From assembly GCA_944391445.1 (NCBI GenBank), contig CALXTL010000007.1:1-64000 (forward strand): a DNA stretch of 64,000 nt. The letters are read 5' to 3'. The notes under the pieces were generated by a model. That model did no database searches, was not told where the DNA came from, and worked only from the letters and a program-made list of their open reading frames with translations. The translations under genes were made by a program, and so were the position numbers. Source of the stretch: an uncultured Alphaproteobacteria bacterium. Lineage in GTDB: Bacteria; Pseudomonadota; Alphaproteobacteria; RF32; CAG-239. Positions 1 to 64,000 of this stretch are shown here, piece by piece (within the stretch, counting starts at the first letter, position 1; every line of letters begins with the position of its first letter).

Positions 1-1016
1 CCAAATCTGCCTCTGAATGCAGCGGCAAAACCGTGCTTTATTGCCCTTTCGACAAGACCAAAGCCTATTGCGCCGATGATGTCGATTGTGGTGAAAAGGC
101 CATCGTCGGCGAAATCCGTCTCTGGCCGAGCGCCACGCCGCCCGCCGGCTGGAAAATCTGCGACGGCTCTGCCCTGGATAAAAATACTTATTCGGCCCTT
201 TACAATGTTATCGGCACCACTTATGGCGGATCCGGAAATAATTTTTATCTGCCAAACTTCAAAGGTCGTGTTCCTGTCGGTGTGGGTCAGGTCTATGACG
301 GCAGCACTTATACCTATACGCTGGCTGAAACCGGCGGAGAAAACTTTGTACAACTTTCTTCAGATCAAATTCCCGATCATAAGCATATTATGCCCTGGGG
401 GGAAAAATATACAAGCGAGTACTTTGCACCATGGGGGTCTACGACGATGGGAAATCGCGGCTCCGGTGAATATGATAAAGATAACAAATGGTATTACTCT
501 TCTTATATGGTTAGCCGTGCCTCTTACAGAAAAGCCCCTACTAAAAAAGGTGAATCTTGGACGACATCTGCCTCTTGTGCCAGCGACAGAACAAGCTCTT
601 GTGCAACATCATACCATGAAAACCGTATGCCGTTTTTGGTTATCAATTATATTATCTATGTCGGAGATGCCGGAACATCCGGCTCGTCAGATACCGGAAC
701 ACAGTGTAAAGAGCAGGGATATTTCGCCCTTAACAACTTAAAATGTTTAACTGGTTTTACCGTAGAATATTGCCCTTATGATAATAATTATGGTAAATGT
801 GTCAGCGGCGGTGACAGCAGCGACTGCATCGCGTTGGGCTTTACCAAAAATCCAACCTGTGCGACCGGAGTGCTTAAAATGCGCTGTCCGTATGATTCCA
901 GTTATGCCAAATGCGCTGCCACAACCATAGACAAAGATGATTGGATTAATGACGATTTAATTAATGATGATTTACTGGTGCGAGACGATAATTTGGATTT
1001 AGAGTATACTAAATAA
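1..1016 (+). CDS. Collar-domain surface protein with Cys-rich repeats (5' partial)
   Basis: The reading frame is open to the left edge from base 3, so the N-terminus lies outside the window; the GTG at 33 is internal. Counting from that GTG, residues about 24-85 form a phage tail collar domain (Pfam Collar type: VGEIRLW, PPAGW, CDG, then YLPNFKGRVPVG). The region closes near residue 210 with the typical NRMPFLVINYIIYVG strand. Copies of a cysteine repeat of the form C-x2-G-x4-[YR]-C-P-[YF]-D followed by a K/Y-x-C flank the domain: one before it and two after it. The C-terminus is acidic, with INDDL repeated. Collar domains occur in tail fibres and in secreted microcystin-dependent-type proteins. 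No phage genes are next to it, so a cell-surface role is inferred. A strong terminator follows. Confidence 0.75.
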   Translation, partial: KSASECSGKTVLYCPFDKTKAYCADDVDCGEKAIVGEIRLWPSATPPAGWKICDGSALDKNTYSALYNVIGTTYGGSGNNFYLPNFKGRVPVGVGQVYDGSTYTYTLAETGGENFVQLSSDQIPDHKHIMPWGEKYTSEYFAPWGSTTMGNRGSGEYDKDNKWYYSSYMVSRASYRKAPTKKGESWTTSASCASDRTSSCATSYHENRMPFLVINYIIYVGDAGTSGSSDTGTQCKEQGYFALNNLKCLTGFTVEYCPYDNNYGKCVSGGDSSDCIALGFTKNPTCATGVLKMRCPYDSSYAKCAATTIDKDDWINDDLINDDLLVRDDNLDLEYTK

Positions 1017-1037
1017 GTCGCTATTGGTCAAAATTTC

Positions 1038-1072
1038 CCGCATAGAAACAGAACTGTTTCTATGCGGTTTTT
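1038..1072 (+). terminator. Rho-independent terminator of the collar gene
   Basis: A perfect 14-bp stem (CCGCATAGAAACAG at 1038-1051 and its complement at 1054-1067) with an AA loop is followed by a run of T. It sits 21 bases after the stop codon. Confidence 0.85.
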
Positions 1073-1090
1073 ATAAAGCTGTATCATTTG

Positions 1091-1183
1091 ACCTGGATGT
1101 CCGGATCAAGTCCGAACATGACCGTGTTTATTGGTGCGGCGTGCCTTAAGAGATGTCCGGGGCAAAGTTGGGCATGACAGCTG
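1091..1183. repeat. Two REP-like palindromic units between convergent genes
   Basis: Two related units are present: 1091-1122 with TGTCCGGA, TCAAG, TCCGAACA, and 1152-1183 with TGTCCGGGGC and GGGCATGACA. Each is an imperfect palindrome ending in ATGAC. They resemble the short interspersed palindromes common in alphaproteobacterial intergenic DNA. They lie between the collar gene terminator and the 3' end of valS. No other copy was noticed in this window. Confidence 0.5.
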
Positions 1184-1211
1184 CCCGCGACTATTTGCCC
1201 CGAAGTTTTTC

Positions 1212-3857
1212 TTAAAAATTAGCAATCCGCGCCAATGCTTCTTCAACCTTGGCTTTTTTCTCCTCGGCCTCAGCCCGGCGGCGGCGCTCTTCAGCCACAA
1301 CCTGTGCCGGTGCGCGTTCGACAAAGCCTGAATTGCTTAGTTTACGGGCATAATTTTCAATGTTTTTATTCAGCTGTTCCAGCTCCTTGCCCAAGCGTTC
1401 GCGCTCGGCGGCAAAATCAACTACCCCCTTCAAAGGCAGTAAAAGAGTACATTCATTAAACACCTGCTGAACCATATCCGGGCTCATGGCATAGTCATCG
1501 CCGACGCATTCGATTTTCTCCAACCGCGCCAAAGTGCATATTATTTTATCCAGAGCCGCAATATTGGCGCGAGACTGCGCATTGGCACTTTTCAGGATGA
1601 TATGCAGTTTGGCACCGGCAGGTAAATTCATCTCGGCACGAAGCGAGCGGATTGCACTGATCAATTCAACCGCCCAGTCAATCTCGGATAAAGCATTGAC
1701 ATCTATCTGTTCGTTTTTCGGCCAGGGGGCGTGAATCAGTTTGCAATTGCGCTCTGCCGAAATGTTATTCCACAGTTCGGTGGTGATAAACGGCATGAAC
1801 GGATGCAAAATTACCAAAATCCGATCCAAAACCCAGGCCGCTACAGCTCTGGTTTCAGCTTTGGCTTGCTCGTCCTCACCATAAAAAACCGGTTTGCTCA
1901 GCTCAATGTACCAATCACAGAACGTGCCCCAGGCGAATTGATAAACAGCATTAGTCGCATCTGAAAAACGGAAGTTGTCCAGATGGCGTGTGACTTCGGC
2001 CGTGGCTTGTTTTGCTTTGGCGATGATCCATTTGCTGATGCCGAGTGAGACTTGATTTTCGTTAAAATTCGTGACGCTTTGACAATTATTCATCTCACAA
2101 AAGCGGGCCGCATTCCACAGTTTGGTGGCAAAATTACGATAACCGGCAATGCGCGCTTCGCTCATGTTGATGTCGCGTCCCTGTGTTTCCATGGCCGCCA
2201 TAAAGAAACGCAGCGCATCGGCTCCGTATTTTTCAATTGTTTCCATCGGGTCAACGGTGTTGCCTTTGGATTTTGACATTTTTTGCCCTTTTTCGTCCCG
2301 AACCAGACCATGAATATAACATTTCTTAAACGGCACTTTCTTCATCATATACATGCTCATCATCATCATGCGGGCAACCCAGAAAAAGATAATGTCAAAA
2401 GCAGTGATCAGCACCGATGTCGGGTAAAATTTATCAAGATATTCGCTTTTATCTGGCCAGCCAAGCGTGGAGAATGCCCACAATCCGGAAGAAAACCATG
2501 TGTCTAAGACATCCGTTTCACGGCGCAGCTCAACATGGCGTCCATAATGTTTGTCTGCGGCAACCTGAGCCTCTTTTTCATTTTCCTCACAGAAAATTGT
2601 TTCATCCGGACCATACCAGATCGGCATTTGATGCCCCCACCATAATTGGCGGGAAATGCACCAGGGCTGGATGTTACGCATCCATTCAAAATAGGTTTTT
2701 TCATAAGATTTAGGCACAAACTCCATCTCACCCTGCTCAACCGCGCGGATGGCCTCTTTAGCCAGAACAGGCGCATCAACAAACCATTGATCCGTCATCA
2801 TCGGCTCAATGACAACGCCGGAACGGTCACCATAGGGAATGACCATCGGGTGGTCTTCAATTTTTTCCATGAACCCGAGTTCGGTCAGTTTTTCAATTGT
2901 TTTGACGCGGGCTTCCTGAGTTGACAAACCGGCAAATGGTGTATTTTCATTCAGTGTTGCATCCGGATTGAGAATATTGATCAACGGCAGGTTATGTCGA
3001 CGGCCAACTTCAAAATCGTTGAAGTCATGCGCCGGCGTGATTTTGACCGCGCCGGTGCCTTTTTCCGGATCGGCATGGTCATCGGCAATAATCGGAATCG
3101 CCCGGTTAATGATGGGGATGATGCAGTTTTTGCCGATCAGATGTTTGAGTTTTTCATTTTTGTCACTGACAGCAACCGCCGTATCGCCAAACATAGTTTC
3201 CGGGCGAGTGGTGGCAATGTGGATAAATTGTCCGGCTTCCCCTTCAATCGGATATTTATAGTAGTACATTTTGCCGAGAGTTTCTTTCTGGATGACCTCA
3301 AGATCAGAAACGGCGGTCATAAATTTCGAATCCCAGTTAACCAGCTTTTTGGCTTTATAAATCAAGCCGTCTTTATACAGATTAACAAAGATTTTGCGCA
3401 CAGCCCGGCTCAACCCCTCATCCATGGTAAAGCGCTCGCGGCTCCAGTCGCAGGAAGCGCCCAACCGGCGCAACTGTTTGGTAATGGTGCCGCCTGAGCG
3501 CGCTTTCCACTGCCAGACTGTTTCAATAAATTTTTCACGACCGAGGTCATGGCGCGAAACACCTTCTTTGGCTAAATTACGCTCAACAACCATTTGTGTG
3601 GCAATGCCGGCGTGGTCCATGCCCGGCTGCCATAAAACATTTTTGCCGCACATGCGATTGTAGCGAACCAAAATATCCTGAAGCGTGTCATTCAGAGCGT
3701 GCCCCATATGCAAAACGCCGGTCACATTTGGCGGCGGAATGACAATTGAAAAATTATCTTTGTCTGAGTGCATATCCGGCTTGAAATCTCCGGAATTTTC
3801 CCAGTCGGCATAAATTTTTTCTTCAAAATCTTTAGGGTTATAGTTCTTTTCCAACAT
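1212..3857 (-). CDS. valS: Valine--tRNA ligase
   Basis: This is a class I aminoacyl-tRNA synthetase that charges tRNA-Val in the cytoplasm. The HIGH signature reads HMGH at residues 50-53 and the KMSKS signature is at 526-530. The editing (CP1) domain is marked by TTRPETMFGD near 216-225. The last 65 residues or so form a charged coiled coil typical of ValRS. The length of 881 residues is normal. The ATG at 3857 places the usual N-terminus (YNPKDFEEKIYADWE) near the start. A hairpin terminator for popZ lies just upstream, so valS probably has its own promoter in the 96-base gap. Confidence 0.97.
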   Translation of the reverse strand: MLEKNYNPKDFEEKIYADWENSGDFKPDMHSDKDNFSIVIPPPNVTGVLHMGHALNDTLQDILVRYNRMCGKNVLWQPGMDHAGIATQMVVERNLAKEGVSRHDLGREKFIETVWQWKARSGGTITKQLRRLGASCDWSRERFTMDEGLSRAVRKIFVNLYKDGLIYKAKKLVNWDSKFMTAVSDLEVIQKETLGKMYYYKYPIEGEAGQFIHIATTRPETMFGDTAVAVSDKNEKLKHLIGKNCIIPIINRAIPIIADDHADPEKGTGAVKITPAHDFNDFEVGRRHNLPLINILNPDATLNENTPFAGLSTQEARVKTIEKLTELGFMEKIEDHPMVIPYGDRSGVVIEPMMTDQWFVDAPVLAKEAIRAVEQGEMEFVPKSYEKTYFEWMRNIQPWCISRQLWWGHQMPIWYGPDETIFCEENEKEAQVAADKHYGRHVELRRETDVLDTWFSSGLWAFSTLGWPDKSEYLDKFYPTSVLITAFDIIFFWVARMMMMSMYMMKKVPFKKCYIHGLVRDEKGQKMSKSKGNTVDPMETIEKYGADALRFFMAAMETQGRDINMSEARIAGYRNFATKLWNAARFCEMNNCQSVTNFNENQVSLGISKWIIAKAKQATAEVTRHLDNFRFSDATNAVYQFAWGTFCDWYIELSKPVFYGEDEQAKAETRAVAAWVLDRILVILHPFMPFITTELWNNISAERNCKLIHAPWPKNEQIDVNALSEIDWAVELISAIRSLRAEMNLPAGAKLHIILKSANAQSRANIAALDKIICTLARLEKIECVGDDYAMSPDMVQQVFNECTLLLPLKGVVDFAAERERLGKELEQLNKNIENYARKLSNSGFVERAPAQVVAEERRRRAEAEEKKAKVEEALARIANF

Positions 3858-3895
3858 TGTTATTTTCCATTATCTCGATTAACTTCTTAAGACCG

Positions 3896-3924
3896 CAAAA
3901 AGCCCTCAAGGGAAACTCAAGGGC
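3896..3924 (-). terminator. Terminator after popZ
   Basis: Read on the minus strand, GCCCTTGAG pairs with CTTGAGGGC (two G-U pairs) around a 5-base loop and is followed by TTTTT. It lies downstream of popZ and upstream of valS. Confidence 0.65.
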
Positions 3925-3953
3925 ATAAAACTTTCAGGTCGGTACAGCCAAAG

Positions 3954-4925
3954 TCACTGATTATTACCGGCCTTTGCCATAACTCGTTCAATTTCGCGCC
4001 GGACTATTGTCTCGACAATTTCAGGCAAATTGGCCTCCAACCAAGATTTGGCCTGCTCGGCAATCACTTGCCTGGCATAGGCATCATAGTCAGCGTTTTG
4101 ACGCCAGTTTTGCTCAACCTCCGCACCAATAATGCGACGGATAACATCGGCCACCATATCTTCAATCGTCTTGTGAGCATCCCCGATTTCCCGAATAGGT
4201 TCGGCGGGAATTTCCGGCTCGGGCGCCGCTTTGGCACCGGCGTGTGAGAACATACGGGTGAAATTGCTGATGATATTTGCCGAAACATCAACCGCGCTGT
4301 CTGCAACCGGCTGCTCCCGAACAGCGGGCTCCGGTTCAAGAACAGGTTCTGGCTCCGGTTTATAGGTCGTTTCTGTCTGTGGCTCGTCAGCGGGTTCTGT
4401 TTCAACAACCGGCTCTGCTTCAGGAAAGATGCTTTCCTCAGGTGCTAAATCCGCAACCGCCGCAGGCATTTCCACAGCATCAGGATCTTCCTGCGGTGCA
4501 GGTTCCTCTGAGGAGGGCTCAGCATCTTCTTTTTCCCCGGCATCAAAAGGATCCGACTCAAGGTCTTCCCAACCGAGGTTTACATTGGCGCGCACGCCCT
4601 GCCCGCTTTCATCCGGCTCGACGTCCTTGATTTCAAAACTTCCTTCTTCGTTCAACTCCGGAGTTTTGACCTCATCAAGCTCTTGTTCCAGATTGATCTC
4701 TCCTTCGGCAGCGGCAGGTTCTTCCGCCGCATCCACCCTCATGTCCGAAGACAAGTCTAAAATATCATCCGTGTCCGGCTCCGCCTCTTTGAGAGCGGCA
4801 GGCTCAGCCTCTGATATAGCAGAAGGTGCCTCGGCTTTCCTGCCGGCCTCATCTTCTTCGAGAATGTTTTTGATTGAAGACAAGATGTCTTCCATCGCCA
4901 TATCCTGAGTATTGTCTTCCGCCAT
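3954..4925 (-). CDS. popZ: PopZ-like polar organizing protein (DUF2497)
   Basis: PopZ forms a polar scaffold that anchors chromosome partition and cell-cycle proteins in alphaproteobacteria. The three-part family layout is visible. A short N-terminal helix carries MEDILSSIKNILEED (about residues 11-25). A long acidic, Pro/Glu-rich and probably disordered middle runs from about 30 to 245. A conserved C-terminal helical region (about 250-323, IEDMVADVIRRIIG to REIERVMAKAG) is the DUF2497 oligomerisation domain. At 323 residues it is longer than Caulobacter PopZ because of the long acidic linker. It is downstream of tolC and followed by valS, which matches the usual popZ-valS order in this class. 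A promoter is likely in the tolC-popZ gap. Confidence 0.88.
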   Translation of the reverse strand: MAEDNTQDMAMEDILSSIKNILEEDEAGRKAEAPSAISEAEPAALKEAEPDTDDILDLSSDMRVDAAEEPAAAEGEINLEQELDEVKTPELNEEGSFEIKDVEPDESGQGVRANVNLGWEDLESDPFDAGEKEDAEPSSEEPAPQEDPDAVEMPAAVADLAPEESIFPEAEPVVETEPADEPQTETTYKPEPEPVLEPEPAVREQPVADSAVDVSANIISNFTRMFSHAGAKAAPEPEIPAEPIREIGDAHKTIEDMVADVIRRIIGAEVEQNWRQNADYDAYARQVIAEQAKSWLEANLPEIVETIVRREIERVMAKAGNNQ

Positions 4926-4961
4926 ATCGTTTTCCTAAAAACAGTTTAGATTATTGAAGCT

Positions 4962-4989
4962 ATTTTACATAAAAATCCGGCATTAGCAA
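4962..4989 (-). promoter_or_regulatory. Candidate popZ promoter
   Basis: On the minus strand TTGCTA and TAAAAT are separated by 16 bases, about 37 bases upstream of the popZ start. An AGGA ribosome site follows. The call rests on hexamer matching only. Confidence 0.4.
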
Positions 4990-4993
4990 GCCC

Positions 4994-6364
4994 TTAGTTC
5001 AGCGCCAGCCATTTATCGCGGGTTTCTTTATAATATTTTTTGGCATCATAAAGCTCAACATCAAGCTTCAGATCCTCTGCCGTGAGTTTGCCCATGGCAA
5101 CCAACAATGACATGGCCGAGACGTAGTAATCGCGGCGCGCCGTTACCTCGTTGACATTGGAATTGAGCAGTTCCTGGTAAGCATCCAAAACATCCAAAAC
5201 CGTGCGATTGCCGAGTGCTTCTTCTTTCTGGACGCCGTCCAGCGCAATGGCATTGGCCTTGACTTGATCTTTAATAGCAACAATTTGCGCCTCATTGGCT
5301 TTCATGTATTCCCAGGCGCTTGATACGGTTGCCTCAACCTGACGACGGGCTTCCAAAACAGCTTCCTGAGCCTGCCATTTCAGATATTTGCTTTGACGAA
5401 TTTTGGCTCGCGTGGCGCCGCCTTCATATAACGGGACAGACATATTGACCCCAAACTCAACGTTATCGGTGGTGACATCCCCGGTGTAGCCGCTATTGTC
5501 AGCTTCGCTGTGCGACACCGCACCGTCAAGACTGACCTGCGGCAATAAAGCGCCGGTATTGGCGTAAACATCATAGCCTTTGGCTTTTAACAAATTTTTG
5601 GCCTGGCGAATTGAAAAGTTTTTTTCCAATGCGTAATTTAATGCCTCTTCATAATTGGACGGCAGGAAGTCTTTAATGCTTTCAGGTTCGCTCAGATCTT
5701 CAGGCTGGCTGCCGATCAGCTTGGCGTAGTTGGCTTTGGAAGCCTGCAGCGTCCCTTCTGATGCAATACGATCCGATTTGGCTTGTGAGTAACGTGCCTG
5801 TGCCTGTGACACATCCGTGCGGGTTACTTCGCCGACATTGAAGCGCTGCAATGTTTCGTCAAGGCGTTTTTTCAACAATTTTTCATTATTTTTTTGCAGT
5901 TTGACAATGGCGGTGTCGCGCACAACATCCAAGTAAGCGGTTGAGGCTTCAAGAAAAATATTTTGTTCTACGTTGTAAAGATTATTCTGCTCAGCCCGGA
6001 CATTCTGATCGGCGGCTTTCACCGAATTTACGGTTGAAAAACCGCTGAACAGCGGTTGCGAAACTTTGGCGGCCACACTGGTTGTGTCGCTGTCGCCGCC
6101 GCCGACACCGGCTATCTGAGAATCGGTGTCAACATCGGTATCCTGATATTGATATCCGCCTTCTACCGAGATGCTCGGGCGGAAACCGGATTTAGCTATG
6201 GCCACATTTTCATCAACACTGCGCAGATAAGCACGCTGTGCCTGCAAGGTCGGATTGCTGTTGTATGTTTGGCTCAAAGCCTCATAAATCGTGGCGGCAC
6301 GCGCCGACAGCGGCATACTCAGCGACGTTGCCAGCATCAGCCCCGCAACAAAAGTTTTTTTCAT
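4994..6364 (-). CDS. tolC: TolC-family outer membrane efflux protein
   Basis: This is an outer membrane channel of type I secretion and tripartite efflux systems. It has a Sec signal peptide of about 23 residues (MKKTFVAGLMLATSLSMPLS, then ARA at the cleavage site). Two outer-membrane-efflux repeats follow. Family landmarks include the N-terminal AATIYEALSQTYNSNPTLQAQ region, the coiled-coil helices, and QEALGNRTVLDVLDAYQELL near residue 380. The length of 456 residues is standard. No inner-membrane pump or adaptor gene is beside it. It may therefore serve several systems, or be kept here by the tolC-popZ-valS gene order seen in related bacteria. Confidence 0.93.
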   Translation of the reverse strand: MKKTFVAGLMLATSLSMPLSARAATIYEALSQTYNSNPTLQAQRAYLRSVDENVAIAKSGFRPSISVEGGYQYQDTDVDTDSQIAGVGGGDSDTTSVAAKVSQPLFSGFSTVNSVKAADQNVRAEQNNLYNVEQNIFLEASTAYLDVVRDTAIVKLQKNNEKLLKKRLDETLQRFNVGEVTRTDVSQAQARYSQAKSDRIASEGTLQASKANYAKLIGSQPEDLSEPESIKDFLPSNYEEALNYALEKNFSIRQAKNLLKAKGYDVYANTGALLPQVSLDGAVSHSEADNSGYTGDVTTDNVEFGVNMSVPLYEGGATRAKIRQSKYLKWQAQEAVLEARRQVEATVSSAWEYMKANEAQIVAIKDQVKANAIALDGVQKEEALGNRTVLDVLDAYQELLNSNVNEVTARRDYYVSAMSLLVAMGKLTAEDLKLDVELYDAKKYYKETRDKWLALN

Positions 6365-6557
6365 GGTTAACCCTCTATATTTTATATCAAATTCGCAAGC
6401 GATTATATATTTTCGCCTTCAAATTTACAAGCACATTTCTTAAAAAACTGATAACTCCGTCATGAAAGACAAAAAAAGAAGGATATATTAACCATATTTC
6501 AAACAATTCTCTCTATTTTTCAAGATAACAAACAATTTCGATTGAGGAGAATCAGCA

Positions 6558-9017
6558 GTGAACAAAAACTCGGCAATTATTAACGAAATTGACAGAGCGC
6601 GGCTCAAGCTTTCCATTGAACACTATATCAAATATTTTATCGGCAAGCGCACCTGCGAAATCAACAAAGACGAAGCATTGGAAGCCATCGCTCTGGCCGT
6701 GCGCGAATTTGCGATGGATAAGATGTATGAGACCATCGCCCGTTATAATAAATGTAACTCGAAAAGAGTCTATTATCTCTCAATCGAATATCTGATTGGG
6801 CGCTCGCTTGAAAACAACCTGCACAACCTTGGTTTGTTTGATATTCTTAAAAGCATTAAAATTGAAGGCTTTCCCGATATTCCGCTGTCGGAAATTTTTG
6901 ATACCGAATATGACCCGGCTCTGGGCAACGGCGGTTTGGGGCGTTTGGCCGCCTGCTATCTGGACTCCATGGCCTCGCTCGGGCTGGCCGGTTTCGGCTA
7001 CGGCATCAACTATCAGTACGGTCTGTTTAAGCAAAAATTTGAAAACGGCTATCAGGTTGAGCAGGCCGACAGCTGGCTGGGCGAAAACTCTCCCTGGCAA
7101 TTTGCCCGCTATGACAGAACTGTCAAAATCCCGATTTACGGCGACGTGGAAATTTTGGACAACCCCGACGGGCAAAAAAGCTTTGTCTGGATGAATACCA
7201 AAACCATATACGGCGTGCCGTTTGATTTTCCGATTGTCGGTTATGAAGGAAAATCCGTCAACTATTTGCGCCTGTTCTCCGCTAAAACCGACGATGAACT
7301 CGATATCAACATCTTCAATGAAGGCGGCTATATCGAGGCTATGAAAGAAAAGATTGAAACCGAGACCGTCTCAAAAGTTCTTTATCCTTCTGACGCCGTC
7401 GAATCGGGCAAAGAGCTGCGCCTCAAACAGCAATACTTTTTTGCGTCCTGTGCCATTCAGGATATTTTGCGCCGCTTTATGGAAAAAAGTGAAGACTTCA
7501 AACAAATGCCCGAAAAAGTCGTAATTCAGCTTAATGATACGCACCCGGCTATTGCCATCCCCGAGATGATGCGCATTCTGGTTGATATTTACGGACAAGA
7601 CTGGGAAGAAGCCTGGGATATCACAACCAAGGTTTTTGCCTATACCAATCATACGCTGCTGCCGGAAGCTCTGGAAACCTGGCCGGCGCGCATTATCGGA
7701 CGCATGCTGCCGCGGCATTTGCAAATCATTTATGAAATTAACCGGCGGTTTATGGATTTTGCTCGCTCACGCTTCGGCGACGACCGTGCCAAACTAGACA
7801 AGGTGACGATTGTCTTTGGCGAAGGAGATAATCAAATCATCCGGATGGCTAACCTTTCAATTGTCGGTTCTTTCTGTGTTAACGGCGTGGCCGAAATTCA
7901 CTCTAACCTGATCAAGACATCTCTTGTGCCGGAATTTTATGAATTGTGGCCGGAAAAATTCACCAATGTAACCAACGGCATCACGCCGCGGCGCTGGCTC
8001 TTCCATGCCAATACGCCGCTGGCCGCCCTGATCACTTCCAAAATCGGCGACGGCTGGGTGACCGATCTGGAGCAATTGCGCCAGTTGGAAAAATATGCCA
8101 ATGACAAAAAATTTATTCAGGCTTTTCGCGATGTTAAAGTCGAAAATAAGAAACGTCTGGCTAAGATTATCCTCAAAACCACCGGCATTGTGGTTGACCC
8201 AAGCAGCATGTTCATTGTCCATGCCAAGCGTATTCATGAATATAAGCGGCAATTGATGACCATCCTGCAGGTGATTGGCGACTATCTGGACATTATCAAA
8301 GACAATATCAAACCCGCCTGCAAAAAAACTTATATTTTTGCGGGCAAGGCCGCGCCCTCGTACAACTTTGCCAAACTGATCATCAAACTGATCAATAATG
8401 TGGCCGATGTTGTCAACAATGACCCGCGGGTCAACGACATGATCAAAGTCGTTTTTATGCCCGATTATAAGGTTTCGCTGGCCGAGGTTCTGATTCCGGC
8501 CGCGACCTTGAGCGTTCAGTCATCCACCGCCGGTTTTGAAGCCAGTGGCACCGGCAATATGAAATTTGCCCTTAACGGCGCGCTGACCATTGGTACGCTG
8601 GACGGCGCCAATATTGAGATCCGCGAAGAAGTCGGCCCGGAAAATTTCTATTTATTCGGACTGACCGAAAAAGAAGTTCAGGCCAAGCGCGCTAATTATA
8701 ATCCGCGTGAGATTTATGAAAATAATAACTATATCCGTCGGATTTTGAACGCCGTCAACTCCAACATGTTTTGCGAGAAAGACTTTGTCCTGCTGTTCAA
8801 ACCGATTTTTGAGGAGCTGGTCAATCGCGATTATTTCTTTGTTTTGGCAGACCTGGAAGCCTTCGACAAGAAAATGGAAGAAGCCGAAAAGGATTATCTC
8901 AAACCGGAAATTTGGGCCAAAAAAGCCCTGCTGAACGTGGCCCGTATCGGCAAATTTACTTCTGACCGGGCGGTTATGGAATATGCTGACCGGATTTGGC
9001 ATATCAAACCCTGCTGA
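6558..9017 (+). CDS. glgP: Glycogen/starch phosphorylase
   Basis: It releases glucose-1-phosphate from alpha-1,4-glucan in the cytoplasm with pyridoxal phosphate. The PLP lysine is Lys669 in GTGNMKFALNGA, followed by the family signature LTIGTLDGANIEI. The N-terminal half has the usual EYLIGR and ALGNGGLGRLAACYLDS blocks. The length of 819 residues is normal for the GT35 family. The start is a GTG at 6558 with GAGGAGA 7 bases upstream. It stands alone: no glgA, glgB, glgC or debranching gene is in the window. It shares the upstream gap with the divergent tolC and ends at a two-way terminator. Confidence 0.96.
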   Translation: MNKNSAIINEIDRARLKLSIEHYIKYFIGKRTCEINKDEALEAIALAVREFAMDKMYETIARYNKCNSKRVYYLSIEYLIGRSLENNLHNLGLFDILKSIKIEGFPDIPLSEIFDTEYDPALGNGGLGRLAACYLDSMASLGLAGFGYGINYQYGLFKQKFENGYQVEQADSWLGENSPWQFARYDRTVKIPIYGDVEILDNPDGQKSFVWMNTKTIYGVPFDFPIVGYEGKSVNYLRLFSAKTDDELDINIFNEGGYIEAMKEKIETETVSKVLYPSDAVESGKELRLKQQYFFASCAIQDILRRFMEKSEDFKQMPEKVVIQLNDTHPAIAIPEMMRILVDIYGQDWEEAWDITTKVFAYTNHTLLPEALETWPARIIGRMLPRHLQIIYEINRRFMDFARSRFGDDRAKLDKVTIVFGEGDNQIIRMANLSIVGSFCVNGVAEIHSNLIKTSLVPEFYELWPEKFTNVTNGITPRRWLFHANTPLAALITSKIGDGWVTDLEQLRQLEKYANDKKFIQAFRDVKVENKKRLAKIILKTTGIVVDPSSMFIVHAKRIHEYKRQLMTILQVIGDYLDIIKDNIKPACKKTYIFAGKAAPSYNFAKLIIKLINNVADVVNNDPRVNDMIKVVFMPDYKVSLAEVLIPAATLSVQSSTAGFEASGTGNMKFALNGALTIGTLDGANIEIREEVGPENFYLFGLTEKEVQAKRANYNPREIYENNNYIRRILNAVNSNMFCEKDFVLLFKPIFEELVNRDYFFVLADLEAFDKKMEEAEKDYLKPEIWAKKALLNVARIGKFTSDRAVMEYADRIWHIKPC

Positions 9018-9030
9018 AGCGGATTTGAAC

Positions 9031-9067
9031 AAAAAAACTTCCGAGCCAAAGCCCGGAAGTTTTTTTA
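9031..9067. terminator. Bidirectional terminator between glgP and the 763-residue orphan
   Basis: AAAAAACTTCCG pairs with CGGAAGTTTTTT around a 10-base loop. An A-run and a T-run flank it, so it can stop both convergent genes. Confidence 0.8.
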
Positions 9068-9079
9068 ATATCTGATGCC

Positions 9080-11371
9080 TCAGTTGCGGCCGCCGCGTTC
9101 CACTGACAGAGGCACTCTGCGATGCTGGTTGTAGAGCTGCCGGCGGTCCTGGCCATTGATGCTTTGCCCGGACTGCGGTGTGGCACGGTACCGCGTTGCT
9201 TCCGTCAGAGCCGCTCCGGCCGGGAGTTTCATTTCGATTTTGGCGCTTTCGCCATAATCGCCGACCAATCCGTCCACATAACTTTGCATATTTTCTTTGC
9301 TTTCTTTCAAAATAGCCTGAGCCGCACGTTTCAAAGAACCGCCCTGCGTGGTTTCATCTTCAGGGTCTTTGGGGGTTCTTTTTTCTACTTCATAGCGCTC
9401 GTCAATCATTTTATCGATAGTCGGGCGGTTTTCTGCCATTTTAACGACCATGAAGTCAATCAGTCTTTCCGGATTTTCATTAATATAATTGTAATCAAAC
9501 GACTGACCTTTCTTATCCTTTCCGGTAGCAATGACCCGCAACAGTTCTTGCGAGGCCATAACGGCACTGGCCATATCCGCCTCTGTCCATCTGTTGGGGT
9601 TATCCGGACTACACTGTTCGCGGATATAATTGTCAATAACGCCTTTATAGCTGGCGTTGAAGCGGCTGAATTTGATGTCACCTTCCACAGAAGCAATGGC
9701 TGAAGAGAGTTTGCTCTCATCATTGCCTTTCGACTCACGATAAGCCACATAATTTTTGACTTCGCGGACAAGGCGCATTTTCCAGAGCAGTATATCTTTC
9801 GGGTTCAGCTTATCTTCCTCTTTCGGGGTTTTCAGCATTTCCTGAAGGTTATCATTGCTAAAGCCGACAAAGCCGTCATCTTTATCGCTGCATTTGAGTT
9901 TGGGACATATACCCATACTGCCGGCCGCTTTCCAAATGGCCGAGCCTCCGGCACCGCCGATCTCGGTGGTTTTGGGCGGGATAAAATATCTGCAGCCCTG
10001 AGTCTGAAAAGCTTTCAACGCCATTTTGGCATGGCCGGATTTAATCTCTTTGCCGGGCTCAATATACAGCCAGGCTGCCGGCGGCGGGCCGGCATGAACT
10101 TTCATGGCAAAGCTCTTTTTGCGCGCCTGGATGCCTTTTTTGTCCAGTTCGTTGTCTGTCACCTCGTCTGCTTCATTCAGATAACAGATCATGGTCATGC
10201 TGCCGTCAAGGTTGCGCCGCCAGTGCAGATATTCTCTCCGGAAACCCATAAGACCGGCGCGGTTTTCCATGGCGTCGCGCATTTTGCCATAACTCGGTTT
10301 CAACGACGGGGCATCATTCAAATAGCGATCATAGCCGTCATCCACATGGCCGTTCTCCATATGGCCGTTGTTTACATGGTTTGAACGCACGCTCTCCTGT
10401 GCCGCGCTGACAGGCTGTTCCTCGTTTTGCGACGAGAGCTCTGCCCGTTCTTGTGTTTCCGTGTGTTGCTGCGCGGTACGCTCAGCTTCAAAGGCCTCGT
10501 TGAAAACTTCGCGGAAAGATTTATTGCTGTCGCCCATGACTTTGATGTCCGAAGGCAAATTGAGCGTGTCTGAATCTTTGATCAGACCGCCTTTGTAGAA
10601 AAAGCGCGCCAGTTCACGAATCTGCTCTTCCGACATTTCCGAATTATCATTGGTTAAAACCAGGGACTGCGGTTTTTCACTGGCTTTGTTGGTATTTAAG
10701 GCAAAGTTCAAACCGGTGCCGTTGAGATCCATTACTTTGAGGCTGAGCGACTCATGTGCCGCATCATAAGAAAAAGCAGCCCGGTTGGCTCCAGGGCGCG
10801 GCTCGTTCAACTTATAGGCAAAAGGCTCGCTGCCGTTGTTCCCGTTGAAGACTTCTTCATGATGCCCGACCAGAAGTTCAAGATTTTCTTTAAGCTTCGG
10901 ATTATTGGCTACCGCTTCGGCAATGGCATCCAGACCGGTGAGGTGCGGATCTTTGCAAATATCGCTGGCATTAACAAAATTATCCAGAGCATAAGCCGCG
11001 GTAACCTCATTTTCAATGGCAGGCAGATCGGCTTCTTTTGCCAAGCCGGCTTTTTTTATCTCCTCCCGCAGAGCGGCCAGATCTTTGGCTGAAAATTCGG
11101 CATCGGGATATTTTTCAAGCAAGAGCTCAAATAATGTTTCATCATCGACAATTTGCGATGTCTTGCTTTTGATTTTGGCTCCGAGCGCCGCCATATCCGG
11201 ATGTTCTTCCATGGCTGCGGTCTGCAAATCATCATAAATGCCCATACGGCGCACTTCTGCCAAATAGCGCGGAGATTTTGCAACATTTTCCAGCATATGC
11301 CGGCCGTTTTCCAGAGCAATTTCTTTGTAATCTTCCGGAGTTTCAAAACCTATTTCATATAACCTAGCCAT
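9080..11371 (-). CDS. Large hypothetical protein, unrecognised
   Basis: I do not recognise this 763-residue protein. It has no signal peptide or membrane segment and is highly charged, so it is probably cytoplasmic. The N-terminal 320 residues are mostly helical and include a stretch resembling a structural domain (AFSYDAAHESLSLKVMDLNG, near residue 200). A low-complexity linker at about 315-350 holds a small His/Asn/Gly repeat (HVNNGHMENGHVDDG). The C-terminal half (about 370-700) has aromatic and Cys-containing blocks (MTMICYLNE, GCRYFIPPK). The Arg/Gln-rich tail ends in VERGGRN. The ATG at 11371 has GGATTGAGG upstream. It is probably a single-gene unit, with an AT-rich gap before it and a terminator after it. 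Confidence 0.7.
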   Translation of the reverse strand: MARLYEIGFETPEDYKEIALENGRHMLENVAKSPRYLAEVRRMGIYDDLQTAAMEEHPDMAALGAKIKSKTSQIVDDETLFELLLEKYPDAEFSAKDLAALREEIKKAGLAKEADLPAIENEVTAAYALDNFVNASDICKDPHLTGLDAIAEAVANNPKLKENLELLVGHHEEVFNGNNGSEPFAYKLNEPRPGANRAAFSYDAAHESLSLKVMDLNGTGLNFALNTNKASEKPQSLVLTNDNSEMSEEQIRELARFFYKGGLIKDSDTLNLPSDIKVMGDSNKSFREVFNEAFEAERTAQQHTETQERAELSSQNEEQPVSAAQESVRSNHVNNGHMENGHVDDGYDRYLNDAPSLKPSYGKMRDAMENRAGLMGFRREYLHWRRNLDGSMTMICYLNEADEVTDNELDKKGIQARKKSFAMKVHAGPPPAAWLYIEPGKEIKSGHAKMALKAFQTQGCRYFIPPKTTEIGGAGGSAIWKAAGSMGICPKLKCSDKDDGFVGFSNDNLQEMLKTPKEEDKLNPKDILLWKMRLVREVKNYVAYRESKGNDESKLSSAIASVEGDIKFSRFNASYKGVIDNYIREQCSPDNPNRWTEADMASAVMASQELLRVIATGKDKKGQSFDYNYINENPERLIDFMVVKMAENRPTIDKMIDERYEVEKRTPKDPEDETTQGGSLKRAAQAILKESKENMQSYVDGLVGDYGESAKIEMKLPAGAALTEATRYRATPQSGQSINGQDRRQLYNQHRRVPLSVERGGRN

Positions 11372-11505
11372 GGCCTCAATCCTTTTGCATAAAAATGTTT
11401 ACTTATTCTTAAATTAGCATAATTTAGAAGAAAAAACAACTATTTTTGTCTAAATTTCGAATAATTTTCTATTGAAGATTTTAGCCGGAATTTGTTGACA
11501 AAGGC

Positions 11506-12798
11506 TTAATGCTTGCCGCTAAAAATGTTTTTGGCTTTGTCCAACAATGTGTCGGGGCGCGTGATCTGCGTATAGATATGGGTGGGTGTGAGCGGTACGG
11601 GATCGGTTTTGGTGATGTTGAGGTAACCTGCATCGCGAAACGCAATATAACGCAAAGCAAACACTACAAAAAAGCCGCATGCCGCCGAAAATGCCAGCAG
11701 AAAACTAATTGCTCCAAACTGTTGCATGGTCCATGAAATGACTATCGGCCCGGTAATCATCCCCAGGCTTTGCAACATGATCAGCATCCCGGAGGCTTCG
11801 GTGCGCTGGTCATCGCTGATTTTGTCATTTACATGGGAAACGCATATCGGGTAGAGCACAAATGTTCCCGCACCGAGCAAAAGCGCACTGGCAATCAGTT
11901 CAATCCAGCCTTCGGTGATAAAAAGATGAATCCAAGGCGCAATCAAAAACAGCAATCCGCAGGCCCACATCATGACAAAACGCCGATCCATCAAGTCGGA
12001 AAGGCGTCCGACCGGCATTTGCACCAGCATACCGCCCAAGATGGTGAAAAACATGAAAAAAGAAATGCGGATCAGATCCAACCCCGTTTTTTCCGCATAA
12101 ATCGCGCCAAGCGTATATACGCTGCCGACCAAAATACCGCTGACCATACAACCGACCACGCCAACCGGCGCAATTTTGTATAATTCGCGAAAAGACATGC
12201 TTTTATGTTTGCTGACATCGGGCGAAGGCAGCGCCGTCAGCGAAATCGGCACCAAAGCAACAGAATAGAGCACTGAGACAACCGTAAAGATAACAAAGCC
12301 AAGTTTGTCGGGAATGTTCAAAAGAAGCTGCCCGAACGCGGCGCCAAGATAGGTGGTGATCATGTACATCGACATGATAAGACCGCGGTTTTTGTTGTTG
12401 GAGCGCGTGTTCAGCCAGCTTTCCAGACAAATCAGCCCCGAGGCCAGACAATATCCCTCCAGCAACCGCAAAAAGCCCCAATACCACGGAGAAAAATAAA
12501 CCGCATGCAGCAAAACCAAAGCCGATAAAACAGAAATATAGGTGGAAAAAGCGCGAATATGCCCTACCCGGTTGATGATCCGATAAGCCGTCAATGTTGC
12601 AAAAATATAGCCGACATAATAGACAGACAGCACCAAGCCCGAATAAAAAGTCGGCACTTCGGCCGCGCTCAGCCGAACCGCCAGATAAGACGACAACAAC
12701 CCGTATGCCGAACATGTAAACAACGTCCCGGCAAAAAAAGCCGTCAGGGGCGAGGCCAGCGCTTTTGCGGATTTCAAAGCTTCAATGATCTTTCTCAT
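11506..12798 (-). CDS. MFS transporter, YcaD-like
   Basis: This is an inner-membrane major facilitator protein of 430 residues with about 12 predicted hydrophobic segments and a charged loop in the middle (TALPSPDVSKHKSMSFRELY). The segment GLICLESWLNTRSNNKNRG, followed by a membrane helix, matches the YcaD/UMF-type branch. The substrate cannot be told from sequence. It starts 13 bases after the argS stop codon, so it is probably read from the argS transcript. The next gene downstream is separated by 134 AT-rich bases. Confidence 0.85.
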   Translation of the reverse strand: MRKIIEALKSAKALASPLTAFFAGTLFTCSAYGLLSSYLAVRLSAAEVPTFYSGLVLSVYYVGYIFATLTAYRIINRVGHIRAFSTYISVLSALVLLHAVYFSPWYWGFLRLLEGYCLASGLICLESWLNTRSNNKNRGLIMSMYMITTYLGAAFGQLLLNIPDKLGFVIFTVVSVLYSVALVPISLTALPSPDVSKHKSMSFRELYKIAPVGVVGCMVSGILVGSVYTLGAIYAEKTGLDLIRISFFMFFTILGGMLVQMPVGRLSDLMDRRFVMMWACGLLFLIAPWIHLFITEGWIELIASALLLGAGTFVLYPICVSHVNDKISDDQRTEASGMLIMLQSLGMITGPIVISWTMQQFGAISFLLAFSAACGFFVVFALRYIAFRDAGYLNITKTDPVPLTPTHIYTQITRPDTLLDKAKNIFSGKH

Positions 12799-12811
12799 TT
12801 TTTAATCCGGA

Positions 12812-14545
12812 TTATTGTTTTTTAAGCATGACTTCCGGCGAACGAATGCCCAACAGCTTCAACAAAAGTTTCAGCACATCACGGGTTAAGCCTGCCAAAC
12901 GCAGCCGCGACGATGCTAAAATTTTATCCTCGGCATTCATGATTGAGGAAACATTGTAAAAACTTGAAAATGTCTGCGCCAATGTATAGGCATAATCTGA
13001 CAAAATACTCGGTTCGGCCTCGGCATAAGCACGCATCACAACAGCATTGAGCTGAGCGATTTTGAGCGCCAGTTCGCGTTCCTCACGGTTAGAAAGGCTG
13101 ATTTTTCCTGGATGAATCCCGGTGTCGGAAGCTTTGCGGACAATGGAATTTATCCGCGCAATTGCATATTGAATATATGGTCCGGTTTTGCCTTCAAATT
13201 TTGCAAAGTCCTCCAGCTCAAATACATAACCTGAAGCGGTATTGTTTTTCAGATCCTGGAATTTGATGGCTCCGACGGCAATCTCAGAGACAAGATTTTC
13301 AATATACGCCGCATTATACTTTGCATCCGGCTCCGGCATGGATTCCCGCACTTTATCTTTGGACATGGCAATCATATCTTCCAGATTCATCACGCCGCCG
13401 TCGCGGGTTTTGAAAGGTTTGCCGTCTGCTCCGTTTACCGTGCCAAAGCCTATATGCCGAAGGCGGACTTGCGGCGCAATACCCAATTTTTGCGCCACTT
13501 CAAACACCTGTTCAAAATGCAGAGACTGGCGTTTGTCCACCACATAAATAATCTCGTCGGCATGCAGATCATCCACACGCATTTTAATGGTGGCGATGTC
13601 AGTGACCTGATAGGCATAGCCGCCGTCGGACTTAACCAAAATGACCGGCGGTTTGGGTTTGTTGGCTTCTTCCAGCCGGATGATCACGGCACCGTCGTCT
13701 TGCTCGGAAATTTTTTGGCGTTCGGCAATTTTGACAATTTCGGCACAGGTTTCGTGCGCATCGCTTTCTCCCAGCCAGAGATCAAAATGCGCATCCAGCT
13801 CATCATAGATTTTTTTGACCGCCGCCACCGACACATTGCGCAAATGCTGCCAAGCCGCGCGATATTCCGGATTGCCATTCTGCAGTTCCGCGGTGATTTT
13901 GCGGGCGTTTTCTTTGGCAGCGTCGTCTTCTTTGCAACGGGTGTTGGCTTTTTTGTAGAAAGCGGAGATATCCTCAATGCCGTATGTATTTATTTTGGCC
14001 AGCGAGCCGTCTTGGCGCATCACCTCAGCCAGAATCATCCCCATCGGTGTGCCCCAGTCACCAAAATGGACATCAGAGATAACCTTATTACCGACAAATT
14101 CTTCAATACGGCGAATCGACTCGCCGATGACCGCCGAGCGCAGGTGACCGACATGGAGCGCTTTGGCCACATTGGGACCGCCAAAATCCATCACCACCGT
14201 TTTGGGCTTGTCTACCAAGGCCACTCCCAAACGCTTGTCTGCGGCAATTTCATCCATGTTGCGCGCAATTAGAGAATCGCTCAGCGACAAGTTGATGAAT
14301 CCGGGACCATCCACCGAAATGGCGGCAAAATCATGATCCTGCTCCAGCTCCGCTGCAATGCGGGTGGCAATTTCACGCGGATTTTTTCGTTCGCTTTTAG
14401 CCAAGGCCAGCGCACCGTTGCACTGAAAATCGCTCAGATCCGGACGGTCAGAAATTTTGACAAAAGCGTACTCCGGAGCCAAACCAAGCTTTTTGAAAAC
14501 GGCAGAAATTTTTTGATTGATGATATTTTCAAGAGACAATGTCAT
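12812..14545 (-). CDS. argS: Arginine--tRNA ligase
   Basis: This class I synthetase charges tRNA-Arg. The HIGH motif appears as HVGH in GGPNVAKALHVGHLRSAV (near residue 130). The N-terminal additional domain (residues 1 to about 110) and the C-terminal DALR anticodon-binding domain (from about 450, ending in LKLLGIRSPEVM) are present. The length of 577 residues is normal. As in many ArgRS there is no clear KMSKS. It sits between a small lipoprotein gene (12-base gap) and the MFS gene (13-base gap), forming a probable three-gene operon. Confidence 0.96.
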   Translation of the reverse strand: MTLSLENIINQKISAVFKKLGLAPEYAFVKISDRPDLSDFQCNGALALAKSERKNPREIATRIAAELEQDHDFAAISVDGPGFINLSLSDSLIARNMDEIAADKRLGVALVDKPKTVVMDFGGPNVAKALHVGHLRSAVIGESIRRIEEFVGNKVISDVHFGDWGTPMGMILAEVMRQDGSLAKINTYGIEDISAFYKKANTRCKEDDAAKENARKITAELQNGNPEYRAAWQHLRNVSVAAVKKIYDELDAHFDLWLGESDAHETCAEIVKIAERQKISEQDDGAVIIRLEEANKPKPPVILVKSDGGYAYQVTDIATIKMRVDDLHADEIIYVVDKRQSLHFEQVFEVAQKLGIAPQVRLRHIGFGTVNGADGKPFKTRDGGVMNLEDMIAMSKDKVRESMPEPDAKYNAAYIENLVSEIAVGAIKFQDLKNNTASGYVFELEDFAKFEGKTGPYIQYAIARINSIVRKASDTGIHPGKISLSNREERELALKIAQLNAVVMRAYAEAEPSILSDYAYTLAQTFSSFYNVSSIMNAEDKILASSRLRLAGLTRDVLKLLLKLLGIRSPEVMLKKQ

Positions 14546-14557
14546 AAGATAAATTCC

Positions 14558-14890
14558 TTATTTTTCGCATTTGAAATAAATATGGTTCGGTACCAGCAGG
14601 CGACAGCTGAACAAAGTCTGACGAACGGGGACGGCATGCGTGCCGGGCAAGTCCGCGGCGCATTGCGCATCAGCCATTTTTTTGACTTTTTGATAGGATG
14701 TAACCAGACTGTTATAGCAAATAGCCGGCGCGCCGGGTTTGGAAGCGCCGACATACATTTGTTCCGGCGTTTTGGCCCCGGCCTCGCGGCGACGGTCAAC
14801 AAAAGCATCAAACTGGCTGCATGAGCCAATCAGCAGCGCCAGCAGCACCAGAGGCAGTATTTTTTGCCTAGACAAATTAAAAAACTCCAT
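14558..14890 (-). CDS. Small lipoprotein upstream of argS
   Basis: This is a 110-residue protein with a lipoprotein signal: a basic start (MEFFNLSRQK), a hydrophobic core, and the lipobox LIGSC near residue 23-27. It should be lipidated and held in the inner or outer membrane. The mature part has three further Cys residues and no family I recognise. I chose the ATG at 14890 because it places the lipobox correctly; longer upstream starts would run into the divergent gene at 14938. It is 12 bases from argS. Confidence 0.6.
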   Translation of the reverse strand: MEFFNLSRQKILPLVLLALLIGSCSQFDAFVDRRREAGAKTPEQMYVGASKPGAPAICYNSLVTSYQKVKKMADAQCAADLPGTHAVPVRQTLFSCRLLVPNHIYFKCEK

Positions 14891-14937
14891 TACATTAGTA
14901 GCAAAATTGATATCAACATACTCAAAGAAGACCAAAA

Positions 14938-15531
14938 ATGCAAGAAAACAAATATATCGGCGATGAAAAAATGACCAAAATGCTGGCACACTATCATTGT
15001 CCGACACCGCTTGAAATTGTCAAAATGCGTTTTGCCGGCGCCATTTGCAGCCCGAATCTTGATCTGCGCCCGAGCGACGTGATTTCATCTTTCTGGCCGC
15101 AGGGACAATCTCCCAGATTGCAAACCAAAGACGAAGCTGATTTGTTTTTTAAATTTTTTATGGGACTTTGGGATGATATCTTCACGCGAATCAAAAACAA
15201 CAAATTCCGGCTTGAAAAAGTCCCCGGACACGACCTTTCTTTGTATTGCGAACGTCGTTATGCAGAAGTAGAACTCGGCTATGTCGAAGGTTTTTGGGGC
15301 GGACGGCAGGATGTTAAAATCCCGGCGTATCTGGCCGAGATAATCGACCGGCTTTCCGAACTGGCCGACGCTTATGCCACGCTGGCCAAAAAATCGGCCG
15401 GCGGCGCCAATGCCGAGACTATCCGGCCGGCGCTGCATTCTTGTGACGAAGCCGTTGACAAATCGATCTCTTTTGTGATCGAACAATTTGTCTTACCACG
15501 AATTGAAAACCTCAGACGCGTTGTCAATTAA
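14938..15531 (+). CDS. Conserved-looking hypothetical protein
   Basis: This 197-residue soluble protein has no signal peptide, and I do not recognise its family. It is helical, with a tryptophan-containing central part (DLFFKFFMGLWDDIFTRIK at about 65-83; YVEGFWGG near 118) and a C-terminal helical pair. The ATG at 14938 has AAAGAAG upstream. It is divergent from the argS-linked lipoprotein, and the nitroreductase follows about 100 bases downstream under a separate promoter-like region. Confidence 0.65.
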   Translation: MQENKYIGDEKMTKMLAHYHCPTPLEIVKMRFAGAICSPNLDLRPSDVISSFWPQGQSPRLQTKDEADLFFKFFMGLWDDIFTRIKNNKFRLEKVPGHDLSLYCERRYAEVELGYVEGFWGGRQDVKIPAYLAEIIDRLSELADAYATLAKKSAGGANAETIRPALHSCDEAVDKSISFVIEQFVLPRIENLRRVVN

Positions 15532-15584
15532 GGGGTTGAGTTAAAAGTCTTGACATTTCCGCCAAGAAATTTAAAAGTATTCTG

Positions 15585-15604
15585 ATTCAATCAATCGATT
15601 GAAT
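15585..15604. promoter_or_regulatory. Candidate operator upstream of the nitroreductase
   Basis: A perfect 8-bp inverted repeat (ATTCAATC, AATC, GATTGAAT) lies 31 bases before the nitroreductase start. A TTGACA hexamer at 15550-15555 and a weak TATTCT lie just upstream. The position suits a repressor site; the regulator is unknown. Confidence 0.4.
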
Positions 15605-15635
15605 TTTGATTTTAACAAATCGGAGAATTTTATTC

Positions 15636-16169
15636 ATGGAATTAATGGAAGGTCTTTTGACCAGACGCTCCGTCCGCCGTTATCAGGACAAAAAAATCGA
15701 TAAAACAACTTTGGAAGAGATCATTAAAGCCGCTCAGTTTTCGCCAACGGCGCATAATAAGCAGCCCTGGGAATTCCTGGTTATTGACGATAAAGAATTT
15801 ATGGCCGATCTGCGTCATATTCAGCGCTGGACATCTTTTGCCAAAGACGCGGCCTGTGTCATTATTGTTTGTGGCGATGTCGACAAATCATTCAACCGCG
15901 ACAAAGACGACGAAAAATGGAGTTTTATTGACGTTGACTGCGCTATTGCCACCCAAAGTCTGATGCTTGCGGCCTGGGCCAAAGGCATCGGCAGCTGCTA
16001 TTGCGGCGCCGCTCCGATGCAACGCGTGGTTGATACCCTGCGCGAGAGACTGCATCTGCCTGAAAATATCCGGCCGTTTGCCATTGTGCCGCTCGGCTAT
16101 CCGGCAGAAACACCCAAGCAGCCCGAAGACCGCTATAAACCCGAAAAAATTCATTGGGGAAAATGGTAG
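15636..16169 (+). CDS. Nitroreductase-family FMN oxidoreductase
   Basis: This is a cytoplasmic flavoprotein of the nitroreductase superfamily that would reduce nitro- or quinone-type compounds, or another electron acceptor, with NAD(P)H. The N-terminal FMN-binding block TRRSVRRYQDKK, the SPTAHNKQPWEFLV segment (about residues 36-50) and the C-terminal PFAIVPLGYPAE are typical. The ATG at 15636 gives 177 residues and has CGGAGA 9 bases upstream; a TTG at 15606 would include that ribosome site in the coding region. The substrate cannot be assigned. A palindrome lies in its promoter region. Confidence 0.87.
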   Translation: MELMEGLLTRRSVRRYQDKKIDKTTLEEIIKAAQFSPTAHNKQPWEFLVIDDKEFMADLRHIQRWTSFAKDAACVIIVCGDVDKSFNRDKDDEKWSFIDVDCAIATQSLMLAAWAKGIGSCYCGAAPMQRVVDTLRERLHLPENIRPFAIVPLGYPAETPKQPEDRYKPEKIHWGKW

Positions 16170-16296
16170 TACCGACTTATCACAGTACGCAAATTTCGCT
16201 TGAAAATAGCTTAAATCGTGATAAATTATGGTCGATAAAATCACAAAGCCCGTGCGGGGCGTTCCGCACTTTGGATAACATATAAGGAAGACAAAT

Positions 16297-17313
16297 ATGG
16301 TAGTTCGCGTAGCTATTAATGGTTATGGCCGTATCGGCCGTTTGACCCACCGTGCGATGGTTGAATCCGGCCGCACCGATATTGAAGTCGTGGCAATTAA
16401 TGATCTGGGCAAACCGATTGATAATGCCCGCCTGCTTAAATACGACTCTGTTCACGGCCGTTTTAAAGGCGAAGTTTCCGCCGATGATAATTCCATTACC
16501 GTTAATGGCCATAAGATTAAAGTGTTTGCCGAAAAAGATCCGGCCAATCTGCCGTGGAAAGACCTGAACATTGATGTTGTTATGGAATGCACCGGTATTT
16601 TCACATCCAAAGAAAAAGCCATGGTTCACATCAATGCCGGCGCCAAACAGGTTTTGGTTTCCGCCCCTGCCAAAGAGGCTGACAAGACCATTGTTTTCGG
16701 CGTCAACAGCAATACCCTGGATGGTTCGGAAAGGGTTGTGTCCAATGCTTCCTGCACCACCAACTGCCTGTCGCCGGTGGCCTATGTTCTGCAGAAAGTC
16801 TGCGGCATTAAAAAAGGTTATATGACCACGATTCACTCCTATACCGGTGACCAGAGAACATTGGATATTGTCCATCCGAAAGATCCGTATCGCGGACGTG
16901 CCGCTGCCTTGAATATGATTCCGACTTCAACCGGCGCTGCCAAGGCTGTCGGCCTGGTTTTGCCCGAACTGGCCGGTAAGCTTGACGGTTCTGCCGTACG
17001 CGTACCGACGCCGGATGTTTCGTTGGTTGATTTGACATTCATTCCTGAGCGCCCGACTACGGTTGAAGCGATCAATGCCGCGATGAAAGCCGCCGCCGAA
17101 GGCGAACTTAAAGGTATTTTGGAATATAATGACGAGCCTCTGGTTTCTCAGGACTTTGTCACAGATTCCCACACCTCCATTTTCGACGCGGGTCAAACCA
17201 AGATCGTCGACGGCGATTTTGTCCGCATCGTTTCCTGGTATGACAACGAATGGGGCTTCTCCAACAAGATGTCCGACACTGCCGTTGCCATGGCCAAAAG
17301 TTACAAAGCGTAA
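16297..17313 (+). CDS. gap: Glyceraldehyde-3-phosphate dehydrogenase
   Basis: It oxidises glyceraldehyde-3-phosphate to 1,3-bisphosphoglycerate with NAD or NADP, and is tetrameric and cytoplasmic. The Rossmann start RVAINGYGRIGR is at residues 4-15. The catalytic cysteine is Cys153 in ASCTTNCLSP, and the C-terminal WYDNEWGFSNKM is present. The 338 residues are standard. The downstream pgk forms a glycolytic pair. A terminator-like hairpin lies between the two genes, so gap may be made in excess of pgk. A candidate promoter (TTGAAA near 16200, TAAATT near 16222) and a hairpin (GTGCGG 16252-16257 with CCGCAC 16264-16269) lie in the leader. Confidence 0.97.
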   Translation: MVVRVAINGYGRIGRLTHRAMVESGRTDIEVVAINDLGKPIDNARLLKYDSVHGRFKGEVSADDNSITVNGHKIKVFAEKDPANLPWKDLNIDVVMECTGIFTSKEKAMVHINAGAKQVLVSAPAKEADKTIVFGVNSNTLDGSERVVSNASCTTNCLSPVAYVLQKVCGIKKGYMTTIHSYTGDQRTLDIVHPKDPYRGRAAALNMIPTSTGAAKAVGLVLPELAGKLDGSAVRVPTPDVSLVDLTFIPERPTTVEAINAAMKAAAEGELKGILEYNDEPLVSQDFVTDSHTSIFDAGQTKIVDGDFVRIVSWYDNEWGFSNKMSDTAVAMAKSYKA

Positions 17314-17320
17314 TTGATTG

Positions 17321-17358
17321 AAAACAAACCCTCTTGCTTTGACAAGGGGGTTTTGTTT
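17321..17358 (+). terminator. Terminator/attenuator between gap and pgk
   Basis: ACAAACCCTCTTG pairs with CAAGGGGGTTTTGT (one G-U pair and a slipped base) around a 6-base loop and is followed by TTTTTTT. It lies 8 bases after gap and about 20 bases before pgk. Confidence 0.7.
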
Positions 17359-17378
17359 TTTTGTTAGAGGAAAAATTG

Positions 17379-18590
17379 ATGAGCGAATATAAAACTATTG
17401 ATGATCTTGGCGATCTGAACGGCAAAGTTGCCATGCTGCGCGCCGATTTGAATGTTCCGATGGATGAAAACTTCCATGTCACCAATACTGCCCGCATCGA
17501 CCGCACGGTGCCGACAATTAACCTACTGATGAACAAAGGCGCTAAAGTCGTTGTTATCTCTCACTTTGGACGTCCGGAAGGCAAAGGCGACATGAAAAAT
17601 TCTTTGTCACACGTGGCGCCCGAACTTGAAAAAGCTCTCGGCAAGCATGTTGTTTTTGTTGACGATTGTATCGGTGAGAAAGTTGAAACGGCTATAAAAA
17701 ATATGAAAAGCGATGAAGTTCTCCTGCTGGAAAATCTGCGCTTCTACGGCGAAGAGAAAAAAGGCGACGAAACTTTTGCCAAAGAGCTGGTTAAACCTGC
17801 TGATGTGTATGTTTCCGATGCTTTTTCAACAGCACATCGCGCGCATGCTTCCATGGTGGCGGCAGCCAAACTTAAACCTGCTGCTTTCGGCCTGCTGATG
17901 GCTGAAGAAGTCAACGCTCTGTCCAAAGGTCTGAACAATCCGCAGCGACCGTTGATGGCGGTTGTCGGCGGTTCTAAAGTTTCTACAAAGCTCGACTTGC
18001 TGAACAATCTGGTTAAAAAAGTTGACAAACTGGTTATTTCCGGAGGTATGGCGCATACTTTCATGAAAGCCAGCGGAGTTGATACCGTTAATGAAGCAAA
18101 CTCTCTGGTGCAGCCGGATATGATTGAAACCGCCAAGGAAATTATGGCAACCGCCAAAGCTAATAATTGTGAGATTGTTTTGCCGCTTGATGTGGTTGTG
18201 GCTACCGAATTTAAAGCCGGCGCCGACCACAAAACCGTCGATCTTGGTAATATTCCGGCGACCGGCTGGATCCTGATGGATGTCGGCGAAAAAACGATTG
18301 CTTCCATCAATGAAAAACTGGACGGCTGCAAAACTTTGGTCTGGAACGGCCCTCTCGGCGTTTTTGAGCTCAAGCCCTTTGATCAGGCAACGAACCAAGT
18401 GGCTGCGCATGCTGCCGAGCTGACACAGGCCGGTAAGCTGATGTCGGTGGCCGGCGGCGGTGATACTGTTTCGGCTTTGGAAAATGCCGGTGTTGCCGGA
18501 AAATTTTCTTATATTTCGACAGCCGGCGGCGCATTCCTGGAATGGATGGAAGGCAAGGAACTGCCTGGTGTTGCCGTTTTGAAAAAATAA
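17379..18590 (+). CDS. pgk: Phosphoglycerate kinase
   Basis: It makes ATP and 3-phosphoglycerate from 1,3-bisphosphoglycerate in the cytoplasm. Recognisable blocks are LRADLNVPMD (substrate loop), SHFGRPEG, LLENLRFY, PADVYVSDAF, and the C-terminal nucleotide loop SVAGGGDTVSAL. The start is set at the ATG at 17379 (MSEYKTIDDL, 403 residues) because AGAGGAAA sits 6-13 bases upstream; a TTG at 17361 would overlap the ribosome site. It follows gap and shares its 3' terminator with the convergent clpB. Confidence 0.96.
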   Translation: MSEYKTIDDLGDLNGKVAMLRADLNVPMDENFHVTNTARIDRTVPTINLLMNKGAKVVVISHFGRPEGKGDMKNSLSHVAPELEKALGKHVVFVDDCIGEKVETAIKNMKSDEVLLLENLRFYGEEKKGDETFAKELVKPADVYVSDAFSTAHRAHASMVAAAKLKPAAFGLLMAEEVNALSKGLNNPQRPLMAVVGGSKVSTKLDLLNNLVKKVDKLVISGGMAHTFMKASGVDTVNEANSLVQPDMIETAKEIMATAKANNCEIVLPLDVVVATEFKAGADHKTVDLGNIPATGWILMDVGEKTIASINEKLDGCKTLVWNGPLGVFELKPFDQATNQVAAHAAELTQAGKLMSVAGGGDTVSALENAGVAGKFSYISTAGGAFLEWMEGKELPGVAVLKK

Positions 18591-18605
18591 TCTTTATTTT
18601 CAAAA

Positions 18606-18640
18606 AAAAAACAGGCTGCTCACATGCAGCCTGTTTTTTA
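18606..18640. terminator. Bidirectional terminator between pgk and clpB
   Basis: AAACAGGCTGC pairs with GCAGCCTGTTT around a 6-base loop. It has a long A-run on the left and T-run on the right, so it serves both convergent genes. Confidence 0.85.
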
Positions 18641-18651
18641 TGGCCTCAGTC

Positions 18652-21240
18652 TTATTTTTTCTTGCTTTTGACAATATCCAAAGCACCGTTGGCCACAATG
18701 ATATCCGCCGTGTCATTGTCGCCGATCTCGCCGTTAATAATTTTTACGGCCAGTTTGTTTTCCAACTGGGTCTTCAACAGCCGCTTCAGCGGACGGGCGC
18801 CGTAAACCGAATCATAGCCGTTATTGACAATCCAGATAAAGGCCGTGTCGGTCACGCGGAAATGAATGTTGCGCGGTGCCAGGCGTTTTTCTATTGCGGC
18901 AATCTGCAACTCGGCAATATCTTTAATATTATTTTTATCAAGCTTATGAAAGATTGTAATCTCGTCAATACGGTTGATAAATTCCGGACGGAATGATGCT
19001 TTGACAATCTCCATAACTTTGGCACGGATCTTTTTCGGATCGTCGGCACCGGTTGCATTGCTCAATATTTCCGAACCAAGGTTAGAAGTCATGATGATGA
19101 TGGTATTTTTAAAATCAACCGTCCGGCCTTTACCATCTGTCAAACGACCGTCATCCAACACCTGCAACAGGACATTAAAGATATCGGGATGCGCTTTTTC
19201 AACCTCATCGAATAAAATCACCTGATATGGCCGACGACGCACGGCTTCGGTCAAAACCCCGCCTTCTTCATAGCCGACATAACCCGGAGGCGAACCAATC
19301 AAACGGGCCACCGCGTGTTTTTCCATGTATTCGGACATGTCTATACGCAGCATGGCCGTTTCATCATTAAATAAAAATTCGGCCAGAGCTTTGCTGAGCT
19401 CGGTCTTGCCGACACCGGTCGGCCCCAAAAACAAAAACGAACCAATCGGTTGTGAGGCATCGGCAATACCTGCCCGAGAACGCCGCACCGCGTTGGATAC
19501 TGCGGCGATTGCTTCTTTTTGGCCGACAACCCGCTTGGAAAGATATTCCTCCATATGCAAGAGTTTTTCCTTTTCTCCTTCCAGCATTTTGTCTACCGGC
19601 ACGCCGGTCCATTTGGATACAACACTGGCAATGTTTTCTTCGGTGACGGTTTCAGAAAAACTGTTTTTGTGTTTGGCTGCCGTCGCCTCGGCCTTTTTGA
19701 TTTTGTTTTCGAGCTCGGGAATGACACTGTATTGGAGCTCTCCGGCCCGCTCAAAGCGGCCTTCGCGCTTGGCTATTTCCACTTCTATGCGTGCTTTATC
19801 CAATTGCTCTTTCAAGCCGGTAAAATCCGCCAGCCCTTGTTTTTCTTCCTTCCATTTATCTTCCAGAGCTCTGGCCTTGGCCTCCAGACCTGATATTTCA
19901 TAATTAATCAGCTCGCTGCGCTCTTTGGACTTATCGTCTGTTTCTTTTTTGAGCGCCTCGCGTTCAATTTTCAATTGCAAAATCCGCCGGTCAAGCTCAT
20001 CCAACTCTTCGGGCTTGGAATCTATTGCCATACGCAGCGAACTTGCCGCTTCATCCATCAGATCAATGGCTTTATCCGGCAAAAAACGATCACTGATATA
20101 GCGATCAGACAACGTGGCCGCGGCAATCAGCGCGGAATCAGAAATTTTGACGCCGTGGTGCAATTCAAACTTCTCTTTTATACCGCGCAAAATGGAAATA
20201 GTATCTTCTACCGTCGGTTCATCCACATATACATCCTGAAAACGTCTGGCTAAAGCCGCGTCTTTTTCGACATATTTTTTATATTCATTCAGCGTGGTGG
20301 CTCCCAGGCAATGCAACTCACCGCGGGCCAAAGCCGGTTTGAGCAGATTGGAGGCATCCATTGAGCCTTCCGATGCGCCGGCGCCGACCAAGGTGTGCAT
20401 TTCATCAATAAACAGAATGATGTTGCCATTACCGGCCTCAACATCTTTGAGCACGGCTTTCAACCTTTCCTCAAATTCGCCGCGGAATTTAGCCCCGGCG
20501 ATCAGAGCTCCTAAATCCAGCGAAAGCAAACGTTTGCCGCGCAGACTTTCCGGAACATCATTGTTAACAATGCGCATGGCCAAGCCTTCAACAATAGCTG
20601 TTTTGCCGACGCCGGGCTCACCGATTAAAACAGGATTGTTTTTGGTGCGGCGGGATAAAACCTGAATGACACGGCGAATCTCATGCTCGCGGCCGATAAC
20701 AGGATCCAGCTTTCCCTCACGAGCTTTTTGAGTGATGTCTATTGTATATTTTTTGAGCGCTTCAAAATTATCTTCCGAACTTTCGCTGTCGGCAATCCGC
20801 CCTTTGCGATAATCATTGATGGCCTGATTCAGCTTAACGGCATTGACGCCGCATGATGTCAGAATTTCAGAAGCGCTGTTGCCTGCGGTCATCGCCATCG
20901 CCTGCAAAATACGCTCGACAGTTACAAATTTGTCTCCCGACTTGTCTGCCAGTTTTTCAGCCTCCATAATCATATTGGTGAAATCCTGGTTCATCAAACT
21001 TTGCACCGAGCTGCCCTCTACTTTTGGCAATTTGGCAAATTCTGTTTCCAGTCGGTCGCGAATCTGAGTGATACTGCCACCTGCCTTCAAAAGCAGATTA
21101 AGAATGACCTCATCTTTGCCGTCCAGCATGGCTTTGAGCATGTGCAGCGGCGTAATATACTGATTGCGGTTGGCCGCCGCCAGATTGATGACATCCTGAA
21201 GCAGTTCTTTAGAGCGTGTGGTTAATTTTTCAAAATCCAT
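18652..21240 (-). CDS. clpB: ATP-dependent chaperone ClpB
   Basis: This hexameric AAA+ disaggregase works with DnaK to rescue heat-aggregated proteins. In order: a Clp-N repeat domain (residues 1 to about 145), the first AAA domain with Walker [14 protein letters not shown], the long coiled-coil middle domain that separates ClpB from ClpA/ClpC, and the second AAA domain with Walker [13 protein letters not shown] and [18 protein letters not shown]. The 862 residues fit the family. An RpoH-like promoter lies in the 63-base gap upstream. The order prmC, DUF4167, metallophosphoesterase, clpB resembles other alphaproteobacteria. Confidence 0.97.
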
Positions 21241-21261
21241 GGTTATCTCCTTCTTCTCTAT

Positions 21262-21296
21262 AGAATATAGGAAACCTGAATCCCTAAAATCAAGGA
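21262..21296 (-). promoter_or_regulatory. Candidate heat-shock (RpoH-type) promoter of clpB
   Basis: On the minus strand CCTTGAT and CCTATATTC are separated by about 17 bases, resembling the CTTGAA and C-rich/TAT elements of alphaproteobacterial sigma-32 promoters. It falls in the short gap between the preceding gene and clpB; an AGAAGGAGA ribosome site follows. rpoH is about 3 kb upstream. Confidence 0.5.
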
Positions 21297-21303
21297 CTTA
21301 AAA

Positions 21304-22452
21304 TTATTTCTTCAGCAGATTGATGACCGTAATGTCCGAAGGCGCAAACAGACGCATCTGCGGCCCCCATGTGCCGGCCCCGTTGGAAACGTGGAGTTTA
21401 ACGCCGTTGACGTTGTAATCCCCGCTCAAAAATTTATTGGCTTTTTTTACAAAATAGTGGAACGGAAAAATTTGTCCGCCATGAGTGTGACCGGATAAAA
21501 CCAGATCAAAATCCGACCGCCGCAAATTTTGCGCAATATCAGGCGTGTGCGACATCAGAATTCTAAAATCTGTCTCCTGGCTTTTTTGCAGCGCTTGCGG
21601 AAAATTGATATTAAATGTCGGATGGATGCTGGCGGTGAAGGCATCGGGAACACCGGCTATAAAGACATTGCTGTCGCCGATATGCGTGCCCCGGTTCACC
21701 AACAGCGGGAAGCCCATTTTGCGATAGCGGTAGCTGACTGATCCCAAACCACTGTAATATTCGTGATTGCCCAAAGAAACATATACACCATAAAGCGCTG
21801 AAAGTTTTTGCAACGCGGCCAGTTGTTCTTCCATTTTGGTGGCGTCGTCATCAATGATATCACCTGTCATCAGGACGGCATCGGCACCGATGTTATTTAC
21901 CGTTGAAACAATTTTTTCAATGCGGCCGACGGCCGTGGTACGGTTCAGATGCAAATCACTCAGATGCACAATTTTCATGTCGCGGGAAAGCTTGGAGCTA
22001 ACCAAAGTCAGCTCTTTAATTTCAGGGATTTTTAACCCTTCATATACGGCATAGCCCCCGACTAAGAAGCTGATCACCATTACCACCATATTGGCATGCC
22101 CCAATACACTGATATTTTTGGGATTGAGCGACCATGCGTCGCGTCCAAGCAAACGCGCACTTCCGTAAATGAGATACCAAAAGATATCGCGAATCAGCAA
22201 AAAACAAAACAGGATGAAAACAAAACCGAGCAAACTGTTTGAGGCAATATAAAGAAAATTGTATACGGTGCCGTCCAAAGCCTCATTGTTTTTGAGCAAA
22301 CGCACAAATATTGAAGAAAACCACCCGACAAGAATCAGCCCCGACAAGGCAATCTTGCGTGAAAGTTTCATGTCGCTGTATCCGATCAACGTTTTGATTG
22401 TGATGGCAGAACACGCGACGGAAATAATCAAAAAAGCAATGATAAAAAACAA
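21304..22452 (-). CDS. Membrane-anchored metallophosphoesterase, YkuE-like
   Basis: This calcineurin-like phosphoesterase is tethered by about four N-terminal hydrophobic segments (residues 1 to about 135). The catalytic domain starts at MKIVHLSDLHLNR and carries the complete metal motif set: DLH, GDIIDD, GNHEYY, then SHTPD and GHTHGGQ. The substrate is unknown; some YkuE relatives act on lipid-linked phosphates. The start is a TTG at 22452, supported by AAGGA 8 bases upstream. It lies between the DUF4167 gene and clpB on the same strand. The 382 residues match membrane-anchored members. Confidence 0.85.
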   Translation of the reverse strand: MFFIIAFLIISVACSAITIKTLIGYSDMKLSRKIALSGLILVGWFSSIFVRLLKNNEALDGTVYNFLYIASNSLLGFVFILFCFLLIRDIFWYLIYGSARLLGRDAWSLNPKNISVLGHANMVVMVISFLVGGYAVYEGLKIPEIKELTLVSSKLSRDMKIVHLSDLHLNRTTAVGRIEKIVSTVNNIGADAVLMTGDIIDDDATKMEEQLAALQKLSALYGVYVSLGNHEYYSGLGSVSYRYRKMGFPLLVNRGTHIGDSNVFIAGVPDAFTASIHPTFNINFPQALQKSQETDFRILMSHTPDIAQNLRRSDFDLVLSGHTHGGQIFPFHYFVKKANKFLSGDYNVNGVKLHVSNGAGTWGPQMRLFAPSDITVINLLKK

Positions 22453-22524
22453 TTTTCCGGTCCTTGGCCTCTGTAATATGCACGGCTGTTATCGTCACTC
22501 TTTTGCCTTTGGCGGCAAAGCCCC

Positions 22525-23046
22525 TCAGATGACGGCCGGTTCTCCGGCTTTGTTTTTGGCCGAGCGCGCGCTTTTTTTAACCGTTGTCACCACATCGGAA
22601 GCAGCTCCATTATCGGCCGAAGGAGAACTGATGTCAATAACTTTGAATGTCCGTTTGCGGACCGGTGTTTTTTCTTCGGGTGCAGATATTTTCTGTTCTT
22701 TGTCTGCCGGTGCATCATGCGGCTCGGCAGTGGGCAGCGGCGCATTTTCCCCGGCTGATGCCGGTTCGGCAGTCGGTTCGGCATGTGCATTGTTGAAACG
22801 CTGCTCTTTGCGTTCATTAATTTCCGTAACAATTTTACGATAATGCTCGGCATATTGGCGGAAATTTTCGGCACTGACATAGTCGGCGTTGCCTTGAGCT
22901 TCCTTGGCCAGTTCATTGTATCTTTTGATCAAGTCAAGCGCCGTGCCGCTGATTTTGCCGGCAGAAGAAATGCTGTCAAATTTATAGTTGAGCGAATAAA
23001 TTTGGGAATTATAGGTGTTGTTTCTGTATTTGTTGTTTTTTCTCAT
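22525..23046 (-). CDS. DUF4167 protein
   Basis: This is a 173-residue protein restricted to alphaproteobacteria. The DUF4167 core is at about residues 1-75: a basic Asn/Arg-rich start (MRKNNKYRNNTYN), an ISGTALDLIKRYNELAKEAQ helix, and ENFRQYAEHYRKIV. The remainder is a Pro/Glu/Ala-rich tail. The function is unknown; a basic N-terminus hints at RNA or DNA binding, which is inference. I chose the ATG at 23046 because family members start with the basic block; the longer frame adds an unlikely hydrophobic extension. It follows prmC, as in related genomes. Confidence 0.8.
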   Translation of the reverse strand: MRKNNKYRNNTYNSQIYSLNYKFDSISSAGKISGTALDLIKRYNELAKEAQGNADYVSAENFRQYAEHYRKIVTEINERKEQRFNNAHAEPTAEPASAGENAPLPTAEPHDAPADKEQKISAPEEKTPVRKRTFKVIDISSPSADNGAASDVVTTVKKSARSAKNKAGEPAVI

Positions 23047-23213
23047 TAATTCATTACCATACTTGTTGATCCCCGCATTAAAAATTTGAAAGGGGAACCG
23101 ATTAAATAAAATACAAAGTCTATTTCTGAAAAGTAAAACGGCATTCAGCTTCATCAAAAAAAATATGCCGTTAAAACATTGCTTATATTATATAATAATT
23201 TTTGGATTGCAAC

Positions 23214-24071
23214 CTATTTTTTGAGGATTACACACCTTTCAGTGCCGGCCAGGTCCCGCAAGATGTTCTCCGGAACAAACCCCTGCTCCGCAAAAAGATT
23301 GGCAACCGCCCCAGCCTGTCCTTCGCCTACTTCAAGAAAAATCTTTCCGCCCTCATTCAGCAGCGCGGGCGCCACTTCGGCAATGCAACGGTAACTTGCC
23401 AGACCATCCGTGCCTCCGTCCAGCGCCAGGCGCGGATCATAATCGCGCACTTCTGCCTCCAGCAGCGGGATTTCCCGAGCCGCAATATATGGCGGGTTTG
23501 AAACAATCAGATCAAACCTTTGCGAGAAAAGAGCCACAAAATCAGCAGCAAACCAGTCTGCCTGTTTCCACTCAATCCTTGATTTCACGCCAAGTGTTTC
23601 CGCATTGCGGGCAGCTATTTCCAATGCGGCAGCGGAAATATCAATACCGATACCGCAAAGGGATGGAATTTCAGCCAGCAGCGACAAAATAACACAACCC
23701 GAACCGACGCCCAGCTCCAGCAATGAGCGACACGGCCGACGGCGCATTTCTTCGAGTGCCGCCTCAACCAGCAGTTCCGTTTCCGGCCGCGGCGACAAGA
23801 CATCGCCGCTAACCGCAAATTCGTATTTATAAAAACCCTTGTGCCCTATAATTTTGTCGGCCGGGATATGCCGGCAGCGCTGTTTTATAAATTCTGCAAA
23901 ACGCTGTTGCTGCTGCGGCGACAAAGCAGCCGAAGAAGAAAGAACTTCTCCCGGTTCGCAACCTATTGCTTCAGCAAGCAACAATCTGATCTCAAAAGCG
24001 GATGAGACGACACCTTCGGCAGATAATTTATCCGTCGCTTGTTTGATTAACGTTTCTATCTGAGAATTCAT
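23214..24071 (-). CDS. prmC: Peptide chain release factor N5-glutamine methyltransferase
   Basis: It methylates the glutamine of the GGQ motif in release factors 1 and 2 using S-adenosylmethionine. The N-terminal helical domain binds the release factor (RPETELLVE at 95-103). The SAM-binding loop is LELGVGSGCV (118-127) and the catalytic NPPY is at 192-195. The length of 285 residues is typical. The usual upstream partner prfA is absent; a small open frame and rpoH are there instead. DUF4167 follows downstream on the same strand. Confidence 0.95.
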   Translation of the reverse strand: MNSQIETLIKQATDKLSAEGVVSSAFEIRLLLAEAIGCEPGEVLSSSAALSPQQQQRFAEFIKQRCRHIPADKIIGHKGFYKYEFAVSGDVLSPRPETELLVEAALEEMRRRPCRSLLELGVGSGCVILSLLAEIPSLCGIGIDISAAALEIAARNAETLGVKSRIEWKQADWFAADFVALFSQRFDLIVSNPPYIAAREIPLLEAEVRDYDPRLALDGGTDGLASYRCIAEVAPALLNEGGKIFLEVGEGQAGAVANLFAEQGFVPENILRDLAGTERCVILKK

Positions 24072-24094
24072 AAAAAATCTGTATTCAATAAAAA

Positions 24095-24292
24095 TTAAGA
24101 ATGGTCGTGCTCTTTTTCCGGCAGGCGGCTGTCATGCCCTTCGCTGCCTTCCCCCTGATTTTGCCGGCGAATCTTCGCCAAGCGGGCGGCCATGCGCTGC
24201 TCCATACTGTCAAAATCCCAGCCGAGGGCTACCTTCTCTGCCAAACTGCGCAGATTGGCATCAAGCGTGGTATGCGATGCGCTATTTTCCAT
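24095..24292 (-). CDS. Small hypothetical protein between rpoH and prmC
   Basis: This 65-residue charged protein is unrecognised. It has a helical core (LRSLAEKVALGWDFDSMEQR) and a His/Glu-rich end (PEKEHDHS). The ATG has GGGGGAT and AAGGG closely upstream. It lies 23 bases before prmC and just downstream of rpoH on the same strand, so translation is plausible but not proven. Confidence 0.45.
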   Translation of the reverse strand: MENSASHTTLDANLRSLAEKVALGWDFDSMEQRMAARLAKIRRQNQGEGSEGHDSRLPEKEHDHS

Positions 24293-24323
24293 CCCTTATC
24301 CCCCGGTGTGTCCGGCCAGTATA

Positions 24324-25220
24324 TCACCTTTTGGCGCTGATTGCAACCAAAACCAGCGACTTTAATTTGTCAAAAGAAGATTTTTCTATTTGGCGGATCC
24401 GCTCACGACTGATATTGAACTTTTGCCCGATTTCTTCCAAAGTTTCCGGATGTTCGGTTAAGAGTCTGTTTTTGATGATATATTGTTCGCGCTCGCTTAA
24501 CTGACTCAAACATTGTCTGAGAATTTGCATTTTATAACCGGCTTCCTGACGTCTGGCCAGAGCTTCTTCCAGGTTCTGCGATCTGTCAACCAAGAAATCT
24601 ATCTGCTCGCTCTCATCCTCGTCGGAGACACTGACATTGAGCGACTTATCTCCCCCAAGCCGGCGATTCATTTCAACGACGTCGCTTTCATCCACCACCA
24701 GTTCTTTGGCTATGTCTTTGACAACTTCCGGCTCAAGCTCCTTGTTTTCGTATATACCCAAACGCGCTTTGATCCGATTAAGATTATAAAACAATTTTTT
24801 CTGTGCCGCCTTGGTGCCCATTTTGACCAAGGACCAGGAGCGAAGAATGTAATCATTAATCGCCGCTTTAATCCACCAGATGGCGTATGTGGCCAAACGA
24901 ACGTTTTTGGTCAGGTCAAATTTTTTAACAGCCTGCATCAGGCCGAGATTTGCTTCGGAAATGATATCCAGTAACGGCAAACCATAGTGGCGATAGCCAA
25001 AAGCTATTTTGGCTGCCAGGCGCAGATGCGAGGTTACCAGAGTCTGGGCCGCCTGCATATCGCCTTTCTGCTGGAAATCACGAACAAGCGCAGCTTCCTG
25101 TTCTTCGCTTAGGACCGGGAACTTTTTGATTTCCTCCAAATATGCCGCCAGCGAGTTGTCATTAATCACGGCTGGCAGATTGGATGATGTCCTTACAATA
25201 AGCTCTGAACCTTTTGCCAT
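24324..25220 (-). CDS. rpoH: RNA polymerase heat-shock sigma factor RpoH
   Basis: This is a sigma-32-type factor directing RNA polymerase to heat-shock promoters. Region 2 has ANLGLMQAVKKFDLTKNVRLATYAIWWIKA, shown here in parts: sigma region 2.2 near residue 85 and 2.4 near 105. The RpoH box follows as SWSLVKMGTKAAQKKLFYNL. Region 4.2 is EEIGQKFNISRERIRQIE near the C-terminus. The ATG at 25220 gives 298 residues, the normal RpoH length; the open frame extends further upstream but runs through the gap. A 20-bp AT-rich palindrome lies 48 bases before the start. clpB, a likely target, is nearby. Confidence 0.93.
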   Translation of the reverse strand: MAKGSELIVRTSSNLPAVINDNSLAAYLEEIKKFPVLSEEQEAALVRDFQQKGDMQAAQTLVTSHLRLAAKIAFGYRHYGLPLLDIISEANLGLMQAVKKFDLTKNVRLATYAIWWIKAAINDYILRSWSLVKMGTKAAQKKLFYNLNRIKARLGIYENKELEPEVVKDIAKELVVDESDVVEMNRRLGGDKSLNVSVSDEDESEQIDFLVDRSQNLEEALARRQEAGYKMQILRQCLSQLSEREQYIIKNRLLTEHPETLEEIGQKFNISRERIRQIEKSSFDKLKSLVLVAISAKR

Positions 25221-25267
25221 AAAATTTTCGCCCTCTTTCTCTTGTTTCTCAAAAATATCTGATATGT

Positions 25268-25287
25268 CAATTTTTGAACAAAAATTG
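25268..25287. promoter_or_regulatory. Perfect AT-rich palindrome upstream of rpoH
   Basis: CAATTTTTG, AA, CAAAAATTG forms a perfect 9-bp inverted repeat 48 bases before the rpoH start. It overlaps a TTGACA hexamer on the minus strand. It could be an operator or, if transcribed, a weak heat-meltable hairpin. Confidence 0.4.
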
Positions 25288-25293
25288 ATTATA

Positions 25294-25869
25294 TTATTTT
25301 CCGCCGGTCTTGGCAAGATTATTTTTATCGTATACGATAAACGGCTCGCCTTCGCCAATTGTTGCGGTGTAATTGATGATTTCCACAATGGTTTGGCCGC
25401 GAAGCGGATAGGCAAGCAGATATACTCTGCGCGACAAAACAGAATTATCCCCCGCGCAAAGTTGCAAATCTTTATCTTTCAGGCCGTGATTGATTTTGAC
25501 ATAAATCATGCGGTTGGCCACACGATAGTTATCTTTAGGCTGAAATGCCTCTACCGGCAACGGCGAAAAATCGCCGATATGCTTTAATGCCAGCAAACGG
25601 CGGCGGCGATCAATCACATTTTCATCCATCACTTCAGTCTGGAGTTCGGACAATTTATCGCGCACCAACCGCCACAGCTCTTTATCGCCGCAATCAACAA
25701 CAGAAGCCGGCGGGGTATCTGTTTCGGCTGAAGCTTTAATGGTGCGAATCACCTGCTGCGGCACGCCGAATACGTTATATTCCGTTTTGTTTTCCTCCGG
25801 CACAGCGGACGCGGCAAAGCTATTGCCTGCCCATAGCACTGCGGCCAGAAAAACAAATAAACGCGTCAT
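25294..25869 (-). CDS. Secreted hypothetical protein
   Basis: This 191-residue protein has a clear Sec signal peptide (MTRLFVFLAAVLWAGNSFA) and is probably periplasmic. Two Cys residues in the mature part (DCGDK near 59, LQLCAGD near 137) could form a disulfide. No family was recognised. The start has a strong GAGGAGGGG ribosome site and lies 9 bases after the asnS stop codon, so it is probably co-transcribed with asnS. Confidence 0.7.
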   Translation of the reverse strand: MTRLFVFLAAVLWAGNSFAASAVPEENKTEYNVFGVPQQVIRTIKASAETDTPPASVVDCGDKELWRLVRDKLSELQTEVMDENVIDRRRRLLALKHIGDFSPLPVEAFQPKDNYRVANRMIYVKINHGLKDKDLQLCAGDNSVLSRRVYLLAYPLRGQTIVEIINYTATIGEGEPFIVYDKNNLAKTGGK

Positions 25870-25878
25870 TTCCCCTCC

Positions 25879-27267
25879 TCAGAAATTGACGGATTTCGGC
25901 GTCCGCGGAAAAGGAATAACATCGCGGATGTTGCCAATGCCGGTAATGAGCATCATCATTCGTTCAAAACCAAGGCCGAATCCGGCATGCGGCACGGAGC
26001 CGTATTTGCGGGAATCAAGATACCAGGCGTAATCTTCCTCATGCATGCCCATTTCGCGGATTTTGCGGACCAAAACATCGTAACGTTCCTCACGCTGGGA
26101 ACCGCCGATCAACTCGCCGATACCCGGCACCAGAACATCCATCGCGGCGACCGTGCGGCCGTCATCATTGAGCCGCATGTAAAAAGCCTTAATCTCTTTG
26201 GGATAATCGCGAACGATTACAGGCCGTTTGAAGTGCTCTTCGGCCAGAAAACGCTCATGCTCGGTCTGCATGTCTATACCAAACTCCGGCTTGTATTCAA
26301 ACTTACGACCGGATTTTTGCATAATCTCTATCGCCTCGGCGTAAGTAATGCGGGCGAAGCCGTTGTCTACAATATTGTTCAGTTTGGCAAGCAGGCCGGG
26401 CTCGACATATTTGTCAAACAAAGCCAAGTCTTCGGCACAATGATCCATGACATATCTGACACAATAACGCACCATATCTTCCGCCAGATCCATATCATCG
26501 TGAATATCGGCGAAAGCCATTTCCGGCTCGATCATCCAGAATTCGGCAGCATGACGCGTGGTGTTGGAATTTTCGGCACGGAAAGTCGGGCCGAATGTAT
26601 AAATATCCCCCAAAGCGCAGGCATACATCTCACCGTTGAGCTGTCCGGAAACCGTCAGGTGCGCTTCTTTGCCAAAGAAATCCTGTGAATAGTCAACCCG
26701 GCCATCTTTGGTCCGCGGCAGATTGTTCAGATCAAGCGTGGTTACCTGAAACATTTCTCCGGCTCCTTCACAGTCGGAACCGGTGATGATCGGGGTGTGA
26801 ACATAACGAAAACCACGTTCGTTGAAAAATTTGTGAATCGCAAAAGAAAGTTCGGAACGCACCCGGAACGCCGCGCCGTATTTGTTGGTGCGCGGACGCA
26901 AATGCGCTATGGTGCGCAGATATTCATCCGTGTGTTTTTTCTTTTGCAATGGAAAATCTTCCGGCGCAAGACTGTAGACATCTATTTCGGCGGCTGCAAT
27001 CTCATATTTCTGGTTGCCGCCTTTGGATTCCACCAACGCGCCTTTTACCGCCACCGAAGAACCGGTGGAAAGTTTTTTGACCTCTTCATAATTATTGAGA
27101 TTGTTATTGGCAATAATCTGAATATTTTTGAGACAGGAACCGTCATTTACCTCAATAAAAGAAAAATCCTTGGCATCGCGGCGGGTTCTGACCCAACCTT
27201 TGACCAATACTTCCCGTACAGGCGCCTCCGCCTGCAGCAAATCAGCTATTTTTGTTCTTTTTAACAT
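25879..27267 (-). CDS. asnS: Asparagine--tRNA ligase
   Basis: This class II synthetase charges tRNA-Asn. The N-terminal OB-fold anticodon domain ([23 protein letters not shown], split over residues 19-41) is followed by the catalytic core with motif 2 ([19 protein letters not shown]) and motif 3 ([15 protein letters not shown], then IRDVIPFPR). The 462 residues are typical. Having asnS means Asn-tRNA can be made directly. The secreted protein gene follows 9 bases downstream. Confidence 0.96.
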
Positions 27268-27357
27268 TTCTTTATGTCCATATTTTATTCAATTCATCAT
27301 GATTACCGCCAGTAACCGGTTGCTCACTATATTACAAGTTTGAGCAGATGTCCAGCA

Positions 27358-27386
27358 TTGACAAACATTATTCAGCATATTAAATT
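27358..27386 (+). promoter_or_regulatory. Candidate promoter of the glycine-zipper lipoprotein
   Basis: TTGACA at 27358-27363 and TAAATT at 27381-27386 are separated by 17 bases. GGAAAGGA lies about 20 bases downstream of the -10 element, before the ATG at 27421. Confidence 0.5.
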
Positions 27387-27420
27387 TGATTATCAGATAT
27401 ACTCGGAAAGGAAAAAATTG

Positions 27421-27885
27421 ATGAAAAAAACAGCTCTTATTTTAATTGTGCCGGCTTTGCTGGCATTTAGCGCCTGCACGGCTGATATTGGCACCAATGA
27501 CTATTATGCTTCTTCGGCCGGCGAGGTTAACCGCGCGGCCAAAGGCGTGATTCTCAGCGTCCGCCAGGTAACGGTCAAAAGCAACGACAATAATGCCGGC
27601 ACTCTGATTGGTGCGGCGGCTGGCGGCGTTGCCGGTTCTACCATCGGCGGCGGTGATACAGCTCATATTCTCGGCGCCATTGGCGGCGCTGTGATCGGCG
27701 GCATTGCCGGTGACGCGACTCAGGCTCAGCTTTCCAAACAAGCTGCTTATGAATATGTCGTACAATTGGACAACGGCGGACTGGTGACTGTTGTTCAGGG
27801 TGCCAATGAACTGTTGACTCCGGGACAAAAATGTATTGTTTTGTATGGCAAACAAGCTCGCGTTATTCCTTATAACGGACTGTAA
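27421..27885 (+). CDS. SlyB-like glycine-zipper outer membrane lipoprotein
   Basis: This 154-residue lipoprotein of the SlyB / 17-kDa surface antigen group probably sits in the outer membrane and supports envelope integrity. The lipoprotein signal is MKKTALILIVPALLAFSAC with the acylated Cys at 19. A glycine zipper (GTLIGAAAGGVAGSTIGGG and AIGGAVIGGIAGDA) spans about residues 60-101. The C-terminal strand region (VVQLDNGGLVTVVQG) is typical. The start is the ATG at 27421 because it gives the proper signal and has GGAAAGGA upstream. It is a single gene with its own promoter and terminator. Confidence 0.85.
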   Translation: MKKTALILIVPALLAFSACTADIGTNDYYASSAGEVNRAAKGVILSVRQVTVKSNDNNAGTLIGAAAGGVAGSTIGGGDTAHILGAIGGAVIGGIAGDATQAQLSKQAAYEYVVQLDNGGLVTVVQGANELLTPGQKCIVLYGKQARVIPYNGL

Positions 27886-27904
27886 ATTGCCGGTTCTGAT
27901 TACT

Positions 27905-27936
27905 TAAGCCTGCCTTTTTCGGGCAGGCTTTTTTAT
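27905..27936 (+). terminator. Terminator after the glycine-zipper lipoprotein
   Basis: AAGCCTGCC pairs with GGCAGGCTT around a short T-rich loop, followed by a T-run. Confidence 0.8.
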
Positions 27937-27974
27937 ACTTGTTCAAAAGTCTGAATCCCGTAAAAGTCCGGACT

Positions 27975-28601
27975 TCAAATAATGCCCATTTTCTGCGCCA
28001 GAACCACCGCCTGAGTCCGATTGGTGGCACCGACTGCCCGCAGCAAAGCATTGATATGCAGCTTGACCGTGGCCTCGGACACACCCATTTCATAGGCAAT
28101 TTGCTTATTGGACATTCCCTCGGCAACATAGCTTAAGACTTCTGCCTGACGCGCGGTCAAATGCTTACCGTTTGCCCGTCTGCCGCTGATCTCCGCTGTC
28201 GTTCTTTTTTCAATTGCCGAAGGCGGCAGATAGGTTCCGCCATCTATAATCAACTTAAGCGCCGAATTGAGCACCTGCGTATCCGTCTGCTTGGATATAT
28301 AACCGACAGCACCAAGTTCCAAAGCCTTTTTGACATTGCGACTTTCATCTGAAGCAGAAATGACAACAATCCGGGCCGAAGGCGAGGCCTCTCGCAATTG
28401 ACGGATGCCTTCTTCCCAACTCATGTCGGGCATATCAAGGTCAATTACAATTAAATCAATTTCCGGTTCGGAGGCAGCAATTTTTAATGACTGAGTAAAA
28501 TTCGCCGCCTGAGAAATGACGGCGCTGGGTTCAAGTTTTTCCAGATTCATGCTCAGACCGTCTCGAAACAAAGCATGATCGTCCGCGATAAGAATCTTCA
28601 T
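27975..28601 (-). CDS. NarL/FixJ-type response regulator (orphan)
   Basis: This is a two-component response regulator: a receiver domain (residues 1 to about 120) with the acidic pair D7-D8, phospho-acceptor Asp54 (IVIDLDMPD) and a conserved Lys in GYISKQ, then a LuxR-type helix-turn-helix (about 143-205; LTARQAEVLSYVAEGMSNKQ, then VSEATVKLHINALL). The receiver looks intact. No histidine kinase is adjacent, so its partner and target genes are unknown. It is convergent with the lipoprotein gene. The 208 residues fit the family. Confidence 0.92.
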   Translation of the reverse strand: MKILIADDHALFRDGLSMNLEKLEPSAVISQAANFTQSLKIAASEPEIDLIVIDLDMPDMSWEEGIRQLREASPSARIVVISASDESRNVKKALELGAVGYISKQTDTQVLNSALKLIIDGGTYLPPSAIEKRTTAEISGRRANGKHLTARQAEVLSYVAEGMSNKQIAYEMGVSEATVKLHINALLRAVGATNRTQAVVLAQKMGII

Positions 28602-28746
28602 CTGACTTCTCCTGCATCAAAACATATATCAGTCCGAAGTCCAGTGTTTTGACTTTACCGGGTAAATTTTAACATCAAGTTAACGCTTAGTTCGCTATAT
28701 AGTGCCGAAGTTTGAGATTTTAAAGTGGCGTATTGGTTTTTCTTGC

Positions 28747-29199
28747 CTATAGATACAGGCATTTTACCCCGGCCTCACGAAACATTTCTTCCGAATAGAC
28801 CAGTTTGTCGCGCCAAGTCCCCGTCGGTGCGGCGGGGTCCGGCTCAAGCCGGCGGGTTACCACCATTTTGATTCCGGATTGAATAATCGCCCGGGCACAA
28901 TCCGGACAAGGCATGGATGTTACGTAAATGACACAACCTTTTAACGTGGCTCCGATCAGACAGGCATTATAGACAGCGTTGCGTTCGGCATGTTCAAAAA
29001 AGTCGTATTTTGTCGGGCGCTCCATGCGCTCCGACTTATTGTCATCGACCCCTCTGACCAGACCATTATAGCCGGTGGAACGAATTTCCCGGTCCGGCCC
29101 AACAACAACAGCGCCAACTTTGGTGGAAGGATCTTTGGACCAGGTCTTGACCAGCTCGGCCAACTCCATAAACCGATTGTGCCATTTTTCTGAAAACAT
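28747..29199 (-). CDS. Deoxycytidylate deaminase
   Basis: It is a zinc-dependent deaminase converting dCMP to dUMP for dTMP synthesis. The zinc/catalytic motif is HAERNAVYNA with PCPDCARAI. Family landmarks STKVGAVVVGPD and STGYNGLVRG are present. The preferred start is the ATG at 29199 (MFSEKWHNRFME, 150 residues), which has GGAGAG six bases upstream; the GTG at 29214 would put that site inside the gene. It is divergent from eno. Confidence 0.9.
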   Translation of the reverse strand: MFSEKWHNRFMELAELVKTWSKDPSTKVGAVVVGPDREIRSTGYNGLVRGVDDNKSERMERPTKYDFFEHAERNAVYNACLIGATLKGCVIYVTSMPCPDCARAIIQSGIKMVVTRRLEPDPAAPTGTWRDKLVYSEEMFREAGVKCLYL

Positions 29200-29354
29200 T
29201 TCGCTCTCCGTCACTCGTTTTTCCCGGCTTTAGTTTACAACCTTTGTTGTCAAGATACAATCTTTTTTGCGCAACTTTAAAAATCTGCTGGTTTTACTTG
29301 ACATCGGCCGCAAAATACACCAAGTTATAGCCAGTGCTTTTTATAATTGTTTAG

Positions 29355-30641
<1,287 letters not shown>

Positions 30642-30676
30642 GCATACAGACGCCGCTTTTGCCGGTGTTGTATATG

Positions 30677-30710
30677 AAAAATATCCTGGCTTCGGCCAGG
30701 ATATTTTTTA
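30677..30710. terminator. Terminator after eno with a UUCG tetraloop
   Basis: A perfect 14-bp stem (AAAAATATCCTGGC and complement) closes a C-TTCG-G tetraloop, a very stable loop type. A-rich and T-rich arms let it serve both eno and the convergent gene. Confidence 0.85.
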
Positions 30711-30715
30711 TGCAG

Positions 30716-31384
30716 CTAGCGTTGCGGCGAGGGCGGGCTTTTTTGTTTTTCCTTCATCCGCAGAGTGCGCATCAGCATTGAAACAAGCGGTGTATATTTT
30801 TTCGGCATATACTTTTTCCAGCCAATTGCCGCCAGATTCCGACAACGATGAATATTGCGCCGAGCATTGTCAATCTGTCGGCGGGCATCGGCCGTCAGAT
30901 CCGGCGGATCGCCTTTCATGATATTATAACCGCTCGGCGAAGCCAGCAGCGGCTGCCCAAGCGGGGCTATGTGAAAATCATAATCCGGGCAAGCGGTGGC
31001 CTGCTTCCATTGCTTGAGCGTGACCAGATCACGCCCAAAAAGAATCGGATCGGCGACAAGAAGTTCGGTTTGCCGGCTGTCTTTGTATACCGATGCCTCA
31101 ATGGCCGCGGCAATGTGGTAGTCATATTGAATTTCTTCAAAAGCACCGGTTTCGGCATTGCGCAGGTTGACACTGACATAGTTGGTAAAATGCCCGTTAC
31201 GTTTGGAACTGGTTGCGCAGATCTTGTAAGCCGGAAAACCGTCTTGCTTTGCCTGCACGGCAATCAGATGCGCCAAGCAATAACAGATATCGCTCTCATA
31301 TTGGTAGCTCTCTTCCGGAATGTCTGCCGTCCAGCGGCGATAAGCCCGATTACAGCGGATAACTTTTGCAGAATCAAATTCCAT
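30716..31384 (-). CDS. Hypothetical protein, possible papain/protein-glutaminase-like fold
   Basis: This 222-residue protein has no signal peptide. No family is certain. The order of conserved-looking residues resembles protein-glutaminase/transglutaminase-like enzymes: Cys in ICYCLAHLI (Cys34 or Cys36), a HFTNYVSVN strand (65-73), His90 in YDYHIAA, and Asp112 in LLVADPILF, followed by VTLKQW. In protein glutaminases a Cys, His and Asp in this order form the triad, and the Asp lies in an LDP-type segment. This is inference from pattern, not a proven homology. The C-terminus is basic. CCGGAGGAAGG is a strong ribosome site for the ATG at 31384. It ends at the shared eno terminator. Confidence 0.6.
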   Translation of the reverse strand: MEFDSAKVIRCNRAYRRWTADIPEESYQYESDICYCLAHLIAVQAKQDGFPAYKICATSSKRNGHFTNYVSVNLRNAETGAFEEIQYDYHIAAAIEASVYKDSRQTELLVADPILFGRDLVTLKQWKQATACPDYDFHIAPLGQPLLASPSGYNIMKGDPPDLTADARRQIDNARRNIHRCRNLAAIGWKKYMPKKYTPLVSMLMRTLRMKEKQKSPPSPQR

Positions 31385-31633
31385 ACCTTCCTCCGGAATA
31401 CTTTTGTCTTTTACTTTAGCATAATTTGCCGCTGAATAAAAGCCTTTTTAGATAATTGGTTGAGGGGCGGTTGTTTTTTGGGGCTTGCCGGATTAAATGA
31501 TAAGGTGTTCACGATGAAGGTTTGTCAAAACAAAGAAATTATATTTCTTTTGCCGGTTAGAGTGAACATCCGACGTTTCTCCATAAACGACAAAAGGAAT
31601 ATAATTTTCTGGCGTTGATTTGGTGAGGAACGG
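31385..31633 (+). other. Intergenic region with possible structured RNA
   Basis: No coding frame is convincing here. On the plus strand, GGTGTTCAC at 31504-31512 can pair with GTGAACATC at 31562-31570 (one G-U). This closes a region that contains a perfect 8-bp hairpin (AAAGAAAT, TAT, ATTTCTTT at 31532-31550). A terminator lies about 65 bases further. This could be a small RNA, or chance structure in AT-rich DNA. Confidence 0.25.
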
Positions 31634-31673
31634 GAAAACGGGGATTTATGAAAAATCCCCGTTTTCTGTTTTT
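31634..31673. terminator. Terminator at the 3' end of gltX
   Basis: A perfect 14-bp stem (GAAAACGGGGATTT at 31634-31647, complement at 31653-31666) with a 5-base loop. The plus-strand side is followed by TGTTTTT, and the minus-strand side ends in TTTTCCC, so it may work both ways. Confidence 0.75.
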
Positions 31674-33102
31674 AATTCAGCGCCGCTATAGCTGCGTCCA
31701 ACCGACGCAATGTTTCCTCCCGACCAAGAATCACCGCAATTTCGGTGGCGCCGCCGGGCGTGGTTTCTTTGCCACTCAGAGCAATGCGCGCCGGATACAA
31801 AATCTGGCCGTTTTTGACCCCGAGCTTTTCCGCCAGAGCTTTCAAGGCAGCAAACAAAGCGTCATTATTCCATTCAATTTGGCCGGCCAAGACTTCGCGA
31901 ATGGCCGGCAGATTTGCCCGAGCCACAGCGGCGTCGGTTTTCATCTTTTTATTGGCATAAAGTTCAGCCTGAAAAGCCGGCAGAGCAACAATAAAATCAA
32001 TCTGTTCGGAAATTTGTGTCAGAGTTTCAATACGCGGCTGCAACGTGCGGCTCAGCGCCTCCTGATCAACAAAAGCCGGAACATCTTTGTAATAAGGCTG
32101 CGCCAACTGATGAAATCTTTCCGCCGGTAACGCGCGGATATACATGCCGTTCATCCAGGTTAGTTTGACAATATCAAAAATGGCCGGCGACTTGTTGAGA
32201 CGCTCAACAGAAAAAATCTTTGCCAATTCGGCAATGGAAAAAATTTCTTCTTCCGTGCCGGGATTCCAACCAAGCAGCGCAATATAGTTGATGATTGCCT
32301 CCGGCAGATAACCTTTGGCAACCAGATCCTGAAACGATGCGTCGCCGTTGCGTTTGGATAATTTATGCTGGGCATCTTTCATCACCGGAGGCAGATGCAC
32401 ATAAACCGGGCGCTGCCAGCCAAAAGTATCATACATCAGATTATATTTTGGCGTGGACGGCAGATATTCGTTTCCGCGGACCACATGCGTAATGCCCATG
32501 AGATGATCATCAATCACGTTGGCAAAGTTATAGGTCGGGAAGCCGTCAGACTTCAGCAATACGCCTTCATCCAGCTCGTCATAGTCAATTTCTATCAGTC
32601 CATAGACTTTATCTTCATATTTTGATTTGCCGGTTTTGTTGATGGTCTGGCGGATGACATAAGGTTCGCCTGCAGCTATGCGCTTTTTTGCCTCTTCCAG
32701 CGGAATCTTTTTACAGGGATCCTCAAACTTGCAAATAATCTCGTTGCCTTCCTCATCAACCTGTTCTTCGCGTTCACCACAAAAACAATAATGGGCGCCG
32801 CCCAGCTCAACCAGCTTGTGTGCATAGGGCGCATATAAATCTTTGCGCTCAGACTGGACATACGGACCAAAATCACCACCGACATCCGGGCCTTCATCCC
32901 AACGAATGCCCACAGTTTTTAAGGTGTTGTAGATAATGTCAACCGCGCCTTCAACATATCGTTTCTGATCCGTATCTTCAATCCGCAGGATGAAATCGCC
33001 GCCGGAAGCTTTGGCAATCAGATATTCATATAGCGCCGTCCTCAGGTTGCCGATGTGCATATAACCGGTTGGACTTGGGGCAAATCTGGTACGTGTTTTC
33101 AT
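31672..33102 (-). CDS. gltX: Glutamate--tRNA ligase
   Basis: This class I synthetase charges tRNA-Glu, and possibly tRNA-Gln for later amidation. The HIGH motif reads HIGN in FAPSPTGYMHIGNLRTAL near the N-terminus, and the KMSKS motif reads KLSKR in HKLSKRNGD. The C-terminal anticodon-binding helical domain is complete. A zinc-type insertion is suggested by Cys residues in YCFCGEREEQ and CKFEDPC. The 476 residues are standard. It follows recN on the same strand after 100 bases that hold two hairpins. Confidence 0.96.
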   Translation of the reverse strand: MKTRTRFAPSPTGYMHIGNLRTALYEYLIAKASGGDFILRIEDTDQKRYVEGAVDIIYNTLKTVGIRWDEGPDVGGDFGPYVQSERKDLYAPYAHKLVELGGAHYCFCGEREEQVDEEGNEIICKFEDPCKKIPLEEAKKRIAAGEPYVIRQTINKTGKSKYEDKVYGLIEIDYDELDEGVLLKSDGFPTYNFANVIDDHLMGITHVVRGNEYLPSTPKYNLMYDTFGWQRPVYVHLPPVMKDAQHKLSKRNGDASFQDLVAKGYLPEAIINYIALLGWNPGTEEEIFSIAELAKIFSVERLNKSPAIFDIVKLTWMNGMYIRALPAERFHQLAQPYYKDVPAFVDQEALSRTLQPRIETLTQISEQIDFIVALPAFQAELYANKKMKTDAAVARANLPAIREVLAGQIEWNNDALFAALKALAEKLGVKNGQILYPARIALSGKETTPGGATEIAVILGREETLRRLDAAIAALN

Positions 33103-33120
33103 TTTATTGTCTCTTTCTTA

Positions 33121-33158
33121 AAAAATTTCCGTTTTGCCTACGATAGCGCAGGCAAAAC
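33121..33158 (-). terminator. Terminator-like hairpin between recN and gltX
   Basis: On the minus strand GTTTTGCCT pairs perfectly with AGGCAAAAC around a 10-base loop, followed by GGAAATTTTTT. A second hairpin (GACTTTT, AAAAGTC at 33170-33186) lies just upstream without a T-run. Confidence 0.5.
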
Positions 33159-33202
33159 ATTTTCTCAAGGACTTTTCGGAAAAGTCTTAAAAAAAGTATT
33201 TA

Positions 33203-34867
33203 TCACCCGGCCAGTAAAACCCCGGCTGCCGCCCGAGCCTCGGCCGTGACGACAGCGCCGGCCAGCATGCGTGCAATTTCCTCGCGCTTTTCATCAGCCG
33301 TCAGCTTGCGTACAAAAGTTGTGGTTATGCTGCCGTCAGTCTGTTTTTCTACTTTGAAGTGGTGATCGCCTCTGGCCGCCACTTGCGGCGAATGGGTAAC
33401 AACCAATACCTGCACCTGTCGGCCGAGCTTGGCCAAGCGCTCACCGACAGCTTGTGCCGTTGCGCCGCCAACGCCAGAATCCACTTCATCAAAAATCATG
33501 GTACTCACTTTTGAGCTCTGGGCCAGATTCACTTTCAGCGCCAGTTGAAAACGCGCCAGCTCGCCGCCGGACGCAATTTTGTTGAGCGGCCCTTGCGGCG
33601 AATTGGGATTGGTAGAAACCGTAAAGTTGACATTGTCAAAACCTGTCTCTGACCAGTTGCTTTCTTCTTTTTTTTCAACCTGTGTCATAAACCGGGCTTT
33701 TTCCATCTTAAGCGGCGGCAATTCCGCCATAACCGCGGCATCCAACTTTGCCGCAGCATTTATTCTGGCCAGGTGCAGAGCATTGGCCGCTTCAATATAT
33801 GCCTGTCTTTTTTCCTGCTCGGTTTTGCGCAGAGCAGTGATTGCTTCTTCACCACATTCTATGCTGCTTAACCGCTCTTTGAACTTTTGCAGCGTATCTG
33901 CCAGGTCATCAACACCTACACCATGTTTACGCGCCAGGTCTTTTAGCGCAAACAGGCGTTCGTCAATATTTTCCTGCTCCCCGGCATTGAGCCCGATATC
34001 GGCCGAGGCAGCCTCTATGCGCTCCATGGCATCGCCGATTTCAATCAAAGCACGATCTAACGCTTCATATATTTCGACATATTTATCGCCGACATAGCGG
34101 CCAGCCCGGTCAATGGCGCTTTCAGCCGCACGCAAAGCTGATGCGACATCTCGCTCCCCGCTCAGATTTTGATACGCGTCGTTGAGATTTTCCATAATTT
34201 TTTCCGCATGCATCAACTCTTGCCGACGGGCAGAAAGGACTGCTTCTTCACCTGATTGCGGCTTAATCTGCTCAAGCTCGTGCACCCAGTGGCGGAGATT
34301 ATCCTCTTCTTCTTTGGCTTTGGCTACATCCGCTTCGGCTTGGCGGCGCGCCGCCGATGCTTGTTTATATTCCCGGCAGGCCAGAGCTGTCGCCGTCAGC
34401 AAGGCGCCGTTGCCGCCGAATGCGTCCAAGATGCTCTGATGATTGGCCGGATTGAGCAACCCCTGGTTGTCAAACTGGCCGTGAATCTCCACCAGATATT
34501 TGCCGATTTCTTTAAGCAGGCGCGCGCTGATCGGCTGATCGTTAAAAAAGATTTTGCTTTTGCCGGCGCGGTCGAGTGTGCGCTTGATGATGATTTCACC
34601 ATCAGTCTCCAGTTCATTTTCGGCCAGCAGCGTCTGCAGCTCCTGATTATGCGGTTCAGCATCAAAAACTGCCGTCACACTCAATTTGTCTTCGCCGGAG
34701 CGAATCAATGCCGCTTCGGCACGCCCGCCGAGCACCAGCCCGAGAGAATCGAGCAAAATGGACTTGCCGGCGCCGGTTTCACCCGTCAACACGCTGAGGC
34801 CGGCACCAAAGTCGAGGTCCAGCTTATCTATCAAAACCACATTGCGAATTGAGAGTGACTGCAGCAT
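33203..34867 (-). CDS. recN: DNA repair protein RecN
   Basis: This SMC-like ATPase acts in double-strand break repair. The N-terminal Walker A is GETGAGKSILLDSLGLVLGG (near residue 30). A long coiled coil fills the centre. The C-terminal ABC signature region (NKIASGGELARFQLALK), Walker B FDEVDSGVGG and VVTHSPQVAARGDHHF are present. The 554 residues are normal. It follows bamD by 1 base on the minus strand, so the lpxC-bamD-recN order is probably one operon, as in many proteobacteria. Confidence 0.96.
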   Translation of the reverse strand: MLQSLSIRNVVLIDKLDLDFGAGLSVLTGETGAGKSILLDSLGLVLGGRAEAALIRSGEDKLSVTAVFDAEPHNQELQTLLAENELETDGEIIIKRTLDRAGKSKIFFNDQPISARLLKEIGKYLVEIHGQFDNQGLLNPANHQSILDAFGGNGALLTATALACREYKQASAARRQAEADVAKAKEEEDNLRHWVHELEQIKPQSGEEAVLSARRQELMHAEKIMENLNDAYQNLSGERDVASALRAAESAIDRAGRYVGDKYVEIYEALDRALIEIGDAMERIEAASADIGLNAGEQENIDERLFALKDLARKHGVGVDDLADTLQKFKERLSSIECGEEAITALRKTEQEKRQAYIEAANALHLARINAAAKLDAAVMAELPPLKMEKARFMTQVEKKEESNWSETGFDNVNFTVSTNPNSPQGPLNKIASGGELARFQLALKVNLAQSSKVSTMIFDEVDSGVGGATAQAVGERLAKLGRQVQVLVVTHSPQVAARGDHHFKVEKQTDGSITTTFVRKLTADEKREEIARMLAGAVVTAEARAAAGVLLAG

Positions 34868-34868
34868 T

Positions 34869-35612
34869 TCAGTTATCCGTTTTTACCAACTTTTGCGCGC
34901 GACGGGTCCATTTGGATTGCGGGTAATTATGCCCGAGAACTTTGGCTGCATCGCCGGCTTCTTTGTCCAGCCCCAGAATCCGGTATATCTCCACCTGTCT
35001 ATATAAAGCCTCTTCAATATGACCGGTGGTCTGGTATTGGTTGACGACAACCGAAAAACGGTTCAACGCCGACAAATAATTCTGCTGGCCGAGATAAAAA
35101 CGGCCGATTTCCATCTCGTGACCGGCCAAACGGTCATTAATCAGGTTGAGCTTCTTTTTGGCATCCGCTGCATAGTCCGTATCGGGGAAACGCACAATTA
35201 CCTGGCGAAATGCCTCCATGGCCGACGCACTGTTTTGCTGATCGCGCTCAATGCCGACAATCTGCTCATAATAACACAGACCCTTCATATAATAAGCATA
35301 GGCAATGTCTTTGTTGCCAGGGTGATATTTGATGAAACGGTCCAAAGCCATGATTGCATCGTCATATTTTTGATCTTTGTAATAAGCATAGGCGCCCATC
35401 AGCTTGGCCTTGGTTGCCCATTTGGAATAAGGATGCTCCAGTTCAACCTTTTCAAAACTTTCGGCGGCTTTGGCATATTGCGTTTTGTTGAGACTTTTAT
35501 AACCGCGGTTGTACAAACGCTCGACAGAAAGATGTTCTTCCGAAGATTCCGGCGTTGAAGAGCAGGCAGCGACAAAACAGAACAGTCCCAGAAACAAAGC
35601 TAACTTTTTCAT
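34869..35612 (-). CDS. bamD: Outer membrane assembly lipoprotein BamD
   Basis: This is an essential lipoprotein of the Bam complex that folds beta-barrels into the outer membrane. The lipoprotein signal is MKKLALFLGLFCFVAAC with the acylated Cys at 17. Several TPR repeats follow (YNRGYKSLNKTQYAKAAESF, AYYMKGLCYYEQ, YLSALNRFSVVVNQY). The 247 residues are typical. It lies between lpxC (9-base gap) and recN (1-base gap). Confidence 0.94.
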   Translation of the reverse strand: MKKLALFLGLFCFVAACSSTPESSEEHLSVERLYNRGYKSLNKTQYAKAAESFEKVELEHPYSKWATKAKLMGAYAYYKDQKYDDAIMALDRFIKYHPGNKDIAYAYYMKGLCYYEQIVGIERDQQNSASAMEAFRQVIVRFPDTDYAADAKKKLNLINDRLAGHEMEIGRFYLGQQNYLSALNRFSVVVNQYQTTGHIEEALYRQVEIYRILGLDKEAGDAAKVLGHNYPQSKWTRRAQKLVKTDN

Positions 35613-35621
35613 TTTTCTTCC

Positions 35622-36473
35622 TTATATAATTTCATAGTTGGCCGGATCGGCAAACAGTTTTCGTAAAATTTCGTTATTATGAAAATGTCCGGTTTTTGAA
35701 GCCGTCAGCCGAGCCAGCAACCGATATCCGGATGTATACATATCGCCGATTGCATCAATGACTTTGTGGTTGACGCATTCGTTTTCCGTGCGGAAGCCCC
35801 CTTCATTCAATACTTTTTCACCATCCAAAACCACAGCATTATCCAGACTGCCGCCTTTTATCAAACCGACGGACTTAAGATAATCTACCTGGCTTTTTTC
35901 GCAAAAAGTGCGGCACGGCGCTATAAACGTTTTAAAATTTTCAACCGTTAACGGCTCGCAAAAACGCTGACGGCCGACAATTTTTGAAGGAAACTCAATG
36001 CTGAAATCCACTTGAAAATCATCTGCAGGAATAAGCTTTATCTCATTGCCGTGTTCGTCCGAAAATTCCACAGATCGCTTTACTTTCAGAAAATGCCGCG
36101 GCTGATCCTGAGCAACGTTCCCGACTTTTTCCAGCGCTGTTACGAAAGGCAGAGCAGAACCGTCCATAATCGGCATCTCGCGGTTGTCGACCTCAACCAC
36201 AGCATTATCAATATCCAGCATGCTCAGTGCAGCCATCAGATGTTCAATTGTCGAAATAACACAATCTTTGCCATCGCCAAGACAAGTACAGTTGCGGGTG
36301 TCAACAACATTTGTATATAAGGCTCGGACTTCCGGACAGCTGGGCAAATCAACCCGGCAAAAAACTATGCCGCTGTCAGCCGGTGCCGGCCGGATCTTCA
36401 GATTGCTCCGGCAACCCGAATGAAGGCCTATTCCGCTGATGGCGCATTCGCCCGCCAAAGTGCGTTGCTGCAT
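35622..36473 (-). CDS. lpxC: UDP-3-O-acyl-N-acetylglucosamine deacetylase
   Basis: This is the zinc deacetylase that commits to lipid A synthesis, so the organism makes lipopolysaccharide. Landmarks: SGIGLHSG near the N-terminus, STIEHLMAALSMLDIDNA (first zinc His), MDGSALPFV, and the second metal block ENECVNHKVIDAIGD. The late SKTGHFHNNEIL carries the catalytic His. The 283 residues are slightly short of the usual 300 but all motifs are present. It begins the lpxC-bamD-recN set, with rnpB just upstream. Confidence 0.96.
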   Translation of the reverse strand: MQQRTLAGECAISGIGLHSGCRSNLKIRPAPADSGIVFCRVDLPSCPEVRALYTNVVDTRNCTCLGDGKDCVISTIEHLMAALSMLDIDNAVVEVDNREMPIMDGSALPFVTALEKVGNVAQDQPRHFLKVKRSVEFSDEHGNEIKLIPADDFQVDFSIEFPSKIVGRQRFCEPLTVENFKTFIAPCRTFCEKSQVDYLKSVGLIKGGSLDNAVVLDGEKVLNEGGFRTENECVNHKVIDAIGDMYTSGYRLLARLTASKTGHFHNNEILRKLFADPANYEII

Positions 36474-36500
36474 ACTCTCTCCTTAACTTTTGTCAATTCA

Positions 36501-36886
36501 TACAAGGCAGCCTGTAAGCCGGGTTCTGTATTCCGGTTGCCCGGAACGATAGCCATTCATCTGGGCCGTTTATCACTAAACGGCTCATCGCGACCTACCT
36601 CTGAGGCGGAGGGAGAACGCTCCTTGTAATCCGACATAAATGCAGGATTCCTCTAATTTGGTCTTGCATCAGACAGGGTTTGCCCGGCCGGGTCTGTTAC
36701 CAGCCCCGCGGTGAGCTCTTACCTCGCCTTTTCAACCTTACCGGGATGAAAACCGGCGGTGTGTTTCTGTGGCACTTTCCCTTGGATTGCTCCAGCCAGA
36801 CGTTATCTGGTGTCTTGTTCTCCGGAAGCCCGGACTTTCCTCATCATGGGCAAAGCCATGACGCGGCTATCCGGCTGCCTTGTTGG
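36501..36886 (-). ncRNA. rnpB: RNase P RNA (class A)
   Basis: This is the catalytic RNA that trims tRNA 5' ends. Read on the minus strand it has the conserved GAGGAAAGTCCGGGCT near the 5' end, GGTAAGAGCTCACCG-type sequence in the middle (shown in part), AGATGAATGGCTATC, and ACAGAACCCGGCTTACAG near the 3' end. The ends CAAGGCAGCC and GGCTGCCTTG pair as helix P1. The size is about 385 nt. Ends are approximate. Apparent reading frames here are artefacts of the RNA gene. Confidence 0.95.
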
Positions 36887-37207
36887 TTAGAATAGCATTT
36901 AGAGCCGCGATTGCAAGAGCTTTGTATCAACAAAACCACACAAAAAAGCATTTTGGCGAAATCATCCCCGGATTTGTTTTTTACCGATATTCATCCGATG
37001 CTAAATTGGCACAATCGCGGATTGCACCAGTCTTTATTCCGGCGCCTCAAATTCACTGATTTCCTCTTCTCTGATTTTCAGTTTTCAAACATAAAAAAAT
37101 ATCCCCAATTTTTTTATTTTTCGCTCGGCCTAGAGGCGTGCCGAGTTACAGAATCGGCGCTCATATTTTTACAGAACAAAACAAGAACAGTTAATAAATT
37201 ACTAAAA
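36887..37207. other. AT-rich gap between rnpB and mraZ
   Basis: There is no supported gene. A 108-codon open frame (36911-37237) has no ribosome site and no recognisable product. A hairpin CTCGGC with GCCGAG lies near 37122-37144. The gap must hold the rnpB promoter on the minus strand, which I could not fix precisely. Confidence 0.4.
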
Positions 37208-37236
37208 ATTCCCATTGATTCCCATATTTTCCCATG
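37208..37236 (-). promoter_or_regulatory. MraZ operator: three TGGGA repeats
   Basis: TCCCA occurs at 37210, 37220 and 37230 (TGGGA on the minus strand), exactly 10 bases apart with 5-base spacers. This is the arrangement described for MraZ binding in E. coli, where MraZ represses its own dcw operon. A perfect TATAAT at 37249-37254 lies just downstream, so bound MraZ would cover the -35 region. Confidence 0.75.
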
Positions 37237-37281
37237 ATATACCATATTTATAATCAGATTTACCAAAAGGAGTCTTTGAGG

Positions 37282-37749
37282 TTGCGCAAAACTTTTCTGT
37301 TTATGGATACGGTAACCAACAAGGTTGACGCTAAAGGACGCGTTTCCCTGCCGGCCGATTATCGCGCCATTGTCAAAGACACCGGCTCCGAAATCGTCTG
37401 CTACCGCAGCCTTTCCGCCCCCTGTATTGAAGGCTGCCTGGAAGACCTGCTCGACAAACTCGCCACCGACATGGAAAACTCGCTCGACTTCTTTTCTCAG
37501 GAGCAGGACGACATTTCCAACCTGGTATTCGGCGACGCCAAAAGATATCCTTTCGATTCCACCGGCCGGATTATGCTCTCCGACAAGCTGTTGAAACATG
37601 CACAAATTAAAGACAGCGCCGTTTTTGTCGGCAAAGGCCGCAAATTTCAGATATGGAACCCTGAAAACTGGGCAAAAGAAGAAGCCCGCATCCGCGCCGA
37701 AGTGTTGAAAAAGCGCCCGTCGCTCAAAGCGCAGGGAGGCAAAGAATAA
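37282..37749 (+). CDS. mraZ: Transcriptional regulator MraZ
   Basis: This AbrB-fold DNA-binding protein controls the division and cell-wall cluster. Two MraZ repeats are visible: NKVDAKGRVSLPADYR near the N-terminus and DSTGRIMLSDKLLKHA in the middle. I set the start at the TTG at 37282 because AGGAG lies 9 bases upstream and the resulting Phe before the next Met aligns with the conserved Phe of the family. The ATG at 37303 is the alternative. It gives 155 residues. Its stop overlaps the rsmH start, and its operator lies directly upstream. Confidence 0.9.
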   Translation: MRKTFLFMDTVTNKVDAKGRVSLPADYRAIVKDTGSEIVCYRSLSAPCIEGCLEDLLDKLATDMENSLDFFSQEQDDISNLVFGDAKRYPFDSTGRIMLSDKLLKHAQIKDSAVFVGKGRKFQIWNPENWAKEEARIRAEVLKKRPSLKAQGGKE

Positions 37750-38666
37750 TGGCCATTGATTACCGAACTCATTTTCCGGTCATGCTACCAGAGGTTTTAG
37801 CCAATTTATGCCCTTGTGACGGTGGTCTATATGTCGATGCAACTTTCGGCAATGGCGGCTACAGCGAAGCCATTTTAAGTTCGGCAAACTGCCGTGTGAT
37901 TGCACTGGATCGTGATCCCGGCGTATGGAAAAGAGCCGAAGAATTGCGCGCCTCTTTCGGCAGCAGATTCGAGTTCAGAGCCGGCAAATTCGGCTCTTTT
38001 GCGGATTTAGTTCCTGAGGAAATTGACGGCGCGGTGTTCGATATTGGCGTTTCATCCATGCAGCTTGACCAGGCTAAAAGAGGATTCTCTTTTGCCAAAG
38101 ACGCACCGCTGGATATGAGAATGTCGCAGTCGGGACAAACGGCGGCCGACCTTGTCAATACCCTGCCCGAAAAAGAGCTGGCCGATTTGATCTACCGGTA
38201 TGGCGAAGAACGCAAATCCCGGCAAATTGCTTCCAAAATCGTCGCGGCGCGCCGAAGCAAAAAAATTGAAACGACCAAAGAACTGGCGGAAATTGTCTAC
38301 TCGGTTCTGCGGCGCGTGCCCAATGCCATTGATCCGGCGACACGCACTTTTCAAGCTTTGCGGATTGCTGTTAATGACGAACTCGGCGAATTGGAATCCG
38401 GCCTTGACGGCGCCACTTGCCGCCTGAAATCCGGCGGTCGTCTGGTTGTGGTTGATTTCCATTCGCTGGAAGACAGAATCGTAAAAAACTTTTTTAAAAA
38501 CAATACCGGCCGGACGCGCCATGTGTCTCGCTATGCGCCCCGGTCACAAGAACAAAACAACGCAATTTTTAAGGAATGTTCAAAAGTTATTTTGCCCTCA
38601 GAAGAGGAACTGCAGCAAAACAGCCGATCACGTTCTGCAAAATTGCGTTTTGCGGTTAAACAATAA
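37749..38666 (+). CDS. rsmH: 16S rRNA (cytosine-1402-N4) methyltransferase
   Basis: It methylates C1402 of 16S rRNA in the P site, using SAM. Landmarks are HFPVMLPEVL, DATFGNGGYSEAIL (SAM loop), ALDRDP, FDIGVSSMQLDQAKRGFSF and the C-terminal VVDFHSLEDRIVKNFF. The length is 305 residues. It overlaps mraZ by one base (TAATG), which indicates coupled translation, and is followed by ftsL after 29 bases. Confidence 0.96.
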   Translation: MAIDYRTHFPVMLPEVLANLCPCDGGLYVDATFGNGGYSEAILSSANCRVIALDRDPGVWKRAEELRASFGSRFEFRAGKFGSFADLVPEEIDGAVFDIGVSSMQLDQAKRGFSFAKDAPLDMRMSQSGQTAADLVNTLPEKELADLIYRYGEERKSRQIASKIVAARRSKKIETTKELAEIVYSVLRRVPNAIDPATRTFQALRIAVNDELGELESGLDGATCRLKSGGRLVVVDFHSLEDRIVKNFFKNNTGRTRHVSRYAPRSQEQNNAIFKECSKVILPSEEELQQNSRSRSAKLRFAVKQ

Positions 38667-38695
38667 CTCAAACTCCAGAAAGGATTTGAAAAAAA

Positions 38696-39079
38696 ATGAG
38701 CAGTACAAAATTGGCAACCCTGGCCCTGAAAATCGCCCTTCCCTGTCTGTTGTGCTTCAGCTATCTGGTGATGACCAACATGGTTCAGGAACTTGAGAGC
38801 GAGCTGAAAAGTATCAATCGGGGAATTGAGAAAGACATTAAATCTATTCATGTGCTAAAAGCCGAATGGTCTCACCTCAATAATCCGGCCAGGTTACGCA
38901 AGCTGGTTGCCAAACATATTCCGCTGAATCAGGTGCAGGCTGAACAAATTATTAACTATTCTGCGTTACCATTTTCTTATGAAGAGGGCGAATCGAGAAA
39001 GATGGTTGCCCGTCGTAATATATCCAACTATGCCGAGCAGAATAAGGGGTTGAAAAAACTTACAAAGGCTCAGCGCTAA
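38696..39079 (+). CDS. ftsL: Cell division protein FtsL
   Basis: This small bitopic divisome protein links FtsQ/FtsB and FtsWI. One membrane helix lies at about residues 10-27, followed by a periplasmic coiled coil (VQELESELKSINRGIEKDIK) and the family block LKAEWSHLNNPARLRKLV. The 127 residues and the position between rsmH and ftsI support the call. AGAAAGGA precedes the ATG. Confidence 0.85.
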   Translation: MSSTKLATLALKIALPCLLCFSYLVMTNMVQELESELKSINRGIEKDIKSIHVLKAEWSHLNNPARLRKLVAKHIPLNQVQAEQIINYSALPFSYEEGESRKMVARRNISNYAEQNKGLKKLTKAQR

Positions 39080-39106
39080 AAACAAAGAATTTGGGCAGAA
39101 GCAGAA

Positions 39107-40852
39107 ATGTTTGGGAAGTATTTTTCCAAAAAAAGCAAAGGAGAATTTTATCTCCCGGGGCAGGAAATTAAAATTGACAAGGTCAGTTCTTTTCATGGTT
39201 TTTCTTGTGAAAAGGATTCGCTTGCGGTTTGCAAAAACCGCGTCATGTTTTCCATTTTTTGTTTTGCTGCGGTTTTTCTGATTATTGCCGTCCGTTTGTT
39301 TGATCTTTGTGTTTTGACCGGTTTTGAAAAAGAAAGCAGCTCGCCGCGACGTGTTTATGCGCATAACCCGATCCGAAGAGCCGATATTTTGGATCGCAAC
39401 GGCACCATTATTGCCACCTCTCTGCCGACCGTCAATCTTTATGCCAATCCCCGCAAAGTTTTTGATGCCGACGAGCTGGCGCGCGAACTTGTTAAAATAT
39501 TACCGGAACTTGATTATAAATCAACTTATAAAAAACTGACGCAAAAAGGTACTTTTGTTTATATCAAACGTAATCTGACCCCGTCTCAGCAGTATCAGAT
39601 CAACTATCTTGGCGATCCCAGCCTGGAATTTGAAGAAGGGGAAAAACGCGTCTATCCGCACAAAAATCTGCTGGCTCATGTGATCGGAAGCACCAATATT
39701 GATAATGTCGGTATTTCCGGCATTGAGAAAACAATGGATGAACGTCTGACACAGTCGGATATCCCTCTGACATTGTCTGTTGATGTCGGTATTCAGGATA
39801 CAATCCGCATGCTGCTCAAAGAAGGCATGGAAAAATTTAACGCCATTGGTGCCACCGCCATTCTGATGGATGCCAACAGCGCCGAAATCATTGCTTTGGT
39901 TTCTCTGCCTGATTTTGACCCCAACATCAATCGCAGCAAAGAACAACGCGCTTTGTTCAATATGGCCACAAAAGGTGTTTATGAACCCGGCTCTGTACTA
40001 AAGATATTCAACACCGCCATGTCTTTGGAAAGCGGCAAAGTCAAACTGGCCGATAAATTTGATGCCACACAGCCGTTGAAACTTCGTTATAATACCATCA
40101 GAGATTATCGCGGTGAAAACCGCTGGTTGTCCGTGCCGGAAATTTTGGTTTATTCTTCTAACATCGGTTCGGCGCAAATGGCGCTTAAAGTCGGCGGCGG
40201 TGAACAGCGCAACTTTTTGGAAAAAATCGGTTTTTTTGAAAACATAGATATTGAACTTCCGGAAACTGGCCATCCGCTTGTTCCTAAACGCTGGGGCGAC
40301 GGCACCATTGCCACGGTTGCTTATGGTTATGGTATTTCCGTTTCGCCGCTGCATGTCGTCAGTGCCTATGCTGCAATGATCAACGGCGGTATTTATCATT
40401 CACCGAGCCTGATCAAAAACAGCCCGAAAGCAAAAAACGGGCATCGTGTTATTTCTTTCAACACTTCCAAAGCCATGCGCCAATTGATGCGACTGGTGGT
40501 GACTGACGGATCCGGTCGGCGCGCCAATGTCCGAGGATATGAGGTGGGCGGCAAAACCGGCACGGCCAACAAACTTTCTGCCAACGGCAAATATGTTGAT
40601 AAAAAAGTCCGCACAACATTTGTGTCCGCTTTTCCAATTTCTGATCCTAAATATGCGTTGATCGTGATGATGGATGAACCGCAGCCGCTTAAAGAAACAT
40701 GGGGGTTTGTCACCGCCGGCTGGAATACTGTGCCAACGGCTTCAAAGATTATTTCAGCCATTGCACCGCAGCTCAACCTAAAAGCAAATTACGATTTAGA
40801 CGAGTTACGCCAGGCTAAAATTATTGAAGCCTCCTGGACCAACGGCGAATAG
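39107..40852 (+). CDS. ftsI: Septal peptidoglycan transpeptidase FtsI (PBP3)
   Basis: This class B penicillin-binding protein cross-links septal peptidoglycan. One N-terminal membrane helix lies at about residues 45-67. The dimer domain follows. The active-site motifs are SVLK (Ser296 and Lys299), SSN (350-352) and KTG (483-485). The nucleophile box reads EPGSVLK rather than the common EPGSTFK, which keeps Ser and Lys. The 581 residues are normal. It is the last gene of this dcw fragment: a terminator follows at once and murE, murF, mraY, ftsW, murG and ftsQAZ are absent from the window. Confidence 0.94.
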   Translation: MFGKYFSKKSKGEFYLPGQEIKIDKVSSFHGFSCEKDSLAVCKNRVMFSIFCFAAVFLIIAVRLFDLCVLTGFEKESSSPRRVYAHNPIRRADILDRNGTIIATSLPTVNLYANPRKVFDADELARELVKILPELDYKSTYKKLTQKGTFVYIKRNLTPSQQYQINYLGDPSLEFEEGEKRVYPHKNLLAHVIGSTNIDNVGISGIEKTMDERLTQSDIPLTLSVDVGIQDTIRMLLKEGMEKFNAIGATAILMDANSAEIIALVSLPDFDPNINRSKEQRALFNMATKGVYEPGSVLKIFNTAMSLESGKVKLADKFDATQPLKLRYNTIRDYRGENRWLSVPEILVYSSNIGSAQMALKVGGGEQRNFLEKIGFFENIDIELPETGHPLVPKRWGDGTIATVAYGYGISVSPLHVVSAYAAMINGGIYHSPSLIKNSPKAKNGHRVISFNTSKAMRQLMRLVVTDGSGRRANVRGYEVGGKTGTANKLSANGKYVDKKVRTTFVSAFPISDPKYALIVMMDEPQPLKETWGFVTAGWNTVPTASKIISAIAPQLNLKANYDLDELRQAKIIEASWTNGE

Positions 40853-40874
40853 AAGCTTTTTCTTTAACTTATGC

Positions 40875-40904
40875 AAAAACCCCGTGGTTTGCCACGGGGT
40901 TTTT
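40875..40904. terminator. Bidirectional terminator between ftsI and trcR
   Basis: A perfect 13-bp stem (AAAAACCCCGTGG and complement) closes a TTTG loop with A- and T-runs on the two sides. Confidence 0.85.
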
Positions 40905-40920
40905 GGAACTTATTTTTATT

Positions 40921-41643
40921 TTACTTTTTCGTTTTAGCGGTTGTTTTCTTAGCCGCAGTCTTTTTAGTTGTTGCCTTTTTGGCGGCAGCTTTTTTTACCG
41001 TCTTTTTAGCGGCTGTTTTTTTCTTTGTCGTCTTTTTCGCCGCTGTTTTTTTGGTGACTTTAGTCGCAGCTTTTTTTACTGCTTTTTTAGCCGCAGTTTT
41101 TTTGACCTTTTTTTCCTTAACCGGTTTGGGCTGAGCCGCCAGCACAGCTTTTTCGATATCTGCTTCCGTGCACAAACCGATCATAACCGGATTCTTCGGG
41201 CGCAAAACGGCGCTGTCTTTGTGCGTGCCGTTGCGGATGGCCGTAATTGTCGGCTTGGTTGTCCCAACCAGCTTGCATATCTGACTGTCTTTGAGAAGCG
41301 GATAATTTTTGACAAACCATAAAATTGCCGCCGGCTTATCCTGGCGCTGTGAAGGTGAAAGAATTTTCTTTGCCTTCGCATTCATGGCTTTGACATTGCG
41401 CTCCATTTCATTAGGCACAAGATTGGCTTTATTGTCGGCTTCGCAACGGCGAATTTCCTCCCAGGTCAGCTGGCCGTTATCAATCGGAGACAAGCCGCGG
41501 ATATTGCTGGAAACATCGCCATCGGCAATAGCCTGAATCTCCAACTCGTGAATTTCGCAAAAAACAGAAATCTGGCGGAAAGTCAGCGTGGTATTTTCAA
41601 CCAGCCAAACAGCCGTTGCCCGAGGCATCAAAGGTGCGGTCAT
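40921..41643 (-). CDS. trcR: TrcR-type cell cycle regulator (DUF1013) with histone-H1-like tail
   Basis: Residues 1 to about 165 match the alphaproteobacterial DUF1013/TrcR family: MPRATAVWLVENTTLTFRQI, EIQAIADGDV, NGQLTWEEIRRCEAD, LVGTTKPTITAIRNGTH and GLCTEADIEKAV. Two helix-turn-helix-like units (about 18-45 and 118-140) suggest DNA binding. From about 172 to 240 the protein becomes an Ala/Lys tail of KKTAAKK-type repeats, like bacterial histone H1 proteins, and probably binds DNA without sequence preference. The fusion is direct and in frame. The gene lies downstream of an unusual membrane protein on the same strand. Confidence 0.85.
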   Translation of the reverse strand: MTAPLMPRATAVWLVENTTLTFRQISVFCEIHELEIQAIADGDVSSNIRGLSPIDNGQLTWEEIRRCEADNKANLVPNEMERNVKAMNAKAKKILSPSQRQDKPAAILWFVKNYPLLKDSQICKLVGTTKPTITAIRNGTHKDSAVLRPKNPVMIGLCTEADIEKAVLAAQPKPVKEKKVKKTAAKKAVKKAATKVTKKTAAKKTTKKKTAAKKTVKKAAAKKATTKKTAAKKTTAKTKK

Positions 41644-41754
41644 TTCGGTATCCTTTCTTTATAAATCTTGTATTTCAAACTGACTTCAGGATAAATTTTC
41701 TTGTCGGAATATACAAGCTTTTTTTTACCTTTGATGGCAATATCTGCACAAGAA

Positions 41755-43329
41755 TCAGGCAAGATATTTGTAAAGCTCGACATTTTGCCCCAACTGAGCA
41801 AAAGTTTTTTCTCCCAAATATTCGAGCTTATCATCCGGGCTTTCCATGCGTTCCTGAACATCTTTGGTCATCACAATTTCGTTATTATAGATATGCTCAA
41901 ACATATCTTTGAGATAGTTGCTTAAGTTAGGCTCATTTTCCGCTTTCCAGAGAGTTACAGCACAGCAATTACGCATGAGCATGTTGTCGTTGTTTATTTC
42001 ATCATGATATGTCGCTATATCTTTAAGGCATTCGTCGGCAAACTTAAGCGCATTGTTCAGTTTACGGAAACGGATGCTGGTAATGCCGTCAGCCTCAACC
42101 ACATCAAACCCTTTGTATTTGCCAAGAAGGTTGCTGATAATGTTGCGGATTCCTTCACTGGTCTGTGCGGCGACTTCTTCATAATTTGACACGGAAGTAT
42201 CCAGAAACTTCAAATCGCTCTTGATGCTGACCATACAGTCTGTCGGAATATCACTTTCGTCGACCTCTTCTTCCTTTGTTTCGAAAAACGGGTATTCTTC
42301 ATCTATCTGCGGGTTTGAATTTTGTTTTTCCCAACGGCTGAAAGTAATGTTTAAAGCCTCGGAAGGCATCTCGCGACCATTGATGACATGCGCCATCAAA
42401 TAAGCGCCGACGCCGGTCAACAGAATGGCAATTTTGTTGTCATTATAACTGCGCTTTGCTTCATAAAAGGCTTCAAGGTCCGCTTTGTCGCCATCGGTAA
42501 TCTTGAAGGCATCATACAAAAGCGAATTGGCTTCGGGCAGAGTCAAACGACTGTATCGGGCTAATTCCAGACAGCCGCCGAACACCAGCAATTTAACACC
42601 CAAGCGTGAAAAACTGTCTTGTAAAACGGTTGGCGATTTGAGCTTGGAAAGCATCTCGCTCAGAAAAGAAATGATGTAGTGTTTATATTCCAGCGGCGCT
42701 TCCGGATAAGCCGGCGTCATAATCGGATCGGAATTATTGATATTATATGCTTTAATCAGATACTCGGCCTGATCAAAAAAACCTTTTTCCCGGGTCTGAG
42801 GCGTCTGTTTGCTGTCGCTGATCCAGACATACCAGGGAATACTCTTGAGCAAAAGCGGAATGGCCATGGCCAGAAAAACGACAAAGAACACGCTGAACAA
42901 TACCGAGCTGCTGTTTTCTTCCTCAATGAAAATCTCCAACAGAGGAAACAGCAAATTTACAAATAAATTGGCAAAAATCAAACTGAGAAAGATCAATAGT
43001 ACAATTTTGATCATCACACCGGCAACGGTATTTTGATTGCCGGTATAGGAGACCCGATGTCCTTCGACAATTTCATCATCTTTTACGGTATTGAAAAAGC
43101 CGGTGCCCGAGGATTTTTTACGGTTGAGATTGCTGACATATTCGACACTCTCCTGATACGAGTTGTCCATCACGTCAAAAATTTCTTTGATAATTTTAAC
43201 GCGATGATTTTCCACCTCGTGCTCTTTGGCCAGATTAAAAGCATCTTGTCTTTGCTCTGCGGCAAAACGATCTTGCAGCTTCCAGCCGTCGCCTCTGTCC
43301 GCGTATACCTCATAATGGGCGATTTTCAT
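41755..43329 (-). CDS. Membrane protein with degenerate cyclase-like C-terminal domain
   Basis: This 524-residue protein begins with a small soluble domain (residues 1 to about 65; KIAHYEVYADRGDGWKLQ) of a type seen at the start of other alphaproteobacterial proteins. Two or more membrane helices lie at about 103-135 and 142-170, then a helical region. Residues 363-522 resemble the outline of a class III nucleotidyl cyclase: GKYKGFDVVEADGITSIRF, NNALKFADECLKDI, and the ending YLGEKTFAQLGQNVELYKYL. The metal-binding Asp and the GDG turn are not preserved, so catalysis is doubtful. The fold assignment is inference. It precedes trcR by about 110 bases. Confidence 0.7.
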   Translation of the reverse strand: MKIAHYEVYADRGDGWKLQDRFAAEQRQDAFNLAKEHEVENHRVKIIKEIFDVMDNSYQESVEYVSNLNRKKSSGTGFFNTVKDDEIVEGHRVSYTGNQNTVAGVMIKIVLLIFLSLIFANLFVNLLFPLLEIFIEEENSSSVLFSVFFVVFLAMAIPLLLKSIPWYVWISDSKQTPQTREKGFFDQAEYLIKAYNINNSDPIMTPAYPEAPLEYKHYIISFLSEMLSKLKSPTVLQDSFSRLGVKLLVFGGCLELARYSRLTLPEANSLLYDAFKITDGDKADLEAFYEAKRSYNDNKIAILLTGVGAYLMAHVINGREMPSEALNITFSRWEKQNSNPQIDEEYPFFETKEEEVDESDIPTDCMVSIKSDLKFLDTSVSNYEEVAAQTSEGIRNIISNLLGKYKGFDVVEADGITSIRFRKLNNALKFADECLKDIATYHDEINNDNMLMRNCCAVTLWKAENEPNLSNYLKDMFEHIYNNEIVMTKDVQERMESPDDKLEYLGEKTFAQLGQNVELYKYLA

Positions 43330-43350
43330 TGCCTGTTCCTTTTTTGTGCA

Positions 43351-43387
43351 GAAAAAAACCTACTTCTCATCTTACAAGAAGTAGGTT
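43351..43387 (-). terminator. Terminator after rpmE
   Basis: On the minus strand AACCTACTTCT pairs perfectly with AGAAGTAGGTT around a 9-base loop, followed by TTTTTTT. Confidence 0.8.
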
Positions 43388-43424
43388 AATAAATCGTAAG
43401 TCCTTACGACAGACCAACTGCGGA

Positions 43425-43655
43425 TCAGTTATCCGTTTTCAGGCCGAAAGCGCCATATTTGTTCTTGAATTTGGACAGCTGACCACCTGTATCAACCAAA
43501 CGGCGGACACCCGTCCAGACCGGATGAGACTTGGGGTCTACTTCCAGATTCATAACATCACCGGCTTTGCCCCAGGTGGAACGAACCGTGCGCTTTTCAC
43601 CGTCGGTCATTACATAAGTAATCTCATGATAGTCGGGGTGAATACCTTTTTTCAT
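43425..43655 (-). CDS. rpmE: 50S ribosomal protein L31
   Basis: This is a small ribosomal protein at the central protuberance. [19 protein letters not shown] and HPVWTG match the family. It has no CxxC zinc motif, so it is of the zinc-free form. The 76 residues are normal. It is flanked by its own terminator and lies downstream of the OmpA-like gene. Confidence 0.95.
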
Positions 43656-43755
43656 TGTTTAAAACTCCTCAACTCGTTCTTTCACTGCATAAGTTTTATG
43701 CTCTTATACATTACTCAAATGAAGAACGCAAGCATTATTTAAAGATTTTTTTAAT

Positions 43756-44700
43756 TTATTTCAGCTCTTCCAGCTCCACGGTGTTGACCTTATCCGAAGC
43801 GCCGTCAATATTCAAAACTTTAATGCTGAAATTTTTATACCCTTTCTGCAAAAGATAACTACGGACTTCAACCGCCCGATTCAGGCTTTGACGCTTTTTG
43901 CGGAAAGTGTCAACCCCGTCATCCAGATTGTAGGAATAAATGGCAATTTTATTGTTTTTGGCATCGGCAAAATTTTTGATAATCGTATCAATCTGAGCTT
44001 TTTGCGCCTCGCTCAGCGTCGTTTCCCCCTCAGTAAAAATAATTTTGGCAAGGCCAGCAGGCTCTGCAGCCTGCTCATCAATCAGCAACCCCTGCTGCAC
44101 TGTATTTTGAGCTGCGGCAGCCGGATCGGAACCGGCCGGCTCTGCAGTTTTGCTTTCAACTTTTTTACCTGCGGAAGCTTGCGGCTGTACTGGCACGGCT
44201 ATTTCCGACTTCTCGGGCTGCAACGCCGGTACGACTGTGGAAGAGGATTCTGCCTTTTTTTCTTGTACTTTAGCCGAGGAAGCCGCCGGTTCAGGTGTTT
44301 GAAACACAACCTGCTGTTCCGGCGCGGCAACCGGCTCTACATCGACAACGACGACTTCTTCCGTACTTTCAACATACGGGATGGGCGCCGGTTTTTGCGG
44401 AGCCGGTGCTTTAATATCCGCCGCTTTGGCAATGTCTTTTTTGGGTTTTATTTCTTCTACTTTTACTTTGGCTGTCTTGGCCGCCTGTTTTTTCGGTTTT
44501 GCCGCCTGGCGCGCGGGTGCTTTTTTCGGCTGGGCTTTTACGACGGGGAACAACGGACCGCCCTGAACGGCAGCCGGTGCTTCTGCCGATCCCAGTGCAT
44601 CGAGCGCGGACAGATTGATATAAACAGAATCCTCCTGGGCTCGGGCAATTGCCGCTCCCATCACCAAAGCCGCCACCGAGAAAAACATAATTCCGCGCAT
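43756..44700 (-). CDS. Periplasmic OmpA-like protein with long Pro/Ala/Lys linker
   Basis: The Sec signal peptide is MRGIMFFSVAALVMGAAIARA. Residues about 30-230 form a low-complexity linker rich in Pro, Ala, Lys and Glu. The C-terminal 90 residues resemble an OmpA/MotB peptidoglycan-binding domain: IIFTEGETTLSEAQKAQID, IAIYSYNLDD, and RKKRQSLNRAVEVRSYLLQKG. It could tie the envelope to the cell wall. The start at 44700 has GGGGGT upstream and gives a normal signal peptide; the longer frame does not. It follows the SuhB-like gene by 16 bases, a pairing seen in related bacteria. Confidence 0.75.
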   Translation of the reverse strand: MRGIMFFSVAALVMGAAIARAQEDSVYINLSALDALGSAEAPAAVQGGPLFPVVKAQPKKAPARQAAKPKKQAAKTAKVKVEEIKPKKDIAKAADIKAPAPQKPAPIPYVESTEEVVVVDVEPVAAPEQQVVFQTPEPAASSAKVQEKKAESSSTVVPALQPEKSEIAVPVQPQASAGKKVESKTAEPAGSDPAAAAQNTVQQGLLIDEQAAEPAGLAKIIFTEGETTLSEAQKAQIDTIIKNFADAKNNKIAIYSYNLDDGVDTFRKKRQSLNRAVEVRSYLLQKGYKNFSIKVLNIDGASDKVNTVELEELK

Positions 44701-44716
44701 TTTTACCCCCGCAAAG

Positions 44717-45484
44717 TTATTTATTAAGCAATTCGTGTACTTTCCCGCCCAAAACAGCATTAGCCGCTATAACGGAACCGCTGGAAAGAACCGAGGCCAG
44801 ATTATCGCTGCGAATGTCCTGCTGGTGGAGCTCATAGACCGCTCCGCCCGCTTCTTTAACCAGCAACATTCCCGCGGCGATGGTGTCTGCCGTATTTTCC
44901 GCACTGACTACAGCATCCAGTTTGCCCGAAGCAACATAAGCCAAGTCCAAACTCAGACAACCGTTGATCCGAAGACCGGCTGCCGAATATTGCATGGCGC
45001 AGTCTTTGGCTCCAATAAGAGCTTCTGACATTTCACGTCTGGAGGAAACGCGCAAACGTTCCTGATTGCGGTAGCCTTCTTTGAAAGCGCCTTTGCCTTT
45101 TTCAGAAAAATACAGATCCGCCGTGGCCGGATTGTAGATGACGCCGGCCGTGACAACATTATTCTCAACGACAGCAACCGAAACTGCAAAATACGGAATT
45201 CCGTGCATAAAATTCAGCATCCCGTCCAACGGACTGACCAAAAAATACGACGTATGCGCCGGTGTCGGTTCCTTGCCAATCACCACAGCAAAAGTCGGCC
45301 TTCCCTTTTGCAACTCGGTGCGCAAATTTTTACTCATCCGATCATAAGCCGCCTTGGCAAATTCCTGATGCCCGCGCAGAGAAGACTGCAACTGCTCGAT
45401 CTCATTAAAATCGCGGGTCAGCGAGTTGCCGACTTTTTTGACGGCCGTGATGAGAAAATTAAGATTGGTGGACATATACGACAT
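44717..45484 (-). CDS. SuhB/IMPase-family protein with degenerate active site
   Basis: The 255 residues align along the whole inositol monophosphatase family (VAVVENNVVTAGVIYNPATADLYFSEKGKGAF, cited in part; LDLAYVASGKLDAVV; AGMLLVKEAGGAVYEL). The metal motif normally reads D-P-x-D-G-T-T-N-F. Here it is S84-P-L-D87-G-M89-L-N-F, so the first Asp and both Thr are lost. The usual WD motif near 200 is AD. The E of the earlier metal site (E72) and D200 remain. Phosphatase activity is doubtful; a structural or RNA-related role like that proposed for SuhB is possible. The start overlaps the efp stop by one base, which is translational coupling. Confidence 0.85.
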   Translation of the reverse strand: MSYMSTNLNFLITAVKKVGNSLTRDFNEIEQLQSSLRGHQEFAKAAYDRMSKNLRTELQKGRPTFAVVIGKEPTPAHTSYFLVSPLDGMLNFMHGIPYFAVSVAVVENNVVTAGVIYNPATADLYFSEKGKGAFKEGYRNQERLRVSSRREMSEALIGAKDCAMQYSAAGLRINGCLSLDLAYVASGKLDAVVSAENTADTIAAGMLLVKEAGGAVYELHQQDIRSDNLASVLSSGSVIAANAVLGGKVHELLNK

Positions 45485-46047
45485 TATTTGGCTCTTTCAA
45501 CATAAGAGGCATCGGCCGTTGCCACGACAATTTTATCACCCTGTCCGACAAAAGGCGGTACACCGATACGCACACCATTGTCCAAAATTGCCGGCTTATA
45601 AGATGACGTTACCGTTTGGCCCTTCATGACCGGTTCGGTTTCAACAACGGTGCAAATGACCTGCAACGGTAACTCAACCGAAATCGGGCGGCCGTCGATA
45701 ACGCTGACTTTGACTTCCATGCCATCGGTCAGAAACGGGCGCGAATCCCCAAGGATATCCGCCGGCATGGCAAACTGTTCAAACGTGTCGCTTTCCATGA
45801 AATTCAGACCTGTGGCATCCTCAAACAAGAATTGGCAATCTTTGGTTTCAACCATCATTTTTTCAACCATATCTTCCGTTCTGAAACGCTCGTTGGTTTT
45901 GGTTCCTTCTTCAACCGACTTCATTTCAACCTGCATAAAGGCGCCGCCTTTGCCCGGCTTGACAAAGTTGGTTTTGATGACGGTCCAGGGTTTGCCTTTA
46001 TATTCGATAACCCAGCCAATCCTGATGGATCCCGCTTGTTGTTTCAT
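45484..46047 (-). CDS. efp: Elongation factor P
   Basis: EF-P rescues ribosomes stalled at polyproline. The KOW-like first domain carries the PGKGGAF loop whose Lys is modified in many bacteria, followed by two OB domains and the C-terminal VPPFVGQGDKIVV. The 187 residues are standard. The efp-suhB order is usual in alphaproteobacteria. No epmA or epmB modification gene is nearby. Confidence 0.96.
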   Translation of the reverse strand: MKQQAGSIRIGWVIEYKGKPWTVIKTNFVKPGKGGAFMQVEMKSVEEGTKTNERFRTEDMVEKMMVETKDCQFLFEDATGLNFMESDTFEQFAMPADILGDSRPFLTDGMEVKVSVIDGRPISVELPLQVICTVVETEPVMKGQTVTSSYKPAILDNGVRIGVPPFVGQGDKIVVATADASYVERAK

Positions 46048-46121
46048 GCTAGTTTCTCCTTATTATATTTAATTTGTGCAGACATCATGTTTTATAGGCA
46101 AACTAATATAAAGTTTGTTTT

Positions 46122-46637
46122 TTAGCAACCAAAATCTTCACCATCACGCGAATTTATTATGACGAAATCGGTCTCAATACCGGAGATATCCTGCGGCCCT
46201 TTGCTCAAATCAAGTGCCGACTGGATTAAAAACAGATCATTATACCAGGCAATGACTTCCGCCGCCGTTTGTACCTCTGCCATTCCAAGTCTGAACGCAA
46301 CAAAATCGGGCTCGGTTTCACTGGCAAGCATCGCCTCATGGCGGCGCGGCGGAATAATAACGCCAAGAACTTTTCCGTGTTTGAGAAGCGCCTGATCTTT
46401 TTTGATCTGCGCTTTCAGCGGTTGAGCGGGATCGGGTTCAATGACTATGCCGTCAAGATCAAATTTTTGACACTGCACCGCCGCAGCCTGCCCGCAGAGC
46501 AAAACCATTTTCCCCGTTTCCCGGCATTTTGTAAAAACTTCTTCCGGCAAAGAGGCTTCTGCCAGATAACAACAAATCTTTTCAGAATCGACAATCCGAT
46601 CAGCAGCAGAATTTATTTTGAGGATAATCTTCGGCAT
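46122..46637 (-). CDS. ThiE-like TIM-barrel protein, shortened
   Basis: This 171-residue protein looks like a thiamine phosphate synthase relative: MVLLCGQAAAVQCQKFDLDG, LGVIIPPRRHEAMLASETEPDFVAF and VIAWYNDLFLIQSALDL correspond in order to barrel strands of that family. It is shorter than ThiE (about 210) and the diphosphate- and pyrimidine-binding residues are not evident. I would not assign thiamine synthesis. The start is the ATG at 46637. It is divergent from the coiled-coil and zapA genes. Alternative: an unrelated barrel fragment. Confidence 0.6.
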   Translation of the reverse strand: MPKIILKINSAADRIVDSEKICCYLAEASLPEEVFTKCRETGKMVLLCGQAAAVQCQKFDLDGIVIEPDPAQPLKAQIKKDQALLKHGKVLGVIIPPRRHEAMLASETEPDFVAFRLGMAEVQTAAEVIAWYNDLFLIQSALDLSKGPQDISGIETDFVIINSRDGEDFGC

Positions 46638-46727
46638 AATTTTATTTTCTCTTGTAAAAAGTGAAGAGTTGTTTATTATGCGTTTGATAATAAGCGATGA
46701 TTTAAAATTAAGAAAGAAAAATCTGCA

Positions 46728-46997
46728 ATGACGGACAATATTTTTGACTTTCCCCAAACAAAACAGGCTCTCGGAAATCTGAGCGAAACCATTATCCGTC
46801 TGGACACCGCACTTAAAACAAAAAAACAAGCTGCCGCCGCCGAGCGGCTGCAGATGTCGGAACAAATCAGCCAAAAAGAATCCCGTCTTGAGGGACTCCG
46901 CTATGCATCTTCCGAAGTTATTGGCCGGATTGATGCTCTTATTGCAACTTTAGACAACGTGTTGGAACAAAATGGCTCAGGTAACAATCACAATTAA
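46728..46997 (+). CDS. Coiled-coil protein upstream of zapA (DUF4164-like)
   Basis: This 89-residue, almost entirely helical protein has heptad-like spacing (LSETIIRLDTALKTKKQ, EQISQKESRLEGLR, GRIDALIATLDNVLEQ). In alphaproteobacteria a small coiled-coil gene of the DUF4164 type commonly precedes zapA. Its 3' end overlaps the zapA start by 26 bases, so the two are co-translated. It may act with ZapA at the Z ring, which is inference. Confidence 0.65.
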   Translation: MTDNIFDFPQTKQALGNLSETIIRLDTALKTKKQAAAAERLQMSEQISQKESRLEGLRYASSEVIGRIDALIATLDNVLEQNGSGNNHN

Positions 46998-47316
46998 TTC
47001 CCGGGAATATGCCGTCGCCTGCGAAGATGGTCAGGAGGGGCGTATTTATCAACTGGCCGGTCTGCTGGATGAAAAAGCTCAGGCTCTGACCGGGGGCAGT
47101 CTGCAAGTGAATGAAAATATGCTGCTGGCTATGGTCGGTTTGGTACTGGCCGATGAACTTACCGAGCTGAAAAAAAATAATAACGCGCATAAAAATACCG
47201 GTGGACAAAACATTGACAGCCAGCGACTCCTCGAACTGGATACGGCGGTTTCCGAAAAGATAAAATCTTTGGACGAAAAGCTGAATTTGCTTGCAAATGA
47301 ATTAAATTTGTTGTAA
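46972..47316 (+). CDS. zapA: Cell division protein ZapA
   Basis: ZapA bundles FtsZ filaments at the division site. The N-terminal domain VTITINSREYAVACEDGQE and YQLAGLLDEKAQAL is typical, followed by a C-terminal coiled coil (residues about 70-114). The 114 residues are normal. The position directly upstream of the 6S RNA candidate and a YmdB-type gene is the classic alphaproteobacterial order. Confidence 0.9.
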   Translation: MAQVTITINSREYAVACEDGQEGRIYQLAGLLDEKAQALTGGSLQVNENMLLAMVGLVLADELTELKKNNNAHKNTGGQNIDSQRLLELDTAVSEKIKSLDEKLNLLANELNLL

Positions 47317-47508
47317 CCTTGTGGCATAAAGAGGAGGGAAACTGCGTAGCGCGTATTTCCGCAGATCTTCCGAGCCAACATTATGTTTATAGGGAATTGT
47401 CACTGAATAAATCGTGGTTTATTTATACGATGCCCACCTTATTGAGAAGCGGTTCGATTAAGAATGTATATATACGGCTAAATGGTTTCACTCGCCTGCT
47501 TTAGGGTT
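47317..47508 (+). ncRNA. ssrS: 6S RNA candidate
   Basis: The gap downstream of zapA carries 6S RNA in alphaproteobacteria and many other proteobacteria. Here about 190 bases between zapA and the next terminator have no convincing gene. The RNA is GC-rich near the ends and AT-rich in the centre. Possible closing pairs include TAAAG near 47326 with CTTTA near 47499. I could not draw a full 6S fold with its central bubble by eye, so the call rests mainly on position. Ends are approximate. Confidence 0.6.
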
Positions 47509-47536
47509 AAACCCCGTTGACTCCAACGGGGTTTTC
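47509..47536 (+). terminator. Terminator after the 6S RNA candidate
   Basis: AAACCCCGTTG pairs perfectly with CAACGGGGTTT around an ACTC loop; only a short T-run follows. Confidence 0.7.
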
Positions 47537-47573
47537 CCATATTTAAACAACTTATATATCAAGGAAAAATAAA

Positions 47574-48365
47574 GTGAAAATAGTCTATTGCGGTGATGTG
47601 GTCGCCAGAGCGGGACGAGAAGCCGTTTTAACGCATATTGCCGCGTTGAAAGAAAAATATGATTATGATGCGTTGATCATTAATGTTGATAATGCTGCGC
47701 ACGGCTTCGGCTGTACTCCGGGAATCTGTCGCGACTTTTTGGAAAAAGGCGCAACCGCCATCGTCACCGGAGATCATGTCTGGAATCAACGCGAGATTGT
47801 GCCTTTTCTTGACGAATGCAAACGAATCGCCCGACCGCTTAATCATCCTGAAAATCTGCCGGGGCGCGGCGCCTGTGAAATCGAATTGGCCAGCGGCAAA
47901 AAACTTTTGGTTGTTGAAACCGTCGGCCGCTTGTTTATGGAAGCGGTTGATTGCCCGGTGCAGGCTATAGACAAACTGCTTGGCCTGTATGCTCTCGGCC
48001 GTAATGTCGATGCCATTTTTGTAGATTTTCATGCTGAGGCCACCGCTGAAAAAATTGCTTTTGCCCGCTATCTGGACGGACGAGTTTCCGCAGTAATCGG
48101 CTCCCATACGCATGTGCCAACCGATGATTGCATGATCCTGCCCGGCGGCACTGCTTATCAGACGGATGCCGGTATGTGTGGTGACTATGGCGGGGTTATC
48201 GGCTTTGACAAAGAAACACCAATAGAGCGCCTGTGCCGAAAGTTCAGCGGCGGGAAACTCCTCCCCTGCAATGGACAGGGTACTTTGCGCGGTACTTTTA
48301 TCGAAACCGATGACAAAACGGGTCTGGCTCTTAAGATTGAATCAATCCGACTTCCTGAAACCTGA
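47574..48365 (+). CDS. ymdB: YmdB-type metallophosphoesterase (TIGR00282)
   Basis: This family hydrolyses 2',3'-cyclic nucleotides. Landmarks are KIVYCGDVVARAGREAV, NVDNAAHGFGCTP, VTGDHVWNQREI, SAVIGSHTHVPT and TDAGMCGDYGGVIG. Two motif changes stand out: family members usually read NGENAA and TGNHVWD, while this one has NVDNAA and TGDHVWN, so the metal-site Asn of GNH is Asp67. Metal binding may still work. The start is a GTG at 47574 with AAGGAAAAA upstream. It normally follows fthC after 6S RNA; fthC is missing here. Confidence 0.88.
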   Translation: MKIVYCGDVVARAGREAVLTHIAALKEKYDYDALIINVDNAAHGFGCTPGICRDFLEKGATAIVTGDHVWNQREIVPFLDECKRIARPLNHPENLPGRGACEIELASGKKLLVVETVGRLFMEAVDCPVQAIDKLLGLYALGRNVDAIFVDFHAEATAEKIAFARYLDGRVSAVIGSHTHVPTDDCMILPGGTAYQTDAGMCGDYGGVIGFDKETPIERLCRKFSGGKLLPCNGQGTLRGTFIETDDKTGLALKIESIRLPET

Positions 48366-48385
48366 TTTTGCAAATTTTCAGAGAG

Positions 48386-48421
48386 CAAAAAATCCCGTCT
48401 GCTCAAGCAGGCGGGATTTTT
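48386..48421. terminator. Bidirectional terminator between ymdB and the OB-fold gene
   Basis: AAAATCCCGTCTGC pairs with GCAGGCGGGATTTT (one G-U) around a TCAA loop, with A- and T-runs on each side. Confidence 0.8.
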
Positions 48422-48428
48422 ACAAGAT

Positions 48429-49559
48429 TTAAAAAACCTTGAGTATTTTTACCTCAAAGGTATAGTTATGGGTGAGACCTTCACGCCGGATATAGGATAT
48501 TTCGGCGCAGACAAAATCCCCTTCCTTAAAGGTTTTGGCCAGGTTGCGCAAAACAATAACCTGTGCCTGTTCCATGATGTTTTTGGGATCCTGATTGGTC
48601 GGTGCAAAGTAAGGTATGCCTTTTTTAATTGGCACCTTGTAATTGTACCCGAGCCAATATCCGCCGGCGCGATAGCATGAACCTTGGGCGAGTGCCGTAT
48701 TGAAAACAGCATCATTGCGGAATTTGTTTTTGCCGCTCTTTTTGCCCAGATCTTCCGTCTGGATATCAGGAGCTTTTTCTTCGGCAAGAGAGCTTTTTTC
48801 ATCACCGCGAATCAGCTCTGCCGAAGGGCGGTTTCCTTGCGAGATGAAGACAACACGCACCAGAGCCCGCGCCCATCCTTTGGGGAAGCTGACATTCAGA
48901 TCGCCCACCTGACCATCCGGAAACTGCACTTCTTTTCCGCTTCTGCCATAGGGCGTTACCGAATAAATTCTGCCAAGCTCGACCTTGCCGTATTTTTTGC
49001 GTGATCCCTTGGCAAAAACTTCTGCTACTTTTTCCTTGCTCCAAGGCGATAAAATGTCCGCTTCTGCCGGCTGAACTTTCTCTTTGGCGGCAGGTTCCGT
49101 TACTTTTGCTAAAGTTGTCGGAGCCAGTTTGTCAACGAGATAGTATTGCTCTTTTTTCGTCAAACCGGAGGCAACAACTTTGTCCCCGTCTTTGAGCTTT
49201 TGCAATCCCGGTGTCATTTCTAAACGGTAAATACCATATGTTTCGGGAAGCGCATCAAACGCAATGACAATCTCCCGCGGACCGACAAAACACACCGTTG
49301 CATTCTGCGGTACTTTATCAAACAAAAATCCCGGCATAAATTCAAAAATCGGCATTTTGTCTTTTTTGGCACAAACCCTAAGCTGAACCAGGCTGCCTTC
49401 TTCCAAAGTATTCGGAATTTCGCCGGTAATATCTCCAAAGCAGCCGCCGGTTGTTTTGACTTTGGCGCCGCCTTCATACAAGGTTACAATGCTGCCGCTG
49501 ACAACATCGCCGATCTTAAACAGATCAAACATCTTCTGAATGTTTTCAAGATTTTTCAT
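48429..49559 (-). CDS. Hypothetical protein with S1/OB-like N-terminus
   Basis: This 376-residue cytoplasmic protein is not assigned to a family. The N-terminal FKIGDVVSGSIVTLYEGGAKVKTTGG (cited in part, about residues 13-38) looks like an S1/OB-fold strand pattern, suggesting RNA binding. A similar pattern appears near VELGRIYSVTPYGRSGKEV in the middle and again near the end (FKEGDFVCAEISYIRREG), so there may be three such units with a charged linker at about 265-290. The ATG at 49559 is chosen over an upstream TTG; the ribosome site is weak in both. It is flanked by a terminator and the J-domain gene. Confidence 0.65.
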   Translation of the reverse strand: MKNLENIQKMFDLFKIGDVVSGSIVTLYEGGAKVKTTGGCFGDITGEIPNTLEEGSLVQLRVCAKKDKMPIFEFMPGFLFDKVPQNATVCFVGPREIVIAFDALPETYGIYRLEMTPGLQKLKDGDKVVASGLTKKEQYYLVDKLAPTTLAKVTEPAAKEKVQPAEADILSPWSKEKVAEVFAKGSRKKYGKVELGRIYSVTPYGRSGKEVQFPDGQVGDLNVSFPKGWARALVRVVFISQGNRPSAELIRGDEKSSLAEEKAPDIQTEDLGKKSGKNKFRNDAVFNTALAQGSCYRAGGYWLGYNYKVPIKKGIPYFAPTNQDPKNIMEQAQVIVLRNLAKTFKEGDFVCAEISYIRREGLTHNYTFEVKILKVF

Positions 49560-49684
49560 TTTTATAATTTTTAAGTTCAACAATAATATAATATACTTAA
49601 GATACTGCGTGGAAGGTTTATATCATACTCCGGCGCACAAATCAAGAATATTTTAGACAAAAATTTCCGATAATCTTTCAGACA

Positions 49685-50824
49685 TTATTCTTCATAAACG
49701 GCGCTGCCAAACGGTACTTCCTTGCCAATGCCTTTGGCCAGCACATTCATCCGCACGAAGCCCATTTCGCCGTTATCAATCAGAATCCTTGCCCAGACAT
49801 TATCCGGACTATAACCGGTCAGGCGCACGGTGGTGCGAGCCGGCAGATTTTTGAGCAAGTCAAACTCATCTGACGGACCATACATGACTGCCGCATCACG
49901 CTGCAAATGATACAGTCGGCTGAGGTCTGATTTATTAACCGGGATGTTATGGATTTTACCAACAACAACATCATCAACTGTCTGACGATTGTAACCGGTG
50001 TTGACTTCCTGATAATAGGCAATTTCCCGACCGCTGCCCCACCAGTTCGGCAATTTCTTTTTCAGGTACATTTCCGTGCCAAGTCCCAATACAGCCGCCA
50101 ACAGAACTGCAACGGGAAAAATAAGCTGCACCAATCGGAGGGGCCGCAAATTCCACGGTTTCAACCGGGAAATACGAATGTTGGCCGCAGAAATGAAGCG
50201 TTCCAGATACAATCTTTCGCTCTCGTCTGCAAATTCCAAAGCGGCAACGGCTGAAGCAACCGCCGCCGGCATATTGTCTTCTTTCTGATAGGCGATGATA
50301 TTGTGAATCAAAATACGAAAGCTTTCTGCGGCCGAAAAAGATTCTTTATAATTGCGGCGCAGCGCACGGATGTTTTCTATAAAAGCCCGCGGGTGCCACC
50401 AGCCGAGCAACCAATCGGCCAGAGCTGTTTTGGCCAAGACTTTAGGTGCGTTTGACTGACTCAAAATTCTAATTTCGCGGTTTTGCGTATATTTCCATAT
50501 GCGGCCGCGCACATGCCAAAGAATAAACGCACGAACATCGGCATCTCCGGGCGTATCTGTATAAGGCGCCATATTTTCATATTCAGGGTAAGACGCCGCG
50601 ACATAAACCATGGACAGCAGGTCGTACTGCAGACGGCTAACCTCATCTTTCAAAACATCATAGGCAACCGAAAGTTTTTGAAATCGTTCCAAGGCATTTT
50701 CATCTTTATTATGATCGGGATGCCAAAACTTCGCCGAATCGCGATAACTCTGTTTGATCTGCTCTTCTCCTGCTTGCGGTGACAGACCCAATAATTGATA
50801 ATATCCCAAAGCATCATACTTCAT
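49685..50824 (-). CDS. Membrane J-domain protein with C-terminal SH3-like domain
   Basis: This 379-residue protein has an N-terminal J domain (residues 6-70; YYQLLGLSPQAGEEQIKQSY, HPD at 35-37), which should stimulate an Hsp70. A helical region follows, then one membrane helix at about 231-252. The C-terminal part (about 308-365) resembles a bacterial SH3 domain (AVMYGPSDEFDLLKNLPART, VWARILIDNGEMGFVRM), which would lie on the other side of the membrane. It starts one base after the FliK-like stop codon, so it belongs to the flagellar transcript. AAGGAG is 12 bases upstream. The role is unknown. Confidence 0.8.
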   Translation of the reverse strand: MKYDALGYYQLLGLSPQAGEEQIKQSYRDSAKFWHPDHNKDENALERFQKLSVAYDVLKDEVSRLQYDLLSMVYVAASYPEYENMAPYTDTPGDADVRAFILWHVRGRIWKYTQNREIRILSQSNAPKVLAKTALADWLLGWWHPRAFIENIRALRRNYKESFSAAESFRILIHNIIAYQKEDNMPAAVASAVAALEFADESERLYLERFISAANIRISRLKPWNLRPLRLVQLIFPVAVLLAAVLGLGTEMYLKKKLPNWWGSGREIAYYQEVNTGYNRQTVDDVVVGKIHNIPVNKSDLSRLYHLQRDAAVMYGPSDEFDLLKNLPARTTVRLTGYSPDNVWARILIDNGEMGFVRMNVLAKGIGKEVPFGSAVYEE

Positions 50825-50825
50825 T

Positions 50826-52424
50826 TCAAACAAATACTCCTTGCGCCAAACCGGCTGCCGGTTCAACATCTGTTTTGACAAATGCCTGTTTCTGATTGAT
50901 GGCAATTGTTCCGATATAATCGATATTGTACAGCGCCGTTTTAAATAAATTGATAAGATGCGTGCAAAAATCCTCCGACTGGCGGCGTGAAGTGCGCACA
51001 ATCATATCCAAACGCCGCTCTTTGGCCAAAGAAAATCCATCAAGTTGAAAGGCGCCAAGTTTTGAAAACTCGGTTTCAATCATAAAACGGACGCCGCCGT
51101 CTTTGCGAAGCGGTGTTTTATGCTCCGGTTCTGGATCTTTTTTGACAGCCAGCTTCAGCGGGATTAATTGTGTCCCGTCAAACAACGGAATTTCCATCAT
51201 ACGCCAAGCCGGCGTTTCCCGCAGGGAAGTTATTGTCAGCTCCTGTAAATTTTGCAAAGCCGCCTGTCCCTTGACCCCGGAAGCATGCAATTGTTCCACA
51301 ACCTCCGTTCCCAACCAGACTTTGGCATCGCGCGCTGACGCTCCTTTATAAAAAGCATGCAGATTGGACAATAAGCCCTGATTAAACGACGGCAATTTTT
51401 GCATTACCGGCAAAGCCAGCTGCGGCTCCGCGCGCAAGGGTTCAAAAATTTTCAGAAGCGCGGAAACTTTTTCATTGCCGCCACGCAACAATACCGACAA
51501 GTGATGCTGATCCGTCCTTGGAAAAATATCTGCCAGCTCAGGTTGTGAAAAAATCTTGTCCAATACCTGCAACAGCGGCGGCAAAGTTTGCGTCGCACCG
51601 CTTTTGACTTCGGCAACGACAACTTCCAGCCTGGCTTCCGGCAGCAGTTTCAATGGCGTTTCAACTTTAAGCGGGCCAAGCGGAGAATCTAAAATCTGCG
51701 CCGACTGCGGCGCAGCAGCATCGGCGGGAACCGCAATAAACCTGCTATTGACCAGATTTTGCAGTTCCGTTGTTACTTTGAGTTGTGCCGCGGCAAGCTT
51801 TGGTTCGCTGCCGGTTGGCAAAACCTCTGCCAATTTCGTCAGCGCCGTTTTCAGCGGCTGCAGCAGCGTCGGCGCATTTTCAATGCCGGAGGCCAGCGCA
51901 TTGATCTTGAGCGAGATTGCCGATTCCGGCAAAAGATTTTGCACCCGGGTCTGCATCTGCTGCGAGAAACCAAGTTCCTGCATAAGCCGCGTTGTTACTT
52001 GCCGACCGGACAGAGGCTCAAGAAGCGTCCGCGGCAAATTCTTATTAATTTCTTTGACAATCGGCATTTCCGACATTGATCCGGCTGACGGTTTTGCTTC
52101 ACCTTTGGGCTCCGAAAGAAATAACTGCAGCGATGTTGCTGAAACGACTTTGGCAGGCAGCGGCCGGTCTGAAACCTGATGCATCTGTGGCGGCAGCGGC
52201 GTTTGAACCTCTACCGGAAGTCTCTGCCCCTCATGCACGAGATTGAGCAGGGAAACGCTTTTATTATTGCCAGAAGCAGCAACGGCATCCAGCAATGTCT
52301 CCAACATGACAATATCGCCAACTTTTATTCCCGCCGGCAGGCACGATACCTCAAGCACAACCGTTTTATCGGCGGCACCGGTAGCGGGCAGTATTTGCGG
52401 AAGCGGATTAATGACATTATTCAT
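50826..52424 (-). CDS. FliK-like flagellar hook-length control protein
   Basis: This 532-residue protein has a Pro/Leu/Gln-rich body and a C-terminal domain of about 85 residues (VRFMIETEFSKLGAFQLDGF, then RRLDMIVRTSRRQSEDF) with the strand order of the FliK/Flg_hook C-terminal domain. FliK measures hook length and switches export specificity. The body is long and low in charge, like FliK rulers. I chose the ATG at 52424, which overlaps the flhG end by 8 bases. Alternative: another secreted flagellar protein. The symbol is left blank because only the C-terminus is suggestive. Confidence 0.65.
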   Translation of the reverse strand: MNNVINPLPQILPATGAADKTVVLEVSCLPAGIKVGDIVMLETLLDAVAASGNNKSVSLLNLVHEGQRLPVEVQTPLPPQMHQVSDRPLPAKVVSATSLQLFLSEPKGEAKPSAGSMSEMPIVKEINKNLPRTLLEPLSGRQVTTRLMQELGFSQQMQTRVQNLLPESAISLKINALASGIENAPTLLQPLKTALTKLAEVLPTGSEPKLAAAQLKVTTELQNLVNSRFIAVPADAAAPQSAQILDSPLGPLKVETPLKLLPEARLEVVVAEVKSGATQTLPPLLQVLDKIFSQPELADIFPRTDQHHLSVLLRGGNEKVSALLKIFEPLRAEPQLALPVMQKLPSFNQGLLSNLHAFYKGASARDAKVWLGTEVVEQLHASGVKGQAALQNLQELTITSLRETPAWRMMEIPLFDGTQLIPLKLAVKKDPEPEHKTPLRKDGGVRFMIETEFSKLGAFQLDGFSLAKERRLDMIVRTSRRQSEDFCTHLINLFKTALYNIDYIGTIAINQKQAFVKTDVEPAAGLAQGVFV

Positions 52425-53223
52425 CAGCCAGCAGCCTTTTGGCAATGGCTACCACGTCTTCGGCAGCCTCCGAATTTGGATAACGCGTCAGTATCGTTGT
52501 CTGATTGCGTATAGAATCACGCACTCTTGTGTCTCTACGAATAATACCTAACAGCGGCGGATTGATTTTCAAGAAGTTGGTGCAGGCTCTGAGCAAAATA
52601 TCGTATGTTCGCTGCCCTTCCCGGAGAGAATTTGCCTGATTGACTACAATGCCGATGTCACTTTGCGGATATTGCATGGTCATAATTTTAATAAAGGCAT
52701 AAGCATCGGTCAGAGAAGTCGGCTCATCGGTGCAAACAACAATAATCCTTTCCGCCATGCCGGATAAAATACGCACCGGCTTTTCTACACCAGCACCCAT
52801 ATCAAGAATGATTTTGTCATAATTACAGGCAATCGTACTCAGATCTTCACCCAGAATTTGCAAACGCCCAACCGGCATTGAAGCCAGTCCCGCCGACCCC
52901 GAACGACCGGCAATCACATCAAAATGTCCTTTGTCATAACCATAAATTATCTGATTAAGGCTTTTGGCGCCGGACACAACACTGCCAAGATCATCTTTGA
53001 CCATCAGCCCCAGCTGAATGTCTATATTGGCCAGGCCAAGATCTCCGTCAAACAGGAGTGTCTTTCGGCGCATCAGGCTCAAAGCATGGGCCAGCGTGAT
53101 TGAAAACCAGGTTTTGCCGACACCGCCTTTGCCGGAAGCAACCGCGATCATGTTTTTACCTTTGCGCGGCGTTCGTGAACCGACGCTTTTCGGGGCTGTT
53201 TTCAATTCTTCACCGTGATCCAT
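52417..53223 (-). CDS. flhG: FlhG (MinD/ParA-type ATPase)
   Basis: This ATPase controls flagellar number and site together with FlhF. The deviant Walker A is ASGKGGVGKTWFS (31-38 in the chosen frame). LLFDGDLGLANIDIQLGL and IILDMGAGV are typical of the FlhG/MinD family. The ATG at 53223 has AGAGGAAAA upstream and gives 268 residues. It lies 16 bases after flhF and overlaps the next gene. Confidence 0.9.
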   Translation of the reverse strand: MDHGEELKTAPKSVGSRTPRKGKNMIAVASGKGGVGKTWFSITLAHALSLMRRKTLLFDGDLGLANIDIQLGLMVKDDLGSVVSGAKSLNQIIYGYDKGHFDVIAGRSGSAGLASMPVGRLQILGEDLSTIACNYDKIILDMGAGVEKPVRILSGMAERIIVVCTDEPTSLTDAYAFIKIMTMQYPQSDIGIVVNQANSLREGQRTYDILLRACTNFLKINPPLLGIIRRDTRVRDSIRNQTTILTRYPNSEAAEDVVAIAKRLLADE

Positions 53224-53239
53224 TTTTCCTCTCTTTTCT

Positions 53240-54199
53240 TCAGGAACGAGATAAAACAAGTTTGGCCAAAGCGGCAGCATCCATTTCTGCCAGGCCTTTG
53301 GCTATTGATGCACTGACACCGGCCGCAGACAAGCTCATCCCGCAACAGTCGGCAATACTCAATATGCTGCCGATACGCCGGGTCAGATCCAGGCGGGTGG
53401 GCAACAGGCAGGTTGTGCCAAGGCGGCCAAAAACTTCCGCGGCCTCAACGGCTTCATCGACATTGCGACCGGCGTCGAAGGTCAAAATCTTTTCACATTT
53501 CAGGCTGTCCGAAAAAGGAATGACTTTTTCCAACTCAGACTCAATAAAAGGGTTTATTCCCGGTGTATCTACCAGGATACAGCCATAATCTCCAGTATGA
53601 TTTTTGATATAGCGAAACAGTTCGCGCGGTTCTTTGCAAAATACAAAATCAACCTCCAAAATGCCGGCAAAAGCCTCCAACTGTTTGTTGGCGCCGGCAC
53701 GCACGTTGTCGGTGCTGACAATGGCTGTTCGGATTTTTTTGAACTTAGCCTGCGTGGCCATCTTGGCTATGGCGGTCGATTTTCCGGAACCGGGCGTTCC
53801 CATAAACATTTTGATGTTTTCTCCGGCTGTAAACACCGGTTTGAAACGAAACGTCCGGCGCAATGCTTCTTTCAGCACAAACATATCGTCCGCCCGGCCA
53901 TATTGCCGGTTGACTTCGCGACAGGCCGAAAGAATGTGATAGCGGACCATATCCAAAACATTATGATATTCCAACGCTTCACGCAGCGATGTTTCATCAA
54001 AAAACGCTTTGGTGTCAATTTCGCGGATAGTTTCATCTTCGGCAAAATCAAAATCTTCTTTTTCATCCACTGCTACCGTCAGATACAGGTAACCGTCCCG
54101 GGACTCGTTGGCAAGGATCACCGCATCCTCACCCAGTTCGGCCTTGATCTGCGCCAAAGCTTCCGGCATGGTTCGAGCAACGACGTTTTTGATTTTCAT
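53240..54199 (-). CDS. flhF: FlhF (SRP-type GTPase)
   Basis: This GTPase sets where and how flagella are built. The N-terminal domain begins MKIKNVVARTMPEALAQIKA. The GTPase domain has P-loop GTPGSGKS (134-141), the STDNVRAGANKQLEAFA block, and DTPGINPF where SRP GTPases have DTAGR. The 319 residues are short because the N-terminal basic region is compact. The start lies 3 bases after flhA, so the two are coupled. Confidence 0.92.
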   Translation of the reverse strand: MKIKNVVARTMPEALAQIKAELGEDAVILANESRDGYLYLTVAVDEKEDFDFAEDETIREIDTKAFFDETSLREALEYHNVLDMVRYHILSACREVNRQYGRADDMFVLKEALRRTFRFKPVFTAGENIKMFMGTPGSGKSTAIAKMATQAKFKKIRTAIVSTDNVRAGANKQLEAFAGILEVDFVFCKEPRELFRYIKNHTGDYGCILVDTPGINPFIESELEKVIPFSDSLKCEKILTFDAGRNVDEAVEAAEVFGRLGTTCLLPTRLDLTRRIGSILSIADCCGMSLSAAGVSASIAKGLAEMDAAALAKLVLSRS

Positions 54200-54202
54200 C
54201 GG

Positions 54203-56317
54203 TTAGATCTGTCCTATGGTTTTGATCTTGGCCTTAGGGTGAATTTCGTTTTGCGACATAACCACCGTCAACGGCCGGAAGCGCTCGATGATTGAGCGGA
54301 CAAACGGCCGGACCGACGGACTGGTCAGAATGACGCCGCTTTCCCCTTTGACGGCAAGCTCTTCGGTCACGGTGCGAACTTTGTTGATAAAACCCTGCAA
54401 AGTGCTTGGCGCCATGGCCAGCTGACGTTCATCACCCTCGCCGACAATCGCCTCAGCAAAAGCTTTTTCCCACTCGGCCGACAGCGTAATCAACGGGATA
54501 ACGCCAAATTCATTGGCATAAGCGTTGGACAACTGGCGGCTTAATCTGGCACGGACATGTTCGGTAATCATCATCAGACTGCGGGTCGTACCGACCGCCT
54601 CGGAAACACCTTCCAAAATAGTGGGCAAATCCCGGATGGAAACCCGCTCCTGCAACAGATTCTGCAAAACACGCTGCAACGCGCCAAGGCTGATTTTGCT
54701 GGGGATGAGTTCCTTGATAAGCTTCTGATGCTCTTTGTCGAGCTCATCAAGCAACTTCTGCGTCTCGGCATAGGAAAGCAATTCGGGCATGTTGTCTTTG
54801 ACTAACTCCGTAATGTGCGTGGTGACAACCGTGGCCGGGTCTACAACCGTATAACCGCGGAACATTGCTTCTTCACGATATGAAGGATCAACCCACATGG
54901 CTTTGAGGCCGAATGTCGGCTCAAAAGTCTGCTCACCGGGCAAGGTGATCGGCTCGCCGCGCGGATCCATCACCAGCAGCTGCGTCGGTCTCAGTTCGCC
55001 TTTGCCGGATTTGACCTCTTTAATATATATGTTATATTCGTTGGCTTCCAACTGCATATTATCCTGAATGCGGATAGAGGGCATGACAAAACCGAGCTCC
55101 GAAGCCAAAGCACGACGCAGTGCCTTGATTTGATCCGTCAGCTTGCGGTTGGTTTCCTCATTAATCAACGGTAACAAACCGTAGCCTATTTCCAAGCGGA
55201 TCAGATCAACACGCAACGCATTGGCAATCGGTTCATCGGCCGCTTTGCTGAGTTTACCCTGTTTTTGCTCCTGCTCGAGAATTGCCTGCGCCTGGGCCTG
55301 CATTTCTTTTTGTCGTTTATCCAGATAATACGCTGTGCTTCCTGTCAATGTGGCCAAAACTAAAAACGGAAAAAACGGCGTACCGGGAATGATGCCGAGC
55401 GCTACCGACAAAAAGGCGCTCATTCCCAACGCCTTAGGATAATTAGCCAGTTGATCAAACAAAACTTTGTCGGCCGAATCGGTCATGCCCGCTTTGGAAA
55501 CAAGGATACCGGCCGCCACCGACACAATCAACGCCGGAACTTGCGAGACCAAACCGTCACCCACAGTCAGGCGCGTGTAGGTTTCTCCGGCGGCGGCAAA
55601 GGTCATGTCATTTTGCACCATACCGATGATGATGCCGGCAATGATATTGATAAACGTAATCAGCAGCCCCGCAATGGCATCACCGCGCACAAATTTTGAG
55701 GCACCATCCATCGCTCCATAAAAGGCACTTTCTTTGCTCAGATCCTCACGTCGCTTTTTGGCTTCGTCTTCATTGATTAAGCCCGATGACAGGTCTGCAT
55801 CAATAGCCATCTGTTTGCCGGGCATGGCGTCCAATGCAAAACGGGCGGCAACTTCGGCAATACGCCCCGAACCTTTGGTAATAACCACAAAATTGACTAA
55901 AACCAAAATGGCAAAAACAATCACGCCGATAACAAAATTATTGCCCATGATGAAACCGCCGAAAGCCTCAATGACTTCGCCGGCGGCATCCGGCCCCATA
56001 TACCCGCGTGCCAAGATCAAACGAGTTGATGCCAAATTCAGCGACAAGCGATACATCGTGGTAATCAGCAAAACCAGCGGGAAAGCGCTGAACTCTATCG
56101 GCTTTTCGATAAAAATGGCCATCATCAGCACCACACAGGACATTGTAATTGAAAATGCCAACGCAATATCCAGCAGCCAAGCCGGCATCGGCATAATCAG
56201 GATGACCAGCATCAAAATAATGGCCAGCGCAAAAGCAATATCGCCGCGCTTGGCCGGGCCGATAAACATCGACCGGATTGTTTCGCCAAAAGATTTTTGA
56301 AGCTGAGGTGTGGCCAT
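54203..56317 (-). CDS. flhA: Flagellar export gate protein FlhA
   Basis: This is the main export-gate membrane protein of the flagellar type III system. The first half carries about eight membrane helices. The FHIPEP-family cytoplasmic loop (GSGRIAEVAARFALDAMPGK, then MAIDADLSSGLI) is present. The C-terminal cytoplasmic domain (from about 340) ends the protein and binds export substrates. The 704 residues are normal. It lies between flbD and flhF on the minus strand with very short gaps. Confidence 0.97.
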   Translation of the reverse strand: MATPQLQKSFGETIRSMFIGPAKRGDIAFALAIILMLVILIMPMPAWLLDIALAFSITMSCVVLMMAIFIEKPIEFSAFPLVLLITTMYRLSLNLASTRLILARGYMGPDAAGEVIEAFGGFIMGNNFVIGVIVFAILVLVNFVVITKGSGRIAEVAARFALDAMPGKQMAIDADLSSGLINEDEAKKRREDLSKESAFYGAMDGASKFVRGDAIAGLLITFINIIAGIIIGMVQNDMTFAAAGETYTRLTVGDGLVSQVPALIVSVAAGILVSKAGMTDSADKVLFDQLANYPKALGMSAFLSVALGIIPGTPFFPFLVLATLTGSTAYYLDKRQKEMQAQAQAILEQEQKQGKLSKAADEPIANALRVDLIRLEIGYGLLPLINEETNRKLTDQIKALRRALASELGFVMPSIRIQDNMQLEANEYNIYIKEVKSGKGELRPTQLLVMDPRGEPITLPGEQTFEPTFGLKAMWVDPSYREEAMFRGYTVVDPATVVTTHITELVKDNMPELLSYAETQKLLDELDKEHQKLIKELIPSKISLGALQRVLQNLLQERVSIRDLPTILEGVSEAVGTTRSLMMITEHVRARLSRQLSNAYANEFGVIPLITLSAEWEKAFAEAIVGEGDERQLAMAPSTLQGFINKVRTVTEELAVKGESGVILTSPSVRPFVRSIIERFRPLTVVMSQNEIHPKAKIKTIGQI

Positions 56318-56323
56318 TGGTTA

Positions 56324-57631
56324 TTATTGTCCTTGCGGCGATGCAGGAAAGTCGAAACCTTCCTCCTGATATTGTTTAAGTTTGTTGCGCAACGTGCGAA
56401 TCGATATTCCCAAAATATTGGCGGCAGTCGTCCGATTGCCCATTGTGTGCCGGAGAGTATCAATGATCAGCTTGCGCTCCATGCCGGCAACTGTCTGCCC
56501 GACGCTTATCTCTTCCGTCACGGATGCAGCCTCCGGAGCCTGAAGCATAACCGCACCGGCGCCAATTTCATCCCCCGTGCTCAACAATACCGCACGATGC
56601 ATTGTGTTTTCAAGCTCACGCACATTTCCCGGCCACGGATAACGCAGCAGCAACGCTGCGGCCTCCCCGCTCAGGTCTTTCATCGGAAGCTCGTTGAGTT
56701 CGGAATATTTTTTGATGAAATGTTTGGCCAAAACCAAAATGTCGTCCGGCCGATCCTTCAAATCCGGAATATGCAGACTGATAACATTCAGACGATAGTA
56801 TAAATCCTGCCGGAAAGTACCATTGCGCACGGCTTCTTCCAAATTGCGGTTGGATGTGGCTATAATCCGGGTATTTACCTTTATCGGCGCCTTTCCGCCG
56901 ATGCGGTCAATCTCTTTTTCCTGAATGGCGCGCAAAAGTTTGGCCTGAATGCCGATATCCATTTCGGAAATTTCATCCAGCAGCAACGTGCCGTCATTTG
57001 CTTCTTCAAATTTACCAATACGGCGCGCAACAGCACCGGTAAATGCTCCTTTCTCATATCCAAACAATTCGGATTCAAGCAACGTTTCGGGAATAGCCGC
57101 ACAGTTAACCGCCACAAACTTTTTGTTGGCCCGCTTGGAATTATCATGAATAAAACGTGAGAAAATTTCTTTACCCGTTCCTGATGAGCCGGTTAACAAA
57201 ACGCTGGCTTCAGAGGGCGCTATCTGCTTGGCAATTTTGAGAATTTCTTCCGTTTTTTTATCACCATATATCAGGGCATGATTTTCTCTGGTTGCCGCGG
57301 CTAATACTGCGCCAATCAATTCCGGATCGGGAGGCAGAGGGATGTACTCCTTGGCTCCGGCTTTGATGGCTTTGACAGCCAGACTTGTGTCATTAGCCAC
57401 GCCGCAGGCAACAACCAAAACATTGATGCGCTCCTGCTCGAGAGAGGAAATAAATTTGTGAATGTCGAGTTTGACGTCGATCATAACCAGCTCAACCGTT
57501 TTGCCCGAACGCAAAACGTCAAGTGCCTTTTCTACCGTGGCGGCTAAAGAAACCTGTCCGCCCTGGGCAATAGCAATTTTGCTCGCGGCTCCGATCTGCC
57601 CGTCTAATGTTCCGACAATCAGTAATTCCAT
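56324..57631 (-). CDS. flbD: Sigma-54-dependent flagellar activator, FlbD-like
   Basis: This AAA+ enhancer-binding protein switches on sigma-54 flagellar genes. The N-terminus (1-115) is a receiver-like domain; its acidic pocket is degenerate, as in FlbD. The central AAA+ domain has Walker A GSSGTGKE (148-155), the sigma-54 contact GAFTGA (195-200) and Walker B LLLDE (216-220). A Fis-type helix-turn-helix lies at about 390-425 (MGNRTTAANILGISIRTLRN). The 435 residues are typical. It is next to flagellar structural genes, matching Caulobacter. Confidence 0.9.
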   Translation of the reverse strand: MELLIVGTLDGQIGAASKIAIAQGGQVSLAATVEKALDVLRSGKTVELVMIDVKLDIHKFISSLEQERINVLVVACGVANDTSLAVKAIKAGAKEYIPLPPDPELIGAVLAAATRENHALIYGDKKTEEILKIAKQIAPSEASVLLTGSSGTGKEIFSRFIHDNSKRANKKFVAVNCAAIPETLLESELFGYEKGAFTGAVARRIGKFEEANDGTLLLDEISEMDIGIQAKLLRAIQEKEIDRIGGKAPIKVNTRIIATSNRNLEEAVRNGTFRQDLYYRLNVISLHIPDLKDRPDDILVLAKHFIKKYSELNELPMKDLSGEAAALLLRYPWPGNVRELENTMHRAVLLSTGDEIGAGAVMLQAPEAASVTEEISVGQTVAGMERKLIIDTLRHTMGNRTTAANILGISIRTLRNKLKQYQEEGFDFPASPQGQ

Positions 57632-57649
57632 AACGTTGTTCTTTCAAAA

Positions 57650-58006
57650 CTACTTAGACGCCGATTTGACAATTTCCGTCATGGTGATGCCCAGCTTGTC
57701 GTCCACCACGACGACTTCGCCGCGCGCCACAAGGTTATTGTTGACATAAATATCTATCGCCTCACCAACCTTGCGGTCCAATTCGATGATCGCCCCTTTA
57801 TTAAGCTTCATCAACTGGCTTACCTTCATCTGCGTCTTGCCCAAAACAGCGGAAACTTTTACCGGAATATTATAAACCGCTTCCAAATCACTGGTCGAAG
57901 TCGGAATATCAAAGTCATCCATACCGTTGTCACTTTTGAGAATCGGCTCGTCGTTTAAGGCCGCACTCTCATCCATTTCATCAAGTTCCAAATTTTTATT
58001 TTCCAT
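57650..58006 (-). CDS. fliN: Flagellar motor switch protein FliN
   Basis: FliN forms the lower C-ring with FliM and FliG. The SpoA domain spans about residues 45-118 (YNIPVKVSAVLGKTQMKVSQL, then GAIIELDRKVGEAIDIYVNN, VARGEVVVVDDKLGI). The first 40 residues are acidic. The 118 residues are normal. It lies between fliH and flbD; fliM is not in the window. Confidence 0.94.
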   Translation of the reverse strand: MENKNLELDEMDESAALNDEPILKSDNGMDDFDIPTSTSDLEAVYNIPVKVSAVLGKTQMKVSQLMKLNKGAIIELDRKVGEAIDIYVNNNLVARGEVVVVDDKLGITMTEIVKSASK

Positions 58007-58018
58007 TGTCCCTCTCTT

Positions 58019-58729
58019 TTAGTTTTGCAACAAGTCTTCTACCCGCGACAGCGTTTGCTCCATATTTCTTTCCACACCGCCGTTGTTCCATTCTATCTTG
58101 CAATCCGAAAGGCCGAGATTCTCGTCCTTGTGTACGGCTATTCTGCCCGAAAAATCGTTTTTCTCCGCCAAACGCGAAATCTTTGGCGCAATTTTGCTCA
58201 CCATATCAGGGTGAAAGCGAAATGACAAGATGCCCTCCTTGGCAAAGTTTTTAAAATTGTCGCTGATAAAAGCTTCAACTTCCTTCAACGCCACTTCTTC
58301 TTCCAGGCTCGGCAACAACTTTCTGACCAGCGACACGGCAAAACGCAACAGACTTTGCTCCTGTTCGGCCGTCTGCGCGCCTACCTCGGACAAAATTGTC
58401 ATCAGCCGGTTGTTGATGCTGTCCAAAAGCAGATTTTCCGCCTTTTCTTTTTCAGAAATCGCCGTGTTGTACCCGCGCTCATATCCCTTTTCTTCTGCAA
58501 GATGTTCGGCAGCCTCCAGCTCTTCCCTCGAATACAAAACTTCCGGAGGTGCCGGCGCAACCGGCTCTTCAACAACAGGCTCTTCAACCACAGGCTCTGC
58601 TGATTTTTCCTCCTCCAGTTCGGCCTCGGCTTCCGGTTCATCGGAAACAGGCTCGGCTTCCGGCTCTTCCTGCGGCCGCTCCGCGCTGATGACAAAATTG
58701 TCAAACATATATTTCCGATATTCCGCCAA
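58019..58729 (-). CDS. fliH: Flagellar export regulator FliH
   Basis: FliH binds the FliI ATPase and links it to the C-ring. A long acidic Pro/Glu N-terminal segment (about 15-75) is followed by the helical GYERGYNTAISEKEKAENL and a FliH/HrpE-type C-terminal domain (LLRFAVSLVRKLLPSLEEE). The start is a TTG at 58729 with GAGGCGG upstream; the ATG at 58708 is the alternative. It lies 12 bases after fliG. fliI is not seen here. Confidence 0.85.
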   Translation of the reverse strand: MAEYRKYMFDNFVISAERPQEEPEAEPVSDEPEAEAELEEEKSAEPVVEEPVVEEPVAPAPPEVLYSREELEAAEHLAEEKGYERGYNTAISEKEKAENLLLDSINNRLMTILSEVGAQTAEQEQSLLRFAVSLVRKLLPSLEEEVALKEVEAFISDNFKNFAKEGILSFRFHPDMVSKIAPKISRLAEKNDFSGRIAVHKDENLGLSDCKIEWNNGGVERNMEQTLSRVEDLLQN

Positions 58730-58741
58730 AATTCCGCCTCA

Positions 58742-59764
58742 TTAATAAATCAATTCGTCGCTGTCTTTGCCCTCACTGACAACAATCTCGCCGGCATTGG
58801 CCAAATCTTTGGCCGTGGTGACCACATACTGCTGCGCTTCCTCAACATCACGCACACGAACAGGCCCCATTGAATCCATATCTTCTTTGATAATTTTGCC
58901 GGCGCGCGAAGACATATTGTTGAAAAAGAGCTCCTTAATTGTGTCAGAAGCACCCTTCAAAGCCACGGCAAGCTTATCTTTGTCAATATTGCGCAGCAAG
59001 ATCTGAATACCCTGCGCATCAATCCTGATGAGATCTTCAAAGGTGAACATCAGTGATTTGACACGATCGGCACTCTCGCGGTTGCGTTCTTCCAAGGCCT
59101 CCATAAACCTGGTTTCGGTGTTGCGATCCAGCGAATTGAAAATGTCTGCTATCAACTCATGCGAATCGCGACGGGTCGACTTGGACAAGTTGCTCATAAA
59201 TTCTTTACGCAAAGTCTTTTCCAATCCGTCCAGTACCTCTTTTTGAACCGAATCCATCCGCAGCATGCGCATGACAATCTCCATGGCAAAATTTTCCGGA
59301 AACAGCGCAATCACTTTGGCCGCGTGTTCGGCTTTAATCTTGGAGAGAATAACCGCAATCGTCTGCGGATATTCGTTTTTCAGATAATTCGCCAACACAT
59401 GCTCGTTCACATTGCCCAGCTTATCCCACATGGTGCGCCCTGCCGGCCCGCGGATCTCTTCCATAATAACCGACACCCGGTCTTTATCCATTGCTTTGGC
59501 CAACAGACGCTCCGTACTTTCGTAAGTTCCGATCAAACTGCCGGTATTGGACAAACGATCATTAAATTCAACCAAAAGCTGCTCAACGACGTTGGAATTA
59601 ATCTTGCCCAAACTGGCCATTACCACCGACAGCTCTTTGATCTCTTCATCATCCATCATTGAAAACAGGGTCGCGGACCGTTCCTCATCAAGCGAAAGCA
59701 TCAAAATCGCCGCCTTCTGCTGATTGGAAAGTACGTTGTAATCGTCAATGACATTTTGCTTCAT
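58742..59764 (-). CDS. fliG: Flagellar motor switch protein FliG
   Basis: FliG joins the rotor to MS-ring protein FliF and carries torque residues. The three-domain layout is clear: N-terminal [21 protein letters not shown], middle [22 protein letters not shown], and C-terminal [22 protein letters not shown] with the charged torque helix. The 340 residues are normal. It is 11 bases after fliF. Confidence 0.96.
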
Positions 59765-59775
59765 TTCGCTTGTCC

Positions 59776-61392
59776 TTAGTTATCGTTGTTATACAGCCAT
59801 GAACGAATGACGTTGACTGCGGCCTCGGGATTCTTTTCAACCACATTATTCAGTTTCTTGAGCGAAGATACTTTCACGCGACCGTCAACTTTGTTGAGAT
59901 TAATCAGTTCGTCTGTGCCTTCATCATCCTCATTTAAGAAATTCGACAAAAGCAAACTGTCTTCATCCGAGCCCGACAACAGCTTTTCCCCGTTGCCCTG
60001 CGCCGGCTCAAACGCATTGTTGATCAACGGACGAATGACCAACAAGATAACCAGTATTGCCACAATTGCAACACCAAAACCTTCTCCTATGCGCAATAAC
60101 TCTTCTTTTGTGAACCCCATATACAACTCCTCCGCTGCTTCATCCGGCATGGGTTCCATGCCTGCAAAACGCATGTTTTCAACATCTACCACATCACCGC
60201 GGTTGGCATCAAAACCCACCGCCGATTTAACCAATGCCGTGATCTGCTCCATCTCTTCTTCAGTTCGGGGACGATAAACTTCCTTGCCTTCGGCATTCTT
60301 TTCATAAACACCGTCAACCATTACTGCCGTTGTCAACCTTTTGATCACGCCGGTATTTTTGACCTTGTTGCGAATAACCTTTGATATCTCATAATTTATT
60401 GTTTCTTCAACCTTCGAATTTTGATTGTACTGACCGGAATTCGCGTTAACAACATCTCCGTTCGGGATGTTCTGCGCTACCGTCACCGGCTGGTTGTTCT
60501 GCCCCGAAGTTCCCTGCTCAGTCAGCGTCGCCTGTGAACGAATTACCTGACTCTCCGGATCATAAATCTCCTCGTTGGTCACAACCTCATCAAAATCCAT
60601 CTCTATGTTCACTTGCGCCTGCGCTTTGCCGGGTCCGACCGTCTTTTCCAACAGATCCTGAACTTTGGCTGCCAGCTTGCGCTCCTGCTCCAGACGCAAA
60701 AGTTCGTTGTTCACATTCCTGACTGCCGGGCTGTCCGGATCGCTGAAATCATTGGTCAGTAAATTACCCGCGCTGTCCACAATCGATACATTTTTTACTT
60801 CAAGTTTAGGCACCGCCGCCGCCACCAGTTTTTGAATCGACTGGATGCTTTGCAAATTCAGCTTGCCTTCGCGCGTCTTAATCACAACCGATGCCGTTGG
60901 AACCTGCTCTTCACGAGAAAACATCTCCCTCTTTGGCAAAACCAAATGCACCCGCGCCGAACGGATATTGTCTACTGAACGAATCGTCCGCGCCAGCTCT
61001 CCCTCCAGGGCGCGCACTAAATTAACATTTTGCACAAAATTGGTTGATCCCAGCGCATCCGTATTATCAAACAATTCATAACCGACATTCGCCCCCTTGG
61101 ACGACATTGCCAGCTCCGCCGTATCAATCCGCATCTTGTTGACGTCTTCCACCGGGACCATGACTTCTGTCCCGTTTTTGGTCAACTTATACTTTACATT
61201 CGACGTTTCCAGCCGGTCAACAATCTGTTTGGCATCCTCAAGTTCCAAATCCGTGTATAAAACCGCATATTCGGAACTGTTCATCTGAACGGCAATGTAT
61301 ACGAAAAAACTGATTAGAAAAATGATAATCGCGGCAATTGAAGCTAAACGCCCCGCCGACATATTCTTTAATGCTTGCAGTATATTATTCAC
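59776..61392 (-). CDS. fliF: Flagellar MS-ring protein FliF
   Basis: FliF forms the membrane-supramembrane ring. One membrane helix lies near residue 20-38 ([18 protein letters not shown]). The YscJ/FliF ring-building domains follow ([34 protein letters not shown]), then the disordered region, a second helix near the C-terminus ([13 protein letters not shown]), and the FliG-binding end [20 protein letters not shown] prefer the GTG at 61392, which has GGGGA five bases upstream, over the TTG at 61404. It heads the fliF-fliG-fliH-fliN run. Confidence 0.95.
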
Positions 61393-61404
61393 CAGATTCC
61401 CCAA

Positions 61405-61652
61405 TCTCTGTACATCATTTTATACAAAAATACATCTGCCACCGGCAGCCATAAATTTCCCCATTTATTTACGTTTTAACTTACTTTTTCCCTTTAGTGA
61501 ATTAATTATTTGAGATATTCACAGCCCTCATGGCGGACGGCGCCAACCATGCCTTTATCCACCCGGGATATTCCCATAAGCTCCGGCCACCTAAGAACAG
61601 TCTGTCCCGACGCACGGTTCATCCGATCTGCTTAAATCAAAGCCCATAACAA
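61405..61652. other. Intergenic region with GC-rich hairpin block
   Basis: The gap between fliF and flgE has no supported gene. Bases 61521-61635 are much more GC-rich than the AT-rich flanks and hold several hairpins: TGGCG/CGCCA at 61531-61545, GGGA/TCCC at 61565-61575, and ACAG/CTGT at 61597-61605. No sigma-54 promoter (GG at -24, GC at -12 with good context) and no riboswitch class could be fixed. A 40-codon open frame on the plus strand is unsupported. Confidence 0.4.
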
Positions 61653-61684
61653 AACCCCGGGACTTCTGTCTCCGGGGGCAAAAA
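61653..61684 (-). terminator. Terminator after flgE
   Basis: On the minus strand CCCCGG and CCGGGG pair around a loop of about 11 bases and are followed by TTTTGTT. Confidence 0.65.
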
Positions 61685-61710
61685 GTTTTAGGAGTATTTT
61701 TTCAATTGCG

Positions 61711-63936
61711 TCAGACCATTCTGGTCAGTTCATCCAGCATTTCATCGGCCGTTGTGATGATCTTGGTAGATGCCGAATATGCGCGCTGGGTAATGATCAT
61801 GTTTGAAAACTCCGTTGCCAGATCAACCGTTGACTGTTCCAGCGAATTAGAGGCTATTTCGCCGGCGCCGTCGCTACTGGCCATTTTAAGCAAGGCCTGA
61901 CCGGAATAATCCGTTTCAATCCATACATTGCCGCTTAAGGCGCTCATACCGTTGGCGTTGGAAAATGTCGCCAAAGGCAGAATTGCAATCGGGCGGGTTT
62001 CGCCGTTGTCATATAAAGCAGTGACAACACCCTGTTCGTCGATGCTAACGCCGGCATAGCTTCCGAAAGTTGCACCGTCCTGCTGAATGTAGTTGGTGGT
62101 GAAGTTTCCGGAAAGGCTGGTCAAACCGTCATTGGTGCCGGGGTTACCCTGGATCAGCGTGATTGGGGTTCCTTCGCCGTAATCACCGTTCATGTTCTGT
62201 GCGCCGTTGGCCCATTCGATTTCCATTTCGCCGACATAAGTATAATTCGGCGTACCATCGGCATTAAACTTAATGCCCGGAACCATTGAACCTGCCTCAA
62301 CTTCGGTATTATTTACTTTGAAAGAATTTTTCAACGTAATCGCGTTGAGAGTCAGATCTACAAATTTGCTGGCATCGCCATTGCGGCCTGTGCCGGCAGC
62401 AATACCGCCAAACTCGGTGAAGTCAATCTTCATATCCGGGCCGGTTGACGACGGGATAAATTCCAGAGAAGTGCCGCTTGCCGTGACACGTTCAGGCTCA
62501 GTGATCTGGGCACGGACTTTGTTGGCAATAATTTCCGCCAGTTTGACATTGCTGAATTCGCCGTCTACTTGGGCTTTATCCAGAGAAATCTCCGTCGGGC
62601 CGGTGCCGGACTGCGTGATGGTAAACTCAACGCCGCCGATACGGAATTTCTTACCCAGATAATCATTGCTGCTTTCTGCCGTAAAGCTGATGGTGGCCGT
62701 ATTCTTTAACTCATCATCAATTGCCTGAATGGTAAACTGACCGGTCGGAACCCCCGATTCATCCGGGTTGACGGCCGACTGTTTGCAAGCCAATGTTTTG
62801 CTGCAGTCAATGCTCAAGGCACCGCCACCAACCGACTGGACAATGCTGATGGTACCGTTGGCATCCGAAAAACGGTTGGCACCCGGCATTGTCGCCTGGA
62901 TGACTTCCAGAAATTTGGCTGTGAAATCGCCGACAGAGACAATACCCGAAGAAAGATCAACCCCGATATTGCCCAGTTGTGCGGTGTCGCCCTGATTTCT
63001 TAAAAATTCGAAAGTGAAAGTTTGTCCGGTCTGCTCATCGGTGATTGTGATGGTTGAACCATTGGACGGAATTGAATTAAATTCCAACTGGCCAGCGGCA
63101 TAATACACGTCTTTTGCCGCATCAGCCGTGCTTTCACGATTACCGGTCAAGGTCACCGTGGCGGCTCCGGGCGGAATAGAGGCTGACATTCCCCAAGTGT
63201 TGGAACTGGTCTTGGTATAGGTCAGATTGAGATTGCTGGCATTGCCCAGACTGTCATAAATCAGCGCACTGACAGAGTGCCGCCCGCCAGCCACTTCATT
63301 GGTCGGGTCAAAAATCGGATCGCCGGAAGGCAGGTTGGCACCGTACTTAATCTGTTGCGTCGGGGTCGCCGAACCGCCGATGGTAGACAGATTAATCGGC
63401 TGCAAATTGCGAGAATCGACAATGTTGTCATTAATGTAAACGGTTTTACCGGTGCTGTCGTAATAGGCCTTCATATAATTGATGCCGTTGATGTTGACGA
63501 CCGTTGCCGCCTCGTTGCCGTCCCACGGCAGGAGCGACCAGCCCTGCAGATAGTAGTTGGCTGAATTTTTCAGATAACCGTTGTTGTCAATGTCAAAATC
63601 TCCGGCCCGGGTATAAGCCCAGACATCATTGGCACCGGGGTTGGCCGATGTATTAACAACGAAAAAGCCGTTGCCGCTGACCGCCAACGCGGTTGAAGAC
63701 GAAGTCGAAGCCAACAGACCTTGCGCATTAACAGCCTGCTTCGCAACCGGCTGCACACCGCCAGGCGAATAAAAATTGGTTGACGTTTGCGTGGTTACAA
63801 GAGTTTTGAACGATGTGCTGTTCCCCTTGTAGCCGATTGTGTTGACATTGGAAATATTGTCGGAAATCGCGCCCATCGCATTCGACTGAGCAGCCATTCC
63901 CGAAATTCCCGATTGCATTGCACCAAATAAACTCAT
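61711..63936 (-). CDS. flgE: Flagellar hook protein FlgE
   Basis: FlgE forms the flexible hook. The N-terminal rod/hook motif (SLFGAMQSGISGMAAQSNAM, SDNISNVNTIGYKG) and the C-terminal rod/hook domain (NSLEQSTVDLATEFSNMIIT, ITTADEMLDELTRMV) are both present, so it is complete. At 741 residues it is much longer than the 400 or so of enteric FlgE; the extra length lies in the central surface domains (about 230-560), which are rich in Thr, Ser and Gly. It ends at a terminator and follows a short partial gene at the window edge. Confidence 0.93.
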   Translation of the reverse strand: MSLFGAMQSGISGMAAQSNAMGAISDNISNVNTIGYKGNSTSFKTLVTTQTSTNFYSPGGVQPVAKQAVNAQGLLASTSSSTALAVSGNGFFVVNTSANPGANDVWAYTRAGDFDIDNNGYLKNSANYYLQGWSLLPWDGNEAATVVNINGINYMKAYYDSTGKTVYINDNIVDSRNLQPINLSTIGGSATPTQQIKYGANLPSGDPIFDPTNEVAGGRHSVSALIYDSLGNASNLNLTYTKTSSNTWGMSASIPPGAATVTLTGNRESTADAAKDVYYAAGQLEFNSIPSNGSTITITDEQTGQTFTFEFLRNQGDTAQLGNIGVDLSSGIVSVGDFTAKFLEVIQATMPGANRFSDANGTISIVQSVGGGALSIDCSKTLACKQSAVNPDESGVPTGQFTIQAIDDELKNTATISFTAESSNDYLGKKFRIGGVEFTITQSGTGPTEISLDKAQVDGEFSNVKLAEIIANKVRAQITEPERVTASGTSLEFIPSSTGPDMKIDFTEFGGIAAGTGRNGDASKFVDLTLNAITLKNSFKVNNTEVEAGSMVPGIKFNADGTPNYTYVGEMEIEWANGAQNMNGDYGEGTPITLIQGNPGTNDGLTSLSGNFTTNYIQQDGATFGSYAGVSIDEQGVVTALYDNGETRPIAILPLATFSNANGMSALSGNVWIETDYSGQALLKMASSDGAGEIASNSLEQSTVDLATEFSNMIITQRAYSASTKIITTADEMLDELTRMV

Positions 63937-63961
63937 TTCTTTTCTCCTAAAACTTTAATAA

Positions 63962-64000
63962 TTATACTTTAGCCGTTTCATCTGCTTCTGAAGATTCACC
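63962..64000 (-). CDS. 3' end of an upstream flagellar gene, probably flgD
   Basis: On the minus strand the frame is open to the window edge and ends GESSEADETAKV then stop, 25 bases before the flgE start. A gene directly upstream of flgE is usually flgD, the hook cap. Only 12 residues are visible, so the identity is inferred from position alone. Confidence 0.4.
   Translation of the reverse strand, partial: GESSEADETAKV

Follow-up and report, generated by a model that had tools for sequence, protein, structure and literature searches.

What does a membrane-anchored J-domain protein do at the end of a cluster of flagellar genes? The question is raised by a gene in the window, by which we mean the whole stretch of 64,000 nucleotides analysed here, from an uncultured alphaproteobacterium of the CAG-239 lineage. 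The first-pass annotation had described its product (hereafter the J protein) as a J-domain protein with one membrane helix and an SH3-like domain, and had suggested that it recruits DnaK to the flagellar export machinery and reads the cell wall through the SH3 domain. In a literature search we found no protein that combines a J domain, a membrane helix and an SH3 domain, and nothing on the flagella of CAG-239.

Gene context and predicted anatomy

The J gene starts with an ATG at 50824, one base after the stop codon of the preceding gene (50826-50828), as had been noted before, and its own stop ends at 49685 (Table 1). From this spacing we infer that it shares a transcript with the gene upstream. 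Promoter and terminator scans (14 found versus 9.1 expected, and 16 versus 10.6, respectively) were not taken as evidence. The upstream gene had been called FliK-like, and both its position and the fact that it vanishes together with FlhA across loci agree with this; however, the Pfam FliK/hook-length domain was matched by 0 of 14 members at E<=1, so the name rests on position and is not used here for an established family. The best match of this protein in a PDB sequence search was a ribosomal protein (E 0.062). Downstream of the J gene, on the same strand, lies a gene of 384 aa (48429-49583) that adjoins the J gene in only some relatives and gave no Pfam match over cut-off.

Table 1. Features of the J gene and of its neighbourhood in the window
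Feature	Position	Strand	Basis or remark
J-domain/TPR-like/TM/SH3b membrane protein, 379 aa	49685..50824	-	Pfam, AlphaFold, fold search, hydropathy
J domain, residues 8-68, HPD at 35-37	50621..50803	-	Pfam PF00226, E 7.2e-20
Middle domain, residues 97-214, beta hairpin and five helices, TPR-like	50183..50536	-	Predicted structure
Core of single membrane helix, residues 229-254 of predicted helix 226-262	50063..50140	-	AlphaFold, hydropathy
C-terminal bacterial SH3-like domain, residues 295-379, predicted periplasmic	49688..49942	-	AlphaFold, fold search
AAGGAG, Shine-Dalgarno-like, within 3' end of preceding gene	50837..50842	-	Sequence
FliK-like gene (by position), start uncertain	50826..52445	-	No Pfam match; found with FlhA, not found without it
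FlhG, MinD/ParA-type ATPase with canonical KGGVGKT; true start probably downstream	52417..53280	-	Profile search, loci of relatives
FlhF	53240..54199	-	TIGR03499, 123.3 bits, below cut-off of 174.15
FlhA	54203..56317	-	TIGR01398, 895 bits, over cut-off
FliG	58742..59764	-	FliG_C over cut-off at 58781-59101

The anatomy given in the first-pass annotation was borne out by Pfam, by hydropathy and by an AlphaFold model combined with a fold search. DnaJ was the sole domain found in the Pfam scan, and the protein scored 66.6 bits against TIGR02349 (cut-off 377.2), in its J part only; with HPD present and the DnaJ zinc finger and C-terminal domains absent (Pfam, TIGR02349), it falls into class C of the J-domain proteins. 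All PHROGs matches lay within the J domain, as did all of the matches listed (60 of 71) in a PDB sequence search. The Kyte-Doolittle profile peaks at 2.44 at residue 231, the best value more than 25 residues away being 0.65, and a single hydrophobic membrane segment is present in 63 of the 64 J-protein sequences compared. Net positive charge is higher before the membrane helix, on the J side, than after it in 50 of the 64, and this bias would place the SH3 domain in the periplasm; in the other 14 the charge rule fails to favour a topology with J inside and SH3 outside.

The AlphaFold model (mean pLDDT 88.7), for which 52 aligned sequences including that of the window were used as input, comprises the helices of the J domain, the middle domain, the long helix at residues 226-262 and a C-terminal beta domain. 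In the fold search, residues ~302-365 matched the endolysin SH3 domain 4krt (Z 9.3, rmsd 1.6, 64 aligned), and the beta domain matched the NlpC/P60-type enzymes 6biq (Z 9.2, 64 aligned, rmsd 1.9) and 3pvq (Z 9.1, 74 aligned, rmsd 2.7), so that the predicted C-terminal domain is of the bacterial SH3 (SH3b) fold. In the window's J protein Pfam did not detect this domain at E<=1, and of its distant homologues one matched SH3_3 over cut-off (L128, E 5.2e-10) and another below it (L130, E 2.1e-4). Unlike the SH3b domains of endolysins and NlpC/P60 enzymes, it is attached through a membrane helix to a J domain, and no enzyme domain was found in the protein. Not every bacterial SH3 domain is known to bind peptidoglycan. 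The notion of a J domain that recruits DnaK and is linked through the membrane to an SH3 domain of the wall type fits the predicted anatomy.

Modelled alone, the middle domain reached a mean pLDDT of 91.5. TPR proteins fill many of the leading rows of its fold search, every one of them under Z 8 (best Z 7.8, LGN, rmsd 3.2, 73 aligned), and Foldseek gave no match at E<=0.001; since all matches stayed below Z 8, we name the domain TPR-like only. CxxC or related cysteine pairs occur in the middle region of homologues from other families (L128, L130 in part, L132, L133 and L135), and this CxxC..CxxC pattern is absent from the middle domain in the window's order.

The protein was considered as a DjlA. 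That protein is membrane-anchored, with an N-terminal membrane helix, a TerB domain and a C-terminal J domain; in the window's protein the J domain is N-terminal to the helix and the Pfam scan at E<=1 showed no TerB, and the assignment was rejected. DjlA, which works with the DnaK system, and DjlB and DjlC, which work with the HscC system, are given as class C J proteins in the part of PMC8215388 used here, and the window's protein differs from all three in that its J domain lies ahead of the membrane helix, which is itself followed by the periplasmic SH3 domain.

Distribution of the J gene and its neighbours

The order-wide search covered 153 genomes of the window's order with a profile built without the J domain. 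The J protein was found in 145 of them (107 of the 109 good genomes, 17/17 genera), with exactly one match in 143 of the 145; given so many matches outside the J domain, the gene is not a product of chance. FlhA (PF00771) was over cut-off in 76 of the 153 genomes, a 77th (G185) having a weak, broken match. Both proteins were present in 75 genomes, the J protein only in 70, FlhA only in one (G205) and neither in seven. The J protein was thus retained in 70 of the 77 genomes without FlhA over cut-off, and these make up 70 of the 145 J-positive genomes, on which count we rejected it as an obligate flagellar component.

FliG was over cut-off in 12 of these 70 genomes, namely 11 of genus g32 and G128 (87% complete). 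The other 58 lack both FlhA and FliG, and 39 of them reach a completeness of at least 90% with contamination no higher than 5%. G158 (59% complete), one of the 58, contains part of FlhF and matches MotA, and it probably belongs to a flagellated organism whose genome has gaps; without it, 57 remain. MotA_N matched 61 of the 153 genomes; since 17 of the 76 FlhA-positive genomes also gave no match, a missing MotA match says little. The absence of flagella is read here from marker genes, and because the loci come from records of metagenome-assembled genomes (MAGs) or uncultured organisms, the absence of a gene can reflect loss in assembly; the 39 good genomes are a safeguard in this respect. In the J-protein tree, built by a quick method, two changes suffice for FlhA presence, so the flagella-free genomes represent few independent events; FlhF presence requires six.

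The neighbourhood was compared across 63 named loci, all from records titled MAG or uncultured, of which 30 are of the flagellated kind and 33 lack FlhA. The flagellar linkage claimed earlier holds: the order FlhG, FliK-like, J is found in 30/30 loci of the flagellated kind. FlhA is visible in 29 of these, the contig of L042 ending too soon, and FlhF is missing in six (L044, L050, L055, L059, L062 and L063) and cannot be seen in L042. In three other families the J gene follows FlhF-FlhG (L133, L134-L137 and L139), and at all six loci except L139 the stretch also contains FlhA; in L134 a gene without a match to the window's FliK-like protein lies between FlhG and J. As the order flhA-flhF-flhG-J recurs in other families of the class, the flagellar link is old.

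At the 33 loci without FlhA, neither FlhA nor the FliK-like gene was found, and the J gene directly follows an FlhG-like gene in 33/33. Four of these loci (L061, L065, L066 and L068) retain other flagellar genes beside the pair, FliG-like and FliN-like, and FlhF in three. At the other 29, the J gene is followed by a gene of the same cluster in 29/29, which we take from its sequence to be tgt-like, and among the clusters of most flagellated loci only FlhG-like and J recur there. When 43 of the 63 loci were checked as whole genomes, FlhA was present in 10/10 of those with FlhA beside J and absent in 33/33 of the others. The constant element across the loci is the FlhG-J pair.

Further away the link loosens. 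In a class-wide sample of 385 genomes, 25 matched the first profile and 61 a broader one. By match range with the broader profile, the homologue is near full-length in 11 genomes outside the order (G244, G267, G477, G383, G554, G036, G238, G460, G411, G505 and G536). Five of these (G244, G267, G238, G460 and G411) supplied rows to the broader profile and match it by construction; all five had already matched the first one. Nearly all other matches to the broader profile comprised the SH3 part alone and were left out of the count of relatives. In G460 and G411 a homologue of the same architecture is encoded far from FlhA, with no flagellar gene seen beside it; G536 has a homologue and lacks FlhA. 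The upstream side cannot be judged in G238, G505 and G536, where the J gene lies near contig ends. At L130 and L132 the homologues are unlinked to flagellar genes, with no FlhG relative seen within about 5 kb. The first-pass annotation had named unlinked homologues, or homologues in flagella-free genomes, as what would refute its idea; unlinked homologues and homologues in apparently flagella-free genomes are both observed here.

The HPD motif is intact in 64/64 J proteins compared. Averaged over pairs less than 60% identical overall, J-domain identity is 0.539 among 31 flagellated and 0.532 among 29 flagella-free members, as expected if contact with DnaK is selected without a flagellum. The identity of the SH3 part falls from 0.594 in flagellated to 0.438 in flagella-free members, and wall binding may therefore change or weaken in the latter.

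As side observations, two J-type genes stand in tandem in L133:7675-9859, a homologue truncated at the contig start is followed by another in L138:3-1670, and in L139:8363-10377 the J gene is followed by a second one, the match of whose product to the family lies wholly outside the J domain.

The P-loop of the FlhG-like neighbour

The window's FlhG shares with the FlhG/MinD family the canonical deviant Walker A motif, KGGVGKT. In contrast, the signature position of KGGxGKT is never a lysine in the 29 FlhG-like proteins from loci without other flagellar genes; five of them have a lysine one position later, and 11 also lack GK[ST]. The RDxRxRDxIRN...RYPxSEAA region remains conserved where the P-loop has been lost. 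The canonical motif was found at 35/35 loci with FlhF versus 1/39 without it, the sole case being L042, where the end of the contig precludes seeing FlhF. The change is also present in flagellated genomes: in 15 FlhA-positive genomes of the window's own genus, FlhF is absent genome-wide, the canonical P-loop is changed in 15/15 and the lysine is lost in 14/15; for four of these genomes, contig coordinates served to assign the locus. Exceptions exist in both directions. The group-B loci L061, L153 and L154 keep the lysine without FlhF, and G008 (L168), added after the first table, has FlhF and yet carries GHGGVGKT, with the lysine lost. A tree-aware test of FlhF absence against P-loop decay yielded three independent pairs on supported branches, which are too few for significance (the sign test gave a median p of 0.25 with the canonical motif and of 1 with the lysine by itself). 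By sequence, then, the signature lysine of the putative ATPase is usually lost where FlhF is absent.

Two minor observations concern the same proteins. At L156-L166, L044, L050, L055, L059, L062 and L063, all in FlhA-positive genomes of the window's genus, where FlhF is missing and the P-loop of FlhG is altered (GRRGSGKT, GHHGSGKT and similar), FlhA, the FliK-like gene and the J gene are still present. A tryptophan after the P-loop (residue 58 of the window's FlhG) occurs in all 86 FlhG-like proteins compared, with Phe in L139, and is kept even where GKT is lost (GSSW, GTSW).

Possible roles of the FlhG-J pair

As the J gene is kept beside FlhG even where the flagellum appears to have been lost, the job of its product is probably not only flagellar. 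Given that FlhG and J are what stays constant, we tentatively propose that the protein is a DnaK co-chaperone held in the membrane and perhaps sensing the wall, which works with the FlhG-like protein by handling or positioning it; it would regulate flagella in species that have them and take an envelope role in those that do not. The J domain and a TPR-like adaptor would lie in the cytoplasm, the helix in the inner membrane and the SH3 domain in the periplasm, where the latter may read or hold a feature of the peptidoglycan. The working partner would be the MinD/ParA-type FlhG-like protein, encoded just before J (or, at loci with a FliK-like gene, two genes ahead of it). The TPR-like domain might dock this partner, and in flagellated species perhaps the nascent basal body too, and the J domain would bring DnaK, with the client remodelled or released at a site marked by the wall. 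In flagellated species this could adjust the place or the number of the flagella that are started; once the flagellum is lost, the pair would be retained for a different role in the envelope or in polarity.

The main rival is a wall-aware membrane co-chaperone of general envelope quality, DjlA-like in its role and with many DnaK clients, whose place beside FlhG is inherited and functionally meaningless. We consider this possible, if somewhat unlikely. Constant adjacency could indeed be inherited operon structure, and in G411 and G460 homologues of the same architecture are not close to flagellar genes, and G536 has a homologue but no FlhA. Nor does the sequence divergence of J track that of FlhG, a point against partnership: identity to the window's proteins is 51-60% for FlhG and 40-50% for J in 11 genomes without FlhF, and 68-83% and 41-47%, respectively, in three with FlhF. 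Against this rival, the adjacency has outlived the FliK-like gene, FlhA and most neighbours in 33/33 loci. In so diverse a set a neutral position would be expected to show some separation, but with two FlhA changes on the tree the independent events are few.

The closest known analogue is SflA of Vibrio, the only J protein tied to FlhF/FlhG that our literature search found. In the passages of PMC7226244 used here, SflA is a DnaJ protein with a single TM that came up as a suppressor of the double deletion of flhF and flhG. In the absence of FlhF and FlhG it represses lateral flagella, through a mechanism that is given there as unknown; it is presented as Vibrio-specific and as encoded outside known flagellar clusters. 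As described there, it shares with the window's protein a single membrane helix, a cytoplasmic J domain, a periplasmic interaction domain and a genetic link to FlhF/FlhG. It differs in having a signal sequence, a periplasmic N-terminal TPR/SLR domain and a C-terminal J domain, whereas the window's protein has its J domain at 8-68, its helix at 226-262, a periplasmic SH3 domain at the C terminus and a gene within the flhA-flhF-flhG cluster. With its topology thus inverted, SflA is an analogue and not a family mate, and membership was rejected. A regulator of the SflA kind, which blocks misplaced or surplus flagella downstream of FlhF/FlhG and survives as a slowly decaying leftover in flagella-free relatives, would suit both this precedent and the operon position after flhF-flhG. 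We regard it as quite improbable, since apart from the topology, the retention of J in 70 of 77 genomes without FlhA, and the intact HPD and unreduced J-domain conservation in those compared, do not look like decay.

That the protein is a flagellar part recruiting DnaK to the type III export apparatus, as first suggested, is very improbable despite its old place in the flagellar cluster in four families and the DnaK reported, in the part of PMC11816700 used here, in flagellum assembly of P. aeruginosa, because 70 of the 145 J-positive genomes have no FlhA over cut-off, so that the export apparatus cannot be the target in them, and because J stays where the adjacent FliK-like gene has gone with FlhA (33/33 loci); as the only role of the protein it is contradicted by these counts.

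Returning to the proposed partnership with FlhG, a wider version of it, which we put forward as unlikely but worth stating, is that FlhG and a wall-reading membrane J protein form a module separable from flagella. In flagella-free Alphaproteobacteria, an FlhG-like pseudo-ATPase without ATP switching would then act with DnaK as an envelope or polarity device, the control of flagellar number being one use of it. After SflA, the J protein represents a second architecture, here tied to FlhG by gene order and kept after apparent loss of the flagellum. It provides a natural experiment in which the work of FlhG can be viewed separately from FlhF, from the export gate and from ATP hydrolysis. The pairing points to a possible DnaK arm in polar or envelope organisation.

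A last observation concerns genus g32 (e.g., L148:9668-14410, L149-L154 and L065), which carries an export-less flagellar remnant. FliG_C was over cut-off in 11/13 genomes of this genus and FlhA in 0/13, and no match was listed for MotA, a weak marker. Genes for FliN-like proteins, FlhG and J, in some cases also FlhF, lie close to those for its FliG-like proteins, whose N-terminus looks membrane-spanning by eye; in L148 part of the C-terminal domain of FliF is fused with FliG_M and FliG_C. This FliG-like set may be the relic of an anchored rotor ring.
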